DNA from: Polaribacter dokdonensis
Lineage (GTDB): Bacteria > Bacteroidota > Bacteroidia > Flavobacteriales > Flavobacteriaceae
DNA length: 64,000 nt
NCBI RefSeq assembly: GCF_024362345.1
Contig: NZ_CP101505.1
Span: 764,001-828,000 of the forward strand
Direction: 5' to 3'
Position numbers and translations under genes: made by a program
Notes under the pieces: generated by a model
Told to the model about the DNA's origin: nothing
Database searches by the model: none
The model's input: the letters and a program-made list of their open reading frames with translations, nothing else
Shown: in pieces, positions 1 through 64,000 of the stretch
Layout of the letters: each line of letters begins with the position of its first letter
Position numbering within the stretch: position 1 is the first letter of the stretch

Positions 1-462
1 GGTGATTTTATTGCTTTTGCAAAAAAACAAGAATGGTATAAAAACACATTAATAGTAATTATGTCAGATCATGGACATAGTTCTCCAAAACACGAAGGTG
101 AGTTTTTTGCGCCAATTAAATTTCAAATTCCTATGTTGTGGTTGGGAGGAGCTATTAATCCAAACATTAAAGAAGTTGATGTAATTTCGAGTCAAGTAGA
201 TTTTTCATATACTTTATTGGATCTTTTAAAAGGAGATAATAGCAGGTTTGTTTTTGGTAAAAATTTATTCAATACGTCTAATAAGCAATATGCTTATTAT
301 TCATTCAACAAAGGCTTTGGTTTGGTTTCTAAAGAAGGCAATTACCTTTATGATTACATTAAAAAAGAAAGTATCACTGCATCAGGTTCTACAACTTATT
401 TAGATTCTTTAGGTAAAGCAATTACACAAGATGCTTACAATGACTTTTTGAACAGAAAGTAA
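1..462 (+). CDS. LTA synthase-like sulfatase, C-terminal part (5' end outside window)
   Basis: The reading frame is open from base 1, so this is the last 153 codons of a longer gene. The visible part carries VIMSDHGH, the Asp-His metal-ligand motif near the end of alkaline-phosphatase-fold sulfatases. It then has HEGEF and a region reading SQVDFSYTLLDLL, typical of the C-terminus of lipoteichoic acid synthase-like (LtaS/MdoB) sulfatases. These are membrane-anchored phosphoglycerol or phosphoethanolamine transferases with an extracytoplasmic catalytic domain; the membrane part would lie upstream of the window. In Gram-negative Bacteroidota the acceptor is usually unknown. The stop codon directly abuts the stop of the convergent downstream gene, with no spacer. 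Family assignment is good; substrate is unknown. Confidence 0.8.
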   Translation, partial: GDFIAFAKKQEWYKNTLIVIMSDHGHSSPKHEGEFFAPIKFQIPMLWLGGAINPNIKEVDVISSQVDFSYTLLDLLKGDNSRFVFGKNLFNTSNKQYAYYSFNKGFGLVSKEGNYLYDYIKKESITASGSTTYLDSLGKAITQDAYNDFLNRK

Positions 463-870
463 TTACTTTTTATTTAAATATTCTTCTATATCTGCAATAT
501 GATGTTGTAATGCTTCAGTAGAAATTTGAATTTCTCTAATTAAGAAAACGAGTGACATCAACAACAAAATTAAACCCAAACCAAAAGCATAAGCTGCAAC
601 AATGTAAAAATTGATGTAAATTAAAAACATTGTAAGCACACAGAATAACAAGCTAGTAATTCCGAAAATCTGCATCCATCTTGTTAGATTTAACCGAACT
701 TTTAAGTTTTGAATTTGTCTTAATAAAGAATCGTCTTTCTCTTTTAAATATTTATCATGCAAATTTCGAATTACAGCTGCATAAGCTAAAAATCGATTTG
801 TATACGCTAACATGATTAATGAAATTGCAGAAAATAATAAAGCTGGTGTTGTTAGAGATAGTTCTTCCAT
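463..870 (-). CDS. DUF2721-type membrane protein
   Basis: A protein of about 135 residues with three hydrophobic segments: one near the N-terminus (LTTPALLFSAISLIMLAYTN) and two in the second half. Between them is a basic, charged cytoplasmic stretch (residues about 40-65) that looks helical. This arrangement matches the DUF2721 family of small inner-membrane proteins of unknown function. An upstream ATG at 903 adds 11 residues. I prefer the ATG at 870 because the protein then begins with MEELSLTTPALLF, directly before the first membrane helix. It converges on the sulfatase gene with no intergenic base. No specific function can be given. Confidence 0.75.
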   Translation of the reverse strand: MEELSLTTPALLFSAISLIMLAYTNRFLAYAAVIRNLHDKYLKEKDDSLLRQIQNLKVRLNLTRWMQIFGITSLLFCVLTMFLIYINFYIVAAYAFGLGLILLLMSLVFLIREIQISTEALQHHIADIEEYLNKK

Positions 871-947
871 AATTTCAAATGTAGATATTTTTACCAAATG
901 CATTCATAATTAATTTGATAGTATTAAATAGGATTAGTAAATACATA

Positions 948-955
948 TACTTTTG
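948..955 (+). promoter_or_regulatory. Candidate -7 box (TAnnTTTG)
   Basis: TACTTTTG matches the Bacteroidota -7 consensus TAnnTTTG and lies 13 bases before the ATG at 969. I see no TTG at the expected -33 spacing, so the call rests on one element only. Confidence 0.35.
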
Positions 956-968
956 AAAAAAACTAATC

Positions 969-1730
969 ATGGAAACTATAAGAAAAATCGGAATTATAAC
1001 TAAAGGGTTCATTTATTCCCTAGTTGGTATATTAACTTTTTTAGCTGCCATTAATTACGGAGGTCAGGTATCAGGTAAAAATAAAGTTATAGGTTTTTTA
1101 GAACAACAAACTTTTGGTCAAACCTTGGTAATTATAATCGCTTCTGGATTGCTTTTGTATGCTTTATGGAGATTTTACTCAGCTTTTTTAGATGGTAAAA
1201 ATGAAGGTTCAGATAAAAAAGGAATTTTAAAAAGAATAGGATATTTCATCAGTGGAGCAATTTATACCTTATTATCAATTTCTATTTTTACAAAAACGTC
1301 AAACTCATCAAATAGTAGCAGAACTGAAGCTACTGAAATGCTTATTGATAATGAAGCAGGAATCATTCTACTTTATGTTATTGGCATCATTTTATTTTTA
1401 GTTGGAATTTATCAGTTTTATAAGGGATACAGCAATAAATTTTTAAAAGAGATTGAAAACACTGGGAAAGTAGAATCAAAAAATATTCTCAAAAAATCTG
1501 GTAAATATGGGCTTATTGCAAGAGGAATTTCTTTCGGAATTTTTGGCTTTTTTGTGGTAGTTGCAGCAAGTCAAAAAAATGCAGAAGCAATAAAAGGTTT
1601 AGAAGGTATGTTTAATTACCTACAATCATATAAATGGGGTAATATTTTAATGGGATTAATGGCTGTTGGATTTTTTGCATATGGTATTTACCAATATTTC
1701 TTGGCAAGATATAGTTCTTTGTATTCATAG
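969..1730 (+). CDS. DUF1206 family membrane protein
   Basis: A 253-residue polytopic membrane protein with about six predicted transmembrane helices arranged as three similar two-helix units (residues about 8-75, 85-155, 180-250). Each unit starts with a KxGxxxKGxxY-like or GLIARG-like motif, for example IGIITKGFIYSLVG and YGLIARGISFGIFG. That three-fold repeat is the hallmark of the DUF1206 family, a widespread set of integral membrane proteins with no established activity. A TAnnTTTG box lies just upstream. The downstream dipeptidase starts 21 bases after its stop, so the two may be co-transcribed. Confidence 0.8.
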   Translation: METIRKIGIITKGFIYSLVGILTFLAAINYGGQVSGKNKVIGFLEQQTFGQTLVIIIASGLLLYALWRFYSAFLDGKNEGSDKKGILKRIGYFISGAIYTLLSISIFTKTSNSSNSSRTEATEMLIDNEAGIILLYVIGIILFLVGIYQFYKGYSNKFLKEIENTGKVESKNILKKSGKYGLIARGISFGIFGFFVVVAASQKNAEAIKGLEGMFNYLQSYKWGNILMGLMAVGFFAYGIYQYFLARYSSLYS

Positions 1731-1751
1731 GGAATTATTACATTTGTTACT

Positions 1752-2420
1752 ATGATAAAAAAGATTTGCTTCATCCTGTTACTTTATTCTACCAGCTATT
1801 TTAGTCAAGATTTAGCAAAAGGTTTCATATACTTATCAGATATAGATTCATCAATTCAATCAGAATTACGATATTATTCTAACAATAATTTTATTGGCAA
1901 ACCTATAGATGGTTATAAAAATGATTGTGTAATTCTAACTAAACAAACAGCTTTAGCATTAAAAAAAATACAAACTGAATTAAAAAAACAAGGGCTAAGT
2001 TTAAAAATATTTGATGCATACAGACCACAAAAAGCAGTAGACCATTTTGTAAAATGGGCCAAAGTACTTAATGATACTTTAATGAAAAAAGAATACTATC
2101 CTAGTTTACCAAAGTCAGAGCTCTTTAAACAAGGATATATTGCTTCTAAATCTGGACACACAAGAGGTAGTACTGTAGATTTAACCATTATTAATATCAA
2201 AACAGGTAAAGAATTAGATATGGGGAGCCCTTATGATTTTTTTGGAGTTCAGTCACATCCTTTTCATGAAAATATTTCAAAAACACAAAAAGAAAATAGA
2301 ATGCTTTTGCGCAAAGTGATGTTAGCTCAAAATTTTATTCCTTATAAGAATGAATGGTGGCATTTTACCTTAAGTAATGAGCCATTTAGAAATCAATATT
2401 TTAATTTTAATATTGAATAA
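1752..2420 (+). CDS. D-alanyl-D-alanine dipeptidase (VanX/DdpX-like, peptidase M15D)
   Basis: Zinc-dependent D-Ala-D-Ala dipeptidase, which releases D-alanine from the peptidoglycan precursor dipeptide or recycles it from turnover. The 222-residue sequence has a signal peptide (about residues 1-18), the FDAYRP motif with the catalytic Arg at 91, the metal motif SGHTRGSTVD (His136, Asp143) and EWWH (catalytic Glu201, zinc ligand His204). All four M15D signatures are intact. Signal peptide plus family point to the periplasm. There are no VanH/VanA-type neighbours, so a role in cell-wall recycling or D-Ala scavenging is more likely than glycopeptide resistance. Confidence 0.88.
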   Translation: MIKKICFILLLYSTSYFSQDLAKGFIYLSDIDSSIQSELRYYSNNNFIGKPIDGYKNDCVILTKQTALALKKIQTELKKQGLSLKIFDAYRPQKAVDHFVKWAKVLNDTLMKKEYYPSLPKSELFKQGYIASKSGHTRGSTVDLTIINIKTGKELDMGSPYDFFGVQSHPFHENISKTQKENRMLLRKVMLAQNFIPYKNEWWHFTLSNEPFRNQYFNFNIE

Positions 2421-2462
2421 AACTTTAACAATTCTAAAACAGCCTTCAATTAAACTCGGCAT

Positions 2463-2470
2463 TATATTTG
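2463..2470 (+). promoter_or_regulatory. Candidate -7 box (TAnnTTTG)
   Basis: TATATTTG fits the Bacteroidota -7 consensus and lies 26 bases before the ATG at 2497. No convincing -33 TTG is seen at 19-21 bases upstream. Confidence 0.35.
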
Positions 2471-2496
2471 CTTTAATTGAGCTGTAAGATTACCAT

Positions 2497-3168
2497 ATGA
2501 AAATTAAACCTCAAATAATTTTAAGTTTCCTAATTGTATTTATTAGTATAAATACGTTTGGGCAATTAGATACTAATAAAGGCACCAAAGAAAAAGGTAA
2601 AACAAAAGCAGTTGTTTTAACTAATTCTAAGGTTGCAAAAAAACCAAACTCAATAGAATTAAAGGGTACTTCTGGTTTTGAAAGGGCTTTCAATGCAGAA
2701 AGAGAACGTTTAAGAAAGCAAAACAAACAGAATGATTTAAATAATAAAGGCATTTTAACTCAGGCTAAATTAAACGAACAGCGTTTTATGAAGTCTTTTA
2801 AAAAAATAAAAGGTCAATATATAATTCCTAAAATAGATCAAGATTTAGGAAGCTTTAGAACAGACTCTAAAAGTGTTAACATTATTTGTAGAGATTACCA
2901 ATATCCAGATGGAGATAGAGTAACTATTTATATTAATGATATTCCAGTGGTTTATAATATCACATTAAGAGAGAACTATCAGAAGTTTAATATTCCATTA
3001 GATGTTGGTATCAACAAAATAGTTATTGAAGCACTAAATCAAGGTACATCTGGCCCAAATACTGCTGCCTTTAAGGTTTATAGCGATTCTGGATCGTTAA
3101 TTTCTTCAAACGAATGGAACCTAGCAACTGGTGCAAAAGCAACACTTTTAATTGCGAAAGACAAATAG
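2497..3168 (+). CDS. Exported protein of unknown function
   Basis: A 223-residue protein beginning with a signal peptide (hydrophobic to about residue 21, then FGQ as a likely cleavage region). The next 90 residues are rich in Lys, Asn and Gln and look disordered or helical (around ERERLRKQNKQN). The C-terminal part, about residues 120-223, alternates hydrophobic and polar residues (VTIYINDIPVVYN, INKIVIEALNQG) and looks like a small beta-sandwich. Its conserved look, including the GDRVTIYINDIPV core, suggests a binding or adhesion module, but I cannot name a family with confidence. No T9SS tail, lipobox or catalytic motif is visible. It is probably periplasmic. Confidence 0.65.
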   Translation: MKIKPQIILSFLIVFISINTFGQLDTNKGTKEKGKTKAVVLTNSKVAKKPNSIELKGTSGFERAFNAERERLRKQNKQNDLNNKGILTQAKLNEQRFMKSFKKIKGQYIIPKIDQDLGSFRTDSKSVNIICRDYQYPDGDRVTIYINDIPVVYNITLRENYQKFNIPLDVGINKIVIEALNQGTSGPNTAAFKVYSDSGSLISSNEWNLATGAKATLLIAKDK

Positions 3169-3236
3169 AAAAATTTCTTCTAAATCGATTTCGCTAAAAT
3201 AAAATAATCTAGTTTTTTTATTCTTTATAAATGCGT

Positions 3237-3244
3237 TATTTTTG
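3237..3244 (+). promoter_or_regulatory. Candidate -7 box upstream of pdhA
   Basis: TATTTTTG matches TAnnTTTG and sits 55 bases before the pdhA start, leaving an untranslated leader. No matching -33 TTG is seen. Confidence 0.35.
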
Positions 3245-3299
3245 TATTAACTGTTATACAATAATGTATTGTATTATAACTTAATCAACGATTTAAAGA

Positions 3300-4289
3300 A
3301 TGAAAAAAATCACCAAAGAAACGTATTTAGATTGGTACAAAAACATGCTTTTCTGGCGTAAATTCGAAGACAAATTAGCTTCAGTTTATATTCAACAAAA
3401 AGTAAGAGGCTTTTTACATTTATATAATGGGCAAGAAGCAATCTTAGCAGGTGCTCTGCATGCAATGGATTTATCTAAAGATAAAATGATTACTGCATAC
3501 AGAAATCACGTACAACCAATTGGTATGGGTGAAGATCCTAAAAAAGTAATGGCAGAATTATATGGTAAAGCTACTGGTACCTCTAAAGGTATGGGTGGTT
3601 CAATGCATATTTTCTCTAAAGAATTTGGTTTTTATGGAGGTCATGGTATTGTTGGTGGTCAAATACCTTTAGGTGCAGGTATTGCATTTGGAGACAAGTA
3701 TAAAGGTAGTGATGCTGTAACTTTAACATGTTTTGGTGATGGTGCTGCAAGACAAGGTTCTTTGCATGAGGCATTCAATTTAGCTATGTTATGGAAATTA
3801 CCAGTAATTTTTATTTGTGAAAATAATGGTTATGCAATGGGTACTTCTGTAGAGAGAACAGCAAATCATACAGATATTTGGAAATTAGGTTTAGGTTACG
3901 AAATGCCTTGTGGACCTGTAGATGCAATGAATCCTATTAAAGTAGCAGAAGCTATAGATGAAGCAATACAGAGAGCAAGAAGAGGTGATGGACCAACTTT
4001 CTTAGAAATGAAAACATACAGATATAGAGGTCACTCAATGTCTGATGCTCAACACTACAGAACAAAAGATGAAGTAGAAGAGTACAAAAAAATAGATCCT
4101 ATTACTCAAGTAAAAGATGTAATCTTTGAAAAAGGGTATGCAACAGAAGATGAAATATCTGCTATTGATAAAGAAGTGAAAGCTATGGTTAAAGAATGTG
4201 AAAAATTCGCAGACGAATCTCCATATCCAGATACTCAACAATTGTATGATATGGTTTATGAACAAGAAGATTATCCTTTTATAAGTTAA
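3300..4289 (+). CDS. pdhA: Pyruvate dehydrogenase E1 component, alpha subunit
   Basis: Thiamine-diphosphate enzyme that decarboxylates pyruvate and reductively acetylates the lipoyl arms of E2, feeding acetyl-CoA to the TCA cycle. The 329-residue length fits the alpha subunit of the heterotetrameric E1. The ThDP/Mg motif is at about residues 145-175: GDGAARQGSLHEA, ending in ENN. The regulatory loop reads YRGHSMSDAQHYR near residue 240. An E2 gene follows after 3 bases, so E1 and E2 are translated together. The E1 beta partner is not in the window and must be encoded elsewhere. A 2-oxoisovalerate E1 alpha is an alternative, but the E2 pairing favours pyruvate. Confidence 0.93.
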   Translation: MKKITKETYLDWYKNMLFWRKFEDKLASVYIQQKVRGFLHLYNGQEAILAGALHAMDLSKDKMITAYRNHVQPIGMGEDPKKVMAELYGKATGTSKGMGGSMHIFSKEFGFYGGHGIVGGQIPLGAGIAFGDKYKGSDAVTLTCFGDGAARQGSLHEAFNLAMLWKLPVIFICENNGYAMGTSVERTANHTDIWKLGLGYEMPCGPVDAMNPIKVAEAIDEAIQRARRGDGPTFLEMKTYRYRGHSMSDAQHYRTKDEVEEYKKIDPITQVKDVIFEKGYATEDEISAIDKEVKAMVKECEKFADESPYPDTQQLYDMVYEQEDYPFIS

Positions 4290-4292
4290 GAT

Positions 4293-5945
4293 ATGGCTAC
4301 AGTAGTAAATATGCCGCGTTTAAGTGATACCATGGAAGAAGGTGTTGTGGCAAAATGGTTAAAAAATGTTGGTGATAAAGTAGAAGAAGGAGATATTCTT
4401 GCTGAAATTGAAACTGATAAAGCTACAATGGAGTTTGAATCTTTTCACGAAGGTACTTTATTGCACATAGGTATTCAAGAAGGTGAAACTTCTCCTGTAG
4501 ATAAGTTATTAGCTATTATTGGTGAAGAAGGTGAAGATATTTCTGGCCTTTTAAGTGGTGCTGATAATTCTAAAGAAGCTGACTCATCTTCTAACCAAGA
4601 GAAAGAAGAAGAATCGAAAGAAGTTGAAACTGAAGCTACTTCTAACAATACAGAAATTCCTGAAGGAGTTAATGTGATTTCTATGCCACGTTTAAGTGAT
4701 ACTATGACAGATGGTACAGTTGCAACTTGGTTAAAAAGTGTTGGAGATAAAGTTGAGGAAGGAGATATCCTTGCTGAAATTGAAACTGATAAAGCTACAA
4801 TGGAGTTTGAGTGTTTCTACGAAGGAACTATTTTACACATTGGAGTTCAAGAAGGTGAAACTGCACCTGTAGATAGCTTATTAACTATAATTGGTCCAGA
4901 AGGTACAGATGTTTCTGCTATTATTAAAAATGGTGGAGCAACTGCAAGCTCATCATCATCTGAAAAGAAATCTGAAACTTCTAACGATGCAAAAGAAGAA
5001 GCTCCAAAAGCTGAAGCTAAAAGTGATACAAATAAAACTGAGACTAATACAACAACTACAACTAATGGTGGTAGAATTTTAGCATCACCTTTAGCTAAAA
5101 AGATTGCTTCTGATAAAGGAATTGATTTATCTCAAGTTTCTGGTTCTGGAGAAAATGGAAGAATCATTAAAAAAGATGTTGAAAATTATACACCTGCTGC
5201 TAAAACAGAGGTAGCTGCAACAACATCAAATAGTGCAGCTCCAGTTATTTCTTTAAGTGGTGAAGAGAAATCTGAAGAAGTTAAGAATTCTCAAATGCGC
5301 AAAGCAATTGCAAAATCTTTAGGTAACTCTAAATTTTCTGCTCCAGACTTTAGTTTAAATATTGAAGTTGATATGGAAAATGCTATGGCTTCTAGAAAGA
5401 CCATTAATGCAATTCCAGATACAAAAGTATCATTTAATGATATGGTTGTTAAAGCATGTGCTATGGCATTAAAGAAACATCCACAAGTAAATACTTCATG
5501 GTCTGATAATAATACTATTTATCATTCTCATATTCATGTTGGTGTTGCTGTTGCAGTAGATGATGGTTTATTAGTACCCGTAATTAAGCATACAGATCAT
5601 TTAAGTTTAACACAGATTGGTGCTGGTGTTCGTGATTTAGCAGGTAAAGCTAGAAACAAAAAAATTGCTCCTGCAGAAATGCAAGGAAGTACTTTTACAG
5701 TATCTAATTTAGGTATGTTTGGTATAGATAACTTTACATCAATTATCAATCAACCAAATTCAGCAATCTTATCTGTAGGAACAATTGTAGAAAAACCAGT
5801 TGTAAAAAATGGACAAATTGTGGTTGGTAACACTATGAAATTGACATTAACTTGTGATCATAGAACTGTAGATGGTGCTGTAGGTGCTCAATTTTTACAA
5901 ACATTAAAAACGTTTATTGAAAATCCTGTTACAATGTTAGCTTAA
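4293..5945 (+). CDS. Dihydrolipoamide acetyltransferase, E2 of the pyruvate dehydrogenase complex
   Basis: Core subunit of the pyruvate dehydrogenase complex. It transfers the acetyl group from the lipoyl arm to CoA and scaffolds E1 and E3. The 550 residues contain two N-terminal lipoyl domains, almost repeats of each other, with lipoyl lysines in ETDKA at 43 and 167. Each is followed by a flexible linker rich in Ser, Glu, Lys and Thr. The peripheral subunit-binding domain is at about 261-300 (RILASPLAKKIA). The catalytic acyltransferase domain runs to the end, with the active-site DHRTVDG (His523, Asp527). It starts 3 bases after pdhA and is followed by a strong hairpin terminator. An alternative 2-oxoacid complex is possible but less likely. 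Confidence 0.93.
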   Translation: MATVVNMPRLSDTMEEGVVAKWLKNVGDKVEEGDILAEIETDKATMEFESFHEGTLLHIGIQEGETSPVDKLLAIIGEEGEDISGLLSGADNSKEADSSSNQEKEEESKEVETEATSNNTEIPEGVNVISMPRLSDTMTDGTVATWLKSVGDKVEEGDILAEIETDKATMEFECFYEGTILHIGVQEGETAPVDSLLTIIGPEGTDVSAIIKNGGATASSSSSEKKSETSNDAKEEAPKAEAKSDTNKTETNTTTTTNGGRILASPLAKKIASDKGIDLSQVSGSGENGRIIKKDVENYTPAAKTEVAATTSNSAAPVISLSGEEKSEEVKNSQMRKAIAKSLGNSKFSAPDFSLNIEVDMENAMASRKTINAIPDTKVSFNDMVVKACAMALKKHPQVNTSWSDNNTIYHSHIHVGVAVAVDDGLLVPVIKHTDHLSLTQIGAGVRDLAGKARNKKIAPAEMQGSTFTVSNLGMFGIDNFTSIINQPNSAILSVGTIVEKPVVKNGQIVVGNTMKLTLTCDHRTVDGAVGAQFLQTLKTFIENPVTMLA

Positions 5946-5970
5946 TTTTCTGTAGATTTTAAAATATAAA

Positions 5971-5998
5971 AAATCCTAAACTATAAAGTTTAGGATTT
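5971..5998. terminator. Bidirectional hairpin terminator
   Basis: A perfect 12-bp stem (AAATCCTAAACT paired with its complement) with a 4-base loop, flanked by A and T runs. It sits between the convergent E2 and serine hydrolase genes and can serve both. Confidence 0.85.
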
Positions 5999-6021
5999 TT
6001 TTTGAGTTTTAATCTTTACAA

Positions 6022-7218
6022 TTAAACTTTCAGATTTTCTGATATAATTTTTTTAATTCTTTTATTTAAATACTTTAAAGAATTGTAACTAGTATGCTCT
6101 AGTACTATAACTACTAAATCTTCTTCTAAATAATTGGTTAAAGCTGTGCTAAACCCATTCCATTTTCCATAATGATAAACGTTTTTATCATCTTTTCTAC
6201 CCATTCTAAAACCAAAACCATAAGGCACTTTTCTTCCAAAAATAGTTTCACCTTTAGAGTACATTTGCTGTAAGGATTCTTTTGATAATAGATTTCCTGA
6301 GTTTAATGCATAAGTCCATTTAAACAAATCTTCTGCTGTTGAATATACATTTTTATCACCTACAATAGCATCATTAACTGTGTTCCCAATTTTTAAATGT
6401 TTCCAACCTCTATATAATCGATAACCATTTAATTGATTCTTTCTAACTGTATCATTCTGATAACTATAAACAAATGAATTATTCATATTTAGAGGATCAA
6501 AAATATACTTTTTCAGATATTGATTATAAGGCAAGCCACTCACCTTTTCTACAATGGAAGCCAAAACTACATACCCTGTATTAGAATAATCAAAATTACG
6601 ACCAGGTTTAAAAAAGCGTTGCGCTTTAGAAAATGGTAGCACACTCATTAAATCTGTATTTGTTGGTGCTTTGTTCTCCTTCCACTCATGCTCTGCCACC
6701 CAAAAATACTTTGGCAATCCAGAAGTGTGATTTAATAAATTTTTAATTGTGATGTTTTTGTATGGAAATTCAGGAAAAAAATAGTTTACAGTATCTGTAA
6801 GTTTAATTTTACCCTTTTCTTTTAATTGCATAATTGCAGCTGCAGTAAACTGTTTACTAACTGAAGCTAATTGAAATACAGACTCTTCCTTTAAAGGAAC
6901 TTTCTTTCTAAAATCTGCATAACCTACTTGATTTTGATATACAATTTTTTGGTTTTTAGCTACTAAAACTGAACCATGAAAATCGTGTCTTTTATTTATT
7001 CTTTTTAATAATGAATCTAATTTCTTATTTACTTTTATGGTAGTTTCTTCAGGAAAATACTCAACAGGTATATCAACTATGGGCTTATTATTACTTACAA
7101 TTTCTTTTTTAATAAGTTTCTTAGAAACGTCTTTTTCTGATTGTGAAGAAAATATAGACAGTAAAATACCTCCAACTAATAAAAAAAGAATCAATATGGT
7201 TTTATAAAGCTTACTCAT
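6022..7218 (-). CDS. Beta-lactamase-fold serine hydrolase (class C-like, S12 family)
   Basis: About 398 residues with an N-terminal hydrophobic helix (about 7-22), then the beta-lactamase/penicillin-binding-protein-like fold. The nucleophile motif SxxK is at Ser119-Val-Ser-Lys122 (FQLASVSKQFT). The second motif is YSN in FDYSNTGYV. The third region reads HYGKWNGF, taking the place of the usual HTG or KTG. Members are esterases, D-aminopeptidases or peptidases, and few are true beta-lactamases. I place the start at ATG 7218 because the ATG at 7275 overlaps recG and adds residues that do not look like a signal. The gap to the recG stop is 10 bases, which suggests co-transcription with recG. Confidence 0.82.
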   Translation of the reverse strand: MSKLYKTILILFLLVGGILLSIFSSQSEKDVSKKLIKKEIVSNNKPIVDIPVEYFPEETTIKVNKKLDSLLKRINKRHDFHGSVLVAKNQKIVYQNQVGYADFRKKVPLKEESVFQLASVSKQFTAAAIMQLKEKGKIKLTDTVNYFFPEFPYKNITIKNLLNHTSGLPKYFWVAEHEWKENKAPTNTDLMSVLPFSKAQRFFKPGRNFDYSNTGYVVLASIVEKVSGLPYNQYLKKYIFDPLNMNNSFVYSYQNDTVRKNQLNGYRLYRGWKHLKIGNTVNDAIVGDKNVYSTAEDLFKWTYALNSGNLLSKESLQQMYSKGETIFGRKVPYGFGFRMGRKDDKNVYHYGKWNGFSTALTNYLEEDLVVIVLEHTSYNSLKYLNKRIKKIISENLKV

Positions 7219-7228
7219 CATTATTAAA

Positions 7229-9325
7229 TTAACTAATATTACTCCAAATTTTAGAATTTCTATTAATTTTAGCAAACGTATTTTTTATTGGTAAATTGTG
7301 TTCCATCTCTAAATTTGGATCCTCTTGCAATAAATCTATGGCTGTATTTCTAGCTGCAACTAAAATTTTAGAATCCTTAGAAACATCAGCAATTTTAAGA
7401 TTTAAAACACCACTTTGTTGTGTACCCATAAGATTTCCTGGTCCACGTAATTTTAAATCAACCTCAGCAATTTTAAAGCCATCTGTAGTATCTACCATTG
7501 TTTTTAAACGGGTTTTACCTTCTTCAGATAATTTATAGCTAGAAAGCAAAATACAATAACTTTGATCTGCACCTCTACCTACTCTTCCTCTTAATTGATG
7601 TAATTGAGATAAACCAAACCTTTCTGAGCTTTCAATAATCATTACACTTGCATTAGGCACATTTACACCAACTTCAATTACAGTAGTGGCTACCATAATT
7701 TGAGTTTCACCTTTTACAAAACGTTGCATTTCATAATCCTTATCTGCAGGTTTCATTTTACCATGAACAATGCTTATTTGATATTTAGGTGATGGAAATT
7801 CTCTTGCTACACTTTCATAACCGTCCATTAAGTCTTTATAATCCATAGCTTCAGACTCCTGAATTAAAGGATACACAATATACACTTGCCTACCCTTTGC
7901 TATTTCATCCTTCATAAATTTAAAAACCGATAAACGATTACTATCAAATCTATGTACAGTTTTAATTTCTTTTCTTCCTGGAGGTAATTCATCAATTACA
8001 GAAATATCTAAATCTCCATAAACAGACATGGCTAATGTTCTAGGAATTGGAGTTGCTGTCATTACTAAAATATGAGGTGGTAAAGTATTTTTAGCCCATA
8101 ATTTTGCTCTTTGTTTTACTCCAAATCTATGCTGTTCATCAATAATTGCAATTCCTAAATTTTTAAATTTTACTTTGTCTTCTAGTAGTGCATGAGTACC
8201 AATCAAAATGTTTAAGGTACCATCTTCTAAATTTTCATGAATTTCTCTACGTTTTTTAGTTCTTACAGAGCCAGTTAAAATATCAACTTTAATATTCATA
8301 CCCTCAACTAACTCAGAAACTGCAATATAATGTTGATTTGCCAATATTTCTGTTGGAGCCATAATTGTGGCTTGGTATCCATTATCTAATGCTAAAAGTG
8401 CAGTTAATAAAGCTACAATTGTTTTTCCTGAACCAACATCTCCTTGTAAAAGTCGGTTCATATGAGCACCAGAAGCTACATCTTTTCGAATTTCTTTTAA
8501 TACCCTTTTTTGGGCATTAGTTAAATTAAATGGTAATTTTTCTGAGTAAAATTGATTAAAAATTGAACCAACATTTTCAAAAACAAATCCTTTAATTTTT
8601 GCTTTATTGATGAGTTTTTTTCTAACCAATTGCAATTGTATAAAAAACAGTTCTTCGAATTTTAATCTATTTTGTGCTTGTGCTAAATTTTCTTGACTTT
8701 TTGGAAAATGCACATTTAACAGTGCATCTCGCTTTTTCATCAACTTAAAATCGATGATAATATTGTTTGATAAACTTTCTTGAATGCTATCATAAAATTG
8801 TTGCAATAGTTTCTGAATATAGGAACGCATCAATTTATTTGACACACCAGAATTAGTAAGCTTTTCTGTAGAATGATAAATGGGTTGCATTTTAGTTTGC
8901 AACTTTTTTTTGTATTCTGTTACCAATTCCATTTCTGGATGAGGAATACTAAAACTTCCATTATAATGATTTAATTTACCATAAACCACATAGGGTACAT
9001 CTACTTTTAAAGAATCTTTAATCCATTTTTGCCCTTTAAACCACACTAACTCCATAGAACCAGAAGCATCTTGAAAAGTGGCCACTAACCTACTTCCTCT
9101 TTTTTGAGCTACAGATTTAACATTGGTTATTTTACCTACAATTTGTACCTCTGAAGAATTTGGCTGTAAATCTTTTATAGCATGAAACTTGGTTTTATCT
9201 ATATATCTAAAGGGAAAGAAATTTAATAAATCATTACAAGTTTTTATACCCAATTCTGAATACAAAAGTGTTGCTCTTTGAACACTTATGCCTGATATAT
9301 ATGTTATTGGGTAATCTAAATTCAA
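7229..9325 (-). CDS. recG: ATP-dependent DNA helicase RecG
   Basis: Superfamily 2 DNA translocase that remodels stalled replication forks and Holliday junctions. The 698 residues contain the N-terminal wedge/OB domain and the Walker A motif LLQGDVGSGKT at about 291-301. The DEQH box reads AIIDEQHRFGV, and the later helicase motifs include TATPIPRTLA and the QLRGRVGRG arginine finger. Length and motif order match the family fully. The apparent initiator is TTG at 9325; I see no in-frame ATG nearby that keeps the wedge domain, so either TTG is used or an upstream start has been missed. The serine hydrolase gene follows closely. Confidence 0.95.
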   Translation of the reverse strand: MNLDYPITYISGISVQRATLLYSELGIKTCNDLLNFFPFRYIDKTKFHAIKDLQPNSSEVQIVGKITNVKSVAQKRGSRLVATFQDASGSMELVWFKGQKWIKDSLKVDVPYVVYGKLNHYNGSFSIPHPEMELVTEYKKKLQTKMQPIYHSTEKLTNSGVSNKLMRSYIQKLLQQFYDSIQESLSNNIIIDFKLMKKRDALLNVHFPKSQENLAQAQNRLKFEELFFIQLQLVRKKLINKAKIKGFVFENVGSIFNQFYSEKLPFNLTNAQKRVLKEIRKDVASGAHMNRLLQGDVGSGKTIVALLTALLALDNGYQATIMAPTEILANQHYIAVSELVEGMNIKVDILTGSVRTKKRREIHENLEDGTLNILIGTHALLEDKVKFKNLGIAIIDEQHRFGVKQRAKLWAKNTLPPHILVMTATPIPRTLAMSVYGDLDISVIDELPPGRKEIKTVHRFDSNRLSVFKFMKDEIAKGRQVYIVYPLIQESEAMDYKDLMDGYESVAREFPSPKYQISIVHGKMKPADKDYEMQRFVKGETQIMVATTVIEVGVNVPNASVMIIESSERFGLSQLHQLRGRVGRGADQSYCILLSSYKLSEEGKTRLKTMVDTTDGFKIAEVDLKLRGPGNLMGTQQSGVLNLKIADVSKDSKILVAARNTAIDLLQEDPNLEMEHNLPIKNTFAKINRNSKIWSNIS

Positions 9326-9399
9326 TTTGCTAATTTATTTCTTAACGAAAATACACAAATCAATACAAAAAATTGAAACCTGAATTTTAATAAATAAAA

Positions 9400-9428
9400 A
9401 AAGAGAGCTGAATAAATCAGCTCTCTTT
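9400..9428 (-). terminator. Hairpin terminator (distal copy)
   Basis: Perfect 12-bp stem (AAAGAGAGCTGA with its complement), 5-base loop, and a T run in the minus-strand direction. It is downstream of the large surface-protein gene. Confidence 0.75.
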
Positions 9429-9556
9429 ACATCAACATAATAAATGAATACCCCTAACATTTACTATTACTATTGACGATATTTAATTGGCTACTTAAAT
9501 ATGAATTTTTATGGTCTATAAATTCATTTTTAAAAAAGCTATAAAAAATTTTAAAA

Positions 9557-9579
9557 AAGAGCTGACAAAGTCAGCTCTT
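9557..9579 (-). terminator. Hairpin terminator (proximal copy)
   Basis: Perfect 10-bp stem (AAGAGCTGAC with its complement) and 3-base loop, followed by a T run on the minus strand. It lies 57 bases after the stop of the surface-protein gene. The core GAGCTGA is shared with the hairpin at 9400. Confidence 0.75.
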
Positions 9580-9635
9580 AGGATCGCTAGTTCAATTAAT
9601 ACCCCTAAAAATTGGAAACTAACGAGTTATTGTTA

Positions 9636-12600
9636 TTATCTAAATAGAATTTTTGAGGTTCCATAATCAGATTCTTGACTCGTAACTTTAAGAAATAATA
9701 CTCCTGGTTTAACATTAAAATTATAGTCTAATTCGTTTTTACCTACAGTTAAATTTGTAGTTCCTCTATAAATTGTTTTACCATTAATGTCTGTTAATGT
9801 AACTGTAGCTTCTGTATCATATTCACTAAACAATAACACATTTACATTACCTTTTGATGGGTTTGGATATGCCATAAATTCATTTTCGAACTTTTCTATT
9901 TTATTTACAGTTTCTTCATCTACAGCAACTTTTGTAAATCTTACATCAGAAATTACTAAATCTAATTCTTTTGTTTGTGCTTCTACAGGTAAAAATGTAA
10001 ATGTTAATGTTGTTAAGTCATCTGCTGTAATTGTATTTTCTGTTGCACTTGACGTAAAGATTTCGAAAGGAACATAATATGTTTGCTCATCTTCAGATAA
10101 ATCTACCATAACTCTGTATTGAGCTTTCCAATCTTCTATAGACGATTTTATTAAACCCAATTCCATTAAACCAGATCCTTTTGCAGTAAAAGCTACATAA
10201 TTATATTCTGAATAATCTGCAGATAATGTACCAGGTAATAAAGACTTGTAGATTGTTAAATAATCGTATTCACTTTTTGCCTTAATTTCTACACTTCTGT
10301 TAATGGCATGTTCATCATCTTTATAATCTCTGTTAAAGTTGTTCCATACAAAGTAGTTTTCAATTTCAGTGTAGTTTTTATCATAATCTAAACCCCAGTT
10401 TCCATCTGCATGATAAAAAGCGTCTTCAATTTCTCCATCAACTTTTACTAAACCATCATACTCATAACCATCAGCAATGTCAATTCTTAACGTTTGCTCT
10501 AATTCTGTATTTACAGGATTATATCTATGCTTTACGTTATTTGCAGTTTCAGAATAAATTTCTTCCATAGAAATTTCTGTGTTTAATCCTTTTTGTGTGC
10601 TTCTTAAAAGGATTAATAATTCAGACTTTTCTCTACTAATTTTAGCTGCAAACGTTTTTGGCACTTTTTGAATTTCTGTTTGTGTAACAGGCATAAAAGA
10701 CTTTAAGTTATTTAAAACATCTTTTACTAATTTCTGAGTGTCTTGTGGATTTGTAGACCAAACTTGAAAGTTATATACATCATTAAATCTGATATAATTG
10801 TTTACATACCAATTGGTTTGTATTGTATAATTTGCATCGTTATTATTCTTCGCAGTTGCAAAAGAAATTGCATACTCTACAACCCCATTTCTTTGTTTAA
10901 TACCTTGCATTAAAAAGTTATAACCTTCTAATTGCACTTTCTGAATATTTAAAATTTCTGCTCCTCTTAATCTATCACAAGAAGCTTTTGTGTGATTGTA
11001 AATTTTATCTGAAGTCTTAATTCCTAAAACAACACCTTTTGTTTTACCATCTAAAGAAAAATCTACTGATAAAACCTCATCTGCTATTGTATAATCTAAA
11101 ATATCTGTTGGTGATGTTACATTAGCAATATTACCTGCTACTAATTCTGTAGGAAACATGTCTAACAATGTTTGTCCTTTTCCTTGATAAGGCTGAGCTT
11201 GTTTTAATTTTGCTTTGTTATAAAGGTTAGCATTAGACTTTACGAAGTTTGTTGGCACTGAATTCTTTTTTCTACCTACATAAATTTTAGAAATTGCATC
11301 TCCTAATGATTCAGATTCTACTCCTCCTCCATTTCCACCTGTAACTTCATCAGAAGTTACTGTTACAGGAAATTGTTGTGTTTTAGCACATCCATTTACA
11401 TCAACTACAGAAACCTCTACATAATATAAACCTGCTGTAGAAATTGTTGCTGAAGCTGTAGCATTAGTGCTTGTTAGATTCTCAATTAATGCCTTGTTTT
11501 GATCTAATAAAGACCAGCTATAAGAAACAAAGTTAGTTGAGTTATCTATTGTAAAATTCTTTGTTACACTGCCATTTGAGTTATCTACAGAACTTGTAGA
11601 TAAAGTAATCGATAAATCTTCTCTTACAATTACTTCTTTAGTATACGTATCAGTACCAAATGTATTTGTTGCTTCTAGAGTAACTGTATATGTACCTACA
11701 GTTTCATAAACCTTTGTAGGATTCATAAATGTGCTTGTAGTATTATCTCCAAAATTCCAAACATAAGTAATTGGGTTACCTGTTTGTACAGTATTACCTG
11801 TATTAGAATTGTTTGTAAATTCAAATGAGTTACCAACTAAACATTGAGCTGATTCATTTACAGAAAACTCAGCAGTTGGAGCTACACCATTATTAACAGA
11901 ACAGTTACCAATAGTAGGTGTAAAGTTTGCTGAGTGCACTTCACCACCTGCATGTTTGAATGAATTTGCAATTACTTGACCTTCGATATTAGATTGATTT
12001 GCAGTTTTAATAATGTCTGCATTTGGTGCTAAAACTGTACCTTCTATAGTTGAGTTACCTTCTATATTTAATGTTGTTGTATTGTAAAAATTATAAATGA
12101 TATAAGGTGCATCTTGCTGACCAACTCCTGCTTGATTCCAAACGTTCCAGTTAAAAGTTCCACTTGCATCTACATTTATTACCAAAACTTTAGAAGCACT
12201 AGGCTTATTATTGTAGGTAAAAACGCTAACATTATTTAAATCTGAACCTAAAATATTTAAGTAATTTACACCATCTTGTAAATTAATTTTTACTTGATTT
12301 GGCAAATTAGTATTTGAGATTGATTGTCCATTTGGATTTGTTAAATCAGCATTATTAGTATTTGTAGATAGACTAATTGAATTATTTTTTAAAGTCTGAA
12401 AAGCACTTGCAAAATCTATTACATTACTCTCAAAAACTGGATTATTAGTACTAGAAACTCCTAATTGGTTTGCATTAGCTTGTAAAGCAATTCTTGGATT
12501 TGCATTATAATTAGAGTTGTTTGTTATTCTTATAGGTGCAAAAGCACTGTTCTGATCTTGGTACCAAACAACGGCTCCATTACTTTCTCCAATCTTTACA

Positions 12601-15335
12601 TAAGTATTTTGATTGATTTGTAAAGCATTACCTGAATTGTAATTTACTTTACCTCCTACAACTAAACCAACAGGAACATTGTTTATTTCAAAACTTCCAG
12701 TATCGTTTGTAGTTATTTGATAATTACCAGCAATTGTTAAATCTCCACCAGTTGCAACAGCTCCTTCTGTTTCATTAGTACTTAACTCTAACCCATCTAA
12801 AGTAAAAACGTTAAAGCCTAAAGCAGCACTTGTAGGGCTATCATTACATGTATCTTCTGTTAAAGTTGCATTTGCAGTTTCAGAAATACAAGCGTTATTA
12901 GCATGTGAAATAGTTACATAGTAGTTTGAGTTGTCTAAACCAGTCACATCAGAAATAGATAAAGTTTTCGTATTTGCACCAGAATAAACTCCTGAGTTTG
13001 CAATTACAACACCTCCATTTAAAGGATCTCCTAAAAACCATTGATATAAAACATCATTATTTGAGTTACCTGTAGTACCAAATATAGGAGAACCATTTGC
13101 ATATTCTGTAGCTTCTTCTGCAGAAACATCAACTGTAAAAGTTGTGCTCTGTCCTACTTTTATAGATTTATCGACAGGATTTGAAACAATTGCTAATTGA
13201 TGAGCATTTAACTCATTTCCATTAGAACCATTATAACCACCATTAGAATTTAGAACTAATCCATCAGTGTCAAAACCAGATCCATCAATAATACCATCAT
13301 TGTTAGCATCTACTCCTTCAGATTCTAAAACGTCTAAACATCCATCTCCATCAGAATCTAAATCTTTGCTGTTTGGAATACCATCTTTATCTGTATCAAC
13401 ATCACAAGTAATTTCTGTAAGTAAAATGTTATCTACACCTACATCATTACCACTATTCCCTTTTGGCTGAGAGTTTTTAATTACAATATTAACCTTAGAT
13501 GAAGTTGGTGTAAACTCTAAAGTTACACGCTTCCATTGATCATCATTTAAAACTCCTATTTGAGTTGATGTGATAGATACTAACTCATTTCCATTTTCGT
13601 CTTCTATTAACAAAGTGAAAATTGGTGTGTCATTACAACCAAAACATAATCCAGAAAAATCTACTCTAAATCTATGTTTATTTGCTGAATTTACTGTGAT
13701 ATCATTTTGACGATAAATTTCTGAAACTGCAGGAGAATTAATATTTATTGATAAAAATCTTCCATTAGAATCTCCATCTGCATCTACATCTCCATTTCTA
13801 TCTGTTCTATTGTAATGAGCTAAACCAGAGGATAATGAAGATACAACTGCATAAGAACCGTCAGGAATTGCACCTTCAGTGTCATATAAGTGATTTGCAA
13901 CATTAGAGTTAGACTCTCTTGATGTTCCAAAACCAAAGTTTTCTTCAAAAATAGTATTTGTTTCTGCACAACCTTCTAAATCATCTTTTATACCATCATT
14001 ATCATCATCTAAATCACATAAATCTGAAACACCATCTAAATCTGTATCTAAATTACCAGAAGCTAAAGCATCACAAGGATTTGATAATAATTGTGCACTT
14101 GCAATTTCGGTTACACATGCATTTTCTGAGTGAGTAACTTTTACATAATAAGTATTGTTATAAAGACCTGCTGTATTAGCAATATTTAAAGTTTTTGAGT
14201 TTGTGTTTGAATAAACACCTGTATCTGTTAATGCATTACCTCCATTATTTGGATCTCCCAAATACCATTGATAAATAATTTTATCATTTGCATTTCCTGC
14301 AGTTCCATAAACAGGGTTTCCATTATTATATTCTGTAGCTTCTTCTGATGTAGCTTCTATTGTAAATGAAACTGAATTGCCATAAGCAATGGTTTTATTT
14401 GTTGGTGTACTATTTACATTAAAGCTGTGTGCTGTAGTTTCAAAACCTGTTAAACCATTATAAGTTCCTGTAGAACCAGAAACTAAACCATCATTATTAA
14501 AACCAGAACCATCTGCAACACCATCATTATTAGTATCTAAACCTCCAGATTCAACAACATCAAAACAACCATCACCATCTGAATCTAAATCTAAATCATT
14601 GTCTATACCATCATTATCTACATCACAATCTTTAAAAGTCCCATAAACTCTACCAAAAATATACGTTGGGCCTGCAACTTCTTGAGAAACTATAAAGTTA
14701 TTATCTGTAGTGCTGTTCCAAGTAAAATTATTAAAACTATTGTTGTTAAATAACTCTAATTCAAATAAAGGACCATTAGGCACCTTACTTCCATACATTT
14801 TAACATCTAAGTTTTCATCGATTACAAATCTTACGATTGGTGTAGATGGGTCTATAGTAGTATTATTATGATAGCTATAGATTTGAGGAATCCCATTTTT
14901 ACCCCATAAAGCACCATCTTTAAATCTAATATTTTGTCCTGTTGATGTACCATTTTGTTGAAACTGAATTTCTTCAGTGGTTAAAGATGTACCATTAATG
15001 GTAAGATTGAAACTGTTATCCATTTTAGTAATATCTAAAACAAAACCTGTTCCTACAGGTGTTAAAGAAAAATTAACAGAGGCTCCATTTTGAACTTGAA
15101 AAGGAGTTTCACCTATTAAAACAGTACATTCTTCTGTATCTAAGATTCCATCATTGTCATCATCTAAATCGCAAGAATCATTAATTCCATCTCCATCTGA
15201 ATCATTTGCAGTTATAACACCAACAATAGCGCCAATAGTACATGGGTCGGTTTCTGTAGCACTTACAATAGGGCTATAAAAACTACATAATAATATTATA
15301 ATAAAGGTTAAATAATGTTTAGAGGCTAGTTTCAT
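9636..15335 (-). CDS. Giant T9SS-exported surface protein with TSP3 repeats, choice-of-anchor A and PKD domains
   Basis: A 1899-residue exported protein. After a signal peptide (about 1-26) there are four clusters of calcium-binding thrombospondin type 3 repeats (DxDxDGxxD; about 43-65, 235-262, 428-455, 642-665). Two homologous Ig-like modules lie at about 302-420 and 712-830, both with YQW and LGDP. Between them, a lectin-like module with paired cysteines is at about 460-640. A choice-of-anchor A domain spans about 833-1140 and a PKD domain about 1150-1243 (VWNFGDNTTS). A conserved unnamed region follows from about 1343. A carbohydrate-binding-like module is at about 1678-1790, and the T9SS type A sorting domain at about 1822-1899 (YPNPSKGN). 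The likely role is adhesion at the cell surface; the ligand is unknown. It is monocistronic with two downstream hairpins. Confidence 0.9.
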   Translation of the reverse strand: MKLASKHYLTFIIILLCSFYSPIVSATETDPCTIGAIVGVITANDSDGDGINDSCDLDDDNDGILDTEECTVLIGETPFQVQNGASVNFSLTPVGTGFVLDITKMDNSFNLTINGTSLTTEEIQFQQNGTSTGQNIRFKDGALWGKNGIPQIYSYHNNTTIDPSTPIVRFVIDENLDVKMYGSKVPNGPLFELELFNNNSFNNFTWNSTTDNNFIVSQEVAGPTYIFGRVYGTFKDCDVDNDGIDNDLDLDSDGDGCFDVVESGGLDTNNDGVADGSGFNNDGLVSGSTGTYNGLTGFETTAHSFNVNSTPTNKTIAYGNSVSFTIEATSEEATEYNNGNPVYGTAGNANDKIIYQWYLGDPNNGGNALTDTGVYSNTNSKTLNIANTAGLYNNTYYVKVTHSENACVTEIASAQLLSNPCDALASGNLDTDLDGVSDLCDLDDDNDGIKDDLEGCAETNTIFEENFGFGTSRESNSNVANHLYDTEGAIPDGSYAVVSSLSSGLAHYNRTDRNGDVDADGDSNGRFLSININSPAVSEIYRQNDITVNSANKHRFRVDFSGLCFGCNDTPIFTLLIEDENGNELVSITSTQIGVLNDDQWKRVTLEFTPTSSKVNIVIKNSQPKGNSGNDVGVDNILLTEITCDVDTDKDGIPNSKDLDSDGDGCLDVLESEGVDANNDGIIDGSGFDTDGLVLNSNGGYNGSNGNELNAHQLAIVSNPVDKSIKVGQSTTFTVDVSAEEATEYANGSPIFGTTGNSNNDVLYQWFLGDPLNGGVVIANSGVYSGANTKTLSISDVTGLDNSNYYVTISHANNACISETANATLTEDTCNDSPTSAALGFNVFTLDGLELSTNETEGAVATGGDLTIAGNYQITTNDTGSFEINNVPVGLVVGGKVNYNSGNALQINQNTYVKIGESNGAVVWYQDQNSAFAPIRITNNSNYNANPRIALQANANQLGVSSTNNPVFESNVIDFASAFQTLKNNSISLSTNTNNADLTNPNGQSISNTNLPNQVKINLQDGVNYLNILGSDLNNVSVFTYNNKPSASKVLVINVDASGTFNWNVWNQAGVGQQDAPYIIYNFYNTTTLNIEGNSTIEGTVLAPNADIIKTANQSNIEGQVIANSFKHAGGEVHSANFTPTIGNCSVNNGVAPTAEFSVNESAQCLVGNSFEFTNNSNTGNTVQTGNPITYVWNFGDNTTSTFMNPTKVYETVGTYTVTLEATNTFGTDTYTKEVIVREDLSITLSTSSVDNSNGSVTKNFTIDNSTNFVSYSWSLLDQNKALIENLTSTNATASATISTAGLYYVEVSVVDVNGCAKTQQFPVTVTSDEVTGGNGGGVESESLGDAISKIYVGRKKNSVPTNFVKSNANLYNKAKLKQAQPYQGKGQTLLDMFPTELVAGNIANVTSPTDILDYTIADEVLSVDFSLDGKTKGVVLGIKTSDKIYNHTKASCDRLRGAEILNIQKVQLEGYNFLMQGIKQRNGVVEYAISFATAKNNNDANYTIQTNWYVNNYIRFNDVYNFQVWSTNPQDTQKLVKDVLNNLKSFMPVTQTEIQKVPKTFAAKISREKSELLILLRSTQKGLNTEISMEEIYSETANNVKHRYNPVNTELEQTLRIDIADGYEYDGLVKVDGEIEDAFYHADGNWGLDYDKNYTEIENYFVWNNFNRDYKDDEHAINRSVEIKAKSEYDYLTIYKSLLPGTLSADYSEYNYVAFTAKGSGLMELGLIKSSIEDWKAQYRVMVDLSEDEQTYYVPFEIFTSSATENTITADDLTTLTFTFLPVEAQTKELDLVISDVRFTKVAVDEETVNKIEKFENEFMAYPNPSKGNVNVLLFSEYDTEATVTLTDINGKTIYRGTTNLTVGKNELDYNFNVKPGVLFLKVTSQESDYGTSKILFR

Positions 15336-15660
15336 AATTTAGGGTTTAAAAAGTAGTTGTGGCTTTTAATCACAACCATTTATACCACAAAATTAACACC
15401 TAAACCAAGCTGCTTATGGGTATTTTCGATGAAGTAGCTCCCAATTTCGTCCAAAAAATATCTGAATTCATTCGTCGATATTAAGTATCGATGAACGGTA
15501 TCGTTAAATGGTTTTAGCATTAAAATCAGAAATCATTTATGGAATTTAATTCAGTTTAAATCTTAAAACAACTACTTGAAAATCTTATAATATGCTCTTA
15601 AAATTAACAGCATTACCTAACTATTTCGTCTATATTTGCACTCTATTAGATTACTAAAAA
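15336..15660. promoter_or_regulatory. Divergent intergenic region with palindromic elements
   Basis: This 325-base region separates the surface-protein gene (minus) from the rRNA methyltransferase gene (plus). It contains the palindrome TCGATA-TTAAG-TATCGA at 15475-15491. On the minus strand, TTCATCGAWA-type and GACGAAW-type words each occur twice in an A-B-B-A order between about 15422 and 15496. A TAATTTTG box on the minus strand (15388-15395) could be the -7 element for the surface-protein gene. TATATTTG at 15631-15638 could serve the plus-strand gene. The palindromic cluster lies just upstream of the minus-strand box, where an activator would bind. The binding factor is unknown. Confidence 0.45.
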
Positions 15661-16872
15661 ATGAGATTACATAGAAATTTAACTTTTGCTGTTATTGATA
15701 GCATTAGAGATATATTTAATGAAGGTGTTTATGCAGATAAAGCTGTGGAGAAAGCCTTAAAAAGAGATAAACGTTGGGGAGCTAGAGATAGAAAATTTGT
15801 AGCTGAAACCATCTATGATATTGTTCGTTGGAACAGATTATATGCAGAAATTGCTGAAGTTAAAGTACCTTATGATAGAGATAATATTTGGAGATTATTT
15901 TCTGTTTGGTGTATTTTAAGAGGAATTAAATTACCAGATTGGAATCAAATTGGTGATGTACCTGAAAGAAGAATAAAAGGGCGATTTGCAGAGCTTTCTA
16001 AAACAAGAAAATTTAGAGAATCTATTCCTGATTGGATGGATGAATTATGTGTTTCTGAATTAGGAGAAGAAGTTTGGACAAAAGAAATTGCAGCCCTGAA
16101 TAAACAGGCTTCTGTAATTTTAAGAACAAATACACTTAATATTTCTAAAGAATTATTACAAAAGAAATTAAGAACAGAAAATGTAATTACACAATTTGTA
16201 CCTAATCATCCAGATGCTTTAATTCTTGAGGAAAGAGCAAACGTTTTTAGAACTGAAGCTTTCCATAATGGATTTTTTGAAGTGCAAGATGCCTCTTCTC
16301 AATTAGTAGCAGCTTACTTAGATGTGAAGCCAGGAATGAAAGTTGTAGATACTTGCGCAGGTGCAGGTGGTAAAACTTTGCATTTATCTGCTTTAATGGA
16401 GAATAAAGGTCAGGTAATTGCTATGGATATTTATGAAAGTAAATTGCGTAAGTTAAAAGTTAGAGCTAAAAGAAATAAAGCACATAACATAGAACTTAGA
16501 GTTATAGATTCTACAAAACCTATCAAAAAATTACATGGTAAAGCAGATAGAGTGCTAATTGATGCTCCTTGTTCTGGTTTAGGAGTAATTCGTAGAAACC
16601 CAGATTCTAAATGGAAATTACAGCCAGAATTTATAGATAATATTAAAAAAGTACAACAAGAGATCTTACAAAGTTATTCTAAAATGGTAAAACCTGGTGG
16701 AAAATTAGTGTATGCTACTTGCTCTATTTTACCTTCAGAAAATCAGAATCAAGTTGATGAATTCTTAACATCAGAATCAGGAAAAGACTTTACATTTGTA
16801 AGTGATAATAAAGTATTGGCTCATAAATCTGGTTTTGACGGATTTTACATGGCTTTACTAGAAAAAAAATAG
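15661..16872 (+). CDS. RsmB/NOP-type rRNA (cytosine-C5) methyltransferase
   Basis: S-adenosylmethionine-dependent RNA m5C methyltransferase of 403 residues. The N-terminal part, about 1-130, resembles the NusB-like helical region of RsmB. The Rossmann domain has motif I DTCAGAGGKTLHLS (about 230). Motif IV is DAPCSGLGVIRRNP, with one catalytic Cys. Motif VI is YATCSILPSEN, with the second Cys. Both cysteines needed for the covalent cytosine adduct are present, so the enzyme should be active on 16S rRNA or a related RNA. The exact target base cannot be read from the sequence. It appears to be monocistronic. Confidence 0.88.
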   Translation: MRLHRNLTFAVIDSIRDIFNEGVYADKAVEKALKRDKRWGARDRKFVAETIYDIVRWNRLYAEIAEVKVPYDRDNIWRLFSVWCILRGIKLPDWNQIGDVPERRIKGRFAELSKTRKFRESIPDWMDELCVSELGEEVWTKEIAALNKQASVILRTNTLNISKELLQKKLRTENVITQFVPNHPDALILEERANVFRTEAFHNGFFEVQDASSQLVAAYLDVKPGMKVVDTCAGAGGKTLHLSALMENKGQVIAMDIYESKLRKLKVRAKRNKAHNIELRVIDSTKPIKKLHGKADRVLIDAPCSGLGVIRRNPDSKWKLQPEFIDNIKKVQQEILQSYSKMVKPGGKLVYATCSILPSENQNQVDEFLTSESGKDFTFVSDNKVLAHKSGFDGFYMALLEKK

Positions 16873-16946
16873 CAAGAATTTACAGTTGCTAGCTGTAAAT
16901 TTGTTTTGAAAAAGAAATTGTTTAATACCCTATTTAAAACAATTTT

Positions 16947-19124
16947 ATGAAAAAAAAAGATCTTTTACTTATCCTTACATTTATACTTACCATCAGTATT
17001 TATGGGCAAGAATCGTATTATAATGATGTAAATCTAAATGTTACAGGATTAACCTTAAAAGAAGAACTGGCTGCTAAAATTATTAGTACGCACACTCAAT
17101 TTTTATTCTATGATCAAATTTGGGATGCATCTAAAGTAACTGATGTAAATCCTGATAATGCACAAGAAGTATTATTAATTTATGGTTATGAAAATGGTTC
17201 AGATACAGATGTTACCAATGACAGAACACGTGGAATAGATGATAATAGTGGTGCATCTGGAGATTGGAATAGAGAACATGTGTACTCTCAATCTTTAGGA
17301 ACACCTGCATTGTCTGACTCAGGCCCTGGTTCAGATGCACATCATTTGAGACCTGCAGATGCTCAAAGAAATTCTTCAAGAAACAATAGAAAGTTTACAG
17401 ATGGTACTGGTTTTTCTGGTATTCAAACCAATGGAGGTTGGTATCCAGGAGATGAATGGAAAGGAGATGTAGCTAGAATGATGATGTACATGTACGTAAG
17501 ATATGATGACAGATGTTTAATGAGTAACATTGGTATTGGAAATAATTCTGCAACTCCAGATGATATGATTGATTTATTTCTAAAATGGAATGTAGAAGAT
17601 CCTGTTTCTGACTTTGAAAGACAGAGAAACACCTATCATGAGAATACTGCAAATCAAAATGCGCAAGGAAATAGAAATCCATTTATAGATAACCCTATTT
17701 TAGCAACAAGAATTTGGGGTGGAGATAATGCAGAAGATACTTGGGGAATTTACACAAGTTCAGATACAGAAGCACCTACTGCTCCAACAAATTTAGCAGC
17801 AACTAATATTACTACGTTTTCTATTGATTTATCTTGGTCTGCATCAACAGATAATATTGCTGTAACTAGTTACGACGTTTATGTAAATAACGTTTTACAA
17901 ACAGCAACTTCAAATACATCTGTAACAATATCTAACTTAGACTCTAATACAGCATATTCATTTGCAGTTTTGGCAAAAGACATTACTAACAATGCCTCCT
18001 CTTTAAGTGATGCATTAAATGCTAGTACCTTAGAGGATGTTGATGCTCCAACTGTTCCTACAAATCTTACTGTAAGTAATGAAACAGAATCTTCTTTTAT
18101 AATTTCTTGGTCAGCTTCTACAGACAATACAAAAGTAGCTCTGTACGAAGTTTACATTGATAATGTTTTTGAGGGTAATACTACAGATGTTACCTATACA
18201 GCAACAGGTTTAACTACAAATACAACATATAAAATAGAAGTATTAGCCGTAGATGATGTTGGTAACAAATCCGCTTTATCAAACCCTGTAAACGGTTCTA
18301 CAACCAATGGTGCAGGAGTTGCCACTGAATTATTCTTCTCTGAGTATTTAGAAGGTGAAAGCAACAATAAAGCAGTAGAAATTGTAAATCTAACAAATGC
18401 TGATATTGATTTGAGTGTATATAGCCTTGCAAGACAATCTAATGGTGGTTTAAATGGTGCTGATTGGGAATGGAATATGCCTCTTGCAGGAATTATTCTA
18501 TCTCAAGATGTTTACGTTATTGTAAATGAAGCTGCAGGCGAACATCCATCTTCTAAAACGCAAGCAGGTGTAGATGCAGGAAATTATTTAATCCAAATCG
18601 CAGATTCTATTAGGGTTCATGATGGAGACACAAACTTTGGAGCACCAATTAATTTTAATGGTAATGATCCTATAGGTTTGTTTAAAAATGATGTTTTAAT
18701 AGATATAATTGGAACTTATAATGGTGGCTCTGCAAATTTTGGAAAAGATAAAGTTTTAAGAAGAAAAAGTGGAGTTTCTCAACCTAATACCGCTTTTGAT
18801 TTAGATAACGAATGGGAAGTTTTTGATAAAAACGATACCAGTGACTTTGGTACTCACAGTGCAATTGTATTATCTACAGACAGTTTTTTAAATAAAAATC
18901 AAATTCGATTTTACCCAAATCCAACAGACAATATTCTAAATATTCAGAATAATAAAAATGCAACCATTTCTAGCATCAAAATTTATAATTCTCTGGGTAA
19001 AGAAGTTTTATCAGATACAAATATTGAAAAAGAAATATCTATAGAATATTTACCTCAAGGATTTTACCTATTAAAATATCAAGTTGATAATCAATGGTTC
19101 AACTTAAAATTGATTAAAAAGTAA
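16947..19124 (+). CDS. Secreted endonuclease I with FN3 and lamin-tail domains and T9SS tail
   Basis: A 725-residue secreted nuclease. After the signal peptide (about 1-21) comes an endonuclease I domain of the His-Me finger type (to about residue 270), with GDWNREHVYSQSLG and DAHHLRPADAQRN. Two fibronectin type III domains follow (about 276-362 and 367-455; both contain LSWSASTDN or ISWSASTDN). A lamin-tail-like domain is at about 460-625 (ATELFFSEYLEGES). A T9SS type A sorting domain is at about 650-725 (FYPNPTDN). It probably degrades extracellular DNA or RNA for nutrients or in biofilm. It overlaps the next nuclease gene by one base (TAATG), so the two are translationally coupled. Confidence 0.9.
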   Translation: MKKKDLLLILTFILTISIYGQESYYNDVNLNVTGLTLKEELAAKIISTHTQFLFYDQIWDASKVTDVNPDNAQEVLLIYGYENGSDTDVTNDRTRGIDDNSGASGDWNREHVYSQSLGTPALSDSGPGSDAHHLRPADAQRNSSRNNRKFTDGTGFSGIQTNGGWYPGDEWKGDVARMMMYMYVRYDDRCLMSNIGIGNNSATPDDMIDLFLKWNVEDPVSDFERQRNTYHENTANQNAQGNRNPFIDNPILATRIWGGDNAEDTWGIYTSSDTEAPTAPTNLAATNITTFSIDLSWSASTDNIAVTSYDVYVNNVLQTATSNTSVTISNLDSNTAYSFAVLAKDITNNASSLSDALNASTLEDVDAPTVPTNLTVSNETESSFIISWSASTDNTKVALYEVYIDNVFEGNTTDVTYTATGLTTNTTYKIEVLAVDDVGNKSALSNPVNGSTTNGAGVATELFFSEYLEGESNNKAVEIVNLTNADIDLSVYSLARQSNGGLNGADWEWNMPLAGIILSQDVYVIVNEAAGEHPSSKTQAGVDAGNYLIQIADSIRVHDGDTNFGAPINFNGNDPIGLFKNDVLIDIIGTYNGGSANFGKDKVLRRKSGVSQPNTAFDLDNEWEVFDKNDTSDFGTHSAIVLSTDSFLNKNQIRFYPNPTDNILNIQNNKNATISSIKIYNSLGKEVLSDTNIEKEISIEYLPQGFYLLKYQVDNQWFNLKLIKK

Positions 19125-20209
19125 TGAGAAAAAAATTATTCTTACCACTATTTTTAATGGCAGCAAGCCTATGTATTGGTCAAGCTCCTGCTGGTTATTA
19201 CAGTTCAGCAACAGGAAGTGGATACACTTTAAAAACACAATTAAAAAATATTATTAGTAATGGTCATATAGATCAAGGTTATGGAGCCTTGTATAATGCT
19301 TATGAAACTTCAGATACAGATAGCTTTTATGAAAATGACAATACTGTATTAGATATGTACTCAGAAAATCCTTCTGGTTCAGACCCTTACAACTATACAC
19401 ATGGAGACAGAAAATGTGGTAACTATAATTCTGAAAATGATTGTTACAATAGAGAGCATATCTTTCCTCAAGGTTTCTTTAACAGCCAATCACCAATGAG
19501 AACAGATATTCATCATGTTGTGCCTTCAGATGGTTCTGTAAATGGAAGAAGAAGTAATTATCCTTTTGGTGAAGTAAATAATGCAACTCATACTTCATTA
19601 AACGGATCAAAAGTGGGTAATAATAATGTTTTTGGATACACAGGAATAGTTTTTGAGCCTTTAGATGAATTTAAGGGTGATATTGCAAGAATGCTATTCT
19701 ATTTTGCAACACGTTATGAAGATGATGTTACAGATAGCTCTTGGGATGATCCAAATGATTCTTCAAACAATCCTTTGAATGGAACTAATAACCAAGTTTA
19801 TGAAGAATGGTATATTCAGTTATTATATAAATGGCATTTAGAAGACCCAGTAAGTCAGAGAGAAATTGTTAGAAACAATGAAGCTTATGACTTTCAAGGA
19901 AACAGAAACCCTTTTATAGATCATCCAGAATATGTGAGTGAAATTTGGTCTTCAGTGTTGTCTAATGAAACTTTTAGTGCTACAGATTTTAAAATGTATC
20001 CAAACCCGAATACAAATGGTACATTATACTTTAAAACTACTACAGCTTTATCTGTAAGAGTTTTTAATGTGCTAGGTAAAGTTGTGGCTTCTCAAGAAAT
20101 TGATGTTGATAGCAATAATCTAGACATTTCATTACTACCTAAAGGTGTTTATTTGGTTAAAGTAAATTCAGGCTCTTCATCAATCACAAAAAAGTTGATT
20201 AAGAGATAA
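19124..20209 (+). CDS. Secreted endonuclease I with T9SS tail
   Basis: A second, shorter nuclease of 361 residues: signal peptide (about 1-19), endonuclease I domain to about residue 275 and a T9SS type A sorting domain (MYPNPNTNG to the end). The active-site region reads NREHIFPQGFF and DIHHVVPSDGSVNG, the same His-Me finger signatures as the upstream gene but with clearly divergent sequence. There are paired cysteines around residues 98-108. The start overlaps the stop of the first nuclease by one base. The pair look like an old tandem duplication in which only the first copy carries FN3 and lamin-tail modules. Confidence 0.9.
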   Translation: MRKKLFLPLFLMAASLCIGQAPAGYYSSATGSGYTLKTQLKNIISNGHIDQGYGALYNAYETSDTDSFYENDNTVLDMYSENPSGSDPYNYTHGDRKCGNYNSENDCYNREHIFPQGFFNSQSPMRTDIHHVVPSDGSVNGRRSNYPFGEVNNATHTSLNGSKVGNNNVFGYTGIVFEPLDEFKGDIARMLFYFATRYEDDVTDSSWDDPNDSSNNPLNGTNNQVYEEWYIQLLYKWHLEDPVSQREIVRNNEAYDFQGNRNPFIDHPEYVSEIWSSVLSNETFSATDFKMYPNPNTNGTLYFKTTTALSVRVFNVLGKVVASQEIDVDSNNLDISLLPKGVYLVKVNSGSSSITKKLIKR

Positions 20210-20230
20210 AACAAATTTCAAAATATAAAA

Positions 20231-20255
20231 AAAGACGACTTTATTTGTCGTCTTT
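20231..20255. terminator. Bidirectional hairpin terminator
   Basis: A 9-bp stem (AAAGACGAC with its complement) and 7-base loop with A and T runs on both sides. It lies between the convergent nuclease and peroxidase genes. Confidence 0.85.
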
Positions 20256-20278
20256 TTTTATGCTCTAATTTTAAAGAT

Positions 20279-21676
20279 TTACTTTTTAATAATTCTTTTA
20301 GTAAACGTTTTACTGTTGGTAACATCTTGAATTTTTACAATGTAAATCCCATTTGCTAAATCACTTAAATCAATGGTATTACTTGCTTTAAAATTCTGTT
20401 CTATTACAACTTTGCCTGTGATATCTATAATTTTTGTAGTATAATCTCCTGAAACAATATCGATATTAATATTATTATTTACAGGATTAGGATAAACTGA
20501 AATAGACTTTTCAAAAATTTCTGCGCTTGTAGATAAAGCAGCACCTGTTAAAGTAATATTTCCATTTTCATCAAAAGGATCAGACCATTTTTCATTTGTA
20601 TATACATCTGAACCTGTTAATGTTTTTAAGAACGCTATAATTGCATTCTTTTCATTATCGGTTAAATTCAACATTTGAGTGTTACCTCCTGCTCTTAACC
20701 TATTGTCTAAATTAGTGTTGTTAGTATTATTTGGGATTGCATTATAGTGATTGACAACATCTAATAAAGTAGTTAAACTACCATCATGCATTAAAGGTCC
20801 GTTTAAACTTCCATCAGGATTCACCAAATCTCTTAAAGTTGGTGCTCTTTCATTCGTTAAATCAAACTCTGTTGTGCTATTAGCAACACCAATAATGCCA
20901 TTATTCGCAGAGTTAGGATCTATATCAAACTCATCTCCTCTATGACAACCTGCACAACCAGCTCCATTCTGATTTGGAGGAGCTCTAAATAAAGTTTTAC
21001 CTATATTTTCTTCATCTGTAAAGTTAGGAAAATTAGCGTTTGCATTATTAACTTGTGCTCTACCAACATCGTATTTAGAATCAAAAGATTGTATACTTCT
21101 AATAAATTGAGCCAAAGCTAATTGCAACCTATCTTCTGTTACAGTTTCATCTCCAAAAGCAAAACCAAATAATTGCTGATAATAGGTAATTTGCGATAAT
21201 TTTGTAATTAAAACATTTATATCATCATCTCCTTCAGTACCACTAAAACCCATTTCTATATGATCTTGAATTGGTTGCGTAGTTTGGTTTTCTAAAGACG
21301 TAGCTCTTTCATCCCAAAAGAAATTTTCTTCGTCAGCAAAACGTGAATTTATCAAACGCATAGAATGCCTTCCTGTTTCACCACCATTTAAACCAACGCT
21401 TAAAATAGCATCATCTCCAAAAGCCTTATTTTGTTTATGACAACTGGCACAAGCAATGGTATTATTGGCAGATAAATTTTTATCGTAAAACAAAACTCTA
21501 CCAAGAGTTGCTATTTTGTTATCTATAGCATTGTTGGCAGGTGTATTGTCCTTTGTAATATAATTTGGTGTGGATTGATTGGCATAATCAAACAAATTAT
21601 CTAAATCTACAGTACCACTAATTATAATAAACGCCAGACCTAGAATAGTAATAAAATTGGGTAGTTTTTTAATCAT
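20279..21676 (-). CDS. Di-haem cytochrome c peroxidase family protein with T9SS tail
   Basis: About 465 residues: signal peptide or N-terminal membrane segment, then the CcpA/MauG-type di-haem peroxidase fold with two haem c attachment sites, CASCH near residue 75 and CAGCH near residue 242. A T9SS type A sorting domain starts near residue 390 (YPNPVNNN). Such enzymes reduce hydrogen peroxide with electrons from cytochromes, or carry out MauG-like oxidations. The sorting domain implies export through the outer membrane, not a soluble periplasmic enzyme. I take ATG 21676 as the start; a TTG 9 bases upstream is the alternative. It is flanked by a terminator and is probably monocistronic. Confidence 0.88.
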   Translation of the reverse strand: MIKKLPNFITILGLAFIIISGTVDLDNLFDYANQSTPNYITKDNTPANNAIDNKIATLGRVLFYDKNLSANNTIACASCHKQNKAFGDDAILSVGLNGGETGRHSMRLINSRFADEENFFWDERATSLENQTTQPIQDHIEMGFSGTEGDDDINVLITKLSQITYYQQLFGFAFGDETVTEDRLQLALAQFIRSIQSFDSKYDVGRAQVNNANANFPNFTDEENIGKTLFRAPPNQNGAGCAGCHRGDEFDIDPNSANNGIIGVANSTTEFDLTNERAPTLRDLVNPDGSLNGPLMHDGSLTTLLDVVNHYNAIPNNTNNTNLDNRLRAGGNTQMLNLTDNEKNAIIAFLKTLTGSDVYTNEKWSDPFDENGNITLTGAALSTSAEIFEKSISVYPNPVNNNINIDIVSGDYTTKIIDITGKVVIEQNFKASNTIDLSDLANGIYIVKIQDVTNSKTFTKRIIKK

Positions 21677-21799
21677 ATAAATCAAATTTTACTTTAATAA
21701 CTTATAACTATATACTTAGCATGAATTATTCTTAGGCTAAATCTAAACAATTTGTTGATAATTAGGTTTACAAATACCTAAATAATTTACATATTTTAA

Positions 21800-21829
21800 T
21801 TGCCTTTTGTAAGTAATATTTTAACTTTA
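21800..21829 (+). promoter_or_regulatory. Candidate purL promoter
   Basis: TTG at 21800-21802 is separated by 19 bases from TAACTTTA at 21822-21829. This matches the Bacteroidota -33/-7 pattern except for the last base of the -7 box. The purL ATG follows 22 bases later. Confidence 0.45.
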
Positions 21830-21851
21830 CACCCTTAAATAAAGACTACAA

Positions 21852-24800
21852 ATGATTCATTTCTTTGGAAACAAAAACAGCAAAGTTTATGCTGTTCAAA
21901 CAACAAAAGAATTCACTCCAGAAACAATTTCTAAACTTACATGGTTATTTGGCGACCAAAATATCATAGAATCTGCGTCTTTAGACGCTTTTTTTATTGG
22001 GCCAAGAGCTGCTATGATTACTCCTTGGAGTACAAATGCAGTAGAAATTACTCAAAATATGGGTATTTCTAATATCCTAAGAATTGAAGAATTTACTGCA
22101 GTTGATAAAGATTATTCAGATTTTGACCCAATGATTTCTGAAAAATTTAATGGTTTAGATCAAGAGATGTTTACTGTTGATATTCAACCAGAACCAATTT
22201 TAGAAATTGAAGATATTGCTGCTTATAACAATCAAGAAGGTTTATCTTTAAGTGATGAAGAAGTATCTTATTTAGAAAATGTAGCTAAAAAAATTGGCAG
22301 AAAACTTACAGATTCTGAAGTATTTGGTTTCAGCCAAGTAAACTCAGAACACTGTAGACACAAAATTTTTAACGGAACTTTTGTTATTGATGGTGAAGAG
22401 CAACCATCTTCTTTATTTAAAATGATTAAAGAAACATCAAAACAAAATCCTAATGATATTGTATCTGCTTATAAAGATAATGTTGCTTTTATTAAAGGAC
22501 CAAAAGCAGAACAGTTTGCTCCTAAAACTGCAGACAAACCAGATTTTTACGAAACAAAAGATTTTGAATCTGTAATTTCTTTAAAAGCAGAAACACATAA
22601 CTTCCCAACAACTGTAGAGCCATTTAATGGAGCTGCAACTGGTTCTGGAGGTGAAATTAGAGACAGACTTGCAGGTGGTAAAGGTTCTTTACCTTTAGCA
22701 GGTACTGCAGTTTATATGACATCTTATTCTAGATTACAAGCCGATAAAAATTCAGAAAAAAACCAAAGATATTGGGAAAACAAATTTGAAGCAAGAGAAT
22801 GGTTGTACCAAACTCCTATGGATATATTGATAAAAGCATCTAATGGAGCTTCAGATTTTGGAAACAAATTTGGACAACCTTTAATTACGGGTTCTGTATT
22901 AACTTTTGAACATGAAGAAAATGCTGCTTCTAGTGATGCTAAACCTAGAAAGTTAGGTTATGATAAAGTAATTATGCAAGCAGGAGGTATTGGTTATGGT
23001 AAAGCAGATCAAGCATTAAAAGATACTCCAAAAGAAGGTGATAAAATTGTCATTCTTGGTGGAGAAAACTACAGAATTGGTATGGGTGGAGCTGCAGTTT
23101 CATCTGCAGATACAGGTGAATTTGCGTCTGGTATTGAATTAAATGCAGTACAAAGATCTAACCCAGAAATGCAAAAGCGTGCTGCAAATGCAGTTCGTGG
23201 AATGGTAGAAAGTGATGAAAACTTTATTGTTTCTATTCACGATCATGGTGCAGGAGGTCATTTAAATTGTCTATCTGAATTGGTAGAAGATACAGGTGGA
23301 AAAATCGATTTAGATAAATTACCAGTTGGTGACCCAACATTATCAGCAAAAGAAATTATTGGTAACGAATCTCAAGAAAGAATGGGATTAGTAATACCTG
23401 AAAAACATATTGAAACTTTACAAAAAATTGCAGAACGTGAGCGTTCTCCAATATATACAGTTGGAGATGTAACTGGTAATGATAGATTTACTTTTGAATC
23501 TGAAACTACAGGTGAAAAACCTATGGATTTAGCTTTAGAAGATATGTTTGGCTCATCACCAAAAACAATTATGACAGATAAAACTGTCATCAGAAACTAT
23601 AAAAACCCACGTTATAAAACCAAAAACGTAAAAACTTATTTAGAGCAAGTATTGCAATTAGAAGCTGTAGCTTGTAAAGATTGGTTAACAAATAAGGTAG
23701 ATAGATGTGTAGGTGGTAAAGTTGCCAAACAACAATGTGTAGGTCCTTTACAAATTCCGTTAAATAACGTAGGAGTTATGGCACTTGATTATAATGGTAA
23801 AGAAGGTGTTGCAACCTCTATAGGCCACTCTCCTATTTCTGGTTTAATACATCCAGAAGCTGGGAGTAGAAACTCAATTACAGAAGCCTTAACAAACATT
23901 ATTTGGGCACCTTTAAAAGATAATTTAAACTCAGTTTCATTATCTGCAAATTGGATGTGGCCTTGTAAAAACGAAGGTGAAGATGCTCGTTTATATAAAG
24001 CTGTGCAGGCTATTTCAGAATTTTCAATTGATTTAGGCATTAACGTTCCAACAGGTAAAGATTCTTTATCTATGAAACAGAAATATGCAGATGGAGATGT
24101 AATTTCTCCTGGAACTGTAATTATTTCAGCAGCTGCCAATTGTAATGAAATTAGCAAAGTTGTAGAGCCTGTTTTACAAGTTGATGGTGGAAATATCTAC
24201 TACATTAATATTTCTCAAGACGAATTTAAATTAGGTGGTAGTTCATTTAACCAAGTGTTAAATGCTATTGGAAACGCTGCTCCAGATGTAACAAATACCG
24301 ATTTTGTTAAAGCAACCTTCAATACCATCCAAAATTTAATTAAAAATGATAAAATAGTTGCAGGACATGATGTAGCTTCTGGTGGTTTAATTACTACCTT
24401 ATTAGAAATGTGTTTTGCTGATGTAAATTTAGGTGCAGATTTTGATCTTACAACCTTAAATGAAGAAGATTCTGTAAAGGTATTATTCTCAGAAAATTCT
24501 GGAATTGTTTTTCAGGCTGATGCTTTAATAGAAACAATTTTATCAGAAAATAACATTGAGTTTTTCAGTATAGGTACTGCCAATAATTCTGGAACTGTAA
24601 ACATCAAAAATAATGAAGATAATTTCTCTTTTGATATAACTGAAATGAGAGATGTATGGTACAAAACTTCATTCTTATTAGATCAAAAACAAACCGCAAA
24701 TAACTTGGCTAAAGACAGGTTTGATAATTATAAAAATCAGCCCTTAACCTATAAATTTCCTGAAAGCTTTACAGGTAAACTTCCAAAGATTGGAAAGAAT

Positions 24801-25544
24801 AAACCAAAAGCTGCAATTATTAGAGAAAAAGGATCTAACTCAGAACGTGAAATGGCAAATGCAATGTATTTGGCAGGTTTTGATGTAAAAGATGTACACA
24901 TGACAGATTTAATTTCTGGTCGTGAAACTTTAGAAAATATTCAGTTTATTGGTGCTGTTGGTGGTTTCTCTAATTCAGATGTTTTAGGTTCAGCAAAAGG
25001 TTGGGCAGGTGCTTTTAAATATAATGAAAAAGCAAATTTAGCATTAAAGAACTTCTTTGAAAGAGAAGATACTTTATCTGTTGGTATTTGTAATGGTGCT
25101 CAGTTATGGATGGAACTAGATCTTATTAACCCAGAACATAAAGTTCATGGGAAATTGATTCATAATGATTCTCAAAAACACGAAAGTTCTTTTACTTCTG
25201 TAAAAATTCAAGAAAACAATTCTGTGATGTTATCTTCTTTAGCGGGTTCTGAATTAGGAGTTTGGATTTCTCATGGAGAAGGTAAATTTAGCTTACCTGA
25301 ATCTGAATCTAACTACAATATTGTTGCAAAATATGGTTATGAAGGTTACCCAAATAACCCAAATGGCTCTGACTTTAACACAGCAATGATGTGTGATAAA
25401 ACTGGTAGACATTTAGTAACTATGCCTCATATTGAACGTTCTACGTTTCAATGGAATTGGGCTAACTACCCTAAAAACAGAAAAGATGAAGTTACTCCTT
25501 GGTTAGAAGCTTTTGTAAATGCTAAAAATTGGCTCACAAAGTAA
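21852..25544 (+). CDS. purL: Phosphoribosylformylglycinamidine synthase (large single-chain form)
   Basis: FGAM synthase, the fourth step of purine biosynthesis: FGAR + glutamine + ATP give FGAM. At 1230 residues it is the long single-chain form with an N-terminal PurS-like domain, a linker, the FGAM synthase ATPase core and a C-terminal glutamine amidotransferase domain. Core motifs include VNSEHCRHKIF (about 160) and KAETHNFPTT (about 240). The amidotransferase nucleophile is Cys1080 in GICNGAQLW, with PHIERS near the end. All expected parts are present, so a functional enzyme is likely. It is monocistronic, followed by a hairpin. Confidence 0.95.
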   Translation: MIHFFGNKNSKVYAVQTTKEFTPETISKLTWLFGDQNIIESASLDAFFIGPRAAMITPWSTNAVEITQNMGISNILRIEEFTAVDKDYSDFDPMISEKFNGLDQEMFTVDIQPEPILEIEDIAAYNNQEGLSLSDEEVSYLENVAKKIGRKLTDSEVFGFSQVNSEHCRHKIFNGTFVIDGEEQPSSLFKMIKETSKQNPNDIVSAYKDNVAFIKGPKAEQFAPKTADKPDFYETKDFESVISLKAETHNFPTTVEPFNGAATGSGGEIRDRLAGGKGSLPLAGTAVYMTSYSRLQADKNSEKNQRYWENKFEAREWLYQTPMDILIKASNGASDFGNKFGQPLITGSVLTFEHEENAASSDAKPRKLGYDKVIMQAGGIGYGKADQALKDTPKEGDKIVILGGENYRIGMGGAAVSSADTGEFASGIELNAVQRSNPEMQKRAANAVRGMVESDENFIVSIHDHGAGGHLNCLSELVEDTGGKIDLDKLPVGDPTLSAKEIIGNESQERMGLVIPEKHIETLQKIAERERSPIYTVGDVTGNDRFTFESETTGEKPMDLALEDMFGSSPKTIMTDKTVIRNYKNPRYKTKNVKTYLEQVLQLEAVACKDWLTNKVDRCVGGKVAKQQCVGPLQIPLNNVGVMALDYNGKEGVATSIGHSPISGLIHPEAGSRNSITEALTNIIWAPLKDNLNSVSLSANWMWPCKNEGEDARLYKAVQAISEFSIDLGINVPTGKDSLSMKQKYADGDVISPGTVIISAAANCNEISKVVEPVLQVDGGNIYYINISQDEFKLGGSSFNQVLNAIGNAAPDVTNTDFVKATFNTIQNLIKNDKIVAGHDVASGGLITTLLEMCFADVNLGADFDLTTLNEEDSVKVLFSENSGIVFQADALIETILSENNIEFFSIGTANNSGTVNIKNNEDNFSFDITEMRDVWYKTSFLLDQKQTANNLAKDRFDNYKNQPLTYKFPESFTGKLPKIGKNKPKAAIIREKGSNSEREMANAMYLAGFDVKDVHMTDLISGRETLENIQFIGAVGGFSNSDVLGSAKGWAGAFKYNEKANLALKNFFEREDTLSVGICNGAQLWMELDLINPEHKVHGKLIHNDSQKHESSFTSVKIQENNSVMLSSLAGSELGVWISHGEGKFSLPESESNYNIVAKYGYEGYPNNPNGSDFNTAMMCDKTGRHLVTMPHIERSTFQWNWANYPKNRKDEVTPWLEAFVNAKNWLTK

Positions 25545-25718
25545 AATGTATTCTATTTTATTAGGTAACTAATTTAAGATTTGAAAAGAGGTCTGTAATT
25601 AGTAAATGTATTTGTAAATTTTTAAAGAGGTACTATTACTTCTACATAATTATGCCAAAAAAATATCAAATTTATGGTCTACAAATGTGGAACAGGTAAA
25701 ATGTAATAATAATATAAG

Positions 25719-25767
25719 AAAAGGTGTTAATTAAAAAAGTTTAAAGCTTTTCTAATTAACACCTTTT
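25719..25767 (+). terminator. Long-stem hairpin downstream of purL
   Basis: A perfect 15-bp stem (AAAAGGTGTTAATTA with its complement) with a 19-base A/T-rich loop, followed by a T run. It lies 175 bases after purL. The spacer 25545-25718 holds nothing recognisable. Confidence 0.7.
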
Positions 25768-25907
25768 TATATTTAAAATTGATTTCAATAAGTTTTTTTC
25801 TACATTTTAATTCAAGATTTAACCCTTAGATCAATCTCATAACACTATTCAAATACATTTAAGTACTCATTTTTAGAAGTTTAAATAAACTAGATTACGT
25901 TTTTTGA

Positions 25908-26240
25908 AATAAAGGCTATAATAAAAGTAAAAATATTCTAAAGTTTGATGAGATTATAGTCATTATAGAGCAAAAAGTAGGCAATATTACTATACCTGAT
26001 TTGTTAAAGTTTGCCAACATTAGTAAAAGAAAATAATATTGGCACTTATTGGTAATACTCCTGTATATAGGTAATACTCTTGCCAAATATATTAGACAAT
26101 TAAAATTCAAGAACATCATTGCTAAATATCAATCTAAAAAAAATATAAATTTAGATCATATTGTAATTGAATTGGGCTATTATGATAATTCACATTTTTA
26201 CAAAGAATTTAAACTATTTACAGGAAAACACCAAAGCAGT
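25908..26240 (+). pseudogene. Degenerate AraC-family transcription regulator (DNA-binding domain remnant)
   Basis: Translation in one frame gives an AraC-type double helix-turn-helix. The first half is ITIPDLLKFANISKRK, ending at a TAA at 26034. The same frame continues with AKYIRQLKFKNIIAKYQ and then LGYYDNSHFYKEFKLFTGK, the highly conserved second HTH (LGYxDxSHFxxxFKxxTG). A complete gene would need about 250 or more residues with an N-terminal domain; the frame is closed upstream by TGA at 25905 and no start is evident. The region between the stop and AKYIRQ also aligns poorly. I therefore read it as a broken regulator. The tail after about 26240 looks unrelated. Confidence 0.75.
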
Positions 26241-26309
26241 TTTTTGGCGATAGCTATCCATTTATTAGCTCACTTATTGCTGAGAGATAGCAGGCTTCAT
26301 CTCAAATAG

Positions 26310-26446
26310 TTCTCCAAAATGTTAAGTTTTTGTTTACAGTTTGCTTAAACGATTTAGCAACTTAAAAAATAATTCGGTTTTTTACAAAAGATCTAATAAT
26401 TTACACTATATTAGCTCCTGATTAATTAAATTAGTGATTTGGGGGA
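26310..26446. other. Intergenic DNA, no gene seen
   Basis: A very A/T-rich stretch between the AraC remnant and the candidate small ORF. I see no conserved element apart from a G-run (GGGGG at 26441-26445) immediately before the small ORF start. Confidence 0.4.
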
Positions 26447-26530
26447 ATGACTTATTTAATAAAAATAAAGAAGCTGATTTATTTCAGTTTCTTTTTTTTT
26501 GCACTTGTTTTACTGACTACTAGACACTAA
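26447..26530 (+). CDS. Candidate 27-residue hydrophobic peptide
   Basis: An ATG preceded by GGGGGA opens a 27-codon frame whose product is a basic N-terminus (IKIKK) followed by a hydrophobic stretch of about 16 residues (LIYFSFFFFALVLL) and a short basic tail. It could be a tiny membrane peptide or the leftover signal peptide of a lost exported protein. The hairpin 26467-26493 lies inside it, so the whole segment could equally be a non-coding leader with a terminator. Weak support. Confidence 0.25.
   Translation: MTYLIKIKKLIYFSFFFFALVLLTTRH
26467..26499 (+). terminator. Possible hairpin terminator
   Basis: A stem of about 10 bp (AAGAAGCTGA pairing with TCAGTTTCTT, one G-T pair) and 6-base loop, followed by a T run of nine. 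It may end a leader transcript from the G-rich start region. Confidence 0.5.
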
Positions 26531-26640
26531 AAAACACCTTTAATTTTGAAACTAGATATTATTTCTATTAAAAATAATATTTGAGTGTCACAACTTACCT
26601 TCTTCTTAGTCTTTAAAGAAACCGATTAAACCTTTATAAG

Positions 26641-27429
26641 ATGAAAATTAAATTTACTTTACTTACAATCCTTTTTTTATCAATTAGCATTAGTGCCCAA
26701 AGCAAAATTGAAGCTTCTTCAATTATGGAAGATATTAAAGCTGGTAAAAACATAAATTATAGCAATAAAACAATTGTAGGAGTTTTAGACTTTACTTACA
26801 TGGAAGATGCCATGAAAAAACTACCAAAAAAGAGAAAGAAAAATAGTTGGTGGGGAAATGGAAATTATTCTAACACTGTTGAAAAATCTATAGACGTAAA
26901 AATCTCTTTTACAAATTGTACATTTAAAGAAGATGTGCTAGCTTATATTCCAGATGAAGATTCTGGCTATACATTTACAGCCGATTTTGAAGATTCAGTA
27001 GTATTCAGCAATTGTAACTTTGAACGAAAAGCAATGTTTAAATACTCAAATTTTGAAAGTGATACAGATTTTTCTGGAGCAATTTTCTCTGATGATACTA
27101 CTTTTAAATATGCGAAGTTTGAAAGAGAAATATCATTCGAAAACACAAAATTTACAGAAGTTTCTACTTTTAAATATGCGAAATTTAAAAGAAATGTAAG
27201 CTTTGCAAGCTCTGTATTTGAAGATTCAGCCATATTTAAATATACAGAATTTAAAAACGGAGTTTCTTTTAGAAATGTAAATTTTGAAGAAGACTTAAAT
27301 ATTAAATACATGAATGTATCTGGAGAGTTTAATATATCTAACATGAATGTAGGTTATGATATAGACTCTAAGTACACTAAGATTAATGGTAAAAGTTTTA
27401 GCAAATATTTGTTAAACATTAAAAGTTAA
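26641..27429 (+). CDS. Secreted pentapeptide-repeat-like protein
   Basis: 262 residues with a clear signal peptide (about 1-19, ending in SISAQ). Residues about 90-250 consist of degenerate pentapeptide repeats of the A(D/N)LxX type, here dominated by FxxxxF spacing with recurring FKYAKF or FKYSNF units (TFKYAKFEREISFENTKF and similar). This predicts a right-handed quadrilateral beta-helix. Most pentapeptide proteins are cytosolic, but this one has a signal peptide. A WWGNGNYSN stretch near residue 70 precedes the repeats. No catalytic residues are apparent. A strong terminator follows. The function is unknown; a scaffold or binding role is plausible. Confidence 0.75.
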   Translation: MKIKFTLLTILFLSISISAQSKIEASSIMEDIKAGKNINYSNKTIVGVLDFTYMEDAMKKLPKKRKKNSWWGNGNYSNTVEKSIDVKISFTNCTFKEDVLAYIPDEDSGYTFTADFEDSVVFSNCNFERKAMFKYSNFESDTDFSGAIFSDDTTFKYAKFEREISFENTKFTEVSTFKYAKFKRNVSFASSVFEDSAIFKYTEFKNGVSFRNVNFEEDLNIKYMNVSGEFNISNMNVGYDIDSKYTKINGKSFSKYLLNIKS

Positions 27430-27450
27430 CCAAAAAACTTTCAACATAAA

Positions 27451-27478
27451 AAAAGGATCATAGCTATATGATCCTTTT
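27451..27478. terminator. Bidirectional hairpin terminator
   Basis: A perfect 12-bp stem (AAAAGGATCATA with its complement) and 4-base loop, embedded in A and T runs. It separates the convergent pentapeptide and DUF4442 genes. Confidence 0.88.
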
Positions 27479-27501
27479 TTTTGATATCTATAAATCACTT
27501 A

Positions 27502-27963
27502 TTACTCTTTTACTTTTAAACTCCACTGAAATTTAAAGTTAGAAACTACTACTCCATCTAAATTTACACCTTCTGCTACCAGAATAACTTCTTGCCCTTC
27601 TTTGGTTTCCGAAGATTTTTTAATAGCTGCTTTTATTTCATCTCCATTATTACAAGTAAATACAATCTTACCTGTTGCTTTTTTATAAAAATTTCCATCT
27701 TGATGTGTAACTAACATAGAAACCTTCTTTTTAGAGCGTTCAATTGCTTGCATCACTAAAACACCTGTACTCATTTCTGCAGCCATACCTTGTGCAGCCC
27801 AAAACATACTTTTAAACGGATTTTGATTCATCCATCTATGCTTAATGGCAACAACACATTTTTGAGCGGTAAGTTCTTTTACTCTCATACCAGATAAATA
27901 TCCTAGAGGAAGTTTAAATAGCATAAATGTATTGACTCTTTTGGGTGTAATCTTCATATTCAT
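27502..27963 (-). CDS. DUF4442 hotdog-fold (thioesterase-like) protein
   Basis: About 153 residues of the DUF4442/hotdog family, whose members resemble acyl-CoA thioesterases of the PaaI type. Typical features are the N-terminal FMLFKLPLGYLSGMRV and the central HRWMNQNPFKSMFWAAQGMAAEMSTG, where the long central helix packs in the hotdog fold. The rest is antiparallel beta strand. The substrate is unknown, presumably an acyl thioester. ATGs at 27963 and 27957 both fit; the TTG at 27978 is less likely. It is not in an operon with its neighbours. Confidence 0.78.
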   Translation of the reverse strand: MNMKITPKRVNTFMLFKLPLGYLSGMRVKELTAQKCVVAIKHRWMNQNPFKSMFWAAQGMAAEMSTGVLVMQAIERSKKKVSMLVTHQDGNFYKKATGKIVFTCNNGDEIKAAIKKSSETKEGQEVILVAEGVNLDGVVVSNFKFQWSLKVKE

Positions 27964-28038
27964 TGTATTTGTTAGCAATGTAAGACTTTTAGAGCTAAAT
28001 CTAATAAATTTTAAAATGTTAAAGAAATGTTAATTATA

Positions 28039-28080
28039 GTACTATGCATTGCATAATACCTTTTAAAAGACATATATTTG
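28039..28080 (+). promoter_or_regulatory. Promoter of the DUF4870-PadR-PspC operon with overlapping palindromic operator
   Basis: TTG at 28049-28051, then 21 bases, then TATATTTG at 28073-28080: a good match to the Bacteroidota -33/-7 promoter. The TTG lies inside the palindrome TATGCA-T-TGCATA (28043-28055), extended outward to GTA...TAC (28039-28059) with one mismatched pair. A repressor bound there would cover the -33 element. The PadR regulator encoded in the same operon is the obvious candidate, because PadR proteins usually bind such dyads and autoregulate. Confidence 0.6.
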
Positions 28081-28110
28081 TATAAGCAAGTATTATATCA
28101 ATCAATAACC

Positions 28111-28530
28111 ATGAAAAAAAATAACGAAAGTACTAACGCTTTTTTAATACATATTTCTGCATTTGCAGGATTTATATTTCCATTTGGTAATATAATTACG
28201 CCATTAATTGCTTGGCAAACTTTAAAAGAAAGAAGTTTGTATTTAGACGAACAAGGAAAAGAAGCTATCAACTTTAATATTAGCTACACTTTATATGTGT
28301 TTTTAGTTTCTATTTTATTTATACCATTTGCATTTGGATCATTTTTTACTAGAAGTTTTAACAACTTTCATCTAGATATTGATTTTCCTAATTTTTTCGG
28401 CTTTTTAGGTATTAGTTCTGTTGCAACCATAATTTACATTATTGGTATTGCCCTAGTTATTATTGCAAGTTTAAAAGCAAAAGAAGGTGAAGGTTATAAA
28501 TATCCTTGCACCATAAAATTCATAAAATAA
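28111..28530 (+). CDS. DUF4870 family small membrane protein
   Basis: 139 residues with about three hydrophobic segments (about 10-32, 60-85, 100-128). The region around EQGKEAINFNISY is the DUF4870 signature (QG(K)EAxNFxxS). Function is not established; members are common beside PspC and PadR genes in Bacteroidota. I start it at ATG 28111; an upstream TTG at 28078 would overlap the -7 box. It is the first gene of the operon and is followed after 10 bases by padR. Confidence 0.82.
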   Translation: MKKNNESTNAFLIHISAFAGFIFPFGNIITPLIAWQTLKERSLYLDEQGKEAINFNISYTLYVFLVSILFIPFAFGSFFTRSFNNFHLDIDFPNFFGFLGISSVATIIYIIGIALVIIASLKAKEGEGYKYPCTIKFIK

Positions 28531-28540
28531 ATCACAATAC

Positions 28541-28885
28541 ATGAAGATTGAAAACACAAAAGCACAAATGCGAAAAGGTGTTTTAGAGTTTTGTATTCTA
28601 TCTATTCTAAATAGTGGGGATGCATATACTTCTGAAATTTTATCATCGCTAAAAAGTGCAGAAATGATTGTGGTTGAAGGAACCATATATCCGTTATTAA
28701 CTCGTTTAAAAAACGCAGGTCTATTAACTTATAGATGGGAAGAATCAACCTCTGGACCACCAAGAAAATACTATGTTTTAACAGAAAATGGAGGCATGTT
28801 TTTAAAAGAATTAGACAAAACATGGACCAATTTAATAAACTCAGTTAACCAAGTAACTAGCAAAAAATCAACTACAAATGAATAA
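28541..28885 (+). CDS. PadR family transcriptional regulator
   Basis: 114 residues with the PadR winged helix-turn-helix: MRKGVLEFCILSIL, then EILSSLKSAE and VVEGTIYPLLTRLKNAGLL, then the wing (GPPRKYYVLTENG) and a short C-terminal helix for dimerisation. PadR proteins are usually repressors released by a ligand or signal. It is encoded between DUF4870 and PspC and overlaps pspC by 8 bases, so the products are probably co-regulated. The palindrome at 28043 in the operon promoter is its likely target. Confidence 0.9.
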   Translation: MKIENTKAQMRKGVLEFCILSILNSGDAYTSEILSSLKSAEMIVVEGTIYPLLTRLKNAGLLTYRWEESTSGPPRKYYVLTENGGMFLKELDKTWTNLINSVNQVTSKKSTTNE

Positions 28886-30608
28886 GACTATAAACATAAA
28901 TTTAGGCGGATTTTTCTTCCATATAGACGAAGTTGCCTATCAAAAATTAAAAAGATATCTAGAGTCTATTTCTAGGTCTTTAAGCGACGATCCTCAAGGT
29001 AAAAACGAAATTATTGCAGATATAGAAGCAAGAATTAGCGAACTTTTATCTGAAAAGATTACTGATGCTAGACAAGTTGTTAACGAAGGTGATATAGATG
29101 ATGTTATTAAAATTATGGGGCAACCAGAAGATTATGCAGATGCAGAAGAAGCATATAGTGATTCTAGTTACTCTTATAAAAGAAATAGTGCATCTGGTAA
29201 AAAGTTATTTAGAGATGGTGATGATAAATTCTTAGGTGGTGTAGCATCTGGAATTGCACATTATTTTGATATTGATACCATTTGGATAAGACTTGGTTTA
29301 TTAGCATTATTTTTTGGAGCTGGTTTTGGTGTAATTCTATACATTATTCTTTGGATTTTATTGCCAGAAGCTAAAACTACTGCAGAAAAATTACAGATGG
29401 AAGGTGAGCCTGTTAACATAGATAATATAGAGAAAAAAATTCGTGAAGAGTTTAATAATGTATCAGAAAATGTAAGAGTTGTTGCCAATCAAGCCTCAGA
29501 AAAATTAAAGGAAGGTGCCAACGAATTTTCTGATAAAATGAGTAAAACATTTTCGGGAAAGACCGCAAAAAATAATGGAGCAAGTGACTTTTTTGATACT
29601 ATAGGTAAAATTATATTAGCTGTATTTAAAGTTATTGGTAAGTTTATTGGTGTAATCATCATCTTTGTATCTGCTGCTGTTATTTTATCTCTTATTATAG
29701 GAGGGTTTTCTGTAGGGAGTTTAGAATGGTTAAATGTAGATGGAGATTTTGTTACCTATCCTCCATTCTTTCACGATGCTATTTTACCAGTTTGGTTATT
29801 AACATTATGTTCTTTCTTATTAATAGGAATTCCGTTTTTAGTACTATTTATTCTTGGTCTTAGAATATTATCTAGCAACGTACAAAAGTTAAACAAACCT
29901 ACATCATTAACACTTTTAGGTATTTGGATTTTATCTTTACTAGCTATGATTTTTACTGGTATTGAGTTTGGATCATCTCACTCAAACTATGGTATTTCAA
30001 CAGAAAAGAATGAATTAAACTTTGTTGCCAATGATACCTTATCTATTAAAATGGTAAATGATGACACTATTCTCTATAGACATAATTTAAGAAGAACTTC
30101 AGGTAAAGAAGAAATTTTAATAGATGGAGAAAAGAAAGTTTACTCAAGCTATATTAATGTAAATGTAGAAAGAAGTAATTCTGATGAAAGTTATATGATT
30201 ATTCAGAAAGAATCTAGAGGTAAAAATAAATTATCAGCCAAAAACAATTCTAAGAAAATAGAATATGATTTTGAGATTATTGATAATACGATTGTTTTAG
30301 ATGCGTTTTTCTTATCAGATTTTAAGAATATTTGGAAAGAAGAAAAAATAAACATCGCAATTTTTATTCCAGAAGGTGTAACTGTATTTTTTGACAATAG
30401 CACTCGTAATTTCTTATATGATGTAGAAAACACAGGTGATATTAGAGATAGAGATATGGCTAAACATCATTTTATAATGACAGAAACAACTTTAGATTGT
30501 ACAGACTGTGTAACAAATTCTAAGTTAGAAGTAATAAATGAAGGCAAGAAAATGGATGATGAAAAGATAGAAGTTATTGTAAAAGAAAAAAGTATTGAAG
30601 TGATTTAA
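28878..30608 (+). CDS. PspC domain-containing membrane protein
   Basis: 576 residues. An N-terminal charged region (about 1-95; FFHIDEVAYQKLKRYLESI) resembles a helical domain often fused to PspC. The PspC domain lies at about 108-172 (KLFRDGDDKFLGGVASGIA, IDTIWIRLGLLALFFGAGFG). Further hydrophobic helices follow at about 245-275, 300-330 and 350-365. A periplasmic-looking C-terminal half (about 370-576) is rich in beta-type sequence. PspC-family proteins monitor envelope stress; in E. coli PspC activates the phage-shock response. The large C-terminal domain probably senses an envelope condition. It overlaps padR. Confidence 0.88.
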   Translation: MNKTININLGGFFFHIDEVAYQKLKRYLESISRSLSDDPQGKNEIIADIEARISELLSEKITDARQVVNEGDIDDVIKIMGQPEDYADAEEAYSDSSYSYKRNSASGKKLFRDGDDKFLGGVASGIAHYFDIDTIWIRLGLLALFFGAGFGVILYIILWILLPEAKTTAEKLQMEGEPVNIDNIEKKIREEFNNVSENVRVVANQASEKLKEGANEFSDKMSKTFSGKTAKNNGASDFFDTIGKIILAVFKVIGKFIGVIIIFVSAAVILSLIIGGFSVGSLEWLNVDGDFVTYPPFFHDAILPVWLLTLCSFLLIGIPFLVLFILGLRILSSNVQKLNKPTSLTLLGIWILSLLAMIFTGIEFGSSHSNYGISTEKNELNFVANDTLSIKMVNDDTILYRHNLRRTSGKEEILIDGEKKVYSSYINVNVERSNSDESYMIIQKESRGKNKLSAKNNSKKIEYDFEIIDNTIVLDAFFLSDFKNIWKEEKINIAIFIPEGVTVFFDNSTRNFLYDVENTGDIRDRDMAKHHFIMTETTLDCTDCVTNSKLEVINEGKKMDDEKIEVIVKEKSIEVI

Positions 30609-30710
30609 CACTTCAGTACTTTAATTCTACAATTGGGCAACTATTTTTTAAAATTAAGCGTCTATTGTAAGACATTTGACATGTAACAAAATTTAAAAAA
30701 ATCAACTATT

Positions 30711-31436
30711 ATGAAATCTATCACCAAACAAATTGTATTCTTTTTATCAGTAACACTTATGCTAAGTTCATGTAACATGAATATGCTAAATAGCGTAAAT
30801 GGAAATAAAAATGTAGAAGTTGCAGACAGAACTGTAGCTGAAGATTTTACCAAAATTAAGGTTAGTACAGGTTTAGATCTTTACTTATCTCAAGGAACTG
30901 AAAACAAAGTTACTTTAGAAGCAGATGAAAACTTGCATGAAATTATTTTTACTGAAGTAGAAAATGGAGAGTTAAAAATTTATTCAGAGAAAAATATTTG
31001 GAATGCCAAAGCAAAGAAAGTATATGTAACTGTAAAAGATTTAACAAGCTTAGTAGCTACAAGTGGTTCTGATGTTTATACAGAAGAAGAATTAAGCGTA
31101 CAAAATATTAATATTATTTGTACAAGTGGTGCAGATATAAATGTAGAATTAAAAGCGAATTCAGTAATTAGTACTGCAACAAGTGGTTCTGATATTGAGT
31201 TGAATGGATCTACTATAAACCATACTTCTAGTGCAACAAGTGGTGCTTCTATAGATGCTTATGGTTTAAGAAGCGAAAACGTTACTGTAAATGTTACAAG
31301 TGGTGCAGACATTAATATTTATGCATCTGTAAGTTTAGATGCAAGAGCAACAAGTGGTGGAGATATCGATTTTAAAGGTAATCCTAAAAATGTGAAAAAA
31401 TCATCTACTTCAGGAGGAAGTATATCAGCCAATTAA
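30711..31436 (+). CDS. GIN-domain (DUF2807) lipoprotein
   Basis: 241 residues with a lipobox (LMLSSC, acylated Cys21), so an outer-membrane or periplasmic lipoprotein. The rest is the DUF2807 head GIN domain: a right-handed parallel beta-helix with short repeats, visible here as ATSGSDI, ATSGASI, VTSGADI and ATSGGDI recurring every 17-25 residues. These proteins often occur next to PspC in Bacteroidota and have been annotated as putative adhesin heads. The 102-base gap after pspC has no strong terminator, so it may be the last gene of that operon. Confidence 0.88.
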   Translation: MKSITKQIVFFLSVTLMLSSCNMNMLNSVNGNKNVEVADRTVAEDFTKIKVSTGLDLYLSQGTENKVTLEADENLHEIIFTEVENGELKIYSEKNIWNAKAKKVYVTVKDLTSLVATSGSDVYTEEELSVQNINIICTSGADINVELKANSVISTATSGSDIELNGSTINHTSSATSGASIDAYGLRSENVTVNVTSGADINIYASVSLDARATSGGDIDFKGNPKNVKKSSTSGGSISAN

Positions 31437-31464
31437 TAGATCATCAATCAACCAAAATAGTTTT

Positions 31465-31489
31465 CTAAAGGCTTTCTAAAAGCCTTTAG
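31465..31489 (+). terminator. Hairpin terminator after GIN lipoprotein gene
   Basis: A perfect 10-bp stem (CTAAAGGCTT with its complement) with a 5-base loop. It is followed by ATTTCTTT, a weak T run, so termination may be partial. Confidence 0.6.
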
Positions 31490-31512
31490 ATTTCTTTAAA
31501 CCAACCAACAAA

Positions 31513-31602
31513 ATGAGCTTTGTAAAAGGATTATCACTCGTAAAAATCATAATTACCTTAACAATAACAATATTTAATTTTATAACAACTTTATTAGAAT
31601 AG
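31513..31602 (+). CDS. Candidate 29-residue membrane peptide
   Basis: ATG to TAG encodes MSFVKGLSLVK followed by a hydrophobic segment (IIITLTITIFNFITTLL) and a terminal Glu. This is one transmembrane helix with a positively charged N-terminal side, a plausible bacterial small membrane protein. It lies between two hairpins and in the direction of both neighbours. There is no independent evidence of translation. Confidence 0.4.
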   Translation: MSFVKGLSLVKIIITLTITIFNFITTLLE

Positions 31603-31654
31603 CTAACTCTAATAATTATACTAATACTTGGTTTTATTAGTTTACTTGGTAAGT

Positions 31655-31690
31655 CGTCGTTTTTTAATTTAAAACGACGCTTACTTTTTT
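31655..31690 (+). terminator. Hairpin terminator
   Basis: A 9-bp stem (CGTCGTTTT with its complement) and 7-base A/T loop at 31655-31679, followed by ACTTTTTT. It would end a transcript from the small ORF upstream. Confidence 0.6.
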
Positions 31691-31737
31691 ATAGCATTTA
31701 TACTTACTCAATAACCCAATATCTGACATCAAAATTT

Positions 31738-31745
31738 TATCTTTG
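31738..31745 (+). promoter_or_regulatory. Candidate -7 box
   Basis: TATCTTTG matches TAnnTTTG and lies 18 bases before the ATG of the TlpA-like lipoprotein. No clear -33 TTG. Confidence 0.4.
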
Positions 31746-31763
31746 TAACTTATATACATAAAG

Positions 31764-32798
31764 ATGAATAAATTTATACTCCTAGTTTTTAGCGTTCTAT
31801 TATTAACTGCTTGCCAAAAACAAACAGAAACAGACTATGTAACCATTTCTGGAAGTTTAGAAAACAGTCAAGATTCTATTTTATCTATTGCAGATAAAAA
31901 TGGAATCTTAAAAGAAATTAAAATTGATGAATATGGAGTTTTTAAGGATACTCTAAAACTAAACGCTTCTAAAGGAGAAATTTACACACTTTTTACAAGT
32001 CCAAGCAAAAGAGCACCTATCTTTCTTAAAAACGGATATGATGTTACTTTAAAGGGCGATGCAGACCAGTTTATGGATAGCTTTATATTTTCAGGTAAAG
32101 GAGCAGAAAATAGCAATTTTGTAATTGCACAGATTCAAAAAAGTCAAAGTATTGGTAACCCTCAAAATATTATAACTTTAGAAGAAAAAGCCTTCAGAAA
32201 AAAAGTAGATCAGATAAAGTTTGAGTATGATAGTATTTTAAACTCTTACAATGATTTAGATTCTGCTTTTTACGCTTCTATTAAAATACAGAATGAGCAA
32301 ATGGTTGCTTATTTCGAAAATGCGTACAAAGAAAACCTAATAATGGGTAAAGGAAGACCATCACCAGTATTTACAAATTATGTTGATATAAAAGGTGGTA
32401 CAAAATCTCTAAGTTCTTTTAAAGGAAAATTTGTTTACATAGACGTGTGGGCAACTTGGTGTGGGCCTTGTATTCAACAAATACCTTTTTTACAGCAATT
32501 AGAAGAAGAGTATAAAAATAAAAATATTGCTTTTGTAAGTATTTCTACTGATGAATCTCAGAGAAGTGGTGGTTCTTGGGAAACTGCTGAAAAAAAATGG
32601 AGAAACTTTGTAAAAGATAAAAACATGAGTGGTGTTCACTTATGGTCTGGAGAAGATTTTTCTTTCCAACAAGCTTATAAAATAAACACAATACCAAGAT
32701 TTATTTTAATAGATCCTAAAGGGAATATTGTAGACGCTAATGCACCAAGACCTTCAGATCCTAACTTAAAAAATCTTTTTACTTCTTTGGGAATTTAA
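31764..32798 (+). CDS. TlpA-like thiol-disulfide oxidoreductase lipoprotein
   Basis: 344 residues. Lipobox LLTAC (acylated Cys17) places it in the envelope. Residues about 25-120 form a DUF4369-type beta domain often found before thioredoxin domains in Bacteroidota. The middle (about 125-195) is helical. The C-terminal thioredoxin fold has the redox site WCGPC (Cys233, Cys236) and a cis-proline loop at INTIPR. It probably reduces or isomerises periplasmic disulfides, or supports cytochrome c maturation. Its stop overlaps the convergent small membrane protein gene by four bases. Confidence 0.88.
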   Translation: MNKFILLVFSVLLLTACQKQTETDYVTISGSLENSQDSILSIADKNGILKEIKIDEYGVFKDTLKLNASKGEIYTLFTSPSKRAPIFLKNGYDVTLKGDADQFMDSFIFSGKGAENSNFVIAQIQKSQSIGNPQNIITLEEKAFRKKVDQIKFEYDSILNSYNDLDSAFYASIKIQNEQMVAYFENAYKENLIMGKGRPSPVFTNYVDIKGGTKSLSSFKGKFVYIDVWATWCGPCIQQIPFLQQLEEEYKNKNIAFVSISTDESQRSGGSWETAEKKWRNFVKDKNMSGVHLWSGEDFSFQQAYKINTIPRFILIDPKGNIVDANAPRPSDPNLKNLFTSLGI

Positions 32799-33001
32799 TA
32801 TCCAATAGAACTAACAACTTTACTGCTTAATCTTAAAAAATAGTTCATAAAGAAGATAAAGGAAAAGAAGAAAACCATTCCTACTCCAAAATCTAAAAAT
32901 GATTCTAAGCCATTTTGAGACATTAAATGTTTACCAGTAAAATAAACTAAACTAAGGGTAACTAAAAATAGAAAAATCTGTTGTAGGGTACTTTTAAACA
33001 T
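32795..33001 (-). CDS. Small two-helix membrane protein
   Basis: 68 residues with two hydrophobic stretches (about 7-23 LFLVTLSLVYF and 38-56 GVGMVFFFSFIFFMNYFL) separated by a short polar turn. It has a normal ATG start and an intergenic region on its 5' side. No family recognised. The clean topology and lack of overlap beyond four bases make it a credible gene. Confidence 0.55.
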   Translation of the reverse strand: MFKSTLQQIFLFLVTLSLVYFTGKHLMSQNGLESFLDFGVGMVFFFSFIFFMNYFLRLSSKVVSSIGY

Positions 33002-33172
33002 AACTCAATATTTAGGGATTAATCAATAAGTAGTTGATATTTATGATGAATATCGATTACTTTTAAACAAAGATACTACCCAAATAAAGTTTAACAGGCC
33101 ATTGTCAGTTTAACAACAATTATCTATAGACGAATGTAATTCAAGTGTAGATTTTACCTAATTTCCAATTAT

Positions 33173-33210
33173 AAAAAAAGCGAAATTCTTTATAGAATTT
33201 CGCTTTTTTT
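33173..33210. terminator. Strong hairpin terminator
   Basis: A 17-bp stem (A-run, GCGAAATTCT and its complement, T-run) with a 4-base loop, downstream of accA on the minus strand. Confidence 0.88.
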
Positions 33211-33230
33211 ATGATTGAATAAGTTTTTAA

Positions 33231-34184
33231 TTACTCTTTATACACACCCATATCAGCGTATTTATCCATTCTTTTAGAAACTAAATCTGAATGAGATAAA
33301 TCTTTAAGTTGATCAAAAGCCTTTAAAATTTGGTTTTTTACTGCTTTAAACGCACCTGCTCTATCTGAATGCGCTCCTCCAACTGGTTCTTTAATAATAG
33401 CATCTATTAATTTTAATCGCTTCATATCAGCACCTGTTAATTTTAATGCTTCAGCTGCTTGTTCTTTAAACTCCCAACTTCTCCATAAAATAGATGAACA
33501 AGATTCAGGTGAAATTACAGTATACCAAGTGTTTTCCATCATGTATACTCTATCTCCTACTCCTATTCCTAAAGCACCTCCAGAAGCTCCTTCACCAATA
33601 ACAATTGTTATAATTGGCGTTTTTAAACGAGTCATTTCTAAAATATTTCTAGCAATAGCTTCTCCTTGTCCTCTTTCTTCTGCTTCTAAACCAGGGTAAG
33701 CACCAGGTGTATCTAATAAAGTTACAACAGGAATATTAAACTTCTCTGCCATTTTCATTAAACGTAAAGCTTTACGATATCCTTCTGGGTTAGCCATCCC
33801 AAAATTTCTATACTGACGCGTTTTTGTGTTAAAACCTTTTTGCTGACCAATAAACATAAAAGATTGATCGCCGATTTTACCTAAACCACCTATCATTGCT
33901 TTATCATCTTTTACATTTCTATCTCCATGAAGCTCCATAAAAGTATCTCCACAAATGGCTTTAATGTAATCTAATGTATAAGGTCTGTTTGGGTGTCTTG
34001 ACAATTGTACTCTTTGCCAAGGAGTTAAGTTTTTATATATATTTTTTCTAGCGTCAACTAGTTTTTTTTCAATTTTCTTGCAGGTTGCAGTAACATCAAC
34101 ATCACTTTCTTCACCAATTATCTGACACTTTTCCAACTGATCTTCAAGCTCTTTAATTGGCATTTCAAAATCTAAATATTCCAT
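33231..34184 (-). CDS. accA: Acetyl-CoA carboxylase carboxyltransferase subunit alpha
   Basis: Alpha half of the carboxyltransferase that moves the carboxyl group from biotin carboxyl carrier protein to acetyl-CoA, making malonyl-CoA for fatty acid synthesis. 317 residues, the usual length. Typical motifs: the N-terminal [14 protein letters not shown], then [12 protein letters not shown], then the crotonase-like core with [34 protein letters not shown] and [15 protein letters not shown]. The partner accD is not in the window. It lies 73 bases downstream of the EamA transporter gene on the same strand and is followed by a strong terminator. Confidence 0.96.
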
Positions 34185-34257
34185 TTTTAGTTATTTTGAT
34201 TTAGTTAATAGAAGAAACAAACATACTACAAAATTTGCTTTTTTACACGAAAAGGAT

Positions 34258-35172
34258 TTACTTTTTTGCCCCCACCTTTCGCTTCAACTTTTCTTTAATA
34301 GTTGCTCTATTTTTAATAACTCCATTTGCTAAAACAACGCCTAAAACAATTGCTGCTCCTAAATAAAATTCAGGATTCATTTTTTCTTTATCCCCAAAAA
34401 TAAATAATGCTAAAATTATTGCATAAATAGGTTCTAAATTAATGGTAAGCATTACTGTATATGGAGAAATGTATTTCATCACTTTTACAGAAGCTATAAA
34501 AGCGTAGGCTGTACAAACACTACTTAAAACAAATAGATAAAACCAATCCATTTTCTGTAACTGAAAAAACTCTATGGTAATTTGTCTATTTATAATTAGA
34601 TAAATCAGCACAAATAAAGTCCCAAATAATAGTTGATAAAGAGAGATTCTATTTTCATCATATTTCTTTACAAACAAACCATTTAATACAGCAAACAAAG
34701 AGCCTAAAAAGGAAGAAATTAATGCATAAATAATTCCTAATTGATACTGACTTTCAAAATTAAAAATGATATACAAACCAACAATAACAAACAGACCTAG
34801 TATTATTTCTAATGATTTAATACGTCTTCTAAAAAAAACAGGTTCGATTAAAGACGTAAAAAAAGCTCCTGTACTCATAGTTACTAAAGCTACAGACACA
34901 TTTGAAACCTTTATTGCTTTAAAGAAGAAAATCCAATGAGTGGCAATAATAATACCAGTTATTAAAAACTTAAAAATGCCAGTTCTGTCTAAATAAAAAG
35001 ATTTTTTTTTGATAAGAAAATACAAAGCTATAAATACTACAGCCAACCCCATTCTAAAAAACACCAAAGGAATTGCATCAATAGTAATTAATGCACCTAA
35101 AATGGCTGTAAAACCCCAAATAAATACTATAAAATGTAATAGCAGATAATTTTTAAGCTTATTTTCTTGCAT
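34258..35172 (-). CDS. EamA (DMT superfamily) transporter
   Basis: 304 residues with ten predicted transmembrane helices in two similar five-helix halves, the drug/metabolite transporter (EamA) architecture. The C-terminal half contains YTVMLTINLEPIYAIILALFIFGDKE, the conserved loop and helix (LEPvyA) of this family. The C-terminus is basic (IKEKLKRKVGAKK) and cytoplasmic. The substrate is unknown; related proteins export amino acids or small metabolites. The start overlaps the end of the LptF/G-like gene by 14 bases. Confidence 0.85.
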   Translation of the reverse strand: MQENKLKNYLLLHFIVFIWGFTAILGALITIDAIPLVFFRMGLAVVFIALYFLIKKKSFYLDRTGIFKFLITGIIIATHWIFFFKAIKVSNVSVALVTMSTGAFFTSLIEPVFFRRRIKSLEIILGLFVIVGLYIIFNFESQYQLGIIYALISSFLGSLFAVLNGLFVKKYDENRISLYQLLFGTLFVLIYLIINRQITIEFFQLQKMDWFYLFVLSSVCTAYAFIASVKVMKYISPYTVMLTINLEPIYAIILALFIFGDKEKMNPEFYLGAAIVLGVVLANGVIKNRATIKEKLKRKVGAKK

Positions 35173-36250
35173 TTAAATAAAGATATAAAGCAATAGAACC
35201 AAAAAAGATATTTGGCATCCAAACATAAACTAACGAATTTACACCAGCAACAGCACCTAATACTTCAGATATTTTTAAGAGAAAAACATAAATAAACATC
35301 ATACCAACACCTATTGCCAAATTAACTCCTGTACCTCCCCTTCTCTTTCTAAAAGCAAGAGCAACAGCAATAATAGTTAATACGTAAGAGGCAATTGGTA
35401 AACTTGTTCTTTTGTGAAATTCTACTAAATAGGCATTCAAATTTTTAACACCTCTCTTCTCAGAAATCTCAATAAACTTCAATAGTTCATCAGAAGGCAT
35501 TTCTTGTGATAATGCAGATTTATAAATTAAATCTTTAGGCGTAAAATTAAAAACGGTATCTATTTTGTTTCCAGAAAAAATACTGTCTTTATCTTCATAA
35601 ATTCTTCTTAACCTCCAATTTTGAAGTAAAAAAGAAGAATCTTTATCATTATATCTAATGTTATCTGCAACAAGTTTAGATTTCATATTTAAACCATCAT
35701 ACACTTCAGAAGTAAAATCATAACCTGCATTACTTTGTGTATTAAAGTTTCTTATAAAAATATATGTGCTATCTGTGAGCTGTAAACTAAAATCACTCAC
35801 ATACTTAAATTGTTGATTCTGACGTTTATTTTTGATGTAAGTTAGCTCGAACTTTTTACGAATTTTACTACTACTTGGCACTACAAAATGATTCATTGCC
35901 AAAGACAATAAAGTAATTAAAGTAGCCCCAATAAAATAAGGTAACAAGAATCTTGTAAACGAAATCTTTGCATTATTTATTGCAATAATTTCTGTATTGT
36001 TAGAAAGTTTAGAAGTAAATAGAATTACTGCAATAAACAGAGCCAAAGGCATAAATGTATTGGCATAATAGATAATGAAGTTTATGTAATACTCATCTAC
36101 AATTTGTAAAAAGCCTAAATCTTGATGTTCTAAAAAATTATCTATTTTTTCTGCTATATCTATAGCAATAGCAATTGGAATCAATATTAACAAGGTAAAC
36201 AAAAAAGTTACCAAAAATCGTTTTAATATGTACCAATCTAAAATTTTCAA
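35159..36250 (-). CDS. LptF/LptG family permease
   Basis: 363 residues of the YjgP/YjgQ family, a membrane subunit of the LptB2FG exporter that extracts lipopolysaccharide from the inner membrane. N-terminal helices (about 8-30, 50-75, 95-118) start with DWYILKRFLVTFLF, the typical LptF/G start. A periplasmic beta-jellyroll region (about 120-265) follows, then three C-terminal helices (about 275-360). It begins at TTG 36250, one base after the tgt stop; there is no nearby ATG. Which of F or G it is cannot be decided here, and the partner is not in the window. Confidence 0.88.
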   Translation of the reverse strand: MKILDWYILKRFLVTFLFTLLILIPIAIAIDIAEKIDNFLEHQDLGFLQIVDEYYINFIIYYANTFMPLALFIAVILFTSKLSNNTEIIAINNAKISFTRFLLPYFIGATLITLLSLAMNHFVVPSSSKIRKKFELTYIKNKRQNQQFKYVSDFSLQLTDSTYIFIRNFNTQSNAGYDFTSEVYDGLNMKSKLVADNIRYNDKDSSFLLQNWRLRRIYEDKDSIFSGNKIDTVFNFTPKDLIYKSALSQEMPSDELLKFIEISEKRGVKNLNAYLVEFHKRTSLPIASYVLTIIAVALAFRKRRGGTGVNLAIGVGMMFIYVFLLKISEVLGAVAGVNSLVYVWMPNIFFGSIALYLYLNARK

Positions 36251-36251
36251 A

Positions 36252-37382
36252 TTACAAACGTTTATCCATTTGTTTAACCATCATATCTTTCCATTCCCTA
36301 AAATCACCAGCAATAATATGCTTTCTTGCTTCACGAGTTAACCATACATAAAACCCTAAATTATGGATTGATGCTATCTGTTTACCCAACATTTCTTTAG
36401 ATACAAATAAATGACGTAAATAGGCTTTAGAATACATAGTATCTACAGAGGTAATACCCATTTCATCTATAGGCGAAAAATCTTCTGCCCACTTTTTATT
36501 TTTGATGTTTATAGAACCATGAGCTGTAAACAACATTCCATTTCTTGCATTTCTAGTAGGCATTACACAATCAAACATATCAATACCTAAAGCAATATTT
36601 TCTAAAATATTTATTGGTGTACCTACACCCATTAAATAACGAGGCTTATCTTCTGGTAAAATTTCTGTAACTACTTCTGTCATTGCATACATTTCTTCTG
36701 CAGGTTCACCTACAGAAAGACCACCAATTGCATTTGCTTTCTGGTCTGAATTAGCAATATATTCAGCAGATTGTCTTCTTAAATCTTTATAAGTACTTCC
36801 TTGTACAATTGGCATAAATGTTTGCTCAAAACCATATTTAAAAGGTAAATCTTCTAAATGATTTATACATCTTTTTAACCATCTATGAGTCATATGCATA
36901 GATCGTTTTGCGTAATTATAATCACAAGGATAAGGTGTGCACTCATCAAAAGCCATAATGAAATCTGCACCAATGGTTCTTTGAGTTTCCATAACATTTT
37001 CTGGTGTAAAAAAGTGCATAGAACCATCTATGTGACTTTTAAACTTTACACCTTCTTCGTTAATTTTTCTTCTACCAGATAAAGAATATACTTGGTAACC
37101 TCCAGAGTCTGTTAAGATATTTCTATCCCAATTCATAAACTTATGTAAACCACCAGCTTTCTCTAAAATATCTAATTTTGGTCTTAAATATAAGTGATAC
37201 GTATTTCCTAAAATGATATCTGGATTGATATCATTTTTTAATTCTGTTTGATGAACACCTTTTACAGTACCAACAGTACCTACAGGCATAAAAATAGGAG
37301 TTTCAATAACTCCATGAGCTGTAGTAATAGATCCTGCTCTAGCTTTACTTTTAGGATCTGTAAGTTTTAAATCGAATTTCAT
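36252..37382 (-). CDS. tgt: Queuine/preQ1 tRNA-ribosyltransferase (Tgt) without canonical zinc cysteines
   Basis: tRNA-guanine transglycosylase, which exchanges guanine-34 for preQ1 in GUN-anticodon tRNAs. 376 residues; ATG 37382 chosen over TTG 37391. The TIM-barrel motifs are intact: LTDSGGYQVYSLSG (catalytic Asp), GGLSVGEP and DMFDCVMPTRNARNG (nucleophile Asp). The C-terminal zinc site is unusual: at about 306-317, where CxCxxC is expected, the sequence reads DEMGITSVDTMYS with no cysteine, while the later HNL His is kept. It may fold without zinc. It is tightly followed by the LptF/G gene (one base). Confidence 0.93.
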   Translation of the reverse strand: MKFDLKLTDPKSKARAGSITTAHGVIETPIFMPVGTVGTVKGVHQTELKNDINPDIILGNTYHLYLRPKLDILEKAGGLHKFMNWDRNILTDSGGYQVYSLSGRRKINEEGVKFKSHIDGSMHFFTPENVMETQRTIGADFIMAFDECTPYPCDYNYAKRSMHMTHRWLKRCINHLEDLPFKYGFEQTFMPIVQGSTYKDLRRQSAEYIANSDQKANAIGGLSVGEPAEEMYAMTEVVTEILPEDKPRYLMGVGTPINILENIALGIDMFDCVMPTRNARNGMLFTAHGSINIKNKKWAEDFSPIDEMGITSVDTMYSKAYLRHLFVSKEMLGKQIASIHNLGFYVWLTREARKHIIAGDFREWKDMMVKQMDKRL

Positions 37383-37456
37383 TGTGGGCAAAGATAGTAC
37401 TATTTAAGAATTGAAAAATTAAATAAATCCTAATTTTAAAAGGGATCTGGATTTGT

Positions 37457-38347
37457 TTACCTTCTTTTTCTCTTAGATGAAAATGAGGTGTTTTTGCGTT
37501 TATTTTTAGGTGATGATTTTCTAAAAGAAGCGCTCTTTTTATTAAAATCGTTTTTAGCAGGTGCTAACTTCTTCTTAGGCTTTTTAGCTTTTGGCTTTTC
37601 TTTTATTTTAGAGGCTTCTTCTGTTTTAGAAGAAGATGAAATCATGCTATTAATTTCATTCATTTCCTCTTCTGTTAATTCACGCCAATCACCAGTTTGC
37701 AGATAACCTAGCTCTACATTCATAATTCTGGTGCGCTTTAATTTAGTTACCTCATAATCTAAATATTCGCACATTCTTCGAATTTGCCTATTTAAACCTT
37801 GGGTAAGTATAATTTTAAAGATTTTATCGTTTACCTTTTCTACCAAACATTTCTGAGTTACAGTTCCTAAAATAGGAATTCCATTACTCATTTTTTCTAT
37901 AAAATCTTCTGTGATTGATTTATTAACTGTAACAAAATATTCTTTCTCATGATTGTTACCTGCTCTTAAAATCTTGTTTACAATATCTCCATCATTGGTT
38001 AAAAAAATCAATCCTTCAGAGGGTTTATCTAAACGTCCTATAGGAAATAAACGTTCAGGATAATTGATGTGCTTTACTATATTGTTGGGCTCTCTACCAT
38101 CTGTAGTAGACACAATACCTACAGGTTTATTTAAGGCAATATAAATGGTTACATCTTTAGGCTTAACAATTCTACCATCTAATTTTACAACATCATTTTT
38201 AGCTACTCTATTTCCAAGTTGAGTAGGTTTTCCATTTATGGTAACTCTGCCTTCTTTTATAAATTTTTCAGCTTCTCTTCTAGAACAGATTCCAGAAGAA
38301 CTGATGTATTTATTGAGATTGGTAGATTTTTGATTGTTAGTATCCAA
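37457..38347 (-). CDS. RluF-type 23S rRNA pseudouridine synthase
   Basis: 296 residues of the RsuA/RluB/RluF family. The N-terminal S4 RNA-binding domain is at about 10-60 ([20 protein letters not shown]). The catalytic motif [10 protein letters not shown] carries Asp107, and the family core continues to about 245. The pattern around [15 protein letters not shown] and GIPILGT fits RluF, which modifies U2604 of 23S rRNA in E. coli. The C-terminus (about 245-296) is a highly basic Lys/Arg/Ser tail, absent from many RluFs and probably an RNA-binding extension. The only fitting start is TTG at 38347, directly after an in-frame TAA. Confidence 0.85.
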
Positions 38348-38379
38348 AGATTAAATTTTGTGCAAAAATAGGCAATCAG

Positions 38380-38982
38380 TTATAATTCTATTGTTCTAAA
38401 AGTTAAATTAATTCTAGGAGAATTTACTTTTCTAGTGGGTGGCAATCTGTGTAACCAATTGGTTTGAGTACCTTCTTTCATTACCAATAAGCTTCCTCTT
38501 TCTAAAATAACATCTACTCTTTGTTTATTCTTTTTATGTTTAAAGGAAAATTTACGCTCAGCTCCTAAAGACAATGATGCTATTGCACCATCTTTTTTCA
38601 TCATTTTTTCTCCATCTGAATGATAAGCCATGCCTTCATCTCCTGAATGATATAAGTTTAACAAGCAAGAATTATAATTTTCATTACTTTCTTTTTCTAC
38701 TATTGCTTTAAGTTCTAATAATTCAGGTATCCAAATATTGGCTTTTTTGGTTACTTTAGAATAGGTGTATGAATATTCAGATTCTCCATACCAAGCTACT
38801 TTTCTTTTGGTGATAATTCGTTTACCAAAAATAATAGCTTCATCATTTTTCCATTTGATTTTCTGCATCAACTCATTATAGTAAAAATTGCATTGCTCAT
38901 TATTTAATACAATTCCATGATAATTGGTTACCCCATCAAAAGGTAAAATATTCTTTATTTTTTCTGAAGAAAACAAATCCAT
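38380..38982 (-). CDS. AlkB-like Fe(II)/2-oxoglutarate dioxygenase
   Basis: 200 residues with the jelly-roll fold. The iron facial triad is HSD (His121, Asp123) and His178 (NWLHRLPPT). The 2-oxoglutarate-binding arginines are Arg190 and Arg196 in RINLTFRTI. The substrate-side motif NLYHSGDEGMAYHSD fits ALKBH2/AlkB-like repair enzymes that oxidatively remove alkyl groups from 1-methyladenine or 3-methylcytosine. All catalytic residues are present. It starts at ATG 38982 and is encoded upstream of the RluF-like gene on the same strand, 32 bases away. Confidence 0.88.
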   Translation of the reverse strand: MDLFSSEKIKNILPFDGVTNYHGIVLNNEQCNFYYNELMQKIKWKNDEAIIFGKRIITKRKVAWYGESEYSYTYSKVTKKANIWIPELLELKAIVEKESNENYNSCLLNLYHSGDEGMAYHSDGEKMMKKDGAIASLSLGAERKFSFKHKKNKQRVDVILERGSLLVMKEGTQTNWLHRLPPTRKVNSPRINLTFRTIEL

Positions 38983-39079
38983 ACTCTAAAATAACACAAT
39001 TAGAAAGGTCAGCAAAATTTAACGCGAATTTTAAAATTTTCTATTTTTTATACTCTTTAAGTATCCGTATTTTTACAGT

Positions 39080-41071
39080 ATGCAATTTAAAATAAAATCA
39101 GAATTTTCTCCAACAGGAGATCAGCCAGAAGCTATTAAACAATTATCTGAAGGTGTAAAACAAAATGAGAAGTTTCAAACACTTTTAGGAGTTACTGGTT
39201 CTGGTAAAACCTTTACAATAGCCAATGTTGTTAAAGAAGTAAAAAAACCAACTTTAGTTTTGGCACACAACAAAACACTAGCTGCCCAATTGTATTCTGA
39301 GTTTAAGCAGTTTTTTCCTGAAAATGCTGTGGAGTATTTTGTGTCTTACTACGATTATTATCAACCAGAAGCTTACATACCAGTTTCAGGTACTTATATA
39401 GAAAAAGATTTATCTATTAATGAAGATATTGAGCGTTTACGTTTAAGTACAACCTCTTCCCTACTTTCAGGTAGAAGAGATGTTCTAGTTGTAGCTTCTG
39501 TTTCTTGTTTATATGGTATTGGAAACCCTACAGAATTTAAGAAGAATGTAATTCCTGTAAGGGTTGGTCAGCAAATATCAAGAACAACATTTTTACATCA
39601 ATTAGTTACGAGTTTATACTCTAGAACAGAGATTGAAATAAAAAGCGGAAAGTTTAAGGTGAAAGGAGATGTTGTAACCATTTACCCTTCTTATGGAGAT
39701 AATGGTTATCGAGTTCATTTTTTTGGTGATGAAATTGAAGAAATTGAAGCTTTTGATTTAGAAAACAACAACGTAATTGAGAAGTTTGAACATTTAACCA
39801 TATATCCTGCAAATCTATTTGTTACTTCACCTGATGTTTTACAAGATGCCATTCATCAGATTCAAGAAGATATGGTAAAGCAGGTTAATTATTTTAAAGA
39901 AATTGGTAAACCACTAGAAGCAAAAAGACTAGAAGAACGTACAGAGTTTGATTTAGAAATGATTCGTGAGTTGGGTTATTGTTCTGGTATTGAAAACTAT
40001 TCACGCTATTTAGATGGTCGTGAACCAGGCACAAGACCTTTCTGTTTGTTAGATTATTTTCCTGATGATTATTTAATGGTAATCGATGAAAGTCATGTTA
40101 CAGTTCCTCAAACACATGCTATGTATGGAGGAGATAGAAGTAGAAAAGAAAACTTAGTTGAATATGGTTTTCGATTACCTGCAGCTATGGATAACAGACC
40201 TTTAAAGTTTGATGAGTTTGAAGCTATTCAAAATCAAACCATTTTTGTTTCTGCAACTCCTGCAGATTACGAATTACAGAAATCAGAAGGTGTATTTGTA
40301 GAACAAATTATTAGGCCTACAGGTTTATTAGATCCTCCAATTGAGGTAAGACCAAGTTTAAATCAGATTGATGATTTGATTGAAGAAATTCAATTAAGAG
40401 TTGAAAAAGACGAACGTACTTTAGTTACTACTTTAACCAAAAGAATGGCAGAGGAATTAACTAAATACCTAACAAGAGTTGATATTAGATGTAGATATAT
40501 ACATTCTGATGTAGATACCTTAGAGCGTGTAGAAATTATGCAAGATTTGCGTAAAGGTTTATTTGATGTACTAATAGGTGTAAATTTATTAAGAGAAGGG
40601 TTAGATTTACCTGAAGTTTCTCTAGTTGCTATACTAGATGCAGACAAAGAAGGATTCTTACGTAATAACAAATCACTTACTCAAACTGTTGGTAGAGCTG
40701 CAAGAAATGTAAATGGGCTTGCAATCATGTATGCTGATAAAGTTACAGATAGTATGCAAAAAACAATTGATGAAACAGAAAGAAGAAGAGAAATACAAAT
40801 CGCTTACAATACTAAACACAATAAAGTACCTACACAAATTAACAAAAAGATAGAAGATACTTTAACAAAATCTGCTGTTTCTAGTTATCATTATGATAAT
40901 GCAATTACTAAAGCTGCAGAGCAAGAGTTGCAATACTTACCAAAAGAGGAAATTCAAGATAGAATACGTAAAAAACGTAAACAAATGGAAGCTGCTGCAA
41001 AAGGTTTAGACTTTATAGTAGCTGCAAAATTACGAGATGAAATTGCAGTTTTAAAAGAGCAAGTATCATAA
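39080..41071 (+). CDS. uvrB: Excinuclease ABC subunit B
   Basis: Helicase-like damage-verification subunit of nucleotide excision repair, which binds UvrA and then UvrC. 663 residues, the usual length. Walker A is GVTGSGKTF (Lys43) and the beta-hairpin lies in [12 protein letters not shown]. Further motifs include [38 protein letters not shown] and QTVGRAARN. The C-terminal UVR motif that contacts UvrC is at about 628-663 ([18 protein letters not shown]). A strong terminator follows. uvrA and uvrC are not in the window. Confidence 0.97.
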
Positions 41072-41090
41072 GAAAACCTTTAATAAAATA

Positions 41091-41116
41091 AAAAACCTCG
41101 CAAATGCGAGGTTTTT
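41091..41116. terminator. Bidirectional hairpin terminator
   Basis: An 11-bp stem (AAAAACCTCGC with its complement) and 4-base loop between the convergent uvrB and sucC genes. Confidence 0.88.
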
Positions 41117-41137
41117 TATTTTATATCAACTTAAGAA

Positions 41138-42334
41138 TTAAGCTTCTAAAACTTCAGCAACTTTATCTGCTGCTTCTTGAAATTCTGTTGCAGAAATAAT
41201 CTCCATTCCAGAATTATCAATCAATTCTTTTGCTTCTTTTGCATTAGTACCTTGTAATCTACAAATAATTGGTACAGTAATCTTGTCTCCCATACTTTGG
41301 TAAGCATCTACAACACCTTGTGCAACTCTGTCACAACGTACAATACCTCCAAAAATATTTACTAAAATAGCTTTTACGTTTTCATCTTTTAAAATGATAC
41401 CAAAAGCAGTTTCAACTCTTTGTGCATCTGCTGTACCACCAACATCTAAAAAGTTAGCAGGTTCTCCTCCAGATTCTTTAATTAAATCCATAGTTCCCAT
41501 TGCTAAACCAGCACCATTTACCATACAACCAACATTACCATCTAAATCTACATAGTTTAAACCAGCAGCTTTAGCTTCAACCTCAATTGGATTTTCTTCT
41601 CTTAAATCACGCATTGCAGCATAATCTTTATGTCTAAATAAAGCATTTTCATCTAAAGAAACTTTAGCATCTACAGCCATAATTTTATCGTCAGATGTTT
41701 TTAATACTGGGTTAATCTCAAACATAGAAGAATCAGATTTAATATAAGCAGTATATAAAGCAGAAACGAATTTTGTCATTTCTTTAAATGCAGTTCCAGA
41801 TAAACCTAAGTTAAAAGCAACTTTTCTTGCTTGAAAAGGCATTAAACCTAATAATGGATCTATTTCTTCTGTAAAAATTAAATGCGGAGTTTCTTCTGCA
41901 ACAGTTTCAATATCCATTCCACCTTCTGTAGAATACATAATCATGTTTTTACCAGTTGCTCTGTTTAATAACACTGACATGTAATATTCTTCTGGTTCAG
42001 AATCTCCAGGATAATAAACATCCTCAGCAACCAAAACTTGGTTTACTAACTTACCTTCTGCAGAAGTTTGAGGCGTAATTAACATCATACCTAAAATATC
42101 ATCAGCAATACTTTCTACTTGCTCTAAGTTTTTAGCTAGTTTTACTCCTCCACCTTTTCCACGTCCACCTGCATGAACCTGAGCTTTTATAACATGCCAA
42201 CCTGTGCCTGTTTCTTCAGTTAATTTCTTAGCAGCTGCAACAGCTTCTATTGGTGTACTTGCTACAATTCCTCTTTGAATTCTAACACCAAAACTATTTA
42301 AAATTTCTTTTCCTTGATATTCGTGTAAGTTCAT
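41138..42334 (-). CDS. sucC: Succinyl-CoA synthetase (ADP-forming) subunit beta
   Basis: TCA-cycle enzyme that makes ATP or GTP from succinyl-CoA. 398 residues; I choose ATG 42334 because the protein then starts MNLHEYQGKEIL, the standard N-terminus. The ATP-grasp domain includes KAQVHAGGRGKGGGVKLAK and the C-terminal ligase domain has VNIFGGIVRCD. The alpha partner sucD is not adjacent, unlike in many proteobacteria; separation of the two genes is common in this phylum. It has its own promoter region and a shared terminator. Confidence 0.95.
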   Translation of the reverse strand: MNLHEYQGKEILNSFGVRIQRGIVASTPIEAVAAAKKLTEETGTGWHVIKAQVHAGGRGKGGGVKLAKNLEQVESIADDILGMMLITPQTSAEGKLVNQVLVAEDVYYPGDSEPEEYYMSVLLNRATGKNMIMYSTEGGMDIETVAEETPHLIFTEEIDPLLGLMPFQARKVAFNLGLSGTAFKEMTKFVSALYTAYIKSDSSMFEINPVLKTSDDKIMAVDAKVSLDENALFRHKDYAAMRDLREENPIEVEAKAAGLNYVDLDGNVGCMVNGAGLAMGTMDLIKESGGEPANFLDVGGTADAQRVETAFGIILKDENVKAILVNIFGGIVRCDRVAQGVVDAYQSMGDKITVPIICRLQGTNAKEAKELIDNSGMEIISATEFQEAADKVAEVLEA

Positions 42335-42638
42335 TTGTATCCTTTTAAAAAACGTAAACAAAAATACAAATTCAATAGAGAAAGCAACCAAAGTTTTTTA
42401 AAAAAAATAAAATAAAATCAATTCTTTTTATTTTCTAGAATTCTTGGAGTTAATATTATGATAATGACATCAAAAAGAACTTAAAAATTCATTTTAATAT
42501 GCTTTTAAGATTTAATTAACATTCGGTATTGTAACACTTGAAATAATAGGGTGTCTTTACTAACAGTTACAATTTCCTTTTTAAAATCGAAAGAACATAA
42601 AAAGTGGTTGTAGTTACACAATCAACCAAAAAAAATAC
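42335..42638. other. Divergent intergenic region, sucC / DUF5916 protein
   Basis: This stretch of about 304 bases holds no gene. A sucC promoter candidate is at 42359-42391. The remainder is A/T-rich with no clear palindrome. Confidence 0.4.
42359..42391 (-). promoter_or_regulatory. Candidate sucC promoter
   Basis: On the minus strand TATTTTTG (42366-42359) matches the -7 consensus. A TTG (42391-42389) lies 22 bases before it, close to the usual 19-21. The sucC ATG follows 24 bases after the -7 box. Confidence 0.5.
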
Positions 42639-45062
42639 ATGTTTCAAAAATTTTCATTAGTACTTATTGCATTATTTCTATTGCAACAAGTAAAAGCGCA
42701 GAATCAGAAAGATAGAAAAACAATTAAAACAACAAGAGTTTCTAAAACACCTAAAATAGATGGTGTTTTAAATGATGATGCTTGGCAAAATGCAGAATTG
42801 GCTTCAGATTTTGTGATATTTAGACCTGCAAATGGTGTTTTAGTTCCTGCTGAATATCAAACTACAGTTAGAATTGTTTACGATGATGATGCCATCTATA
42901 TATCTGCAGAAATGTTAGATCCAGATCCTGAAGGTATACCCAAAGAATTTGCGGTTAGAGATAATTTTTCAATTGCAGATTTTTTCTTGGTTACCATAAA
43001 CCCAAATGATGATGGGCAAAATCCTTTTGAATTTATTGTGCAATCTACAGGAAATCAAGCTGATGCCAAAGTATCTAATGGAAATGAAGATTTTAATTGG
43101 AGTGCAGTTTGGAAAAGTGCAGCTATCATTACAGACAAAGGATGGAATGCCGAAATTGAAATACCTTACAGAGCCTTGCGTTTTGCAAACAGACCAGTAC
43201 AAGATTGGGGTTTTAACTTTCACAGAAGATTAGAAAAATTAAATGAACAACATACTTGGAGTCACATTGATAATTCTGTGGGAAGATGGACACAGTATGA
43301 TGGTTTAATTAAAGATTTTAGAAATATCAAACCAACTACTAGATTAAATTTATACCCATATGCTTCTGCAACCACAAATACGTTTGAAGGCAATACAGAA
43401 TTTGATTGGAGTGTAGGAATGGATATTAAATACGGTATTACAGAAAACTTCACATTAGATGCAACTTTAATACCCGATTTTAGTCAGGTTGGTTTTGATG
43501 ATGTTGTTTTAAATCTTGGCCCTTTTGAGCAACAATTTACAGAACAAAGACAGTTTTTTACAGAAGGTACAGAGCTTTTTAATATTGCAAATCTTTTTTA
43601 TTCGAGAAGAATTGGAGCAGCTCCAATAGATCAGTTTAATGTTTCTAGCACTTTATCTGCAGATGAAGAAATTATAGATTACCCAAGAAAAGTAACCATG
43701 ATTAATGCCATAAAAATATCTGGTAGAACTAAAAAAGGTTTAGGAATAGGTTTCTTTAATGCCATTACACAAAAAACAAATGCAACTATAAGAAATAATG
43801 CAACAGGTGATACTAGAGAAGAAGTTATAGATCCATTTACCAATTTTAATATTCTAGTTTTAGACCAGCAGTTTAATCAAAACTCAACGATTTCATTAAT
43901 TAATACAAATGTTACCAGAGATGGTAGATTTAGAGATGCAAATGTTACTGCTTTAGATTGGCATATAGAAACAAAGGACAGCAAGTATAATGCTGATGGA
44001 TCTTTTAGAATGAGTAATATTTCTGATGATGCAAACAATCCTAATACAGGTTATACTTTTGATAACAGTTTTGGCTACAATTCTGGACACTGGTTTTGGG
44101 AATTAGGGTATAACTTTGAAAATAAAGATTTTAACCCAAATGATTTAGGAATACTTTTTAGCAACAATCAGCAAACTATTTATGGAAATGCAGGTTGGAG
44201 AACTTTACAGCCTACTAAAAAATTCAATAGATATAGTTTCAATTATTATAACCAAGCTAATTTTCAACATTTTTCAGGCATTTTTACTGGTTTTAATGCT
44301 GGCCTAAATTTTAATGCGCAAACCGTAAAAAGATTTTCTTTTGGAGGAAACCTTAATTATGGCTCTGAAGAAAAAGACTTTTTTGAACCAAGACAAGGAA
44401 CTACAAGTGGTATTTTCTTTTTACAGCCAGAAAGAATAAATGTAAATTCATACATCTCTACCAATTCACAAAAAAAATTGGCTTTAGATGCTAATGGTTA
44501 TTTTTCAGGATTTACCAATAATCCAAAAGAAGGTTATGGTTTTAGTTTAGCACCTCGTTATCGTTTTAACAATCAATTTTCTTTACGTTATCGTTTAAAT
44601 TATAATAAAACTAATGATGATCAAGGTTATGTAGATGAAACTGCCAACAATGTTATTATTGGTATGAGAGATCGAAAAAGTTACACGAATTCTATTTCTG
44701 GTAAATACAGTTTTAGTACAAACTCTTCTTTGTCATTAAGTTTTAGACATTATTGGAGTGATGTAAAATACAATGCATTTTATAATTTAAATAGCGAAGG
44801 TGGTTTAGATGAAAACAACACCTATATTGGTGAAGATGTAAACTTTAATAGCTGGAATTTAGACCTAAATTACATTTGGCAATTTGCACCTGGAAGTCAG
44901 TTAATTGCCTTTTATAGAAATTCAATTTTTAATTTAGATACACAATCTGAATTAACATTTTTCGAGAATTTAGACAATTTATTCGAGCAATCTCAAAGAC
45001 ATACATTCTCTGTACGTTTTGTATACTTTATAGATTACAATAAATTAAAGAAGATATTTTAA
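42639..45062 (+). CDS. DUF5916 outer-membrane protein with CBM9-like N-terminus
   Basis: 807 residues with a signal peptide (about 1-20). Residues about 30-215 resemble a family 9 carbohydrate-binding module (KIDGVLNDDAWQNAEL, EIEIPYRALRF). The rest is the DUF5916 domain, rich in amphipathic beta strands ending with an aromatic-terminated strand (HTFSVRFVYFIDYNK), consistent with an outer-membrane beta-barrel. These are common in marine Bacteroidota with unproven roles, perhaps binding or import of polymers. A GTEL region (FTEGTELFN) near residue 308 is conserved in the family. No susC/susD partner is adjacent. Confidence 0.85.
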   Translation: MFQKFSLVLIALFLLQQVKAQNQKDRKTIKTTRVSKTPKIDGVLNDDAWQNAELASDFVIFRPANGVLVPAEYQTTVRIVYDDDAIYISAEMLDPDPEGIPKEFAVRDNFSIADFFLVTINPNDDGQNPFEFIVQSTGNQADAKVSNGNEDFNWSAVWKSAAIITDKGWNAEIEIPYRALRFANRPVQDWGFNFHRRLEKLNEQHTWSHIDNSVGRWTQYDGLIKDFRNIKPTTRLNLYPYASATTNTFEGNTEFDWSVGMDIKYGITENFTLDATLIPDFSQVGFDDVVLNLGPFEQQFTEQRQFFTEGTELFNIANLFYSRRIGAAPIDQFNVSSTLSADEEIIDYPRKVTMINAIKISGRTKKGLGIGFFNAITQKTNATIRNNATGDTREEVIDPFTNFNILVLDQQFNQNSTISLINTNVTRDGRFRDANVTALDWHIETKDSKYNADGSFRMSNISDDANNPNTGYTFDNSFGYNSGHWFWELGYNFENKDFNPNDLGILFSNNQQTIYGNAGWRTLQPTKKFNRYSFNYYNQANFQHFSGIFTGFNAGLNFNAQTVKRFSFGGNLNYGSEEKDFFEPRQGTTSGIFFLQPERINVNSYISTNSQKKLALDANGYFSGFTNNPKEGYGFSLAPRYRFNNQFSLRYRLNYNKTNDDQGYVDETANNVIIGMRDRKSYTNSISGKYSFSTNSSLSLSFRHYWSDVKYNAFYNLNSEGGLDENNTYIGEDVNFNSWNLDLNYIWQFAPGSQLIAFYRNSIFNLDTQSELTFFENLDNLFEQSQRHTFSVRFVYFIDYNKLKKIF

Positions 45063-45087
45063 AATAAGGTTCCCCCAACTTTAAATA

Positions 45088-45120
45088 AAAACGGGTATAC
45101 TTAAAAAGTATATCCGTTTT
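45088..45120 (+). terminator. Hairpin terminator
   Basis: A 14-bp stem (AAAACGGGTATACT with its complement, one G-T pair) and 5-base loop followed by a T run, 25 bases after the DUF5916 gene. Confidence 0.85.
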
Positions 45121-45141
45121 TTTATAACTTCGTAATTCGAT

Positions 45142-45810
45142 ATGCAACCTATGATAGTTACAAAAAACATCCATAAATATTATGGTGATGTAGAAGTTTT
45201 AAAAGGCTTAGATTTAGAAATAAATAAAGGAGAAATTGTAGCCATAGTTGGACCTTCTGGAGCAGGTAAAACAACGCTTTTACAAATTCTTGGCACATTA
45301 GATCAACCTATAAAAGAACAAGATTTTGAACTACAGATTAATAACACATCCTTAAAAAATTTAAGTGATAAAGAACTATCTCAATTTAGAAATGAACATA
45401 TAGGATTCATATTTCAATTTCATCAATTACTACCAGAATTTACTGCTATAGAAAATGTATGTATTCCTGGTTTTATAGCTAAAAGAGACAAAAAGGAAGT
45501 AGAAACAAGAGCTAAAGAATTATTATCCTTTCTAGGACTATCACACAGAATTAATCATAAACCAAATGAACTTTCAGGAGGTGAGCAGCAAAGAGTAGCA
45601 GTAGCTAGAGCCTTAATTAATAATCCATCTATAATTCTAGCTGATGAACCAAGTGGAAATTTAGACAGCAATTCTGCTAAAAATCTTCACGAACTCTTTT
45701 TTAAACTTAGAGATGAATTTGGACAAACTTTTGTTTTAGTAACACACAATGAAGAACTTGCAAATATGGCAGATAGAAAACTAACTATGAAAGATGGTAA
45801 AATATCTTAG
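45142..45810 (+). CDS. LolD-like ABC transporter ATP-binding protein
   Basis: 222-residue ATPase of the LolD/MacB-type family. Walker [10 protein letters not shown] (about 38-46), Q-loop [12 protein letters not shown], signature [15 protein letters not shown], Walker [14 protein letters not shown] and the switch His in LVTHNEE are all intact. LolD powers release of lipoproteins from the inner membrane. The membrane partner is not adjacent, so the exact complex is inferred. ATGs at 45142 and 45151 both fit. It is followed after 16 bases by the CPBP protease gene on the same strand. Confidence 0.88.
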
Positions 45811-45826
45811 CTAATAACTAATTTTT

Positions 45827-46372
45827 ATGACAGAAACCATTAAAGAGCTGTTTGCTTATCTAAAAAATCCAATTCTAGAAGAAGATGCTAATACAAATTT
45901 TAGCTATCGTATCAAAAAATTTGGCTTTCTTCTAATTATTTGTTTGGCTACTGGCTTTATAATATCGCCTCTTTTTGTTTTAATAGAAGAACTTGGCTTT
46001 GTAGATATGCAAGAACATGCTATGGAAGATTTAATGAAGAAACTTTCTAAACCTGTAATATTTGTATTTGCTGCTTTAATTGCACCTGTTTTCGAGGAAT
46101 TAATTTTCAGAGCGCCTTTAACCGCCTTTAAAAAGAAAAATCAATTTAGAATTGCCTTTTACGTATTTGCTATACTATTTGGCTTTGTTCACATAACCAA
46201 TTTTGAACTCACCACAAATGTACTTATTCTATCTCCTATTTTAGTTTTACCACAAACACTTGTAGGTGGCTATTTTGGTTTTATAAGAGTTCGTTTTGGT
46301 TTACTTTGGAGTATAGCTCTACATGGTTCTTACAATGCCATTTTAATGCTAGTATCCTTCTCTTCTTACTAG
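45827..46372 (+). CDS. CPBP family intramembrane metalloprotease
   Basis: 181 residues with several hydrophobic helices. The two glutamates plus Arg of the CPBP (ABI) motif are in FEELIFRAPL (EExxxR-like). The second motif is FVHITN and the third is ALHGSYNAI. Members process prenylated proteins or have protease-like roles in bacteria. Start ATG 45827. Five bases separate it from the following DUF2400 gene. Confidence 0.82.
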   Translation: MTETIKELFAYLKNPILEEDANTNFSYRIKKFGFLLIICLATGFIISPLFVLIEELGFVDMQEHAMEDLMKKLSKPVIFVFAALIAPVFEELIFRAPLTAFKKKNQFRIAFYVFAILFGFVHITNFELTTNVLILSPILVLPQTLVGGYFGFIRVRFGLLWSIALHGSYNAILMLVSFSSY

Positions 46373-46377
46373 TTAAA

Positions 46378-47142
46378 ATGAATAGAAAAGAATTAAAAAT
46401 TTTCTTAGACGAAAAGGTTACACAATACAATAATCCTAAATTTATTGAATCTGATCCAATCCAAATTCCACATTTATTTTCTAAAAAAGAAGATATTGAA
46501 ATAGCTGGTTTCTTAGCTGCTACAATTTCTTGGGGAAACAGAACTATGATTATCAAAAATGCAACTAAAATGATGAACATGCTCGATAATGCTCCTCATG
46601 ATTTCATTATGCATCATCAAGAAAAAGATTTAGAAAATTTAACAGATTTTGTTCATAGAACCTTTAATTCTACAGATTTTAAACAATTTATCACCTCATT
46701 AAAGCATATATATACCAATCATAAAGGTTTAGAACATGCCTTAAATATTAAAGACAATTCTACAAATTACCAAACTGCAATTCATAATTTTAAAAATCTA
46801 TTTTTTGAAGTTGAACACGAAAGTAGAACCTTAAAACATGTTTCAGATCCTCTTAAAAACTCAGCTGCTAAACGTATTAATATGTTTTTAAGGTGGATGG
46901 TTAGAAACGATAAGACTGGAGTCGATTTTGGCATTTGGCAAAGTCACAACACTGCAAATCTTTCATGTCCTTTAGATGTTCATTCAGGTAATGTTGCAAG
47001 AAAATTAAAATTACTTTCAAGAAAGCAGAATGACTGGAAAGCATTGTCTGAGTTAGATAATAACTTACGAAAACTAGATCCCATAGATCCTGTAAAATAT
47101 GATTTTGCTTTATTTGGCTTGGGAGTTTTTGAAAAGTTTTAA
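46378..47142 (+). CDS. TIGR02757/DUF2400 family protein
   Basis: About 254 residues. The C-terminal RMFLRWMVRND-like core (here INMFLRWMVRNDKTGVDFG) and LSCPLDVHSGNVARKL are the family signatures; a DNA-glycosylase-like helix-hairpin fold has been proposed for this group, but the activity is not established. I use ATG 46378; the upstream in-frame ATG at 46306 is inside the CPBP gene. The protein is cytosolic, without membrane segments. It probably belongs to the same transcription unit as the upstream ABC and CPBP genes. Confidence 0.8.
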   Translation: MNRKELKIFLDEKVTQYNNPKFIESDPIQIPHLFSKKEDIEIAGFLAATISWGNRTMIIKNATKMMNMLDNAPHDFIMHHQEKDLENLTDFVHRTFNSTDFKQFITSLKHIYTNHKGLEHALNIKDNSTNYQTAIHNFKNLFFEVEHESRTLKHVSDPLKNSAAKRINMFLRWMVRNDKTGVDFGIWQSHNTANLSCPLDVHSGNVARKLKLLSRKQNDWKALSELDNNLRKLDPIDPVKYDFALFGLGVFEKF

Positions 47143-47209
47143 TAAGTAGTTAACAAGTGTTTTTAGTTCTTTTTATTTGTAATAAATTAGATTTTCCAAT
47201 CTATTTATT

Positions 47210-48694
47210 ATGAAAAAATTTATTTTCTTTTTACTTCTAACTACTAATCTTTCTTTAAAAGCTCAAGATCATAGAATACCTGTAGACACAATGGTTGTAA
47301 CAACAAACTCTGTTGTCATTAAAGGAAAAACAGTGCCTTATAAAGCAACAACAGGTATGCAACCTGTTTGGAATGATAATGGAAAAATCATAGCTTCTTT
47401 ATATTATACTTACTACAAAAGAATAGATGTTAAAAACGATGAGGAAAGACCAATAATTATGTCTTTTAATGGTGGGCCTGGTTCAGCCTCAGTTTGGATG
47501 CATATTGCTTATACTGGCCCTAAAGTTCTAAAAATTGATGATGAAGGTTTCCCTGTTCAACCTTATGGAGTAAAAGACAATCCTAACTCTATATTAGATG
47601 TAGCAGATATTGTTTACGTAAACCCTGTAAATACAAGCTACTCAAGACCTATAGTTTCTAAAGGTGAAAAACTGGATAAATCTCAATTTTTTGGAATAAA
47701 TGCTGATGTTAAATACTTAGCAAGTTGGCTAAACACATTCATCACAAGAAATAATAGATGGAAATCTCCAAAATATATCATTGGAGAAAGTTATGGAGGT
47801 ACAAGAGTTATGGGTTTAGCTGCAGAATTGCAAAACAGACAATGGATGTATTTAAATGGAGTAATAATGGTTTCTCCTGCAGACTACAAAGTTCTTAGAA
47901 CAGAAGGCTCTGTAGATTATGCCATTAACCTACCTTATTTTACTGCTGCTGCCTGGTATCATAAAATGCTAAGTCCAGAATTACAAAGTAAGGACTTAAC
48001 AGAAATCTTGCCTGAAGCAGAAAGTTTTGCAATTAATACATTACTACCTGCCATTTCTAAAGGAGGATTTATATCAGAAAATGAAAAGAACCAAGTATCT
48101 AAAAAAATGGCTTATTACTCAGGTTTAAGTAATAAAGTAATACTACAAAACAACCTAGAAGTATCTCCTAGCTTCTTTTGGAAAGAACTTTTAAGAGACA
48201 AAACTGGACAAACTATTGGAAGGCTAGATTCTAGATATTTGGGTGTAGACAAAAGAGAAACTGGCGTAAGTACAGACTACAAATCTGAAATTACCTCTTG
48301 GTTACACTCTTTTACACCAGCAATTAACTATTACATTAGAGAGGAACTTAACTTTAAAACAGATGTAAAATACAATGTCTTTGGGTCTGTTTCTCCTTGG
48401 GATAATAGAAATAACAATGTTAGAGAAGGATTAAGACAAGCAATGGCTCAAAACCCTTATTTAAAAGTTTTGATTCAATCTGGTTATTATGATGGAGCAA
48501 CTACCTATTTTGGTGCAAAATATACCATGTGGAAAACAGATCCTAGTGGAAAAATGAAAGATCGTTTTTATTTTAAAGGATACAGAAGTGGACATATGAT
48601 GTACTTAAGAAACGAAGATTTACAGAAAGCAAATGATGATTTAAGAACATTTATTAGCAACAGTTTATCTAATGGAAAATCTGCAAAATATTAA
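47210..48694 (+). CDS. S10 family serine carboxypeptidase, exported
   Basis: 494 residues: signal peptide (about 1-18), then the alpha/beta-hydrolase carboxypeptidase fold. Oxyanion/S10 signature FNGGPGSASVWMH (about 85-97), nucleophile Ser194 in GESYGGTR, and catalytic His462 in SGHMMYLRN are present; the catalytic Asp is probably in LIQSGYYDGAT. S10 enzymes remove C-terminal residues at acidic pH and are rarer in bacteria than in eukaryotes. Location is periplasmic or extracellular. The BatA-like gene starts 4 bases after its stop, so they are co-transcribed. Confidence 0.88.
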   Translation: MKKFIFFLLLTTNLSLKAQDHRIPVDTMVVTTNSVVIKGKTVPYKATTGMQPVWNDNGKIIASLYYTYYKRIDVKNDEERPIIMSFNGGPGSASVWMHIAYTGPKVLKIDDEGFPVQPYGVKDNPNSILDVADIVYVNPVNTSYSRPIVSKGEKLDKSQFFGINADVKYLASWLNTFITRNNRWKSPKYIIGESYGGTRVMGLAAELQNRQWMYLNGVIMVSPADYKVLRTEGSVDYAINLPYFTAAAWYHKMLSPELQSKDLTEILPEAESFAINTLLPAISKGGFISENEKNQVSKKMAYYSGLSNKVILQNNLEVSPSFFWKELLRDKTGQTIGRLDSRYLGVDKRETGVSTDYKSEITSWLHSFTPAINYYIREELNFKTDVKYNVFGSVSPWDNRNNNVREGLRQAMAQNPYLKVLIQSGYYDGATTYFGAKYTMWKTDPSGKMKDRFYFKGYRSGHMMYLRNEDLQKANDDLRTFISNSLSNGKSAKY

Positions 48695-48698
48695 TTAA

Positions 48699-50648
48699 AT
48701 GCAGTTTAAAAACACTGAAATATTTTACTTATTTGCACTTTTAATTATACCAATTATTGTGCATCTTTTTCAGCTTCAAAAGTTCAAAAAAATTCCTTTT
48801 ACAAATGTAGCTTTTTTACAAAAAATAGAACAGCAAACCAGAAAGAGTTCAAGCATTAAAAAATGGTTAATTTTAGCAAATAGAATCCTATTATTTTCAG
48901 CGATACTTTTTGCGTTTTCGCAACCTTATTTTGGTGCAAAAAATAATGAGAACGAAAACAATATTTATATCTATTTAGACAATTCATTAAGCTTAGACAC
49001 AAAAGGTGAAAAGGGTAATGTTCTGAAAAATACAATACAAGAAATTATAGAAAATGCCCCCCAAAATGCATATTATTCTTTACTTACAAATTCCAATTAT
49101 TTCGAAAAAATTGACTACCTAACTTTAAAAAATGAACTAATAGCAACAGAAAAATCAAGTAAAAACATCAAAAAAAGAAACGTTTTACTGAAAATAGAAA
49201 AAAATTCACTTAACGAAATAAAAACTTTAAGTGATTTTATTTTATTATCTGATTTTCAGAATACTTACTATAATGAGTTTACAAATGTAACACCCGCTAT
49301 TTCTGCAATTCAACTACAACCCAGCTCTCTTAACAACCTTTCTATAGATAGTGTTTTTATTTCAAACAAAACAAATGACAATCTAAATATAAACGTAATT
49401 GTAAAAAATCAAGGAGAGGCAAAAAATGGGGTTCCTATTGCTATTTTTAATGATCAGAAACTAGTTAGTAAACAAACTTTTTCTATTGATAAAAACGCAT
49501 CCAAACAAATTGAATTTACAGTACAAAATCAGACTGAATTTTTAGGAAAAATAGAATTATCTTTTAGCGATACTTTTAGTTTTGACAACATCTTTTACTT
49601 CGCTCTAAATACATCCAAAAAAATAAACGTTTTAGCAATTGGAAAAGACCTAAATTTTCTATCAAAAATTTACTCAAAAGATGAGTTTAATTTCACATCT
49701 TCTACAGCAAAAAATATCAATTATAATTCTATTGAAAATCAAGAAATCATTATCTTAAATGAACTAGAAAACATACCTGAAATTTTAATAAAAAGTCTAG
49801 ATGATTTTTCAAAAAAGAATGCAACAATTGTTCTACTTCCAAATTTAAATTCTGAGTTAAGTTCTTATAATTCGTTATTATCTAAATTTGGAAATTCTAG
49901 GTTCCAGCCAAAAATTTTAGACTCGCTTAAAATCACTTCTATTAATTTTGATCACCCATTATTTAAAAATGTGTTTTCAAAAAAAGTAACCAATTTTCAA
50001 TATCCAAAAGTTAATAGCTACTTCCCTATTTTATCATCAAATAGAAATTCTATTATTGATTTTGAGAATAAATCTTCTTTTATATCAGAATTAAAGAGCG
50101 CTAAAGGTAGTTTGTATGTGTTATCAAGTTCTTTATCCAAAGAAAATAGTAACTTCTTAAATTCACCCTTAATTGTACCCGTTTTTTATAATTTTGGAAA
50201 ATTGAGCTATAAAAATGCTGATTTATATTATTATTTACAAGAAGATAACACCATTGATATTAGTGTAGAATTAGGAAAAGATAAGGTTTTGAAAATGAGT
50301 AATGAAAATACTACTTTCATTCCTGCTCAACAAACGTATCAAAACAAAGTAAGTTTTTCTACTAATGACCTTCCTAAATCTGCAGGTTTCTATTACATTC
50401 TAAAAGATAAAGACACCTTGCAAACTATAGCCTATAATAATCCAAAAGAAGAGAGTTCTTTAGAATTTCTGGATATAAACTTACTTAGAAAAACAAATAA
50501 AAATATTAAAGTAGAAAATTCTATTGCTTCTGCTTTTAAAGAGATTTACGAAAAAAATGAAGTTCAATGGCTTTGGAAATGGTTTTTAACCTTGGCAATT
50601 GTATCTTTGCTTTTAGAAATTTTGATTTTAAAATTCTATAAACCATGA
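48699..50648 (+). CDS. BatA-domain protein, membrane-anchored VWA-like
   Basis: 649 residues. The N-terminal BatA domain (PF07584-like) is at about 1-85: a first helix (about 8-20), then FQLQKFKKIPFTNVAFLQKI, then a second helix (about 55-74). A periplasmic VWA-like region follows, with YIYLDNSLSL (MIDAS-like DxS). A C-terminal helix is at about 625-645. Bat proteins form membrane complexes with MoxR ATPases and may aid envelope stability. Only this member occurs here. Its stop overlaps the next start by four bases (ATGA). Confidence 0.78.
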   Translation: MQFKNTEIFYLFALLIIPIIVHLFQLQKFKKIPFTNVAFLQKIEQQTRKSSSIKKWLILANRILLFSAILFAFSQPYFGAKNNENENNIYIYLDNSLSLDTKGEKGNVLKNTIQEIIENAPQNAYYSLLTNSNYFEKIDYLTLKNELIATEKSSKNIKKRNVLLKIEKNSLNEIKTLSDFILLSDFQNTYYNEFTNVTPAISAIQLQPSSLNNLSIDSVFISNKTNDNLNINVIVKNQGEAKNGVPIAIFNDQKLVSKQTFSIDKNASKQIEFTVQNQTEFLGKIELSFSDTFSFDNIFYFALNTSKKINVLAIGKDLNFLSKIYSKDEFNFTSSTAKNINYNSIENQEIIILNELENIPEILIKSLDDFSKKNATIVLLPNLNSELSSYNSLLSKFGNSRFQPKILDSLKITSINFDHPLFKNVFSKKVTNFQYPKVNSYFPILSSNRNSIIDFENKSSFISELKSAKGSLYVLSSSLSKENSNFLNSPLIVPVFYNFGKLSYKNADLYYYLQEDNTIDISVELGKDKVLKMSNENTTFIPAQQTYQNKVSFSTNDLPKSAGFYYILKDKDTLQTIAYNNPKEESSLEFLDINLLRKTNKNIKVENSIASAFKEIYEKNEVQWLWKWFLTLAIVSLLLEILILKFYKP

Positions 50649-51898
50649 GTACGCTTCTAAAAAATGCAACTATTATAGATGCTTCTAGCCCTTATCATCA
50701 GCAAAAAAAAGACATTTTAATTGATAATGGTGTAATTGATAAAATTGCAGATTCAATCAGCTCAAATAATCATAAAGTTGTTGAATTAGAAAATCTACAT
50801 GTTTCTTGTGGATGGTTTGACACTAGCGTTTCTTTAGGAGAACCAGGTTTTGAAGAAAGAGAAACCATAGCTAATGGATTAAAAGTTGCTGCAAAAAGTG
50901 GTTTTACTGCAATTGCATTAAATGCAAACACGAATCCAATTATCGATTCTAAATCTGATGTTGAATACCTTATAAATAAAGCTAGAAACTCTGGTATTTC
51001 TTTACATCCAATAGCAGCCCTAACTCAGAAAAGTGAAGGTAAAGAGCTTGCTGAATTGTTTGATATGCAACAATCTGGAGCTATTGCATTTGCTGATTAC
51101 AATAAACCTATAGAGAGTGACAATTTAATGAAAGTCGCACTTTTGTATGCCCAAAATTTTGATGGATTAATCTTAAGTTTCCCAAAAAATAATTCAATTT
51201 CTGGAGAAGGAATTGTGAATGAAGGAATCAATAGTACAAAATTAGGCTTAAAAGGAATTCCATCTTTAGCAGAACACATTCAGATTGCAAGAGATTTATA
51301 TTTATTGGAATATACAGGAGGTAAATTGCATATACCTACAATTTCTACAGCAAAATCAGTTGACCTAATTAAAGATGCTAAAAAGAAAGGATTACATGTA
51401 ACTTGTAGTGTTGCAGCTCATCATTTAACACTTACAGACAATGAACTTCATGGTTTTGATAGTAGGTTTAAAACAAATCCACCTTTAAGAACAGATAAAG
51501 ACAGAAAAGCACTTTTAAAAGGAGTAAAATCTGGTATTATAGATATCATTACATCAGATCACAATCCTATTAATGTAGAGCATAAAAAAGTAGAATTTAG
51601 TGAAGCAAAAGATGGAGTAATTGGTTTAGAGAGCTTATTCTCTGCAACAAATACTGTATTAGATTTAGAAAATTTTATAAATGCAGTAACCACAAAACCA
51701 AGATCTATCTTTGATTTGACAAGCACGTCTATAAAAGAGAACATTAAAGCCGATCTTACTTTGTTTAATCCTGACAAAGAATACATTTTTACAAACAACC
51801 ATATTTTATCCACTTCAAAAAATAGCCCTTTCCTAGATAAAAAACTAAAAGGAGAAGTTTATGGTATTTATGCTAACAATCAATTAACCCTAAAATAA
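50645..51898 (+). CDS. Dihydroorotase homologue lacking metal ligands (probable pseudo-enzyme)
   Basis: 417 residues with the dihydroorotase TIM-barrel fold (LKNATIIDAS, GWFDTSVSLGEPGFEE, AHHLTLTDNEL, FKTNPPLRTDKD). The active site is degenerate: the usual DxHxHLREPG is D-T-S-V-S-L-G-E-P-G (both His replaced, Ser61 and Ser63, and Arg to Gly65). The later SHxE-type His position is Phe179, and HxxH of HIAHVST is HIPTIST (Thr232). Asp305 (TSDHN) is kept. It is unlikely to bind the catalytic zinc pair. Inactive homologues elsewhere support aspartate carbamoyltransferase assembly; a similar role is possible. It overlaps the BatA gene. Confidence 0.85.
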   Translation: MSTLLKNATIIDASSPYHQQKKDILIDNGVIDKIADSISSNNHKVVELENLHVSCGWFDTSVSLGEPGFEERETIANGLKVAAKSGFTAIALNANTNPIIDSKSDVEYLINKARNSGISLHPIAALTQKSEGKELAELFDMQQSGAIAFADYNKPIESDNLMKVALLYAQNFDGLILSFPKNNSISGEGIVNEGINSTKLGLKGIPSLAEHIQIARDLYLLEYTGGKLHIPTISTAKSVDLIKDAKKKGLHVTCSVAAHHLTLTDNELHGFDSRFKTNPPLRTDKDRKALLKGVKSGIIDIITSDHNPINVEHKKVEFSEAKDGVIGLESLFSATNTVLDLENFINAVTTKPRSIFDLTSTSIKENIKADLTLFNPDKEYIFTNNHILSTSKNSPFLDKKLKGEVYGIYANNQLTLK

Positions 51899-51902
51899 GT
51901 AT

Positions 51903-52241
51903 ATGAGAGTTATAAATAACGAAGAAGACATTAAAGAAGGAAAACTTGCTGCAATCATTAGCCACTTTTGGATTGTTGGTTTGGTAATTGGTTTTGTAAT
52001 GAACTTAAATAAGAAAAATTACTTTACCAGCTTCTATCTAAGACAAATGATTGGCCTGAATTTAGCACAATTTTTAAATGGTGTTGTTGTTTATAATTAT
52101 TTAGGCAATACTGCTGGTTGGATAGTTGGTGTATTACTTTTTATAGGTTGGATAATTTCTCTATTTGGAGCGTTTAAAGGAGAGGAAAAACTAATACCAT
52201 ATGTAGGTGAATACTTTCAAAATTGGTTTAATCAAATTTAA
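51903..52241 (+). CDS. Small DUF4870-like membrane protein
   Basis: 112 residues, two to three hydrophobic stretches (about 18-36, 55-70, 72-92) and the pattern FYLRQMIGLNLAQF, resembling the (E)xRQxLNFxxS element of DUF4870-type proteins. It starts 5 bases after the dihydroorotase homologue and 20 bases before the esterase gene, in the same orientation. No function is known. Confidence 0.7.
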   Translation: MRVINNEEDIKEGKLAAIISHFWIVGLVIGFVMNLNKKNYFTSFYLRQMIGLNLAQFLNGVVVYNYLGNTAGWIVGVLLFIGWIISLFGAFKGEEKLIPYVGEYFQNWFNQI

Positions 52242-52260
52242 AATACTTTGCATTTAGTTT

Positions 52261-52899
52261 ATGAATTTAGAGCATATTGTTAGAGAGCCTTTAGTAAAAT
52301 CTGAAAATCCACCTTTATTAATTCTTTTACATGGTTATGGAAGTAACAAAGAAGATTTATTCTCTTTTGCAGAAGAATTACCAAAAGAACTTTTAATTGT
52401 TAGTGCCCAAGCTCCTAATGAAATGGGTTATGGAGGTTATGCCTGGTATGACATAAATTTCGATAATGTAAATGGTAAATTTTCTGACTTAAAACAAGCG
52501 AAAGAATCTATAGACAAAATAGCTACATTTATTGATGCTGTTAAGGCCAAATACAATACAAATATTGATAAAACCTTTTTGCTAGGCTTTAGCCAAGGTG
52601 CAATTTTAAGCTACTCTTTAAGCTTCTTTTATCCTAACAAAGTAAATCATGTAATTGCATTAAGTGGTTATGTAAACGAAGATTTATTGCCAAAAAATAT
52701 GCCAACAGATATAAAAACTGACTATTATATTTCTCATGGAATTGTAGACCAAGTTTTACCTATTGATTGGGCTAGAAAATGCAAACCATTTTTAGATAAT
52801 CTAAAATTAGATAGTGTTTATTCTGAATATAAGGTTGGACATGGAGTAGCCCCTCAGAATTTTTATAGTTTTAAAAGTTGGATTGAAAGTAGATTGTAA
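52261..52899 (+). CDS. Carboxylesterase/phospholipase (alpha/beta hydrolase, PF02230-like)
   Basis: 212 residues of the small cytosolic esterase family. The oxyanion region is LILLHGYGSNKEDL, the nucleophile is Ser in GFSQGAILS, the acid is likely Asp in HGIVDQVLP and the base His is in GHGVAP. The order and spacing fit the family, whose members hydrolyse short acyl esters or acyl-thioesters. No signal peptide is visible. It is the last gene of the run starting with the S10 peptidase. It converges on the hybrid kinase gene with only four bases between the stops. Confidence 0.86.
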   Translation: MNLEHIVREPLVKSENPPLLILLHGYGSNKEDLFSFAEELPKELLIVSAQAPNEMGYGGYAWYDINFDNVNGKFSDLKQAKESIDKIATFIDAVKAKYNTNIDKTFLLGFSQGAILSYSLSFFYPNKVNHVIALSGYVNEDLLPKNMPTDIKTDYYISHGIVDQVLPIDWARKCKPFLDNLKLDSVYSEYKVGHGVAPQNFYSFKSWIESRL

Positions 52900-52903
52900 A
52901 ATC

Positions 52904-54427
52904 TTATAAATGACTTTTTAAAATCTCTACAAACTGAATAGCTGTAAATGGCTTAGGTATAACACCAGCAAAACCCAATCCTTTATAAATTTCGATATCT
53001 TCTTTCGAGTTGTTAGCTGTTAATGCTAGAAAAGGGATTTCTGAATTGGATTGTTTCATATCCTCTTTTCGCTTAATTAGCTCATCTCCTTTTAAGTTAG
53101 GCATATTAATATCTAAAAGAACAATATCAAAAGTGCTTTTATTCATTGCTGAAATAGCCTCTATCCCATCTTTAACCAAGGTATGCTCTGCTTCTTCTTT
53201 ATCAAGAATATGAGATACAATACTTAAGTTTAAGAAGTTATCATCTGCAACTAAAACCTTTTTTCCTTTTAAAGAAACTGCAGAATTATCTCCACTTTCA
53301 CTTACAGCTCTAGAATCTGCATCTGCATCAATTTTAAAAGGAATATCAATAGTAATGGTAGTTCCGTAGTTTTTTAAACTATCCACTTTTATTCTACCTT
53401 CCATAACATCTACCAATCTTTTTACAATTGATAAGCCTAAACCTACTCCATTATGCATTCTATTATCACTCAACCTATTTTGTTGATATTCATCAAATAT
53501 CTTTGAAGCCTGTTCAGCAGTCATTCCTCTACCTGTATCTTTTACTTTAAAAGAAATTAAAGCTTTATCAGTATCAGAAAATAATAGTTCAACATTAGTG
53601 GTTACAGTTCCTCTTGGTGTAAACTTTATAGAGTTATTGATTAAGTTGGTCAAAATTTGAATTAAACGAACATCATCACCTAAAACTTCATCTGGCAAAT
53701 TATCAGATACGTTAAACTCTAATTCGATATCTAAATCTTTATGACTACCTTGATAATTATTTTTAATTTGATCTATAATTGTTGAGATATTCATAGGTTC
53801 GTTAGCCAAAACTAATTTACCTGCTTCTACTCTAGACAAATCTAAAATATCATCTACAATCACTTTTAAATTACGACCAGAAATAGTTAAATATTTTAAG
53901 TATTCTTGAGCCATTAAAGAAGTTTCTTCTTTATTTATAAGCTCTGTATACCCTAAAATTACATTTAACGGATTACGAACCTCATGACTCATCATTGCTA
54001 AAAAACGAGATTTCTCAGCATTTGCTTTATCTGCTATTTCACGTAATCTAATAAGTTCTTTGTTTTTTTCTGCTATTTCTCTTTTCAAGAAATACATATC
54101 ATTTCTACTTTGGTTTAAATGATTTACAGATTTGTAAACATTAGATCTATTATGTATTATGATTGATATATTTTCTGTGGATTTAAAAAGTTCTAAATCT
54201 ACATTAAACTCTTTACCTTCAGAAACAATTAGCATGCTTTCTATGGTAAATAATTCAGAATCGGGTAAAGATTGTAAGGTAACTTCTAAAAAAGGACAAG
54301 TTTCAAAGATTGATTGGCCAAGTTTAAAATCTTCATTTAAAAACTTACCTTCAATAACCTTTATAATATAACCTTTAAAATCGGTTATTAAATCAATAAA
54401 TATATCGTCTATTTTAGAAGCTATCAA
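52904..54427 (-). CDS. Cytosolic hybrid histidine kinase with receiver domain
   Basis: 507 residues with no transmembrane helix. An N-terminal sensor-like domain (about 1-100) matches nothing I recognise; a coiled-coil (about 105-140) links to HisKA with His148 (MMSHEVRNPLN). The HATPase_c has N-box NLINNSIKF (about 261-269), G1 DTGRGM (297) and G2 GVGLGLSIV (327-335). The receiver (about 388-507) has acidic Asp395/396, phospho-acceptor Asp439 (LLDINMP), Thr470 and Lys492. All catalytic residues are present, so it can autophosphorylate and pass phosphate to its own receiver. It starts at TTG 54427, five bases after the GTPase stop. It has no DNA-binding output, so the relay probably continues elsewhere. 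Confidence 0.9.
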   Translation of the reverse strand: MIASKIDDIFIDLITDFKGYIIKVIEGKFLNEDFKLGQSIFETCPFLEVTLQSLPDSELFTIESMLIVSEGKEFNVDLELFKSTENISIIIHNRSNVYKSVNHLNQSRNDMYFLKREIAEKNKELIRLREIADKANAEKSRFLAMMSHEVRNPLNVILGYTELINKEETSLMAQEYLKYLTISGRNLKVIVDDILDLSRVEAGKLVLANEPMNISTIIDQIKNNYQGSHKDLDIELEFNVSDNLPDEVLGDDVRLIQILTNLINNSIKFTPRGTVTTNVELLFSDTDKALISFKVKDTGRGMTAEQASKIFDEYQQNRLSDNRMHNGVGLGLSIVKRLVDVMEGRIKVDSLKNYGTTITIDIPFKIDADADSRAVSESGDNSAVSLKGKKVLVADDNFLNLSIVSHILDKEEAEHTLVKDGIEAISAMNKSTFDIVLLDINMPNLKGDELIKRKEDMKQSNSEIPFLALTANNSKEDIEIYKGLGFAGVIPKPFTAIQFVEILKSHL

Positions 54428-54432
54428 TATAT

Positions 54433-54918
54433 TTATTTTAAGGATTGAACCACTATCTCTCTAAAGGCTTCTTCTACACTATCGTTATCTTTTGCACTAG
54501 TGATTGCATTTATAGGCAAAGGACATGTAGCTCTAATTTCTTCAATTCTTTCTTCTGATAATAAATCTTTCTTATTACCAACCAATAAAATAGTATCTAA
54601 ACCAGATATATCTTTTAGTTCTTGAATTTTAGCATCTACGTTAATATAAGTTTCTTCTCTATTTAAATCGAATACATACATGGCTGCACTTGCGCCTAAG
54701 AAATAAGCTTTCGGAATTTTTTCGTCATCACTTGTACCAGCAACATCCCAAATTAAAAGTTTCATTTCTTCTTCTTCTACATTTAGAATTTTGGTACTAA
54801 CTCTTACTCCAATTGTACTAATATAGTCTTCAGAAAATTCGTTTAGCACGAACCTTCTAATCAATGAAGTCTTTCCTACTCCAAAATTTCCAACCAATAA
54901 AACTTTTTTTGCAATCAT
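54433..54918 (-). CDS. Ras-like small GTPase
   Basis: 161 residues with all five G motifs: P-loop GNFGVGKT (10-17), switch I Thr35 (YISTIG), G3 WDVAG (57-61), G4 NKKD (115-118) and G5 SAK (141-143). It resembles Rab/Arf-type bacterial GTPases more than EngA or Era types. Unusual: the residue after DxxG, where Ras has Gln61, is Thr62 (GTSDDE), so intrinsic hydrolysis should be slow and may need a partner. There is no lipid-modification motif at the C-terminus. Gene order places it between the roadblock-like protein and the kinase. It probably acts as a switch in the same pathway. Confidence 0.92.
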   Translation of the reverse strand: MIAKKVLLVGNFGVGKTSLIRRFVLNEFSEDYISTIGVRVSTKILNVEEEEMKLLIWDVAGTSDDEKIPKAYFLGASAAMYVFDLNREETYINVDAKIQELKDISGLDTILLVGNKKDLLSEERIEEIRATCPLPINAITSAKDNDSVEEAFREIVVQSLK

Positions 54919-54933
54919 TTATAAGTTTCTATG

Positions 54934-55749
54934 CTAATCTTCGATTTTTATAAGTGTGGTTTCAATTAGTTTGTTTAATCTAAGTTCATCTTTTAAAAAA
55001 CTTCGATCTCTTAATATTTTCTCTGCTAAAGTATTAATATTCTCAGACAAATCTTCCTTAAATTCTCTATTTATTACTCCAGATGTTGCAGTTGCTATAT
55101 AAATTGAGTTAAAATTGACCATTGAGAGCTGAAAAGTTTCGAATTTAATATCTTCTAAATCCTGGCCCTCTTTAGAGAAAGCGTCTTCAACAAAAGATTT
55201 TATTGCTGTAAGCATACCTGAGACCATATCTTTATCTGCAATATTTCCTCTAGAATAACTACCTATTAATAATCCAGAATTTTCTTCGATTACAAAAACT
55301 TCTTCTATAGTAGGCTCAAAAACCTCTTGAAAAACATCTTCTGAATCTGTTCTTTCTCCCTTAAATAAACGTTTTATAATATGAGTTAATGAAAACTTTT
55401 TGTTTATAGTCTCATTAATATTATCTGATAACTTTGTAATTTCTGCGACAATAAACTTCTTAACCAATTTACCCATAATAGGATAAAGAGCTTCTACAAC
55501 TTCGTCTTGAGATTCTCTTATTTGAACTTTTATAGACTCTGTAACTTGGTCTCCAAAGTGAAGAGGAAAGTTATCTTTAAGATCATTAATCTGTTCATCT
55601 ACAACAGGTTTAACCTCATTTTTAATTTGATCTTTTTCTAAGTATTTTACTCGTAAAGATTCAAACTCTTGCCTATCATCTGTTAATAAAAGTTCTTTAA
55701 GTAATTCAAAACGATTTTCTGCTTTATGGTCTACAGTCGTTTCTTCCAT
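54934..55749 (-). CDS. Roadblock/longin-like protein with helical N-terminus
   Basis: 271 residues. The N-terminal 145 are charged and predicted helical (EFESLRVKYLEKDQIKNEVK and onward). The C-terminal part, about 150-270, has alternating beta-helix-beta sequence (EEVFVIEENSGLLIGSYSR, MVSGMLTAIKSFVEDAF, FNSIYIATATSG) that resembles a roadblock/LC7 or longin module. Such modules regulate MglA-type small GTPases as GAPs or GEFs. The fold call is my reading of the pattern, not a search. Its start lies directly against the coiled-coil gene stop (no gap), and it precedes the GTPase gene by 15 bases. No catalytic motif is visible. Confidence 0.6.
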   Translation of the reverse strand: MEETTVDHKAENRFELLKELLLTDDRQEFESLRVKYLEKDQIKNEVKPVVDEQINDLKDNFPLHFGDQVTESIKVQIRESQDEVVEALYPIMGKLVKKFIVAEITKLSDNINETINKKFSLTHIIKRLFKGERTDSEDVFQEVFEPTIEEVFVIEENSGLLIGSYSRGNIADKDMVSGMLTAIKSFVEDAFSKEGQDLEDIKFETFQLSMVNFNSIYIATATSGVINREFKEDLSENINTLAEKILRDRSFLKDELRLNKLIETTLIKIED

Positions 55750-56103
55750 TTATTCTTGCAACATCAATGCAATTTTCTCTAAGGCTTTACCTAATTTTCT
55801 TCTATCTGCTTTTTCATCATCTATATCAGCTAATTTCTTATCTAAATCATCATTTAAATCTTGAAATTTATGATCTACCAAACTTTCCAAATCAGCAAGT
55901 TTACTTTCAATACTTGCAACAGAATCAGCTAAACTTTTTTGAGAAGCCTCCTCTAAGGATTTAATTCGATTGTAAACATCTTCAAATTCAGAATTATATT
56001 GTTGAATATTCTCTCCAAAAATAAGATCTCTTACTGCAGCTATTCTAGTATCAATCTGCTGATTAGCAACTGGTTCTTGATTTTTTTCAGTTGTTTTTGC
56101 CAT
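55750..56103 (-). CDS. Coiled-coil protein of the GTPase operon
   Basis: 117 residues, mostly alpha-helical. The N-terminal part has DTRIAAVRDLIFGENIQQYN, a short hydrophobic patch (VRDLIFG) that could bind a partner. Residues about 45-117 show heptad-like spacing of Leu/Ile with many charged residues (SIESKLADLESLVDHKFQDL). It has no membrane segment or enzyme motif. It is the first gene of the operon and its stop abuts the start of the roadblock-like gene. A structural or adaptor role in the GTPase complex is likely, but this is inference. Confidence 0.75.
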   Translation of the reverse strand: MAKTTEKNQEPVANQQIDTRIAAVRDLIFGENIQQYNSEFEDVYNRIKSLEEASQKSLADSVASIESKLADLESLVDHKFQDLNDDLDKKLADIDDEKADRRKLGKALEKIALMLQE

Positions 56104-56212
56104 GAATTGTATAATTTAGTTTGGACTATTTTTTATGATTGTAAATAAAACTAAAGTCTTGTAAACAATAGCTCTACAAACAAATATACACTAAAAATAA
56201 AACTACCCAAGA

Positions 56213-56995
56213 CTACACTGTTATTTTTAAGCCATCAAAGGCAAGAAAAACGTTTTCAGGTAAATTTTTAGAGACCTCCTCATGAAAACCTAACTTATGG
56301 CTAATATGTGTAAAATAAGTTGTTTTTGGTTTTATTTCTGCTACAAAATCAAGCGCTTCCTGTAGGTTAAAATGGGTTGGATGTTCTTCTATTCGTAAAG
56401 CATTTACAACCAAAACATCTAAATCTTGTAGTTTCTTCCTTTCTTCTTCTTCCACAAATTTTACATCTGTTAAGTAGGCAAAATCTTCAATTCTATATGA
56501 GGTTACAGGTAATTTACCATGCATAACTTCTATTGGAGTTATGGTTACACCTTCTATAAAAAAATCGTCTTTATCAACAATATTTGGCTGTACACTTGGT
56601 GCTCCTGGATACCTGTTTTCTTTGCTAAAAATATATTGAAAACGCTGCTCTAAACTCTGTAAAGTTCTTGCATTTAAATAAATGGGCATCTCCCCTATTT
56701 TGTAGCAATAAGGCCTTAAATCATCTAAACCAGCTGTATGATCTGCATGTTCGTGTGTAAATAAAACTCCGTTTACCAATTGTACATCTTCACGAATCAT
56801 TTGTTGCCTAAAATCTGGCCCACAATCAATTACATAAGACACATCATCCCAAGAAATTAAAACAGAAGAACGCAAGCGTTTATCTTTTATATCATCAGAT
56901 AAACAAACAGGATCTTTACTAGCAATCATAGGTATACCTTGTGAAGTACCTGTACCAAGAAAAGTTATTTCTAGTTGTTTTTTAGCTTTTTTCAT
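56213..56995 (-). CDS. Metallo-beta-lactamase fold hydrolase (PhnP-like)
   Basis: About 260 residues. The metal motif THEHADHTAGLDDL (HxHxDH) and the later HGKLP (metal His) and THISHKLGF (His) give a complete dinuclear site. It starts ITFLGTGTSQGIPM, typical of PhnP/tRNase Z-type MBL enzymes, which cleave phosphodiesters. A cyclic phosphodiesterase role is plausible; substrate unknown. I choose ATG 56995; TTG 57004 is an alternative. It lies upstream of the GTPase operon on the same strand, 109 bases away. Confidence 0.85.
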   Translation of the reverse strand: MKKAKKQLEITFLGTGTSQGIPMIASKDPVCLSDDIKDKRLRSSVLISWDDVSYVIDCGPDFRQQMIREDVQLVNGVLFTHEHADHTAGLDDLRPYCYKIGEMPIYLNARTLQSLEQRFQYIFSKENRYPGAPSVQPNIVDKDDFFIEGVTITPIEVMHGKLPVTSYRIEDFAYLTDVKFVEEEERKKLQDLDVLVVNALRIEEHPTHFNLQEALDFVAEIKPKTTYFTHISHKLGFHEEVSKNLPENVFLAFDGLKITV

Positions 56996-57018
56996 TGCTA
57001 ACAAAAATAAGATAAAAA

Positions 57019-57050
57019 TTGACTGATAGCTATCTTATTTAGTACATTTG
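57019..57050 (+). promoter_or_regulatory. Bacteroidota-type promoter with internal palindrome
   Basis: TTG at 57019-57021, 21 bases, then TACATTTG at 57043-57050, an excellent -33/-7 pair. The palindrome GATAGCTATC (57025-57034) lies in the spacer. It drives the conserved unknown gene at 57075. Confidence 0.65.
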
Positions 57051-57074
57051 TTAAAGATTAAAACACACATTTAA

Positions 57075-58517
57075 ATGGCAATTTCTTTAAAGGGAGATCA
57101 AGAAATTAGTAGTGTACCAACTACTAAAAGTAAAGCATTAAGAATTAATTTAAACTCAGATATTTACGGAACTTTTGCAGAAATTGGTGCAGGTCAAGAA
57201 ACCGCTCGTAATTTCTTTAGATCTGGAGCTGCTTCTGGTACAATTGCAAAAGCAATGAGTGCTTATGATAAAGATTTCTCTGATGCAATTTATGGAGTTG
57301 AAAGTGACAATAGATATGTTACTGAATCTCGTTTAAAGAGAATGTTAGGTCATGAGATTAATTTAATGGAAGATAGACTTAGCAGACAAAAACACCCTGA
57401 TAAGTTATTTTTTAGTTACGCAAATACAGTAACTACTATAGATTTTGCCAGAAAATTTAAAGGTCATGGTTGGGTTGGTATTCGTTTTCAATTAGATCCT
57501 TTAGAGGATTATAATGAAATAGTTTTACACTTACGTTTTAAAGAAACAGATGCTCGATTGCAACAAGAAACACTTGGTGTTTTAGGTGTAAACTTAATTT
57601 ATGGTGCTTTTTATCTAAATGATAATCCTAAAGAATTGGTAAAATCGTTTTATCACAATTTAGGAAACCACCAGTTAGAAATTGATATGATTAATTTCTC
57701 TGGACCACGTTTTATGTATGTAGACAATAGGTTAATGAGTTTACAATTACTAAAAAACGGTATGACAAATGCAGTAATGTTTGGACCAGATGGAAATAAC
57801 TTACTTCCTGCTCAAGTGCTATACAAAAAGAATATTTTAGCTTTAAGAGGTAGCTTTAGACCTGTTACCAAAGTAAATATGGATATGTATGAGCAATCTA
57901 AAAAGATGTTTTTACAAGAAAATAAAGTTGAGGAAAGCAAGACCCAAGTTATTTTCGAAATTACTTTAAGTAATCTTTCTGCAGAAGGTAAAATTAACGA
58001 AAGAGACTTTTTAGATAGAGCTGAGTTACTTTGTTCTTTAGGGCAAAATGTAATGATTACTAGCTTTCAACAATACTTTAAGTTGGTAGAATATTTCAGC
58101 GAGTTTACCAAAGAAAGAATGGCGCTTGCAATGGGTGTTTACAATTTAATTCAAATTTTTGATGAAAAATACTACAGAGATTTAAGTGGTGGTATTTTAG
58201 AAGCATTTGGTAAATTATTCTATAGAGATTTAAAGGTATACATGTATCCTTATCATGATCAAGAATCTGATGACTTCATTAATAGCGATAACTTAAAAGT
58301 TCATCCAAGAATGAAAGAACTGTATAAATTCTTTAAAAACAATGGCAAACTTTTAGATATTAAAGGATTCAATAAAGAGAATTTAGACATCTTTTCTAGA
58401 ACTGTTTTAAAAATGATTATGAATGGTGAAAAAGGCTGGGAAGCTATGTTACCTGAAGGAATTGCTGAAACAATCAAACAAAAAAGATTGTTTGGATACT
58501 CTAGAACCAGAAATTAA
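57075..58517 (+). CDS. Conserved protein of unknown function, about 480 residues
   Basis: A 480-residue protein with no signal peptide or membrane helix. The early part reads ALRINLNSDIYGTFAEIGAGQETARNFF, then SGTIAKAMSAYDKDFSDAIYG and LMEDRLSRQKHPDKLFFSYANTVTT. The central portion has DPLEDYNEIVLHLRFKE and GVLGVNLIYGAFY; the last third includes an acidic-aromatic segment (YHDQESDDF). I do not recognise a named domain, but the highly structured sequence and unbroken length show a real cytosolic protein. A good promoter precedes it. It stands alone, with the sigma factor gene 54 bases downstream. Confidence 0.75.
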   Translation: MAISLKGDQEISSVPTTKSKALRINLNSDIYGTFAEIGAGQETARNFFRSGAASGTIAKAMSAYDKDFSDAIYGVESDNRYVTESRLKRMLGHEINLMEDRLSRQKHPDKLFFSYANTVTTIDFARKFKGHGWVGIRFQLDPLEDYNEIVLHLRFKETDARLQQETLGVLGVNLIYGAFYLNDNPKELVKSFYHNLGNHQLEIDMINFSGPRFMYVDNRLMSLQLLKNGMTNAVMFGPDGNNLLPAQVLYKKNILALRGSFRPVTKVNMDMYEQSKKMFLQENKVEESKTQVIFEITLSNLSAEGKINERDFLDRAELLCSLGQNVMITSFQQYFKLVEYFSEFTKERMALAMGVYNLIQIFDEKYYRDLSGGILEAFGKLFYRDLKVYMYPYHDQESDDFINSDNLKVHPRMKELYKFFKNNGKLLDIKGFNKENLDIFSRTVLKMIMNGEKGWEAMLPEGIAETIKQKRLFGYSRTRN

Positions 58518-58571
58518 TTTTTTTTCATTAAACCTTTTCAGTAAATTTCTGTCTAATAGAAAAAGTATTTT

Positions 58572-59120
58572 TTGACAGAAGAACTTACATTAATAACAGA
58601 ATTACAAAATTCTAAGACCAAGGAAATTGCGTTTCGTAAGTTAATTACAACTTATAAAGAGCGTTTGTATTGGCATATTCGAAAAATTGTAGTTAGTCAT
58701 GATGATGCTGATGATGTTCTACAAAATACTTTTATAAAGATTTATAAAAATATAGATCGTTTTAATAGTGACAGTAAACTATACTCTTGGATGTATAGAA
58801 TTGCAACCAATGAATCTATCACTTTTATAAACAAAAGAGCTAAAGAACGAAATGTAGACATTACAGAATATCATCAATCTGTAGCCAGTACTTTACAAAG
58901 TGATGTTTTATTTGATGGTGATGAAATTCAGTTAATTCTGCAGCAAGCAATAGCCACTTTACCAGAAAAACAAAGACTAGTTTTTAACATGAAGTATTTT
59001 GATGAAATGAAATATGATGAAATTTCTCAAATCTTAGAAACTTCTGTTGGAGCGTTAAAATCGTCTTACTTTCATGCTGTAAAAAAGATAGAAAATTATA
59101 TTAAAACATCTACAAATTAA
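58572..59120 (+). CDS. ECF-type RNA polymerase sigma factor
   Basis: 182 residues with sigma-70 region 2 (about 24-90: RLYWHIRKIVVSHDDADDVLQNTFIKIYKNI, then SWMYRIATNESITFINKR) and region 4 (about 117-175: LPEKQRLVFNMKYFDEMKYDEISQIL, SVGALKSSYFHAVKKIE). Region 3 is missing, as in ECF sigmas. The start is TTG at 58572; no ATG fits. The next two genes encode a likely anti-sigma factor and a Spy-like sensor, so the three form one regulatory unit, with envelope stress as the likely signal. Confidence 0.92.
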   Translation: MTEELTLITELQNSKTKEIAFRKLITTYKERLYWHIRKIVVSHDDADDVLQNTFIKIYKNIDRFNSDSKLYSWMYRIATNESITFINKRAKERNVDITEYHQSVASTLQSDVLFDGDEIQLILQQAIATLPEKQRLVFNMKYFDEMKYDEISQILETSVGALKSSYFHAVKKIENYIKTSTN

Positions 59121-59151
59121 ACCTTTAGCAAAATTTAGTGTCTAAATAATA

Positions 59152-59694
59152 ATGGAAAACGAAATAAGAAATAGCGAAAATTTTATTAATAGTAAATTAA
59201 GGAATAAAAAACCTTTTTCTACTCCTGATAATTATTTTGATTCTTTAGAAGATAGGTTCTCTGCAAAATTAGCAGAAGATAAATTCTCTAAAGAAAATCC
59301 TTTTAAGGTTTCAGATACTTATTTTGAAAATTTAGAGGATGATATTTTTGCAAAAATTGTATCAGAAAAGAAAGAAGTAAAAGTTATTTCTTTAAAAGAT
59401 AGATTATTTAAAGTAATTCCTTTTGCAGCTGCAGCTTCTGTAGTTCTATTTTTAGGATTAAATACTTTTAATTTCAGTACAGAAAACACAGCTAGTTTAG
59501 ATAGCCTTTCTGATGATGATATAGAGTATTGGTTAGATTCTAATACATTACATACTTCAGACATTGCCTCTGTTTTAGAAGAAGACATTTTAGATGAAAA
59601 TGCTTTTTATTTTGCAGATATTGAAGATGAAAGTATAGAAGATTACATTAACACAGATGATAATAGTTATTTATTAAACGAATTAAAAGAATAA
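59152..59694 (+). CDS. Probable anti-sigma factor (single-pass membrane protein)
   Basis: 180 residues, very acidic. The N-terminal cytosolic part (about 1-80) contains two similar units, PFSTPDNYFDSLEDRF (about 21-36) and PFKVSDTYFENLED (about 46-59), followed by a basic stretch and one transmembrane helix (about 89-104, VIPFAAAASVVLFLGL). The C-terminal part (about 110-180) is acidic and probably periplasmic. Position right after an ECF sigma and before a Spy-like protein is typical for anti-sigma factors. The repeated N-terminal unit may be the sigma-binding part. No zinc-binding motif is visible. Confidence 0.65.
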   Translation: MENEIRNSENFINSKLRNKKPFSTPDNYFDSLEDRFSAKLAEDKFSKENPFKVSDTYFENLEDDIFAKIVSEKKEVKVISLKDRLFKVIPFAAAASVVLFLGLNTFNFSTENTASLDSLSDDDIEYWLDSNTLHTSDIASVLEEDILDENAFYFADIEDESIEDYINTDDNSYLLNELKE

Positions 59695-59696
59695 AG

Positions 59697-60149
59697 ATGA
59701 AGAAATTTTTAACCTTAATGTGCCTAAGCATATTTTTTAGTTGGTCTTTGTCTGCGCAAAAACCTAGTGAAAGCAGAGAAAAAATAAAGGCTTTAAAAAT
59801 AGCATATTTAACAGAGCAATTAAATTTAACGCCACAAGAAGCAGAGAAATTTTGGCCCATATACAATGCACATGATGAAGAGCATAATTCTTTGCGTTAT
59901 AAAACTAGATTAGCTTACAAAAAAGCAATTGAGCAAAATAAGAGTGTAGATAATATTTCTGAAAAAGAAGCTCAGAAAATAATACTACTTAAACTAGAAA
60001 CAGATAAAAAAATATACGAATCTCAAAGCAAATTCATTGCTAAGATTAAGAAAGTTTTAAGCTATAAAAAGATTATGAAGTTACAAGTTGCTGAAATGGA
60101 GTTTGGCCGAAAATTAATGAGGAAATACAAACGTAAACGTAAAGAATAA
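59697..60149 (+). CDS. Spy/CpxP-like periplasmic protein
   Basis: 150 residues with a signal peptide (about 1-20, ending LSAQ). The mature part is helical and carries LTEQLNLTPQEAEKFWPIYNAHDEEH, close to the LTxxQ-type motif of Spy/CpxP/CnrX-like sensors. The C-terminus is strongly basic (RKYKRKRKE). It starts 2 bases after the anti-sigma stop. In related operons such proteins sense misfolded protein or metal and control the sigma factor. A strong terminator follows. Confidence 0.8.
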   Translation: MKKFLTLMCLSIFFSWSLSAQKPSESREKIKALKIAYLTEQLNLTPQEAEKFWPIYNAHDEEHNSLRYKTRLAYKKAIEQNKSVDNISEKEAQKIILLKLETDKKIYESQSKFIAKIKKVLSYKKIMKLQVAEMEFGRKLMRKYKRKRKE

Positions 60150-60155
60150 AGTCAT

Positions 60156-60187
60156 AAAAAAAGGAAGCAAATTTGCTTCCTTTTTTT
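60156..60187. terminator. Bidirectional hairpin terminator
   Basis: An almost fully symmetric dyad of 16 bp (A-run, GGAAGCAAA and its complement, T-run) with a minimal loop. It ends the sigma operon and serves the opposing small gene. Confidence 0.85.
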
Positions 60188-60188
60188 T

Positions 60189-60383
60189 CTATGCTATAAG
60201 AGGTAAACAATAGTTTAACTCAGGTTTATTTGCTGTAAAGTGTTTTAACCATATAGAAAGCTCTTTAATTTCGTATGGCAATAACCTTTTTAAAGATTTT
60301 TCCAACTCTTTACAAAACAACTCTGAATTAAAACTTACCTTCATTAAAATAGTTTTAGTGTATTCAAACATTGCTCTGGCCAT
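60189..60383 (-). CDS. Small conserved protein, 64 residues
   Basis: 64 residues, mostly helical: MARAMFEYTKTILMKVSFNSELFCKELEKSLKRLLPYEI is cut here for brevity only in part; the key points are FEYTKTIL near the N-terminus, SFNSELFCKELEK in the middle and LLPYEIKELSIW towards the C-terminus. The pattern looks like a conserved cytosolic flavobacterial protein. It has an ATG, a terminator behind it and no overlap with other genes. No function known. Confidence 0.65.
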   Translation of the reverse strand: MARAMFEYTKTILMKVSFNSELFCKELEKSLKRLLPYEIKELSIWLKHFTANKPELNYCLPLIA

Positions 60384-60452
60384 AAGTAAAAAATTTTAAC
60401 AGTTATAAAACGATTATTATTAAACTTTATTGTTATCAAATTTAAATAAAAA

Positions 60453-60476
60453 ACCAACATTTTTAAAAATGTTGGT
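60453..60476 (-). terminator. Hairpin terminator
   Basis: A perfect 12-bp dyad (ACCAACATTTTT with its complement) with no unpaired base in the centre and a T run on the minus-strand side. It is downstream of the 86-residue protein gene. Confidence 0.75.
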
Positions 60477-60504
60477 CTTAAAATTTTACTTAAAAAATGT
60501 TAAT

Positions 60505-60765
60505 TTAAATAGTATTAATCTTTTCAACTAATGCTCTTGCCTTAGTTTCTAATTCTTGATTAATCTCTTTGTAGTGTTTTTTATTATTTTCTACATTTTT
60601 AGCGTGAACCTTTGCAATTAAAGCATCGAAAGTTTCAATTGCTTCATCTATAATTTCATCACCTTTTTTAGGTTCGTTTTTTAATGTTGATACGTCTAAT
60701 GCATACTCAATAACATCTCCTAAAACGTAATTAATATCTTTCTTTAAGTTTTTTATACTTGCCAT
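60505..60765 (-). CDS. Small helical protein of unknown function
   Basis: 86 residues, no signal peptide, no membrane helix. The sequence is helical and charged throughout: ASIKNLKKDINYVLGDVIEYAL at the start is a hydrophobic-charged helix, later KGDEIIDEAIETFDALIAKVHAKN. It may be a small dimeric or coiled-coil protein. It has a good ATG and its own terminator. It lies 24 bases downstream of the CatA-like gene, so co-transcription with that operon is possible. Confidence 0.65.
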   Translation of the reverse strand: MASIKNLKKDINYVLGDVIEYALDVSTLKNEPKKGDEIIDEAIETFDALIAKVHAKNVENNKKHYKEINQELETKARALVEKINTI

Positions 60766-60789
60766 TACTTATAAATTTAAAGTGCAAAT

Positions 60790-61416
60790 TTAGGTGTTTT
60801 TATCTAATTGGCTTTGATATTCTTCAAAAAATAAACCAAGATGATAACCATCTACTAATGCATGATTTACTGTGACTGCCACAGGCATTTTTAATTTATT
60901 GTGCTCTATAAATGTTTTTCCGAAAGCAAGTTTGGGAATACTATCATCTTTTTGACCAGAAACTGGCTCTTTATGACTTGTAAAAGAAAACCAAGGCAAA
61001 GCAGAACAATACATACAATCGTCTGAATTTATTGGTGGAAATAAATCTGTAGAATTTAAAATACGATGCTTCTCTTTTTGAAAATTATCATTAAATATTT
61101 TAAAATCCTTATGATATTTTACAAATGAAAATCCAAAGGTATTATCTGGTCTTGCAATTGTTGCAGAAGCATGAATTACATCATATATCGCAATTTTATC
61201 ATCATGAATTCTATATTTAAAGTTTTCTATAGTATTTAAAGCTGCTAAACATGCATGTAAGTACACCACAAAGAAAGCACAATTTTCCTCTTTTGCTTTA
61301 TTATAAGCGTTGGTAACATCTACATTAACTGTAACTGCAAAAGAAGGATTTACTAAACTTTTAAAATGATTGAAGTGTTGCTTTCTATTCCAACTCTCAA
61401 TATCTAAATACTTCAT
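60790..61416 (-). CDS. CatA-like acyltransferase (chloramphenicol acetyltransferase fold)
   Basis: 208 residues with the CAT fold: N-terminal WNRKQHFNHFK and the catalytic motif VNHALVDGYH (His185, Asp189 in HxxxDG). The length matches trimeric type A CATs. The fold is shared by chloramphenicol O-acetyltransferase and related enzymes of unknown substrate; chromosomal copies in Bacteroidota need not give resistance. Its start overlaps the HAD gene stop by four bases (ATGA), so it is the third gene of the kdsB operon. Confidence 0.82.
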   Translation of the reverse strand: MKYLDIESWNRKQHFNHFKSLVNPSFAVTVNVDVTNAYNKAKEENCAFFVVYLHACLAALNTIENFKYRIHDDKIAIYDVIHASATIARPDNTFGFSFVKYHKDFKIFNDNFQKEKHRILNSTDLFPPINSDDCMYCSALPWFSFTSHKEPVSGQKDDSIPKLAFGKTFIEHNKLKMPVAVTVNHALVDGYHLGLFFEEYQSQLDKNT

Positions 61417-62105
61417 AAAATAGCTGGTAATTCTTTTATACTGGCTAAGGTTTTATAGTCTTCGTTCTGTTTTTCTTGTTCAGTAACTTCTTCATGCATC
61501 CAAGTTGTATGAAATGGAATATGAATAGCAGAAGCACCTATTTTAATCAAAGGAAGCACATCAGACTTTAAAGAGTTACCTATCATTAATAATTCTGATG
61601 GATTTATATCTAAGTGTTTTATTAGTTTCTGATAATCTTTTTCTTTCTTATCACTCATTACCTCTATGTGATGAAAATACTTTAAAAGATTAGACTTTTC
61701 TAGTTTTCTTTCTTGATCTAATAAATCTCCTTTTGTGGCTACAATGAGTTTGTATTTGCCTTGTAGAGCTTGTAAAACCTCTTCAATACCTTCTAAAAGC
61801 TCAATAGGTTTTTCTAACATTTCTTTACCTATTTCTAAAATAGCTTCAATAGTTTTGGGTTTAATATTGTAGTTAGATAGTTCTAAGGCACACTCTATCA
61901 TAGACAATACAAAACCTTTAATTCCATAACCATAGAAATGTAAGTTTTCAATTTCTTTTTTAAATAACTCTTGGTCTATTTTATTCTTGGTTTCGTACTT
62001 AGAAAGTAATTTAGCAAAGGCTACCTCAGCATCTCTAAAATAAGTTTCATTAACCCATAAAGTATCATCTGCATCAAAAGCAATTACTTTGATTTTATTA
62101 TTCAT
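61413..62105 (-). CDS. HAD superfamily hydrolase
   Basis: 230 residues of the haloacid dehalogenase phosphatase family. Motif I is FDADDTLW (Asp11, Asp13), motif II Thr in VATKGD, motif III Lys in DYQKLIKHL, motif [10 protein letters not shown] (Asp). A helical cap lies between motifs I and II (about 20-100). The substrate is unknown; YjjG-like nucleotidase is one option. It overlaps kdsB by eight bases and CatA by four, so it is translationally coupled to both. Confidence 0.86.
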
Positions 62106-62835
62106 TGTCTTTTAGAATATTAATTGCTTTTTCCAAATCTTCTGGTGTATCTATACCTATTGATTCTACTGTTGTTTCTACCATTTTTATCTTTTTACCA
62201 ATTTCTTGATAACGAATGGCCTCTATTTTCTCAGCAGCTTCTAAGGGTGTAATTGGTGTATTATAAAAATCGATTAAGGCTTGTTTTCGAAATGCGTAAA
62301 CACCTTTATGTTTGTAGTACTTTACATCAACTTCTTTATCTCTATGAAAAGGAATAACACTTCTAGAAAAATAGATAGCCATATTATTAACATCTGTTAT
62401 TACCTTTACATTGTTAGGGTTTTCTATTTCTTCAATAGCTGTCATTTGTACTTTTAATGAAGCTAAATCTACAGCATGCACTTTATCATCTTTAAAAACC
62501 TGTATCAATTTGGTTAAAGATTCTGTATCTATAAAGGGCTCATCTCCTTGTACATTTACAACAACATCTACTTCTAAATTTTCTACAGCCTCAGCAATTC
62601 TATCAGAACCACATTCGTGTTCTTTTTTACTCATTATTGCTTTACCATTGGCATCAACAATAGTTTTGTAAATAACATCTGAATCTGTAACTACATAGAC
62701 CTCATCAAATAAATTGGTATTTAAAGCAGCTTCATAGGTTCTTAAAATTACAGGTTTACCTCCTAAAATCTTCATCAACTTCCCTGGAAAACGAGATGCT
62801 TTATAACGTGCAGGAATCATTGCAATTGTATTCAT
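62098..62835 (-). CDS. kdsB: 3-deoxy-manno-octulosonate cytidylyltransferase
   Basis: Makes CMP-Kdo from Kdo and CTP, the activated sugar for lipid A-Kdo (LPS inner core) synthesis. 245 residues, the usual size. Motifs: [15 protein letters not shown] (CTP-binding, Arg and Lys), [12 protein letters not shown] (metal Asp) and DTPEDLEKA near the end. A start at ATG 62835 with no alternative. It is first in an operon with the HAD hydrolase and CatA-like acyltransferase; the HAD protein is not obviously KdsC. Confidence 0.96.
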
Positions 62836-62920
62836 AGTCTACTTATAAAATATCATCAAAGATAATATTAAAATGGATAGCGTTAATTTTCAGCTTCGAA
62901 TATTTATAATTTTGAGATGA

Positions 62921-63109
<189 letters not shown>

Positions 63110-63257
63110 TATATCATATTACATAAATATAAAAGTCTAAATTAATTTTTAGGCTTTTTTTGTTTTGATAAAAATCATGTCTCTATTCACAAATGTTAAA
63201 ATTCAATATAAATAACGATTAACTATTTACTATATATTTTAAAGCTCCTTTTTTATG

Positions 63258-63265
63258 TATTTTTG
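63258..63265 (+). promoter_or_regulatory. Candidate -7 box
   Basis: TATTTTTG matches TAnnTTTG and lies 26 bases before the GTG at 63292. No -33 TTG is seen at the usual distance. Confidence 0.4.
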
Positions 63266-63291
63266 TATTATTCAATTTATTGGGGAGTAAA

Positions 63292-64000
63292 GTGAAAAAG
63301 CTTAAATTTCTTATTGTAATTATTCTATTTTTCTGCATCAATACTTTTGGTTCAGAAAGAACTTTATACGTTGATAATTTTAGTAATATTTTAGGTAATC
63401 CTGGTAAAGAAAATAAACTACTACTGTTTGCAAAACGCAATAATTTTAAAACATTAATACTATATCAATTAAACAAAGTTGATAAGCGTTGGTCTTTAAC
63501 AGATGCTTCTAAGAACACCATTCTTGCAGACTTTATATCTAAAGCTAAAACAAAATACAGCATACAAAATGTTGGAGCTTCAGGAGAAAGCGCAACTTTT
63601 TTCACAAATAGAATAGACCCCTATAACAATACCAGAAAGAACAGCGATGAAAAGTTCGATGTTTATAATTTAGAGTATGAATATTGGTCTAAAAACGCCT
63701 CTAGTGATGATGGTTATTATTGTGAAAACTATTTAAGAGACAATAATTTATCTTGTACAAGAGCAGGTTCTTTTCAATATTTTGTAAATAATTTAAAAGA
63801 ATTGAATGCATTATCATCTAAAAATAAGCATAATATTAAGATTGAAGCTTATTTAGCCTATTTCTCTAAAGAAGAAATGAAAGTTATTAATGAACTGTGT
63901 GATAGAGTAATTATTCATGCTTATGGTAAAAACCCTAAAACTGCTATAAATTCTGCTACAAAAAGCTTAAAATTAATAATGAACCTAAATAGTAGTATTA
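63292..64000 (+). CDS. Exported protein of unknown function (3' end outside window)
   Basis: An open frame starting at GTG 63292 (or TTG 63280; preceded by TTGGGGAGTAAA) and running unbroken to the window end, so only the first 236 residues are seen. There is a signal peptide (KKLKFLIVIILFFCINTFGS), then a soluble region with NILGNPGKENKLLLFAKRNN, then KNASSDDGYYCENYL and DNNLSCTRAGSF (two Cys that could form a disulfide). The strand-helix alternation (NFKTLILYQL, EAYLAYFSKEE, CDRVIIHAYG) suggests a TIM-barrel-like domain. No family is recognised and no sorting tail can be judged because the 3' end is missing. Confidence 0.7.
   Translation, partial: MKKLKFLIVIILFFCINTFGSERTLYVDNFSNILGNPGKENKLLLFAKRNNFKTLILYQLNKVDKRWSLTDASKNTILADFISKAKTKYSIQNVGASGESATFFTNRIDPYNNTRKNSDEKFDVYNLEYEYWSKNASSDDGYYCENYLRDNNLSCTRAGSFQYFVNNLKELNALSSKNKHNIKIEAYLAYFSKEEMKVINELCDRVIIHAYGKNPKTAINSATKSLKLIMNLNSSI

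Follow-up and report, generated by a model that had tools for sequence, protein, structure and literature searches.

Group 1 Rup GTPases were described in 2014 by Wuichet and Sogaard-Andersen (PMC4316618) from Bacteroidetes, Chloroflexi, Cyanobacteria, and gamma-Proteobacteria. According to the passages of that survey devoted to this group, the rup gene is found with a coiled-coil gene, a gene for an “Unc” domain protein, in which the domain is often followed by a membrane helix and an OmpA segment, and a signaling output. The output protein carries an invariant glutamine in its N-terminal region and is typically a c-di-GMP enzyme or a histidine kinase. The GTPases themselves lack the G3 glutamine, and it was speculated that a GAP supplies this residue in trans. 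The same passages state that none of 71 small Rup proteins was coupled to MglB, and that by 2014 no Rup had been characterized and the regulator was unknown; MglA is described there as lacking the G3 aspartate, and an MglA protein is posited as the output of conservons.

The window analyzed here is a whole 64,000-nucleotide stretch of a Polaribacter dokdonensis genome, which has 3.09 Mb in a single contig and one copy of UNC. It contains four co-directional genes on the minus strand, from position 56103 to 52904, packed with gaps of 0, 15, and 5 bases (Table 1), in agreement with the coordinates and layout given in a preliminary description of this DNA. Based on the size of the GTPase, its missing glutamine, its neighbors, and the glutamine of the output, the operon appears to be a Group 1 Rup system as described in 2014. 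The system has thus been known since then; the earlier finding is real, and its interpretation is partly supported. Kyte-Doolittle 19-residue maxima range from 0.65 to 1.22 across the four proteins, i.e., none has a strongly hydrophobic stretch of this length. Nearby, a hydrolase-like gene (metallo-beta-lactamase type by eye; 56213-57004) precedes the operon by 109 bases on the same strand, and positions 58572-60149 hold a sigma-70-like factor followed by two co-directional genes, by eye a possible anti-sigma factor and a small secreted protein. The preliminary description raised a possible link to gliding or polarity; the genome does encode GldJ, which in itself says nothing on the Rup operon.

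Table 1. Features of the Rup operon, in window coordinates.
Feature	Position	Strand	Basis
CC, 117-aa coiled-coil protein, first gene	55750..56103	-	relatives share N-terminal motif
UNC, 271-aa protein, “Unc” component of Group 1 Rup system, short form	54934..55749	-	without transmembrane and OmpA segments
Predicted roadblock/longin-fold domain, UNC residues 145-271	54937..55317	-	AlphaFold2, Foldseek, VIA-align
Most conserved helix of UNC domain, residues 172-189 (D.DMVSGMLTAI.SF..D)	55183..55236	-	alignments
Rup, 161-aa Rab-like small GTPase, G1-G5 motifs intact	54433..54918	-	Pfam Ras 1.2e-33, PDB relatives, motifs
G3 motif WDVAG, then Thr where Ras has the catalytic Gln	54736..54750	-	0/39 homologues with Gln there
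Effector, 507-aa soluble hybrid histidine kinase, TTG start	52904..54427	-	Pfam; no hydrophobic stretch
Predicted PAS domain, kinase residues 1-93; missed by Pfam	54149..54427	-	
Gln106 of kinase, conserved Gln in helix after PAS domain	54110..54112	-	39/39 outputs
HisKA dimerization / phospho-acceptor domain	53819..54013	-	Pfam PF00512
HATPase_c catalytic domain	53333..53680	-	Pfam PF02518
Receiver domain of hybrid kinase	52919..53257	-	Pfam PF00072

Besides its strong Pfam Ras match, the GTPase falls under the 240-aa limit for Group 1 Rup, and it is the only small Ras-type GTPase of the genome, the other four Ras-profile matches lying in open frames of 303-937 aa. The best 60 of its 900 PDB relatives are all of Rab/Ypt type (Rab11B, E 3.2e-27). 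The residue after DxxG is Thr in 26 of 39 homologues, followed by Glu (7), Ser (3), and single cases of Val, Asp, and Gly, while the G3 aspartate (Asp58) is invariant in 13 of 13 GTPase sequences. On these sequence grounds the GTPase is classed as Rab-like and not of the MglA family.

Gene order is strongly conserved among close relatives. All 25 loci found through UNC carry the four genes in the same order (in one, the fourth gene runs off the contig end), invariably with CC directly abutting UNC (gap 0) and 3-7 bases between GTPase and kinase; Polaribacter accounts for 18 of the 25 named relatives in this search. Within the family, CC, UNC, GTPase, and PAS kinase follow each other on a single strand in 39 of 40 loci, ten of which include an extra GTPase or PAS gene. 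The four genes are therefore regular neighbors wherever they occur, beyond what chance would give, and not the rare ones that would have refuted the preliminary description. The 40 family regions were taken from 53 UNC-positive genomes (the other 13 being the window's own, one fetched separately, G134, and eleven left out without a rule), and one locus is common to both sets, L063 of the 40 and L023 of the 25 being from the same genome.

UNC and the GTPase also co-occur at the level of genomes. In the family sample, UNC was detected in 53 of 249 genomes and the GTPase in 51, all within the 53; the two UNC-positive genomes without a GTPase are G453, whose UNC is broken by stops, and G563, with a marginal match. 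The latter contributes the 40th family locus (L082, 4794-6060), consisting of CC and a diverged UNC without the SGMLTAI helix, with no GTPase found in the genome, and represents a natural test of the function of this helix. Of 395 sampled Bacteroidota genomes, 14 have UNC, and a search for the GTPase at E <= 1e-17 picked out exactly these 14; one of them carries both genes in duplicate, and in three, all of one genus, the GTPase sits on a different contig from UNC. The GTPase profile had 13 rows, six of which derive from five of these 14 genomes other than the window's own; the eight genomes outside the profile gave GTPase scores of 1.4e-42 to 9.6e-59. Fisher p-values take no account of common descent. 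The distribution is patchy, with UNC missing from three other own-genus genomes of this sample.

Farther away the arrangement loosens: among the 14 distant loci, 11 include the GTPase and 13 include CC, the GTPase does not lie beside UNC in three, and in several the CC-UNC pair and the GTPase-output pair are oriented divergently. Among 7998 candidates scored, 5197 were reported as UNC-domain homologues, and the sources of the 120 listed include Acidobacteriota, Pyrinomonadaceae, Vicinamibacterales, and Blastocatellia. A plasmid search returned four records. The same order is found on a Nostoc plasmid (coiled coil, OmpA-type protein, GTPase, hybrid kinase) and on a Mesorhizobium plasmid (hypothetical protein with the coiled-coil motif, OmpA protein, “Rab family GTPase”, cyclase), and an N-terminal CC motif of the type [IV]R[DS][IL][IL][FL]G is common to the relatives in Bacteroidota and on the rhizobial and Nostoc plasmids. 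Homology between this motif and the N-terminus of UNC (LR.LLLG vs IRDILFG) looked good by eye but was not supported: the CC-motif profile gave UNC at most 6.7 bits against 5.3 for shuffled sequence. The 1021-aa OmpA-type UNC protein of the Mesorhizobium plasmid (L056, 5743-8808) repeats a segment with the motif GLRDPLA, which occurs four times at a spacing of 136 aa.

The output of the window operon had been described as a cytosolic hybrid kinase. Its three Pfam domains and the lack of a hydrophobic stretch (19-residue maximum 1.16) bear this out, and a predicted PAS domain at its N-terminus had been missed. The conserved N-terminal glutamine, for whose region we predict a PAS fold, was found in every output of a 39-sequence alignment (four effectors trimmed at the N-terminus beforehand) and, once stand-alone PAS proteins were added, in 87 of 88 rows or 86 of 87 distinct sequences, the sole exception being one stand-alone PAS protein. 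The PAS-Gln unit is joined to outputs of unrelated kinds, sigma-54 activators and a cyclase among them, and also occurs alone. Hence, the earlier statement that there is no DNA-binding output applies to the window operon but not to two scanned relatives, in which the output is a sigma-54 activator.

Several loci are more elaborate. In L065, L074, L078, and L080, the order CC-UNC-G1-PAS-G2-kinase places a 198-200-aa PAS-Gln protein between two GTPases, which suggests a two-step cascade. In L071, L083, L084, and L088, the kinase is succeeded by another full-length PAS-Gln kinase (501-511 aa) of the same orientation, and one GTPase gene may serve two kinases. A response regulator with receiver, sigma-54, and HTH domains adjoins the Rup kinase in L047 (12704-14182), and by eye similar neighbors occur in L048, L050, and L053.

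On balance, we think it probable, if well short of assured, that the operon encodes a soluble, OmpA-less Group 1 Rup system that works as follows. UNC, through its predicted roadblock/longin domain and probably together with CC, would form a platform that binds Rup and sets its nucleotide state as a GEF, a GAP, or both. Rup-GTP would in turn bind the N-terminal part of the kinase, namely its PAS domain and the helix after it, and this binding may alter autophosphorylation and the passage of phosphate to the receiver, with control presumably running from GTPase to kinase. The conserved glutamine of the helix could enter the Rup active site and replace the missing catalytic residue, a supply in trans of the kind already proposed in 2014 (PMC4316618, in its passages on Group 1). 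Because the effector's glutamine would complete the active site, effector binding would also end the signal. A GTPase-gated phosphorelay, as the preliminary description put it, is the best-supported reading of the operon. The operon itself, the family assignments, the predicted folds, the missing and the conserved glutamine, co-occurrence, and gene order are computed results, to which we add by inference complex formation, GEF/GAP activity, the direction of kinase control, and catalysis. Speaking against this reading are the looser arrangement of distant loci, the stand-alone PAS protein without the glutamine, and, for UNC, the model confidence and the sequence comparisons described below.

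PAS domains ahead of kinases often bind small ligands, and a PAS domain before HisKA is a common sensor layout; the window PAS may therefore be an independent sensor. The order of events could then be the reverse, with PAS as an ordinary ligand sensor, UNC and CC as scaffolds, and the kinase upstream of Rup as output. This order has been suggested for the actinobacterial conservon, in which no response regulator is encoded (PMC4316618, in its treatment of conservons). The window kinase, however, has its own receiver, and together with the varied fusions and stand-alone forms of the PAS-Gln unit this is more easily reconciled with a single GTPase feeding several kinds of output than with multiple inputs, so that we regard a kinase upstream of the GTPase as unlikely.

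Neither UNC nor CC matched a family above cut-off in Pfam or NCBIfam. With AlphaFold2, Foldseek, and VIA-align, residues 145-271 of UNC are predicted with moderate confidence to adopt a roadblock/longin fold, and the roadblock-like character that the preliminary description gave to this protein is to that extent upheld. The model (mean pLDDT 62.6, pTM 0.44) shows the strand-strand-helix-three strands-helix core of the superfold, and its best structural matches include the longin-domain Rab GEFs TRAPP, Mon1-Ccz1, and Fuzzy-Inturned, with the C-terminal two-helix end matching too. Local confidence is low in part of the domain, pLDDT being below 50 at residues 169-204, i.e., where the most conserved helix sits.

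In the sequence comparisons made, no link of UNC to roadblock or longin proteins emerged. A UNC profile returned two chance matches among PDB sequences (E 0.63 and 0.70), and no Robl_LC7 or longin family was present among the 25 families listed of the 70 matched by 74 scanned UNC members. In profile-profile comparisons, based on 47 non-redundant UNC sequences (from 196 of 200 with the anchor motif) and on a candidate roadblock frame in 11 of 18 loci with three dropped (GTPase-like, spurious, and near-duplicate), the UNC domain scored 12.0-20.8 against roadblock proteins, no better than controls (11.9-23.0), the top control score being a chance match to the GTPase. Together with the low local confidence, this leaves some room for the view that the match reflects a common alpha/beta arrangement and that UNC has another fold and role, e.g., as a coiled-coil tether; we judge it quite improbable.

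UNC relatives come in two sizes. In the own family, 52 of 53 UNC open frames are 268-308 aa long (in one of these the match contains an internal stop), the 53rd being the broken one, and the short form is also found in one genome from another family of the own class. In the 11 sampled genomes outside this class, the open frames that hold UNC relatives span 598-738 aa, and the 12 long proteins of those loci each have a hydrophobic stretch (maxima 1.9-2.6). OmpA was detected in all ten long proteins scanned, from nine of these loci and Nostoc (one 0.2 bits below cut-off), and the window UNC is homologous to these OmpA-type Unc proteins. The absence of a membrane sensor, as first noted for the window, thus characterizes the short form found in the own class and does not extend to the long form. 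The Flavobacteriaceae system is soluble, without the hydrophobic and OmpA parts of its long relatives, and its fully cytosolic layout seems to have arisen when the envelope part was lost.

Once UNC is named as a roadblock/longin partner, as predicted here, and a short kinase fragment of PAS plus helix with one conserved glutamine is added, both the regulator of Rup and what Rup itself regulates become a three-protein test-tube question. A broader joint reading, which we offer as possible yet rather doubtful, is that bacteria keep a complete Rab-type module consisting of Rup, a longin-type platform as its own GEF/GAP, and a plug-in PAS-helix-Gln effector on kinases, cyclases, and transcription activators, in which the effector supplies the glutamine and times its own signal. 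If true, the pairing of a Rab-like GTPase with a longin-type partner was not invented by eukaryotes or Asgard archaea. An action of UNC on Rup would also call for a second look at two views, as expressed in the relevant parts of the papers concerned: that roadblock/longin families are archaeal in origin (PMC10933270), and that it was in eukaryotes that longin domains were put to the service of Rab GTPases (PMC3521125).

Compared to Group 1 Rup systems as portrayed in PMC4316618, where Bacteroidetes are named, the window operon shares a Ras/Rab-like GTPase without the catalytic glutamine, a coiled coil, Unc, and an output with an N-terminal glutamine, and differs in that its Unc lacks the membrane and OmpA segments. 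To this picture our analysis adds a roadblock/longin fold predicted with moderate confidence for Unc and a predicted PAS fold for the Gln region, as well as cyclase and sigma-54 outputs, stand-alone PAS-Gln proteins, and tandem GTPases. Some of these additions may be among the unshown cases of PMC4316618, given its wording “often” for the OmpA form and “typically” for the outputs. Among the open-access papers examined, PMC4316618 was the only one on Rup systems, and none was found that assigns Unc a roadblock or longin fold or that describes the PAS identity of the Gln region or stand-alone PAS-Gln proteins, which does not prove that no such paper has been published.

Conservons (CvnABCD), in the portions of PMC4316618 and PMC13343842 concerned with them, likewise unite in a single operon a histidine kinase, a roadblock protein, a small GTPase, and one further protein; however, they are actinobacterial, CvnB and CvnD are homologues of MglB and MglA by sequence, and CvnA is membrane-spanning. 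The window operon departs from a conservon, with its membrane histidine kinase and Robl_LC7 protein, in having no Robl_LC7 match and no hydrophobic stretch in the kinase. MglA/MglB of Myxococcus xanthus also pairs a small GTPase with a partner of roadblock-type fold, predicted here for UNC, and the preliminary description had likened the operon to it; the window operon differs in including a soluble hybrid kinase. The likeness does not extend to an actual MglA/MglB pair, and a true polarity switch of this kind that gained a kinase is highly implausible: Robl_LC7 (PF03259) has no match in UNC or elsewhere in the window genome, the GTPase appears Rab-like and keeps the G3 aspartate that MglA lacks in the account of PMC4316618, and Robl_LC7 occurs in 31 of 395 sampled genomes and in none of the 14 with Rup, a non-overlap that is weak by itself (about one expected by chance) and consistent with separate systems without being proof. 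Finally, the longin-domain Rab GEFs, which are eukaryotic and resemble UNC in its predicted structure, have in common with the window system both the structural match and a Rab-like GTPase as neighbor.
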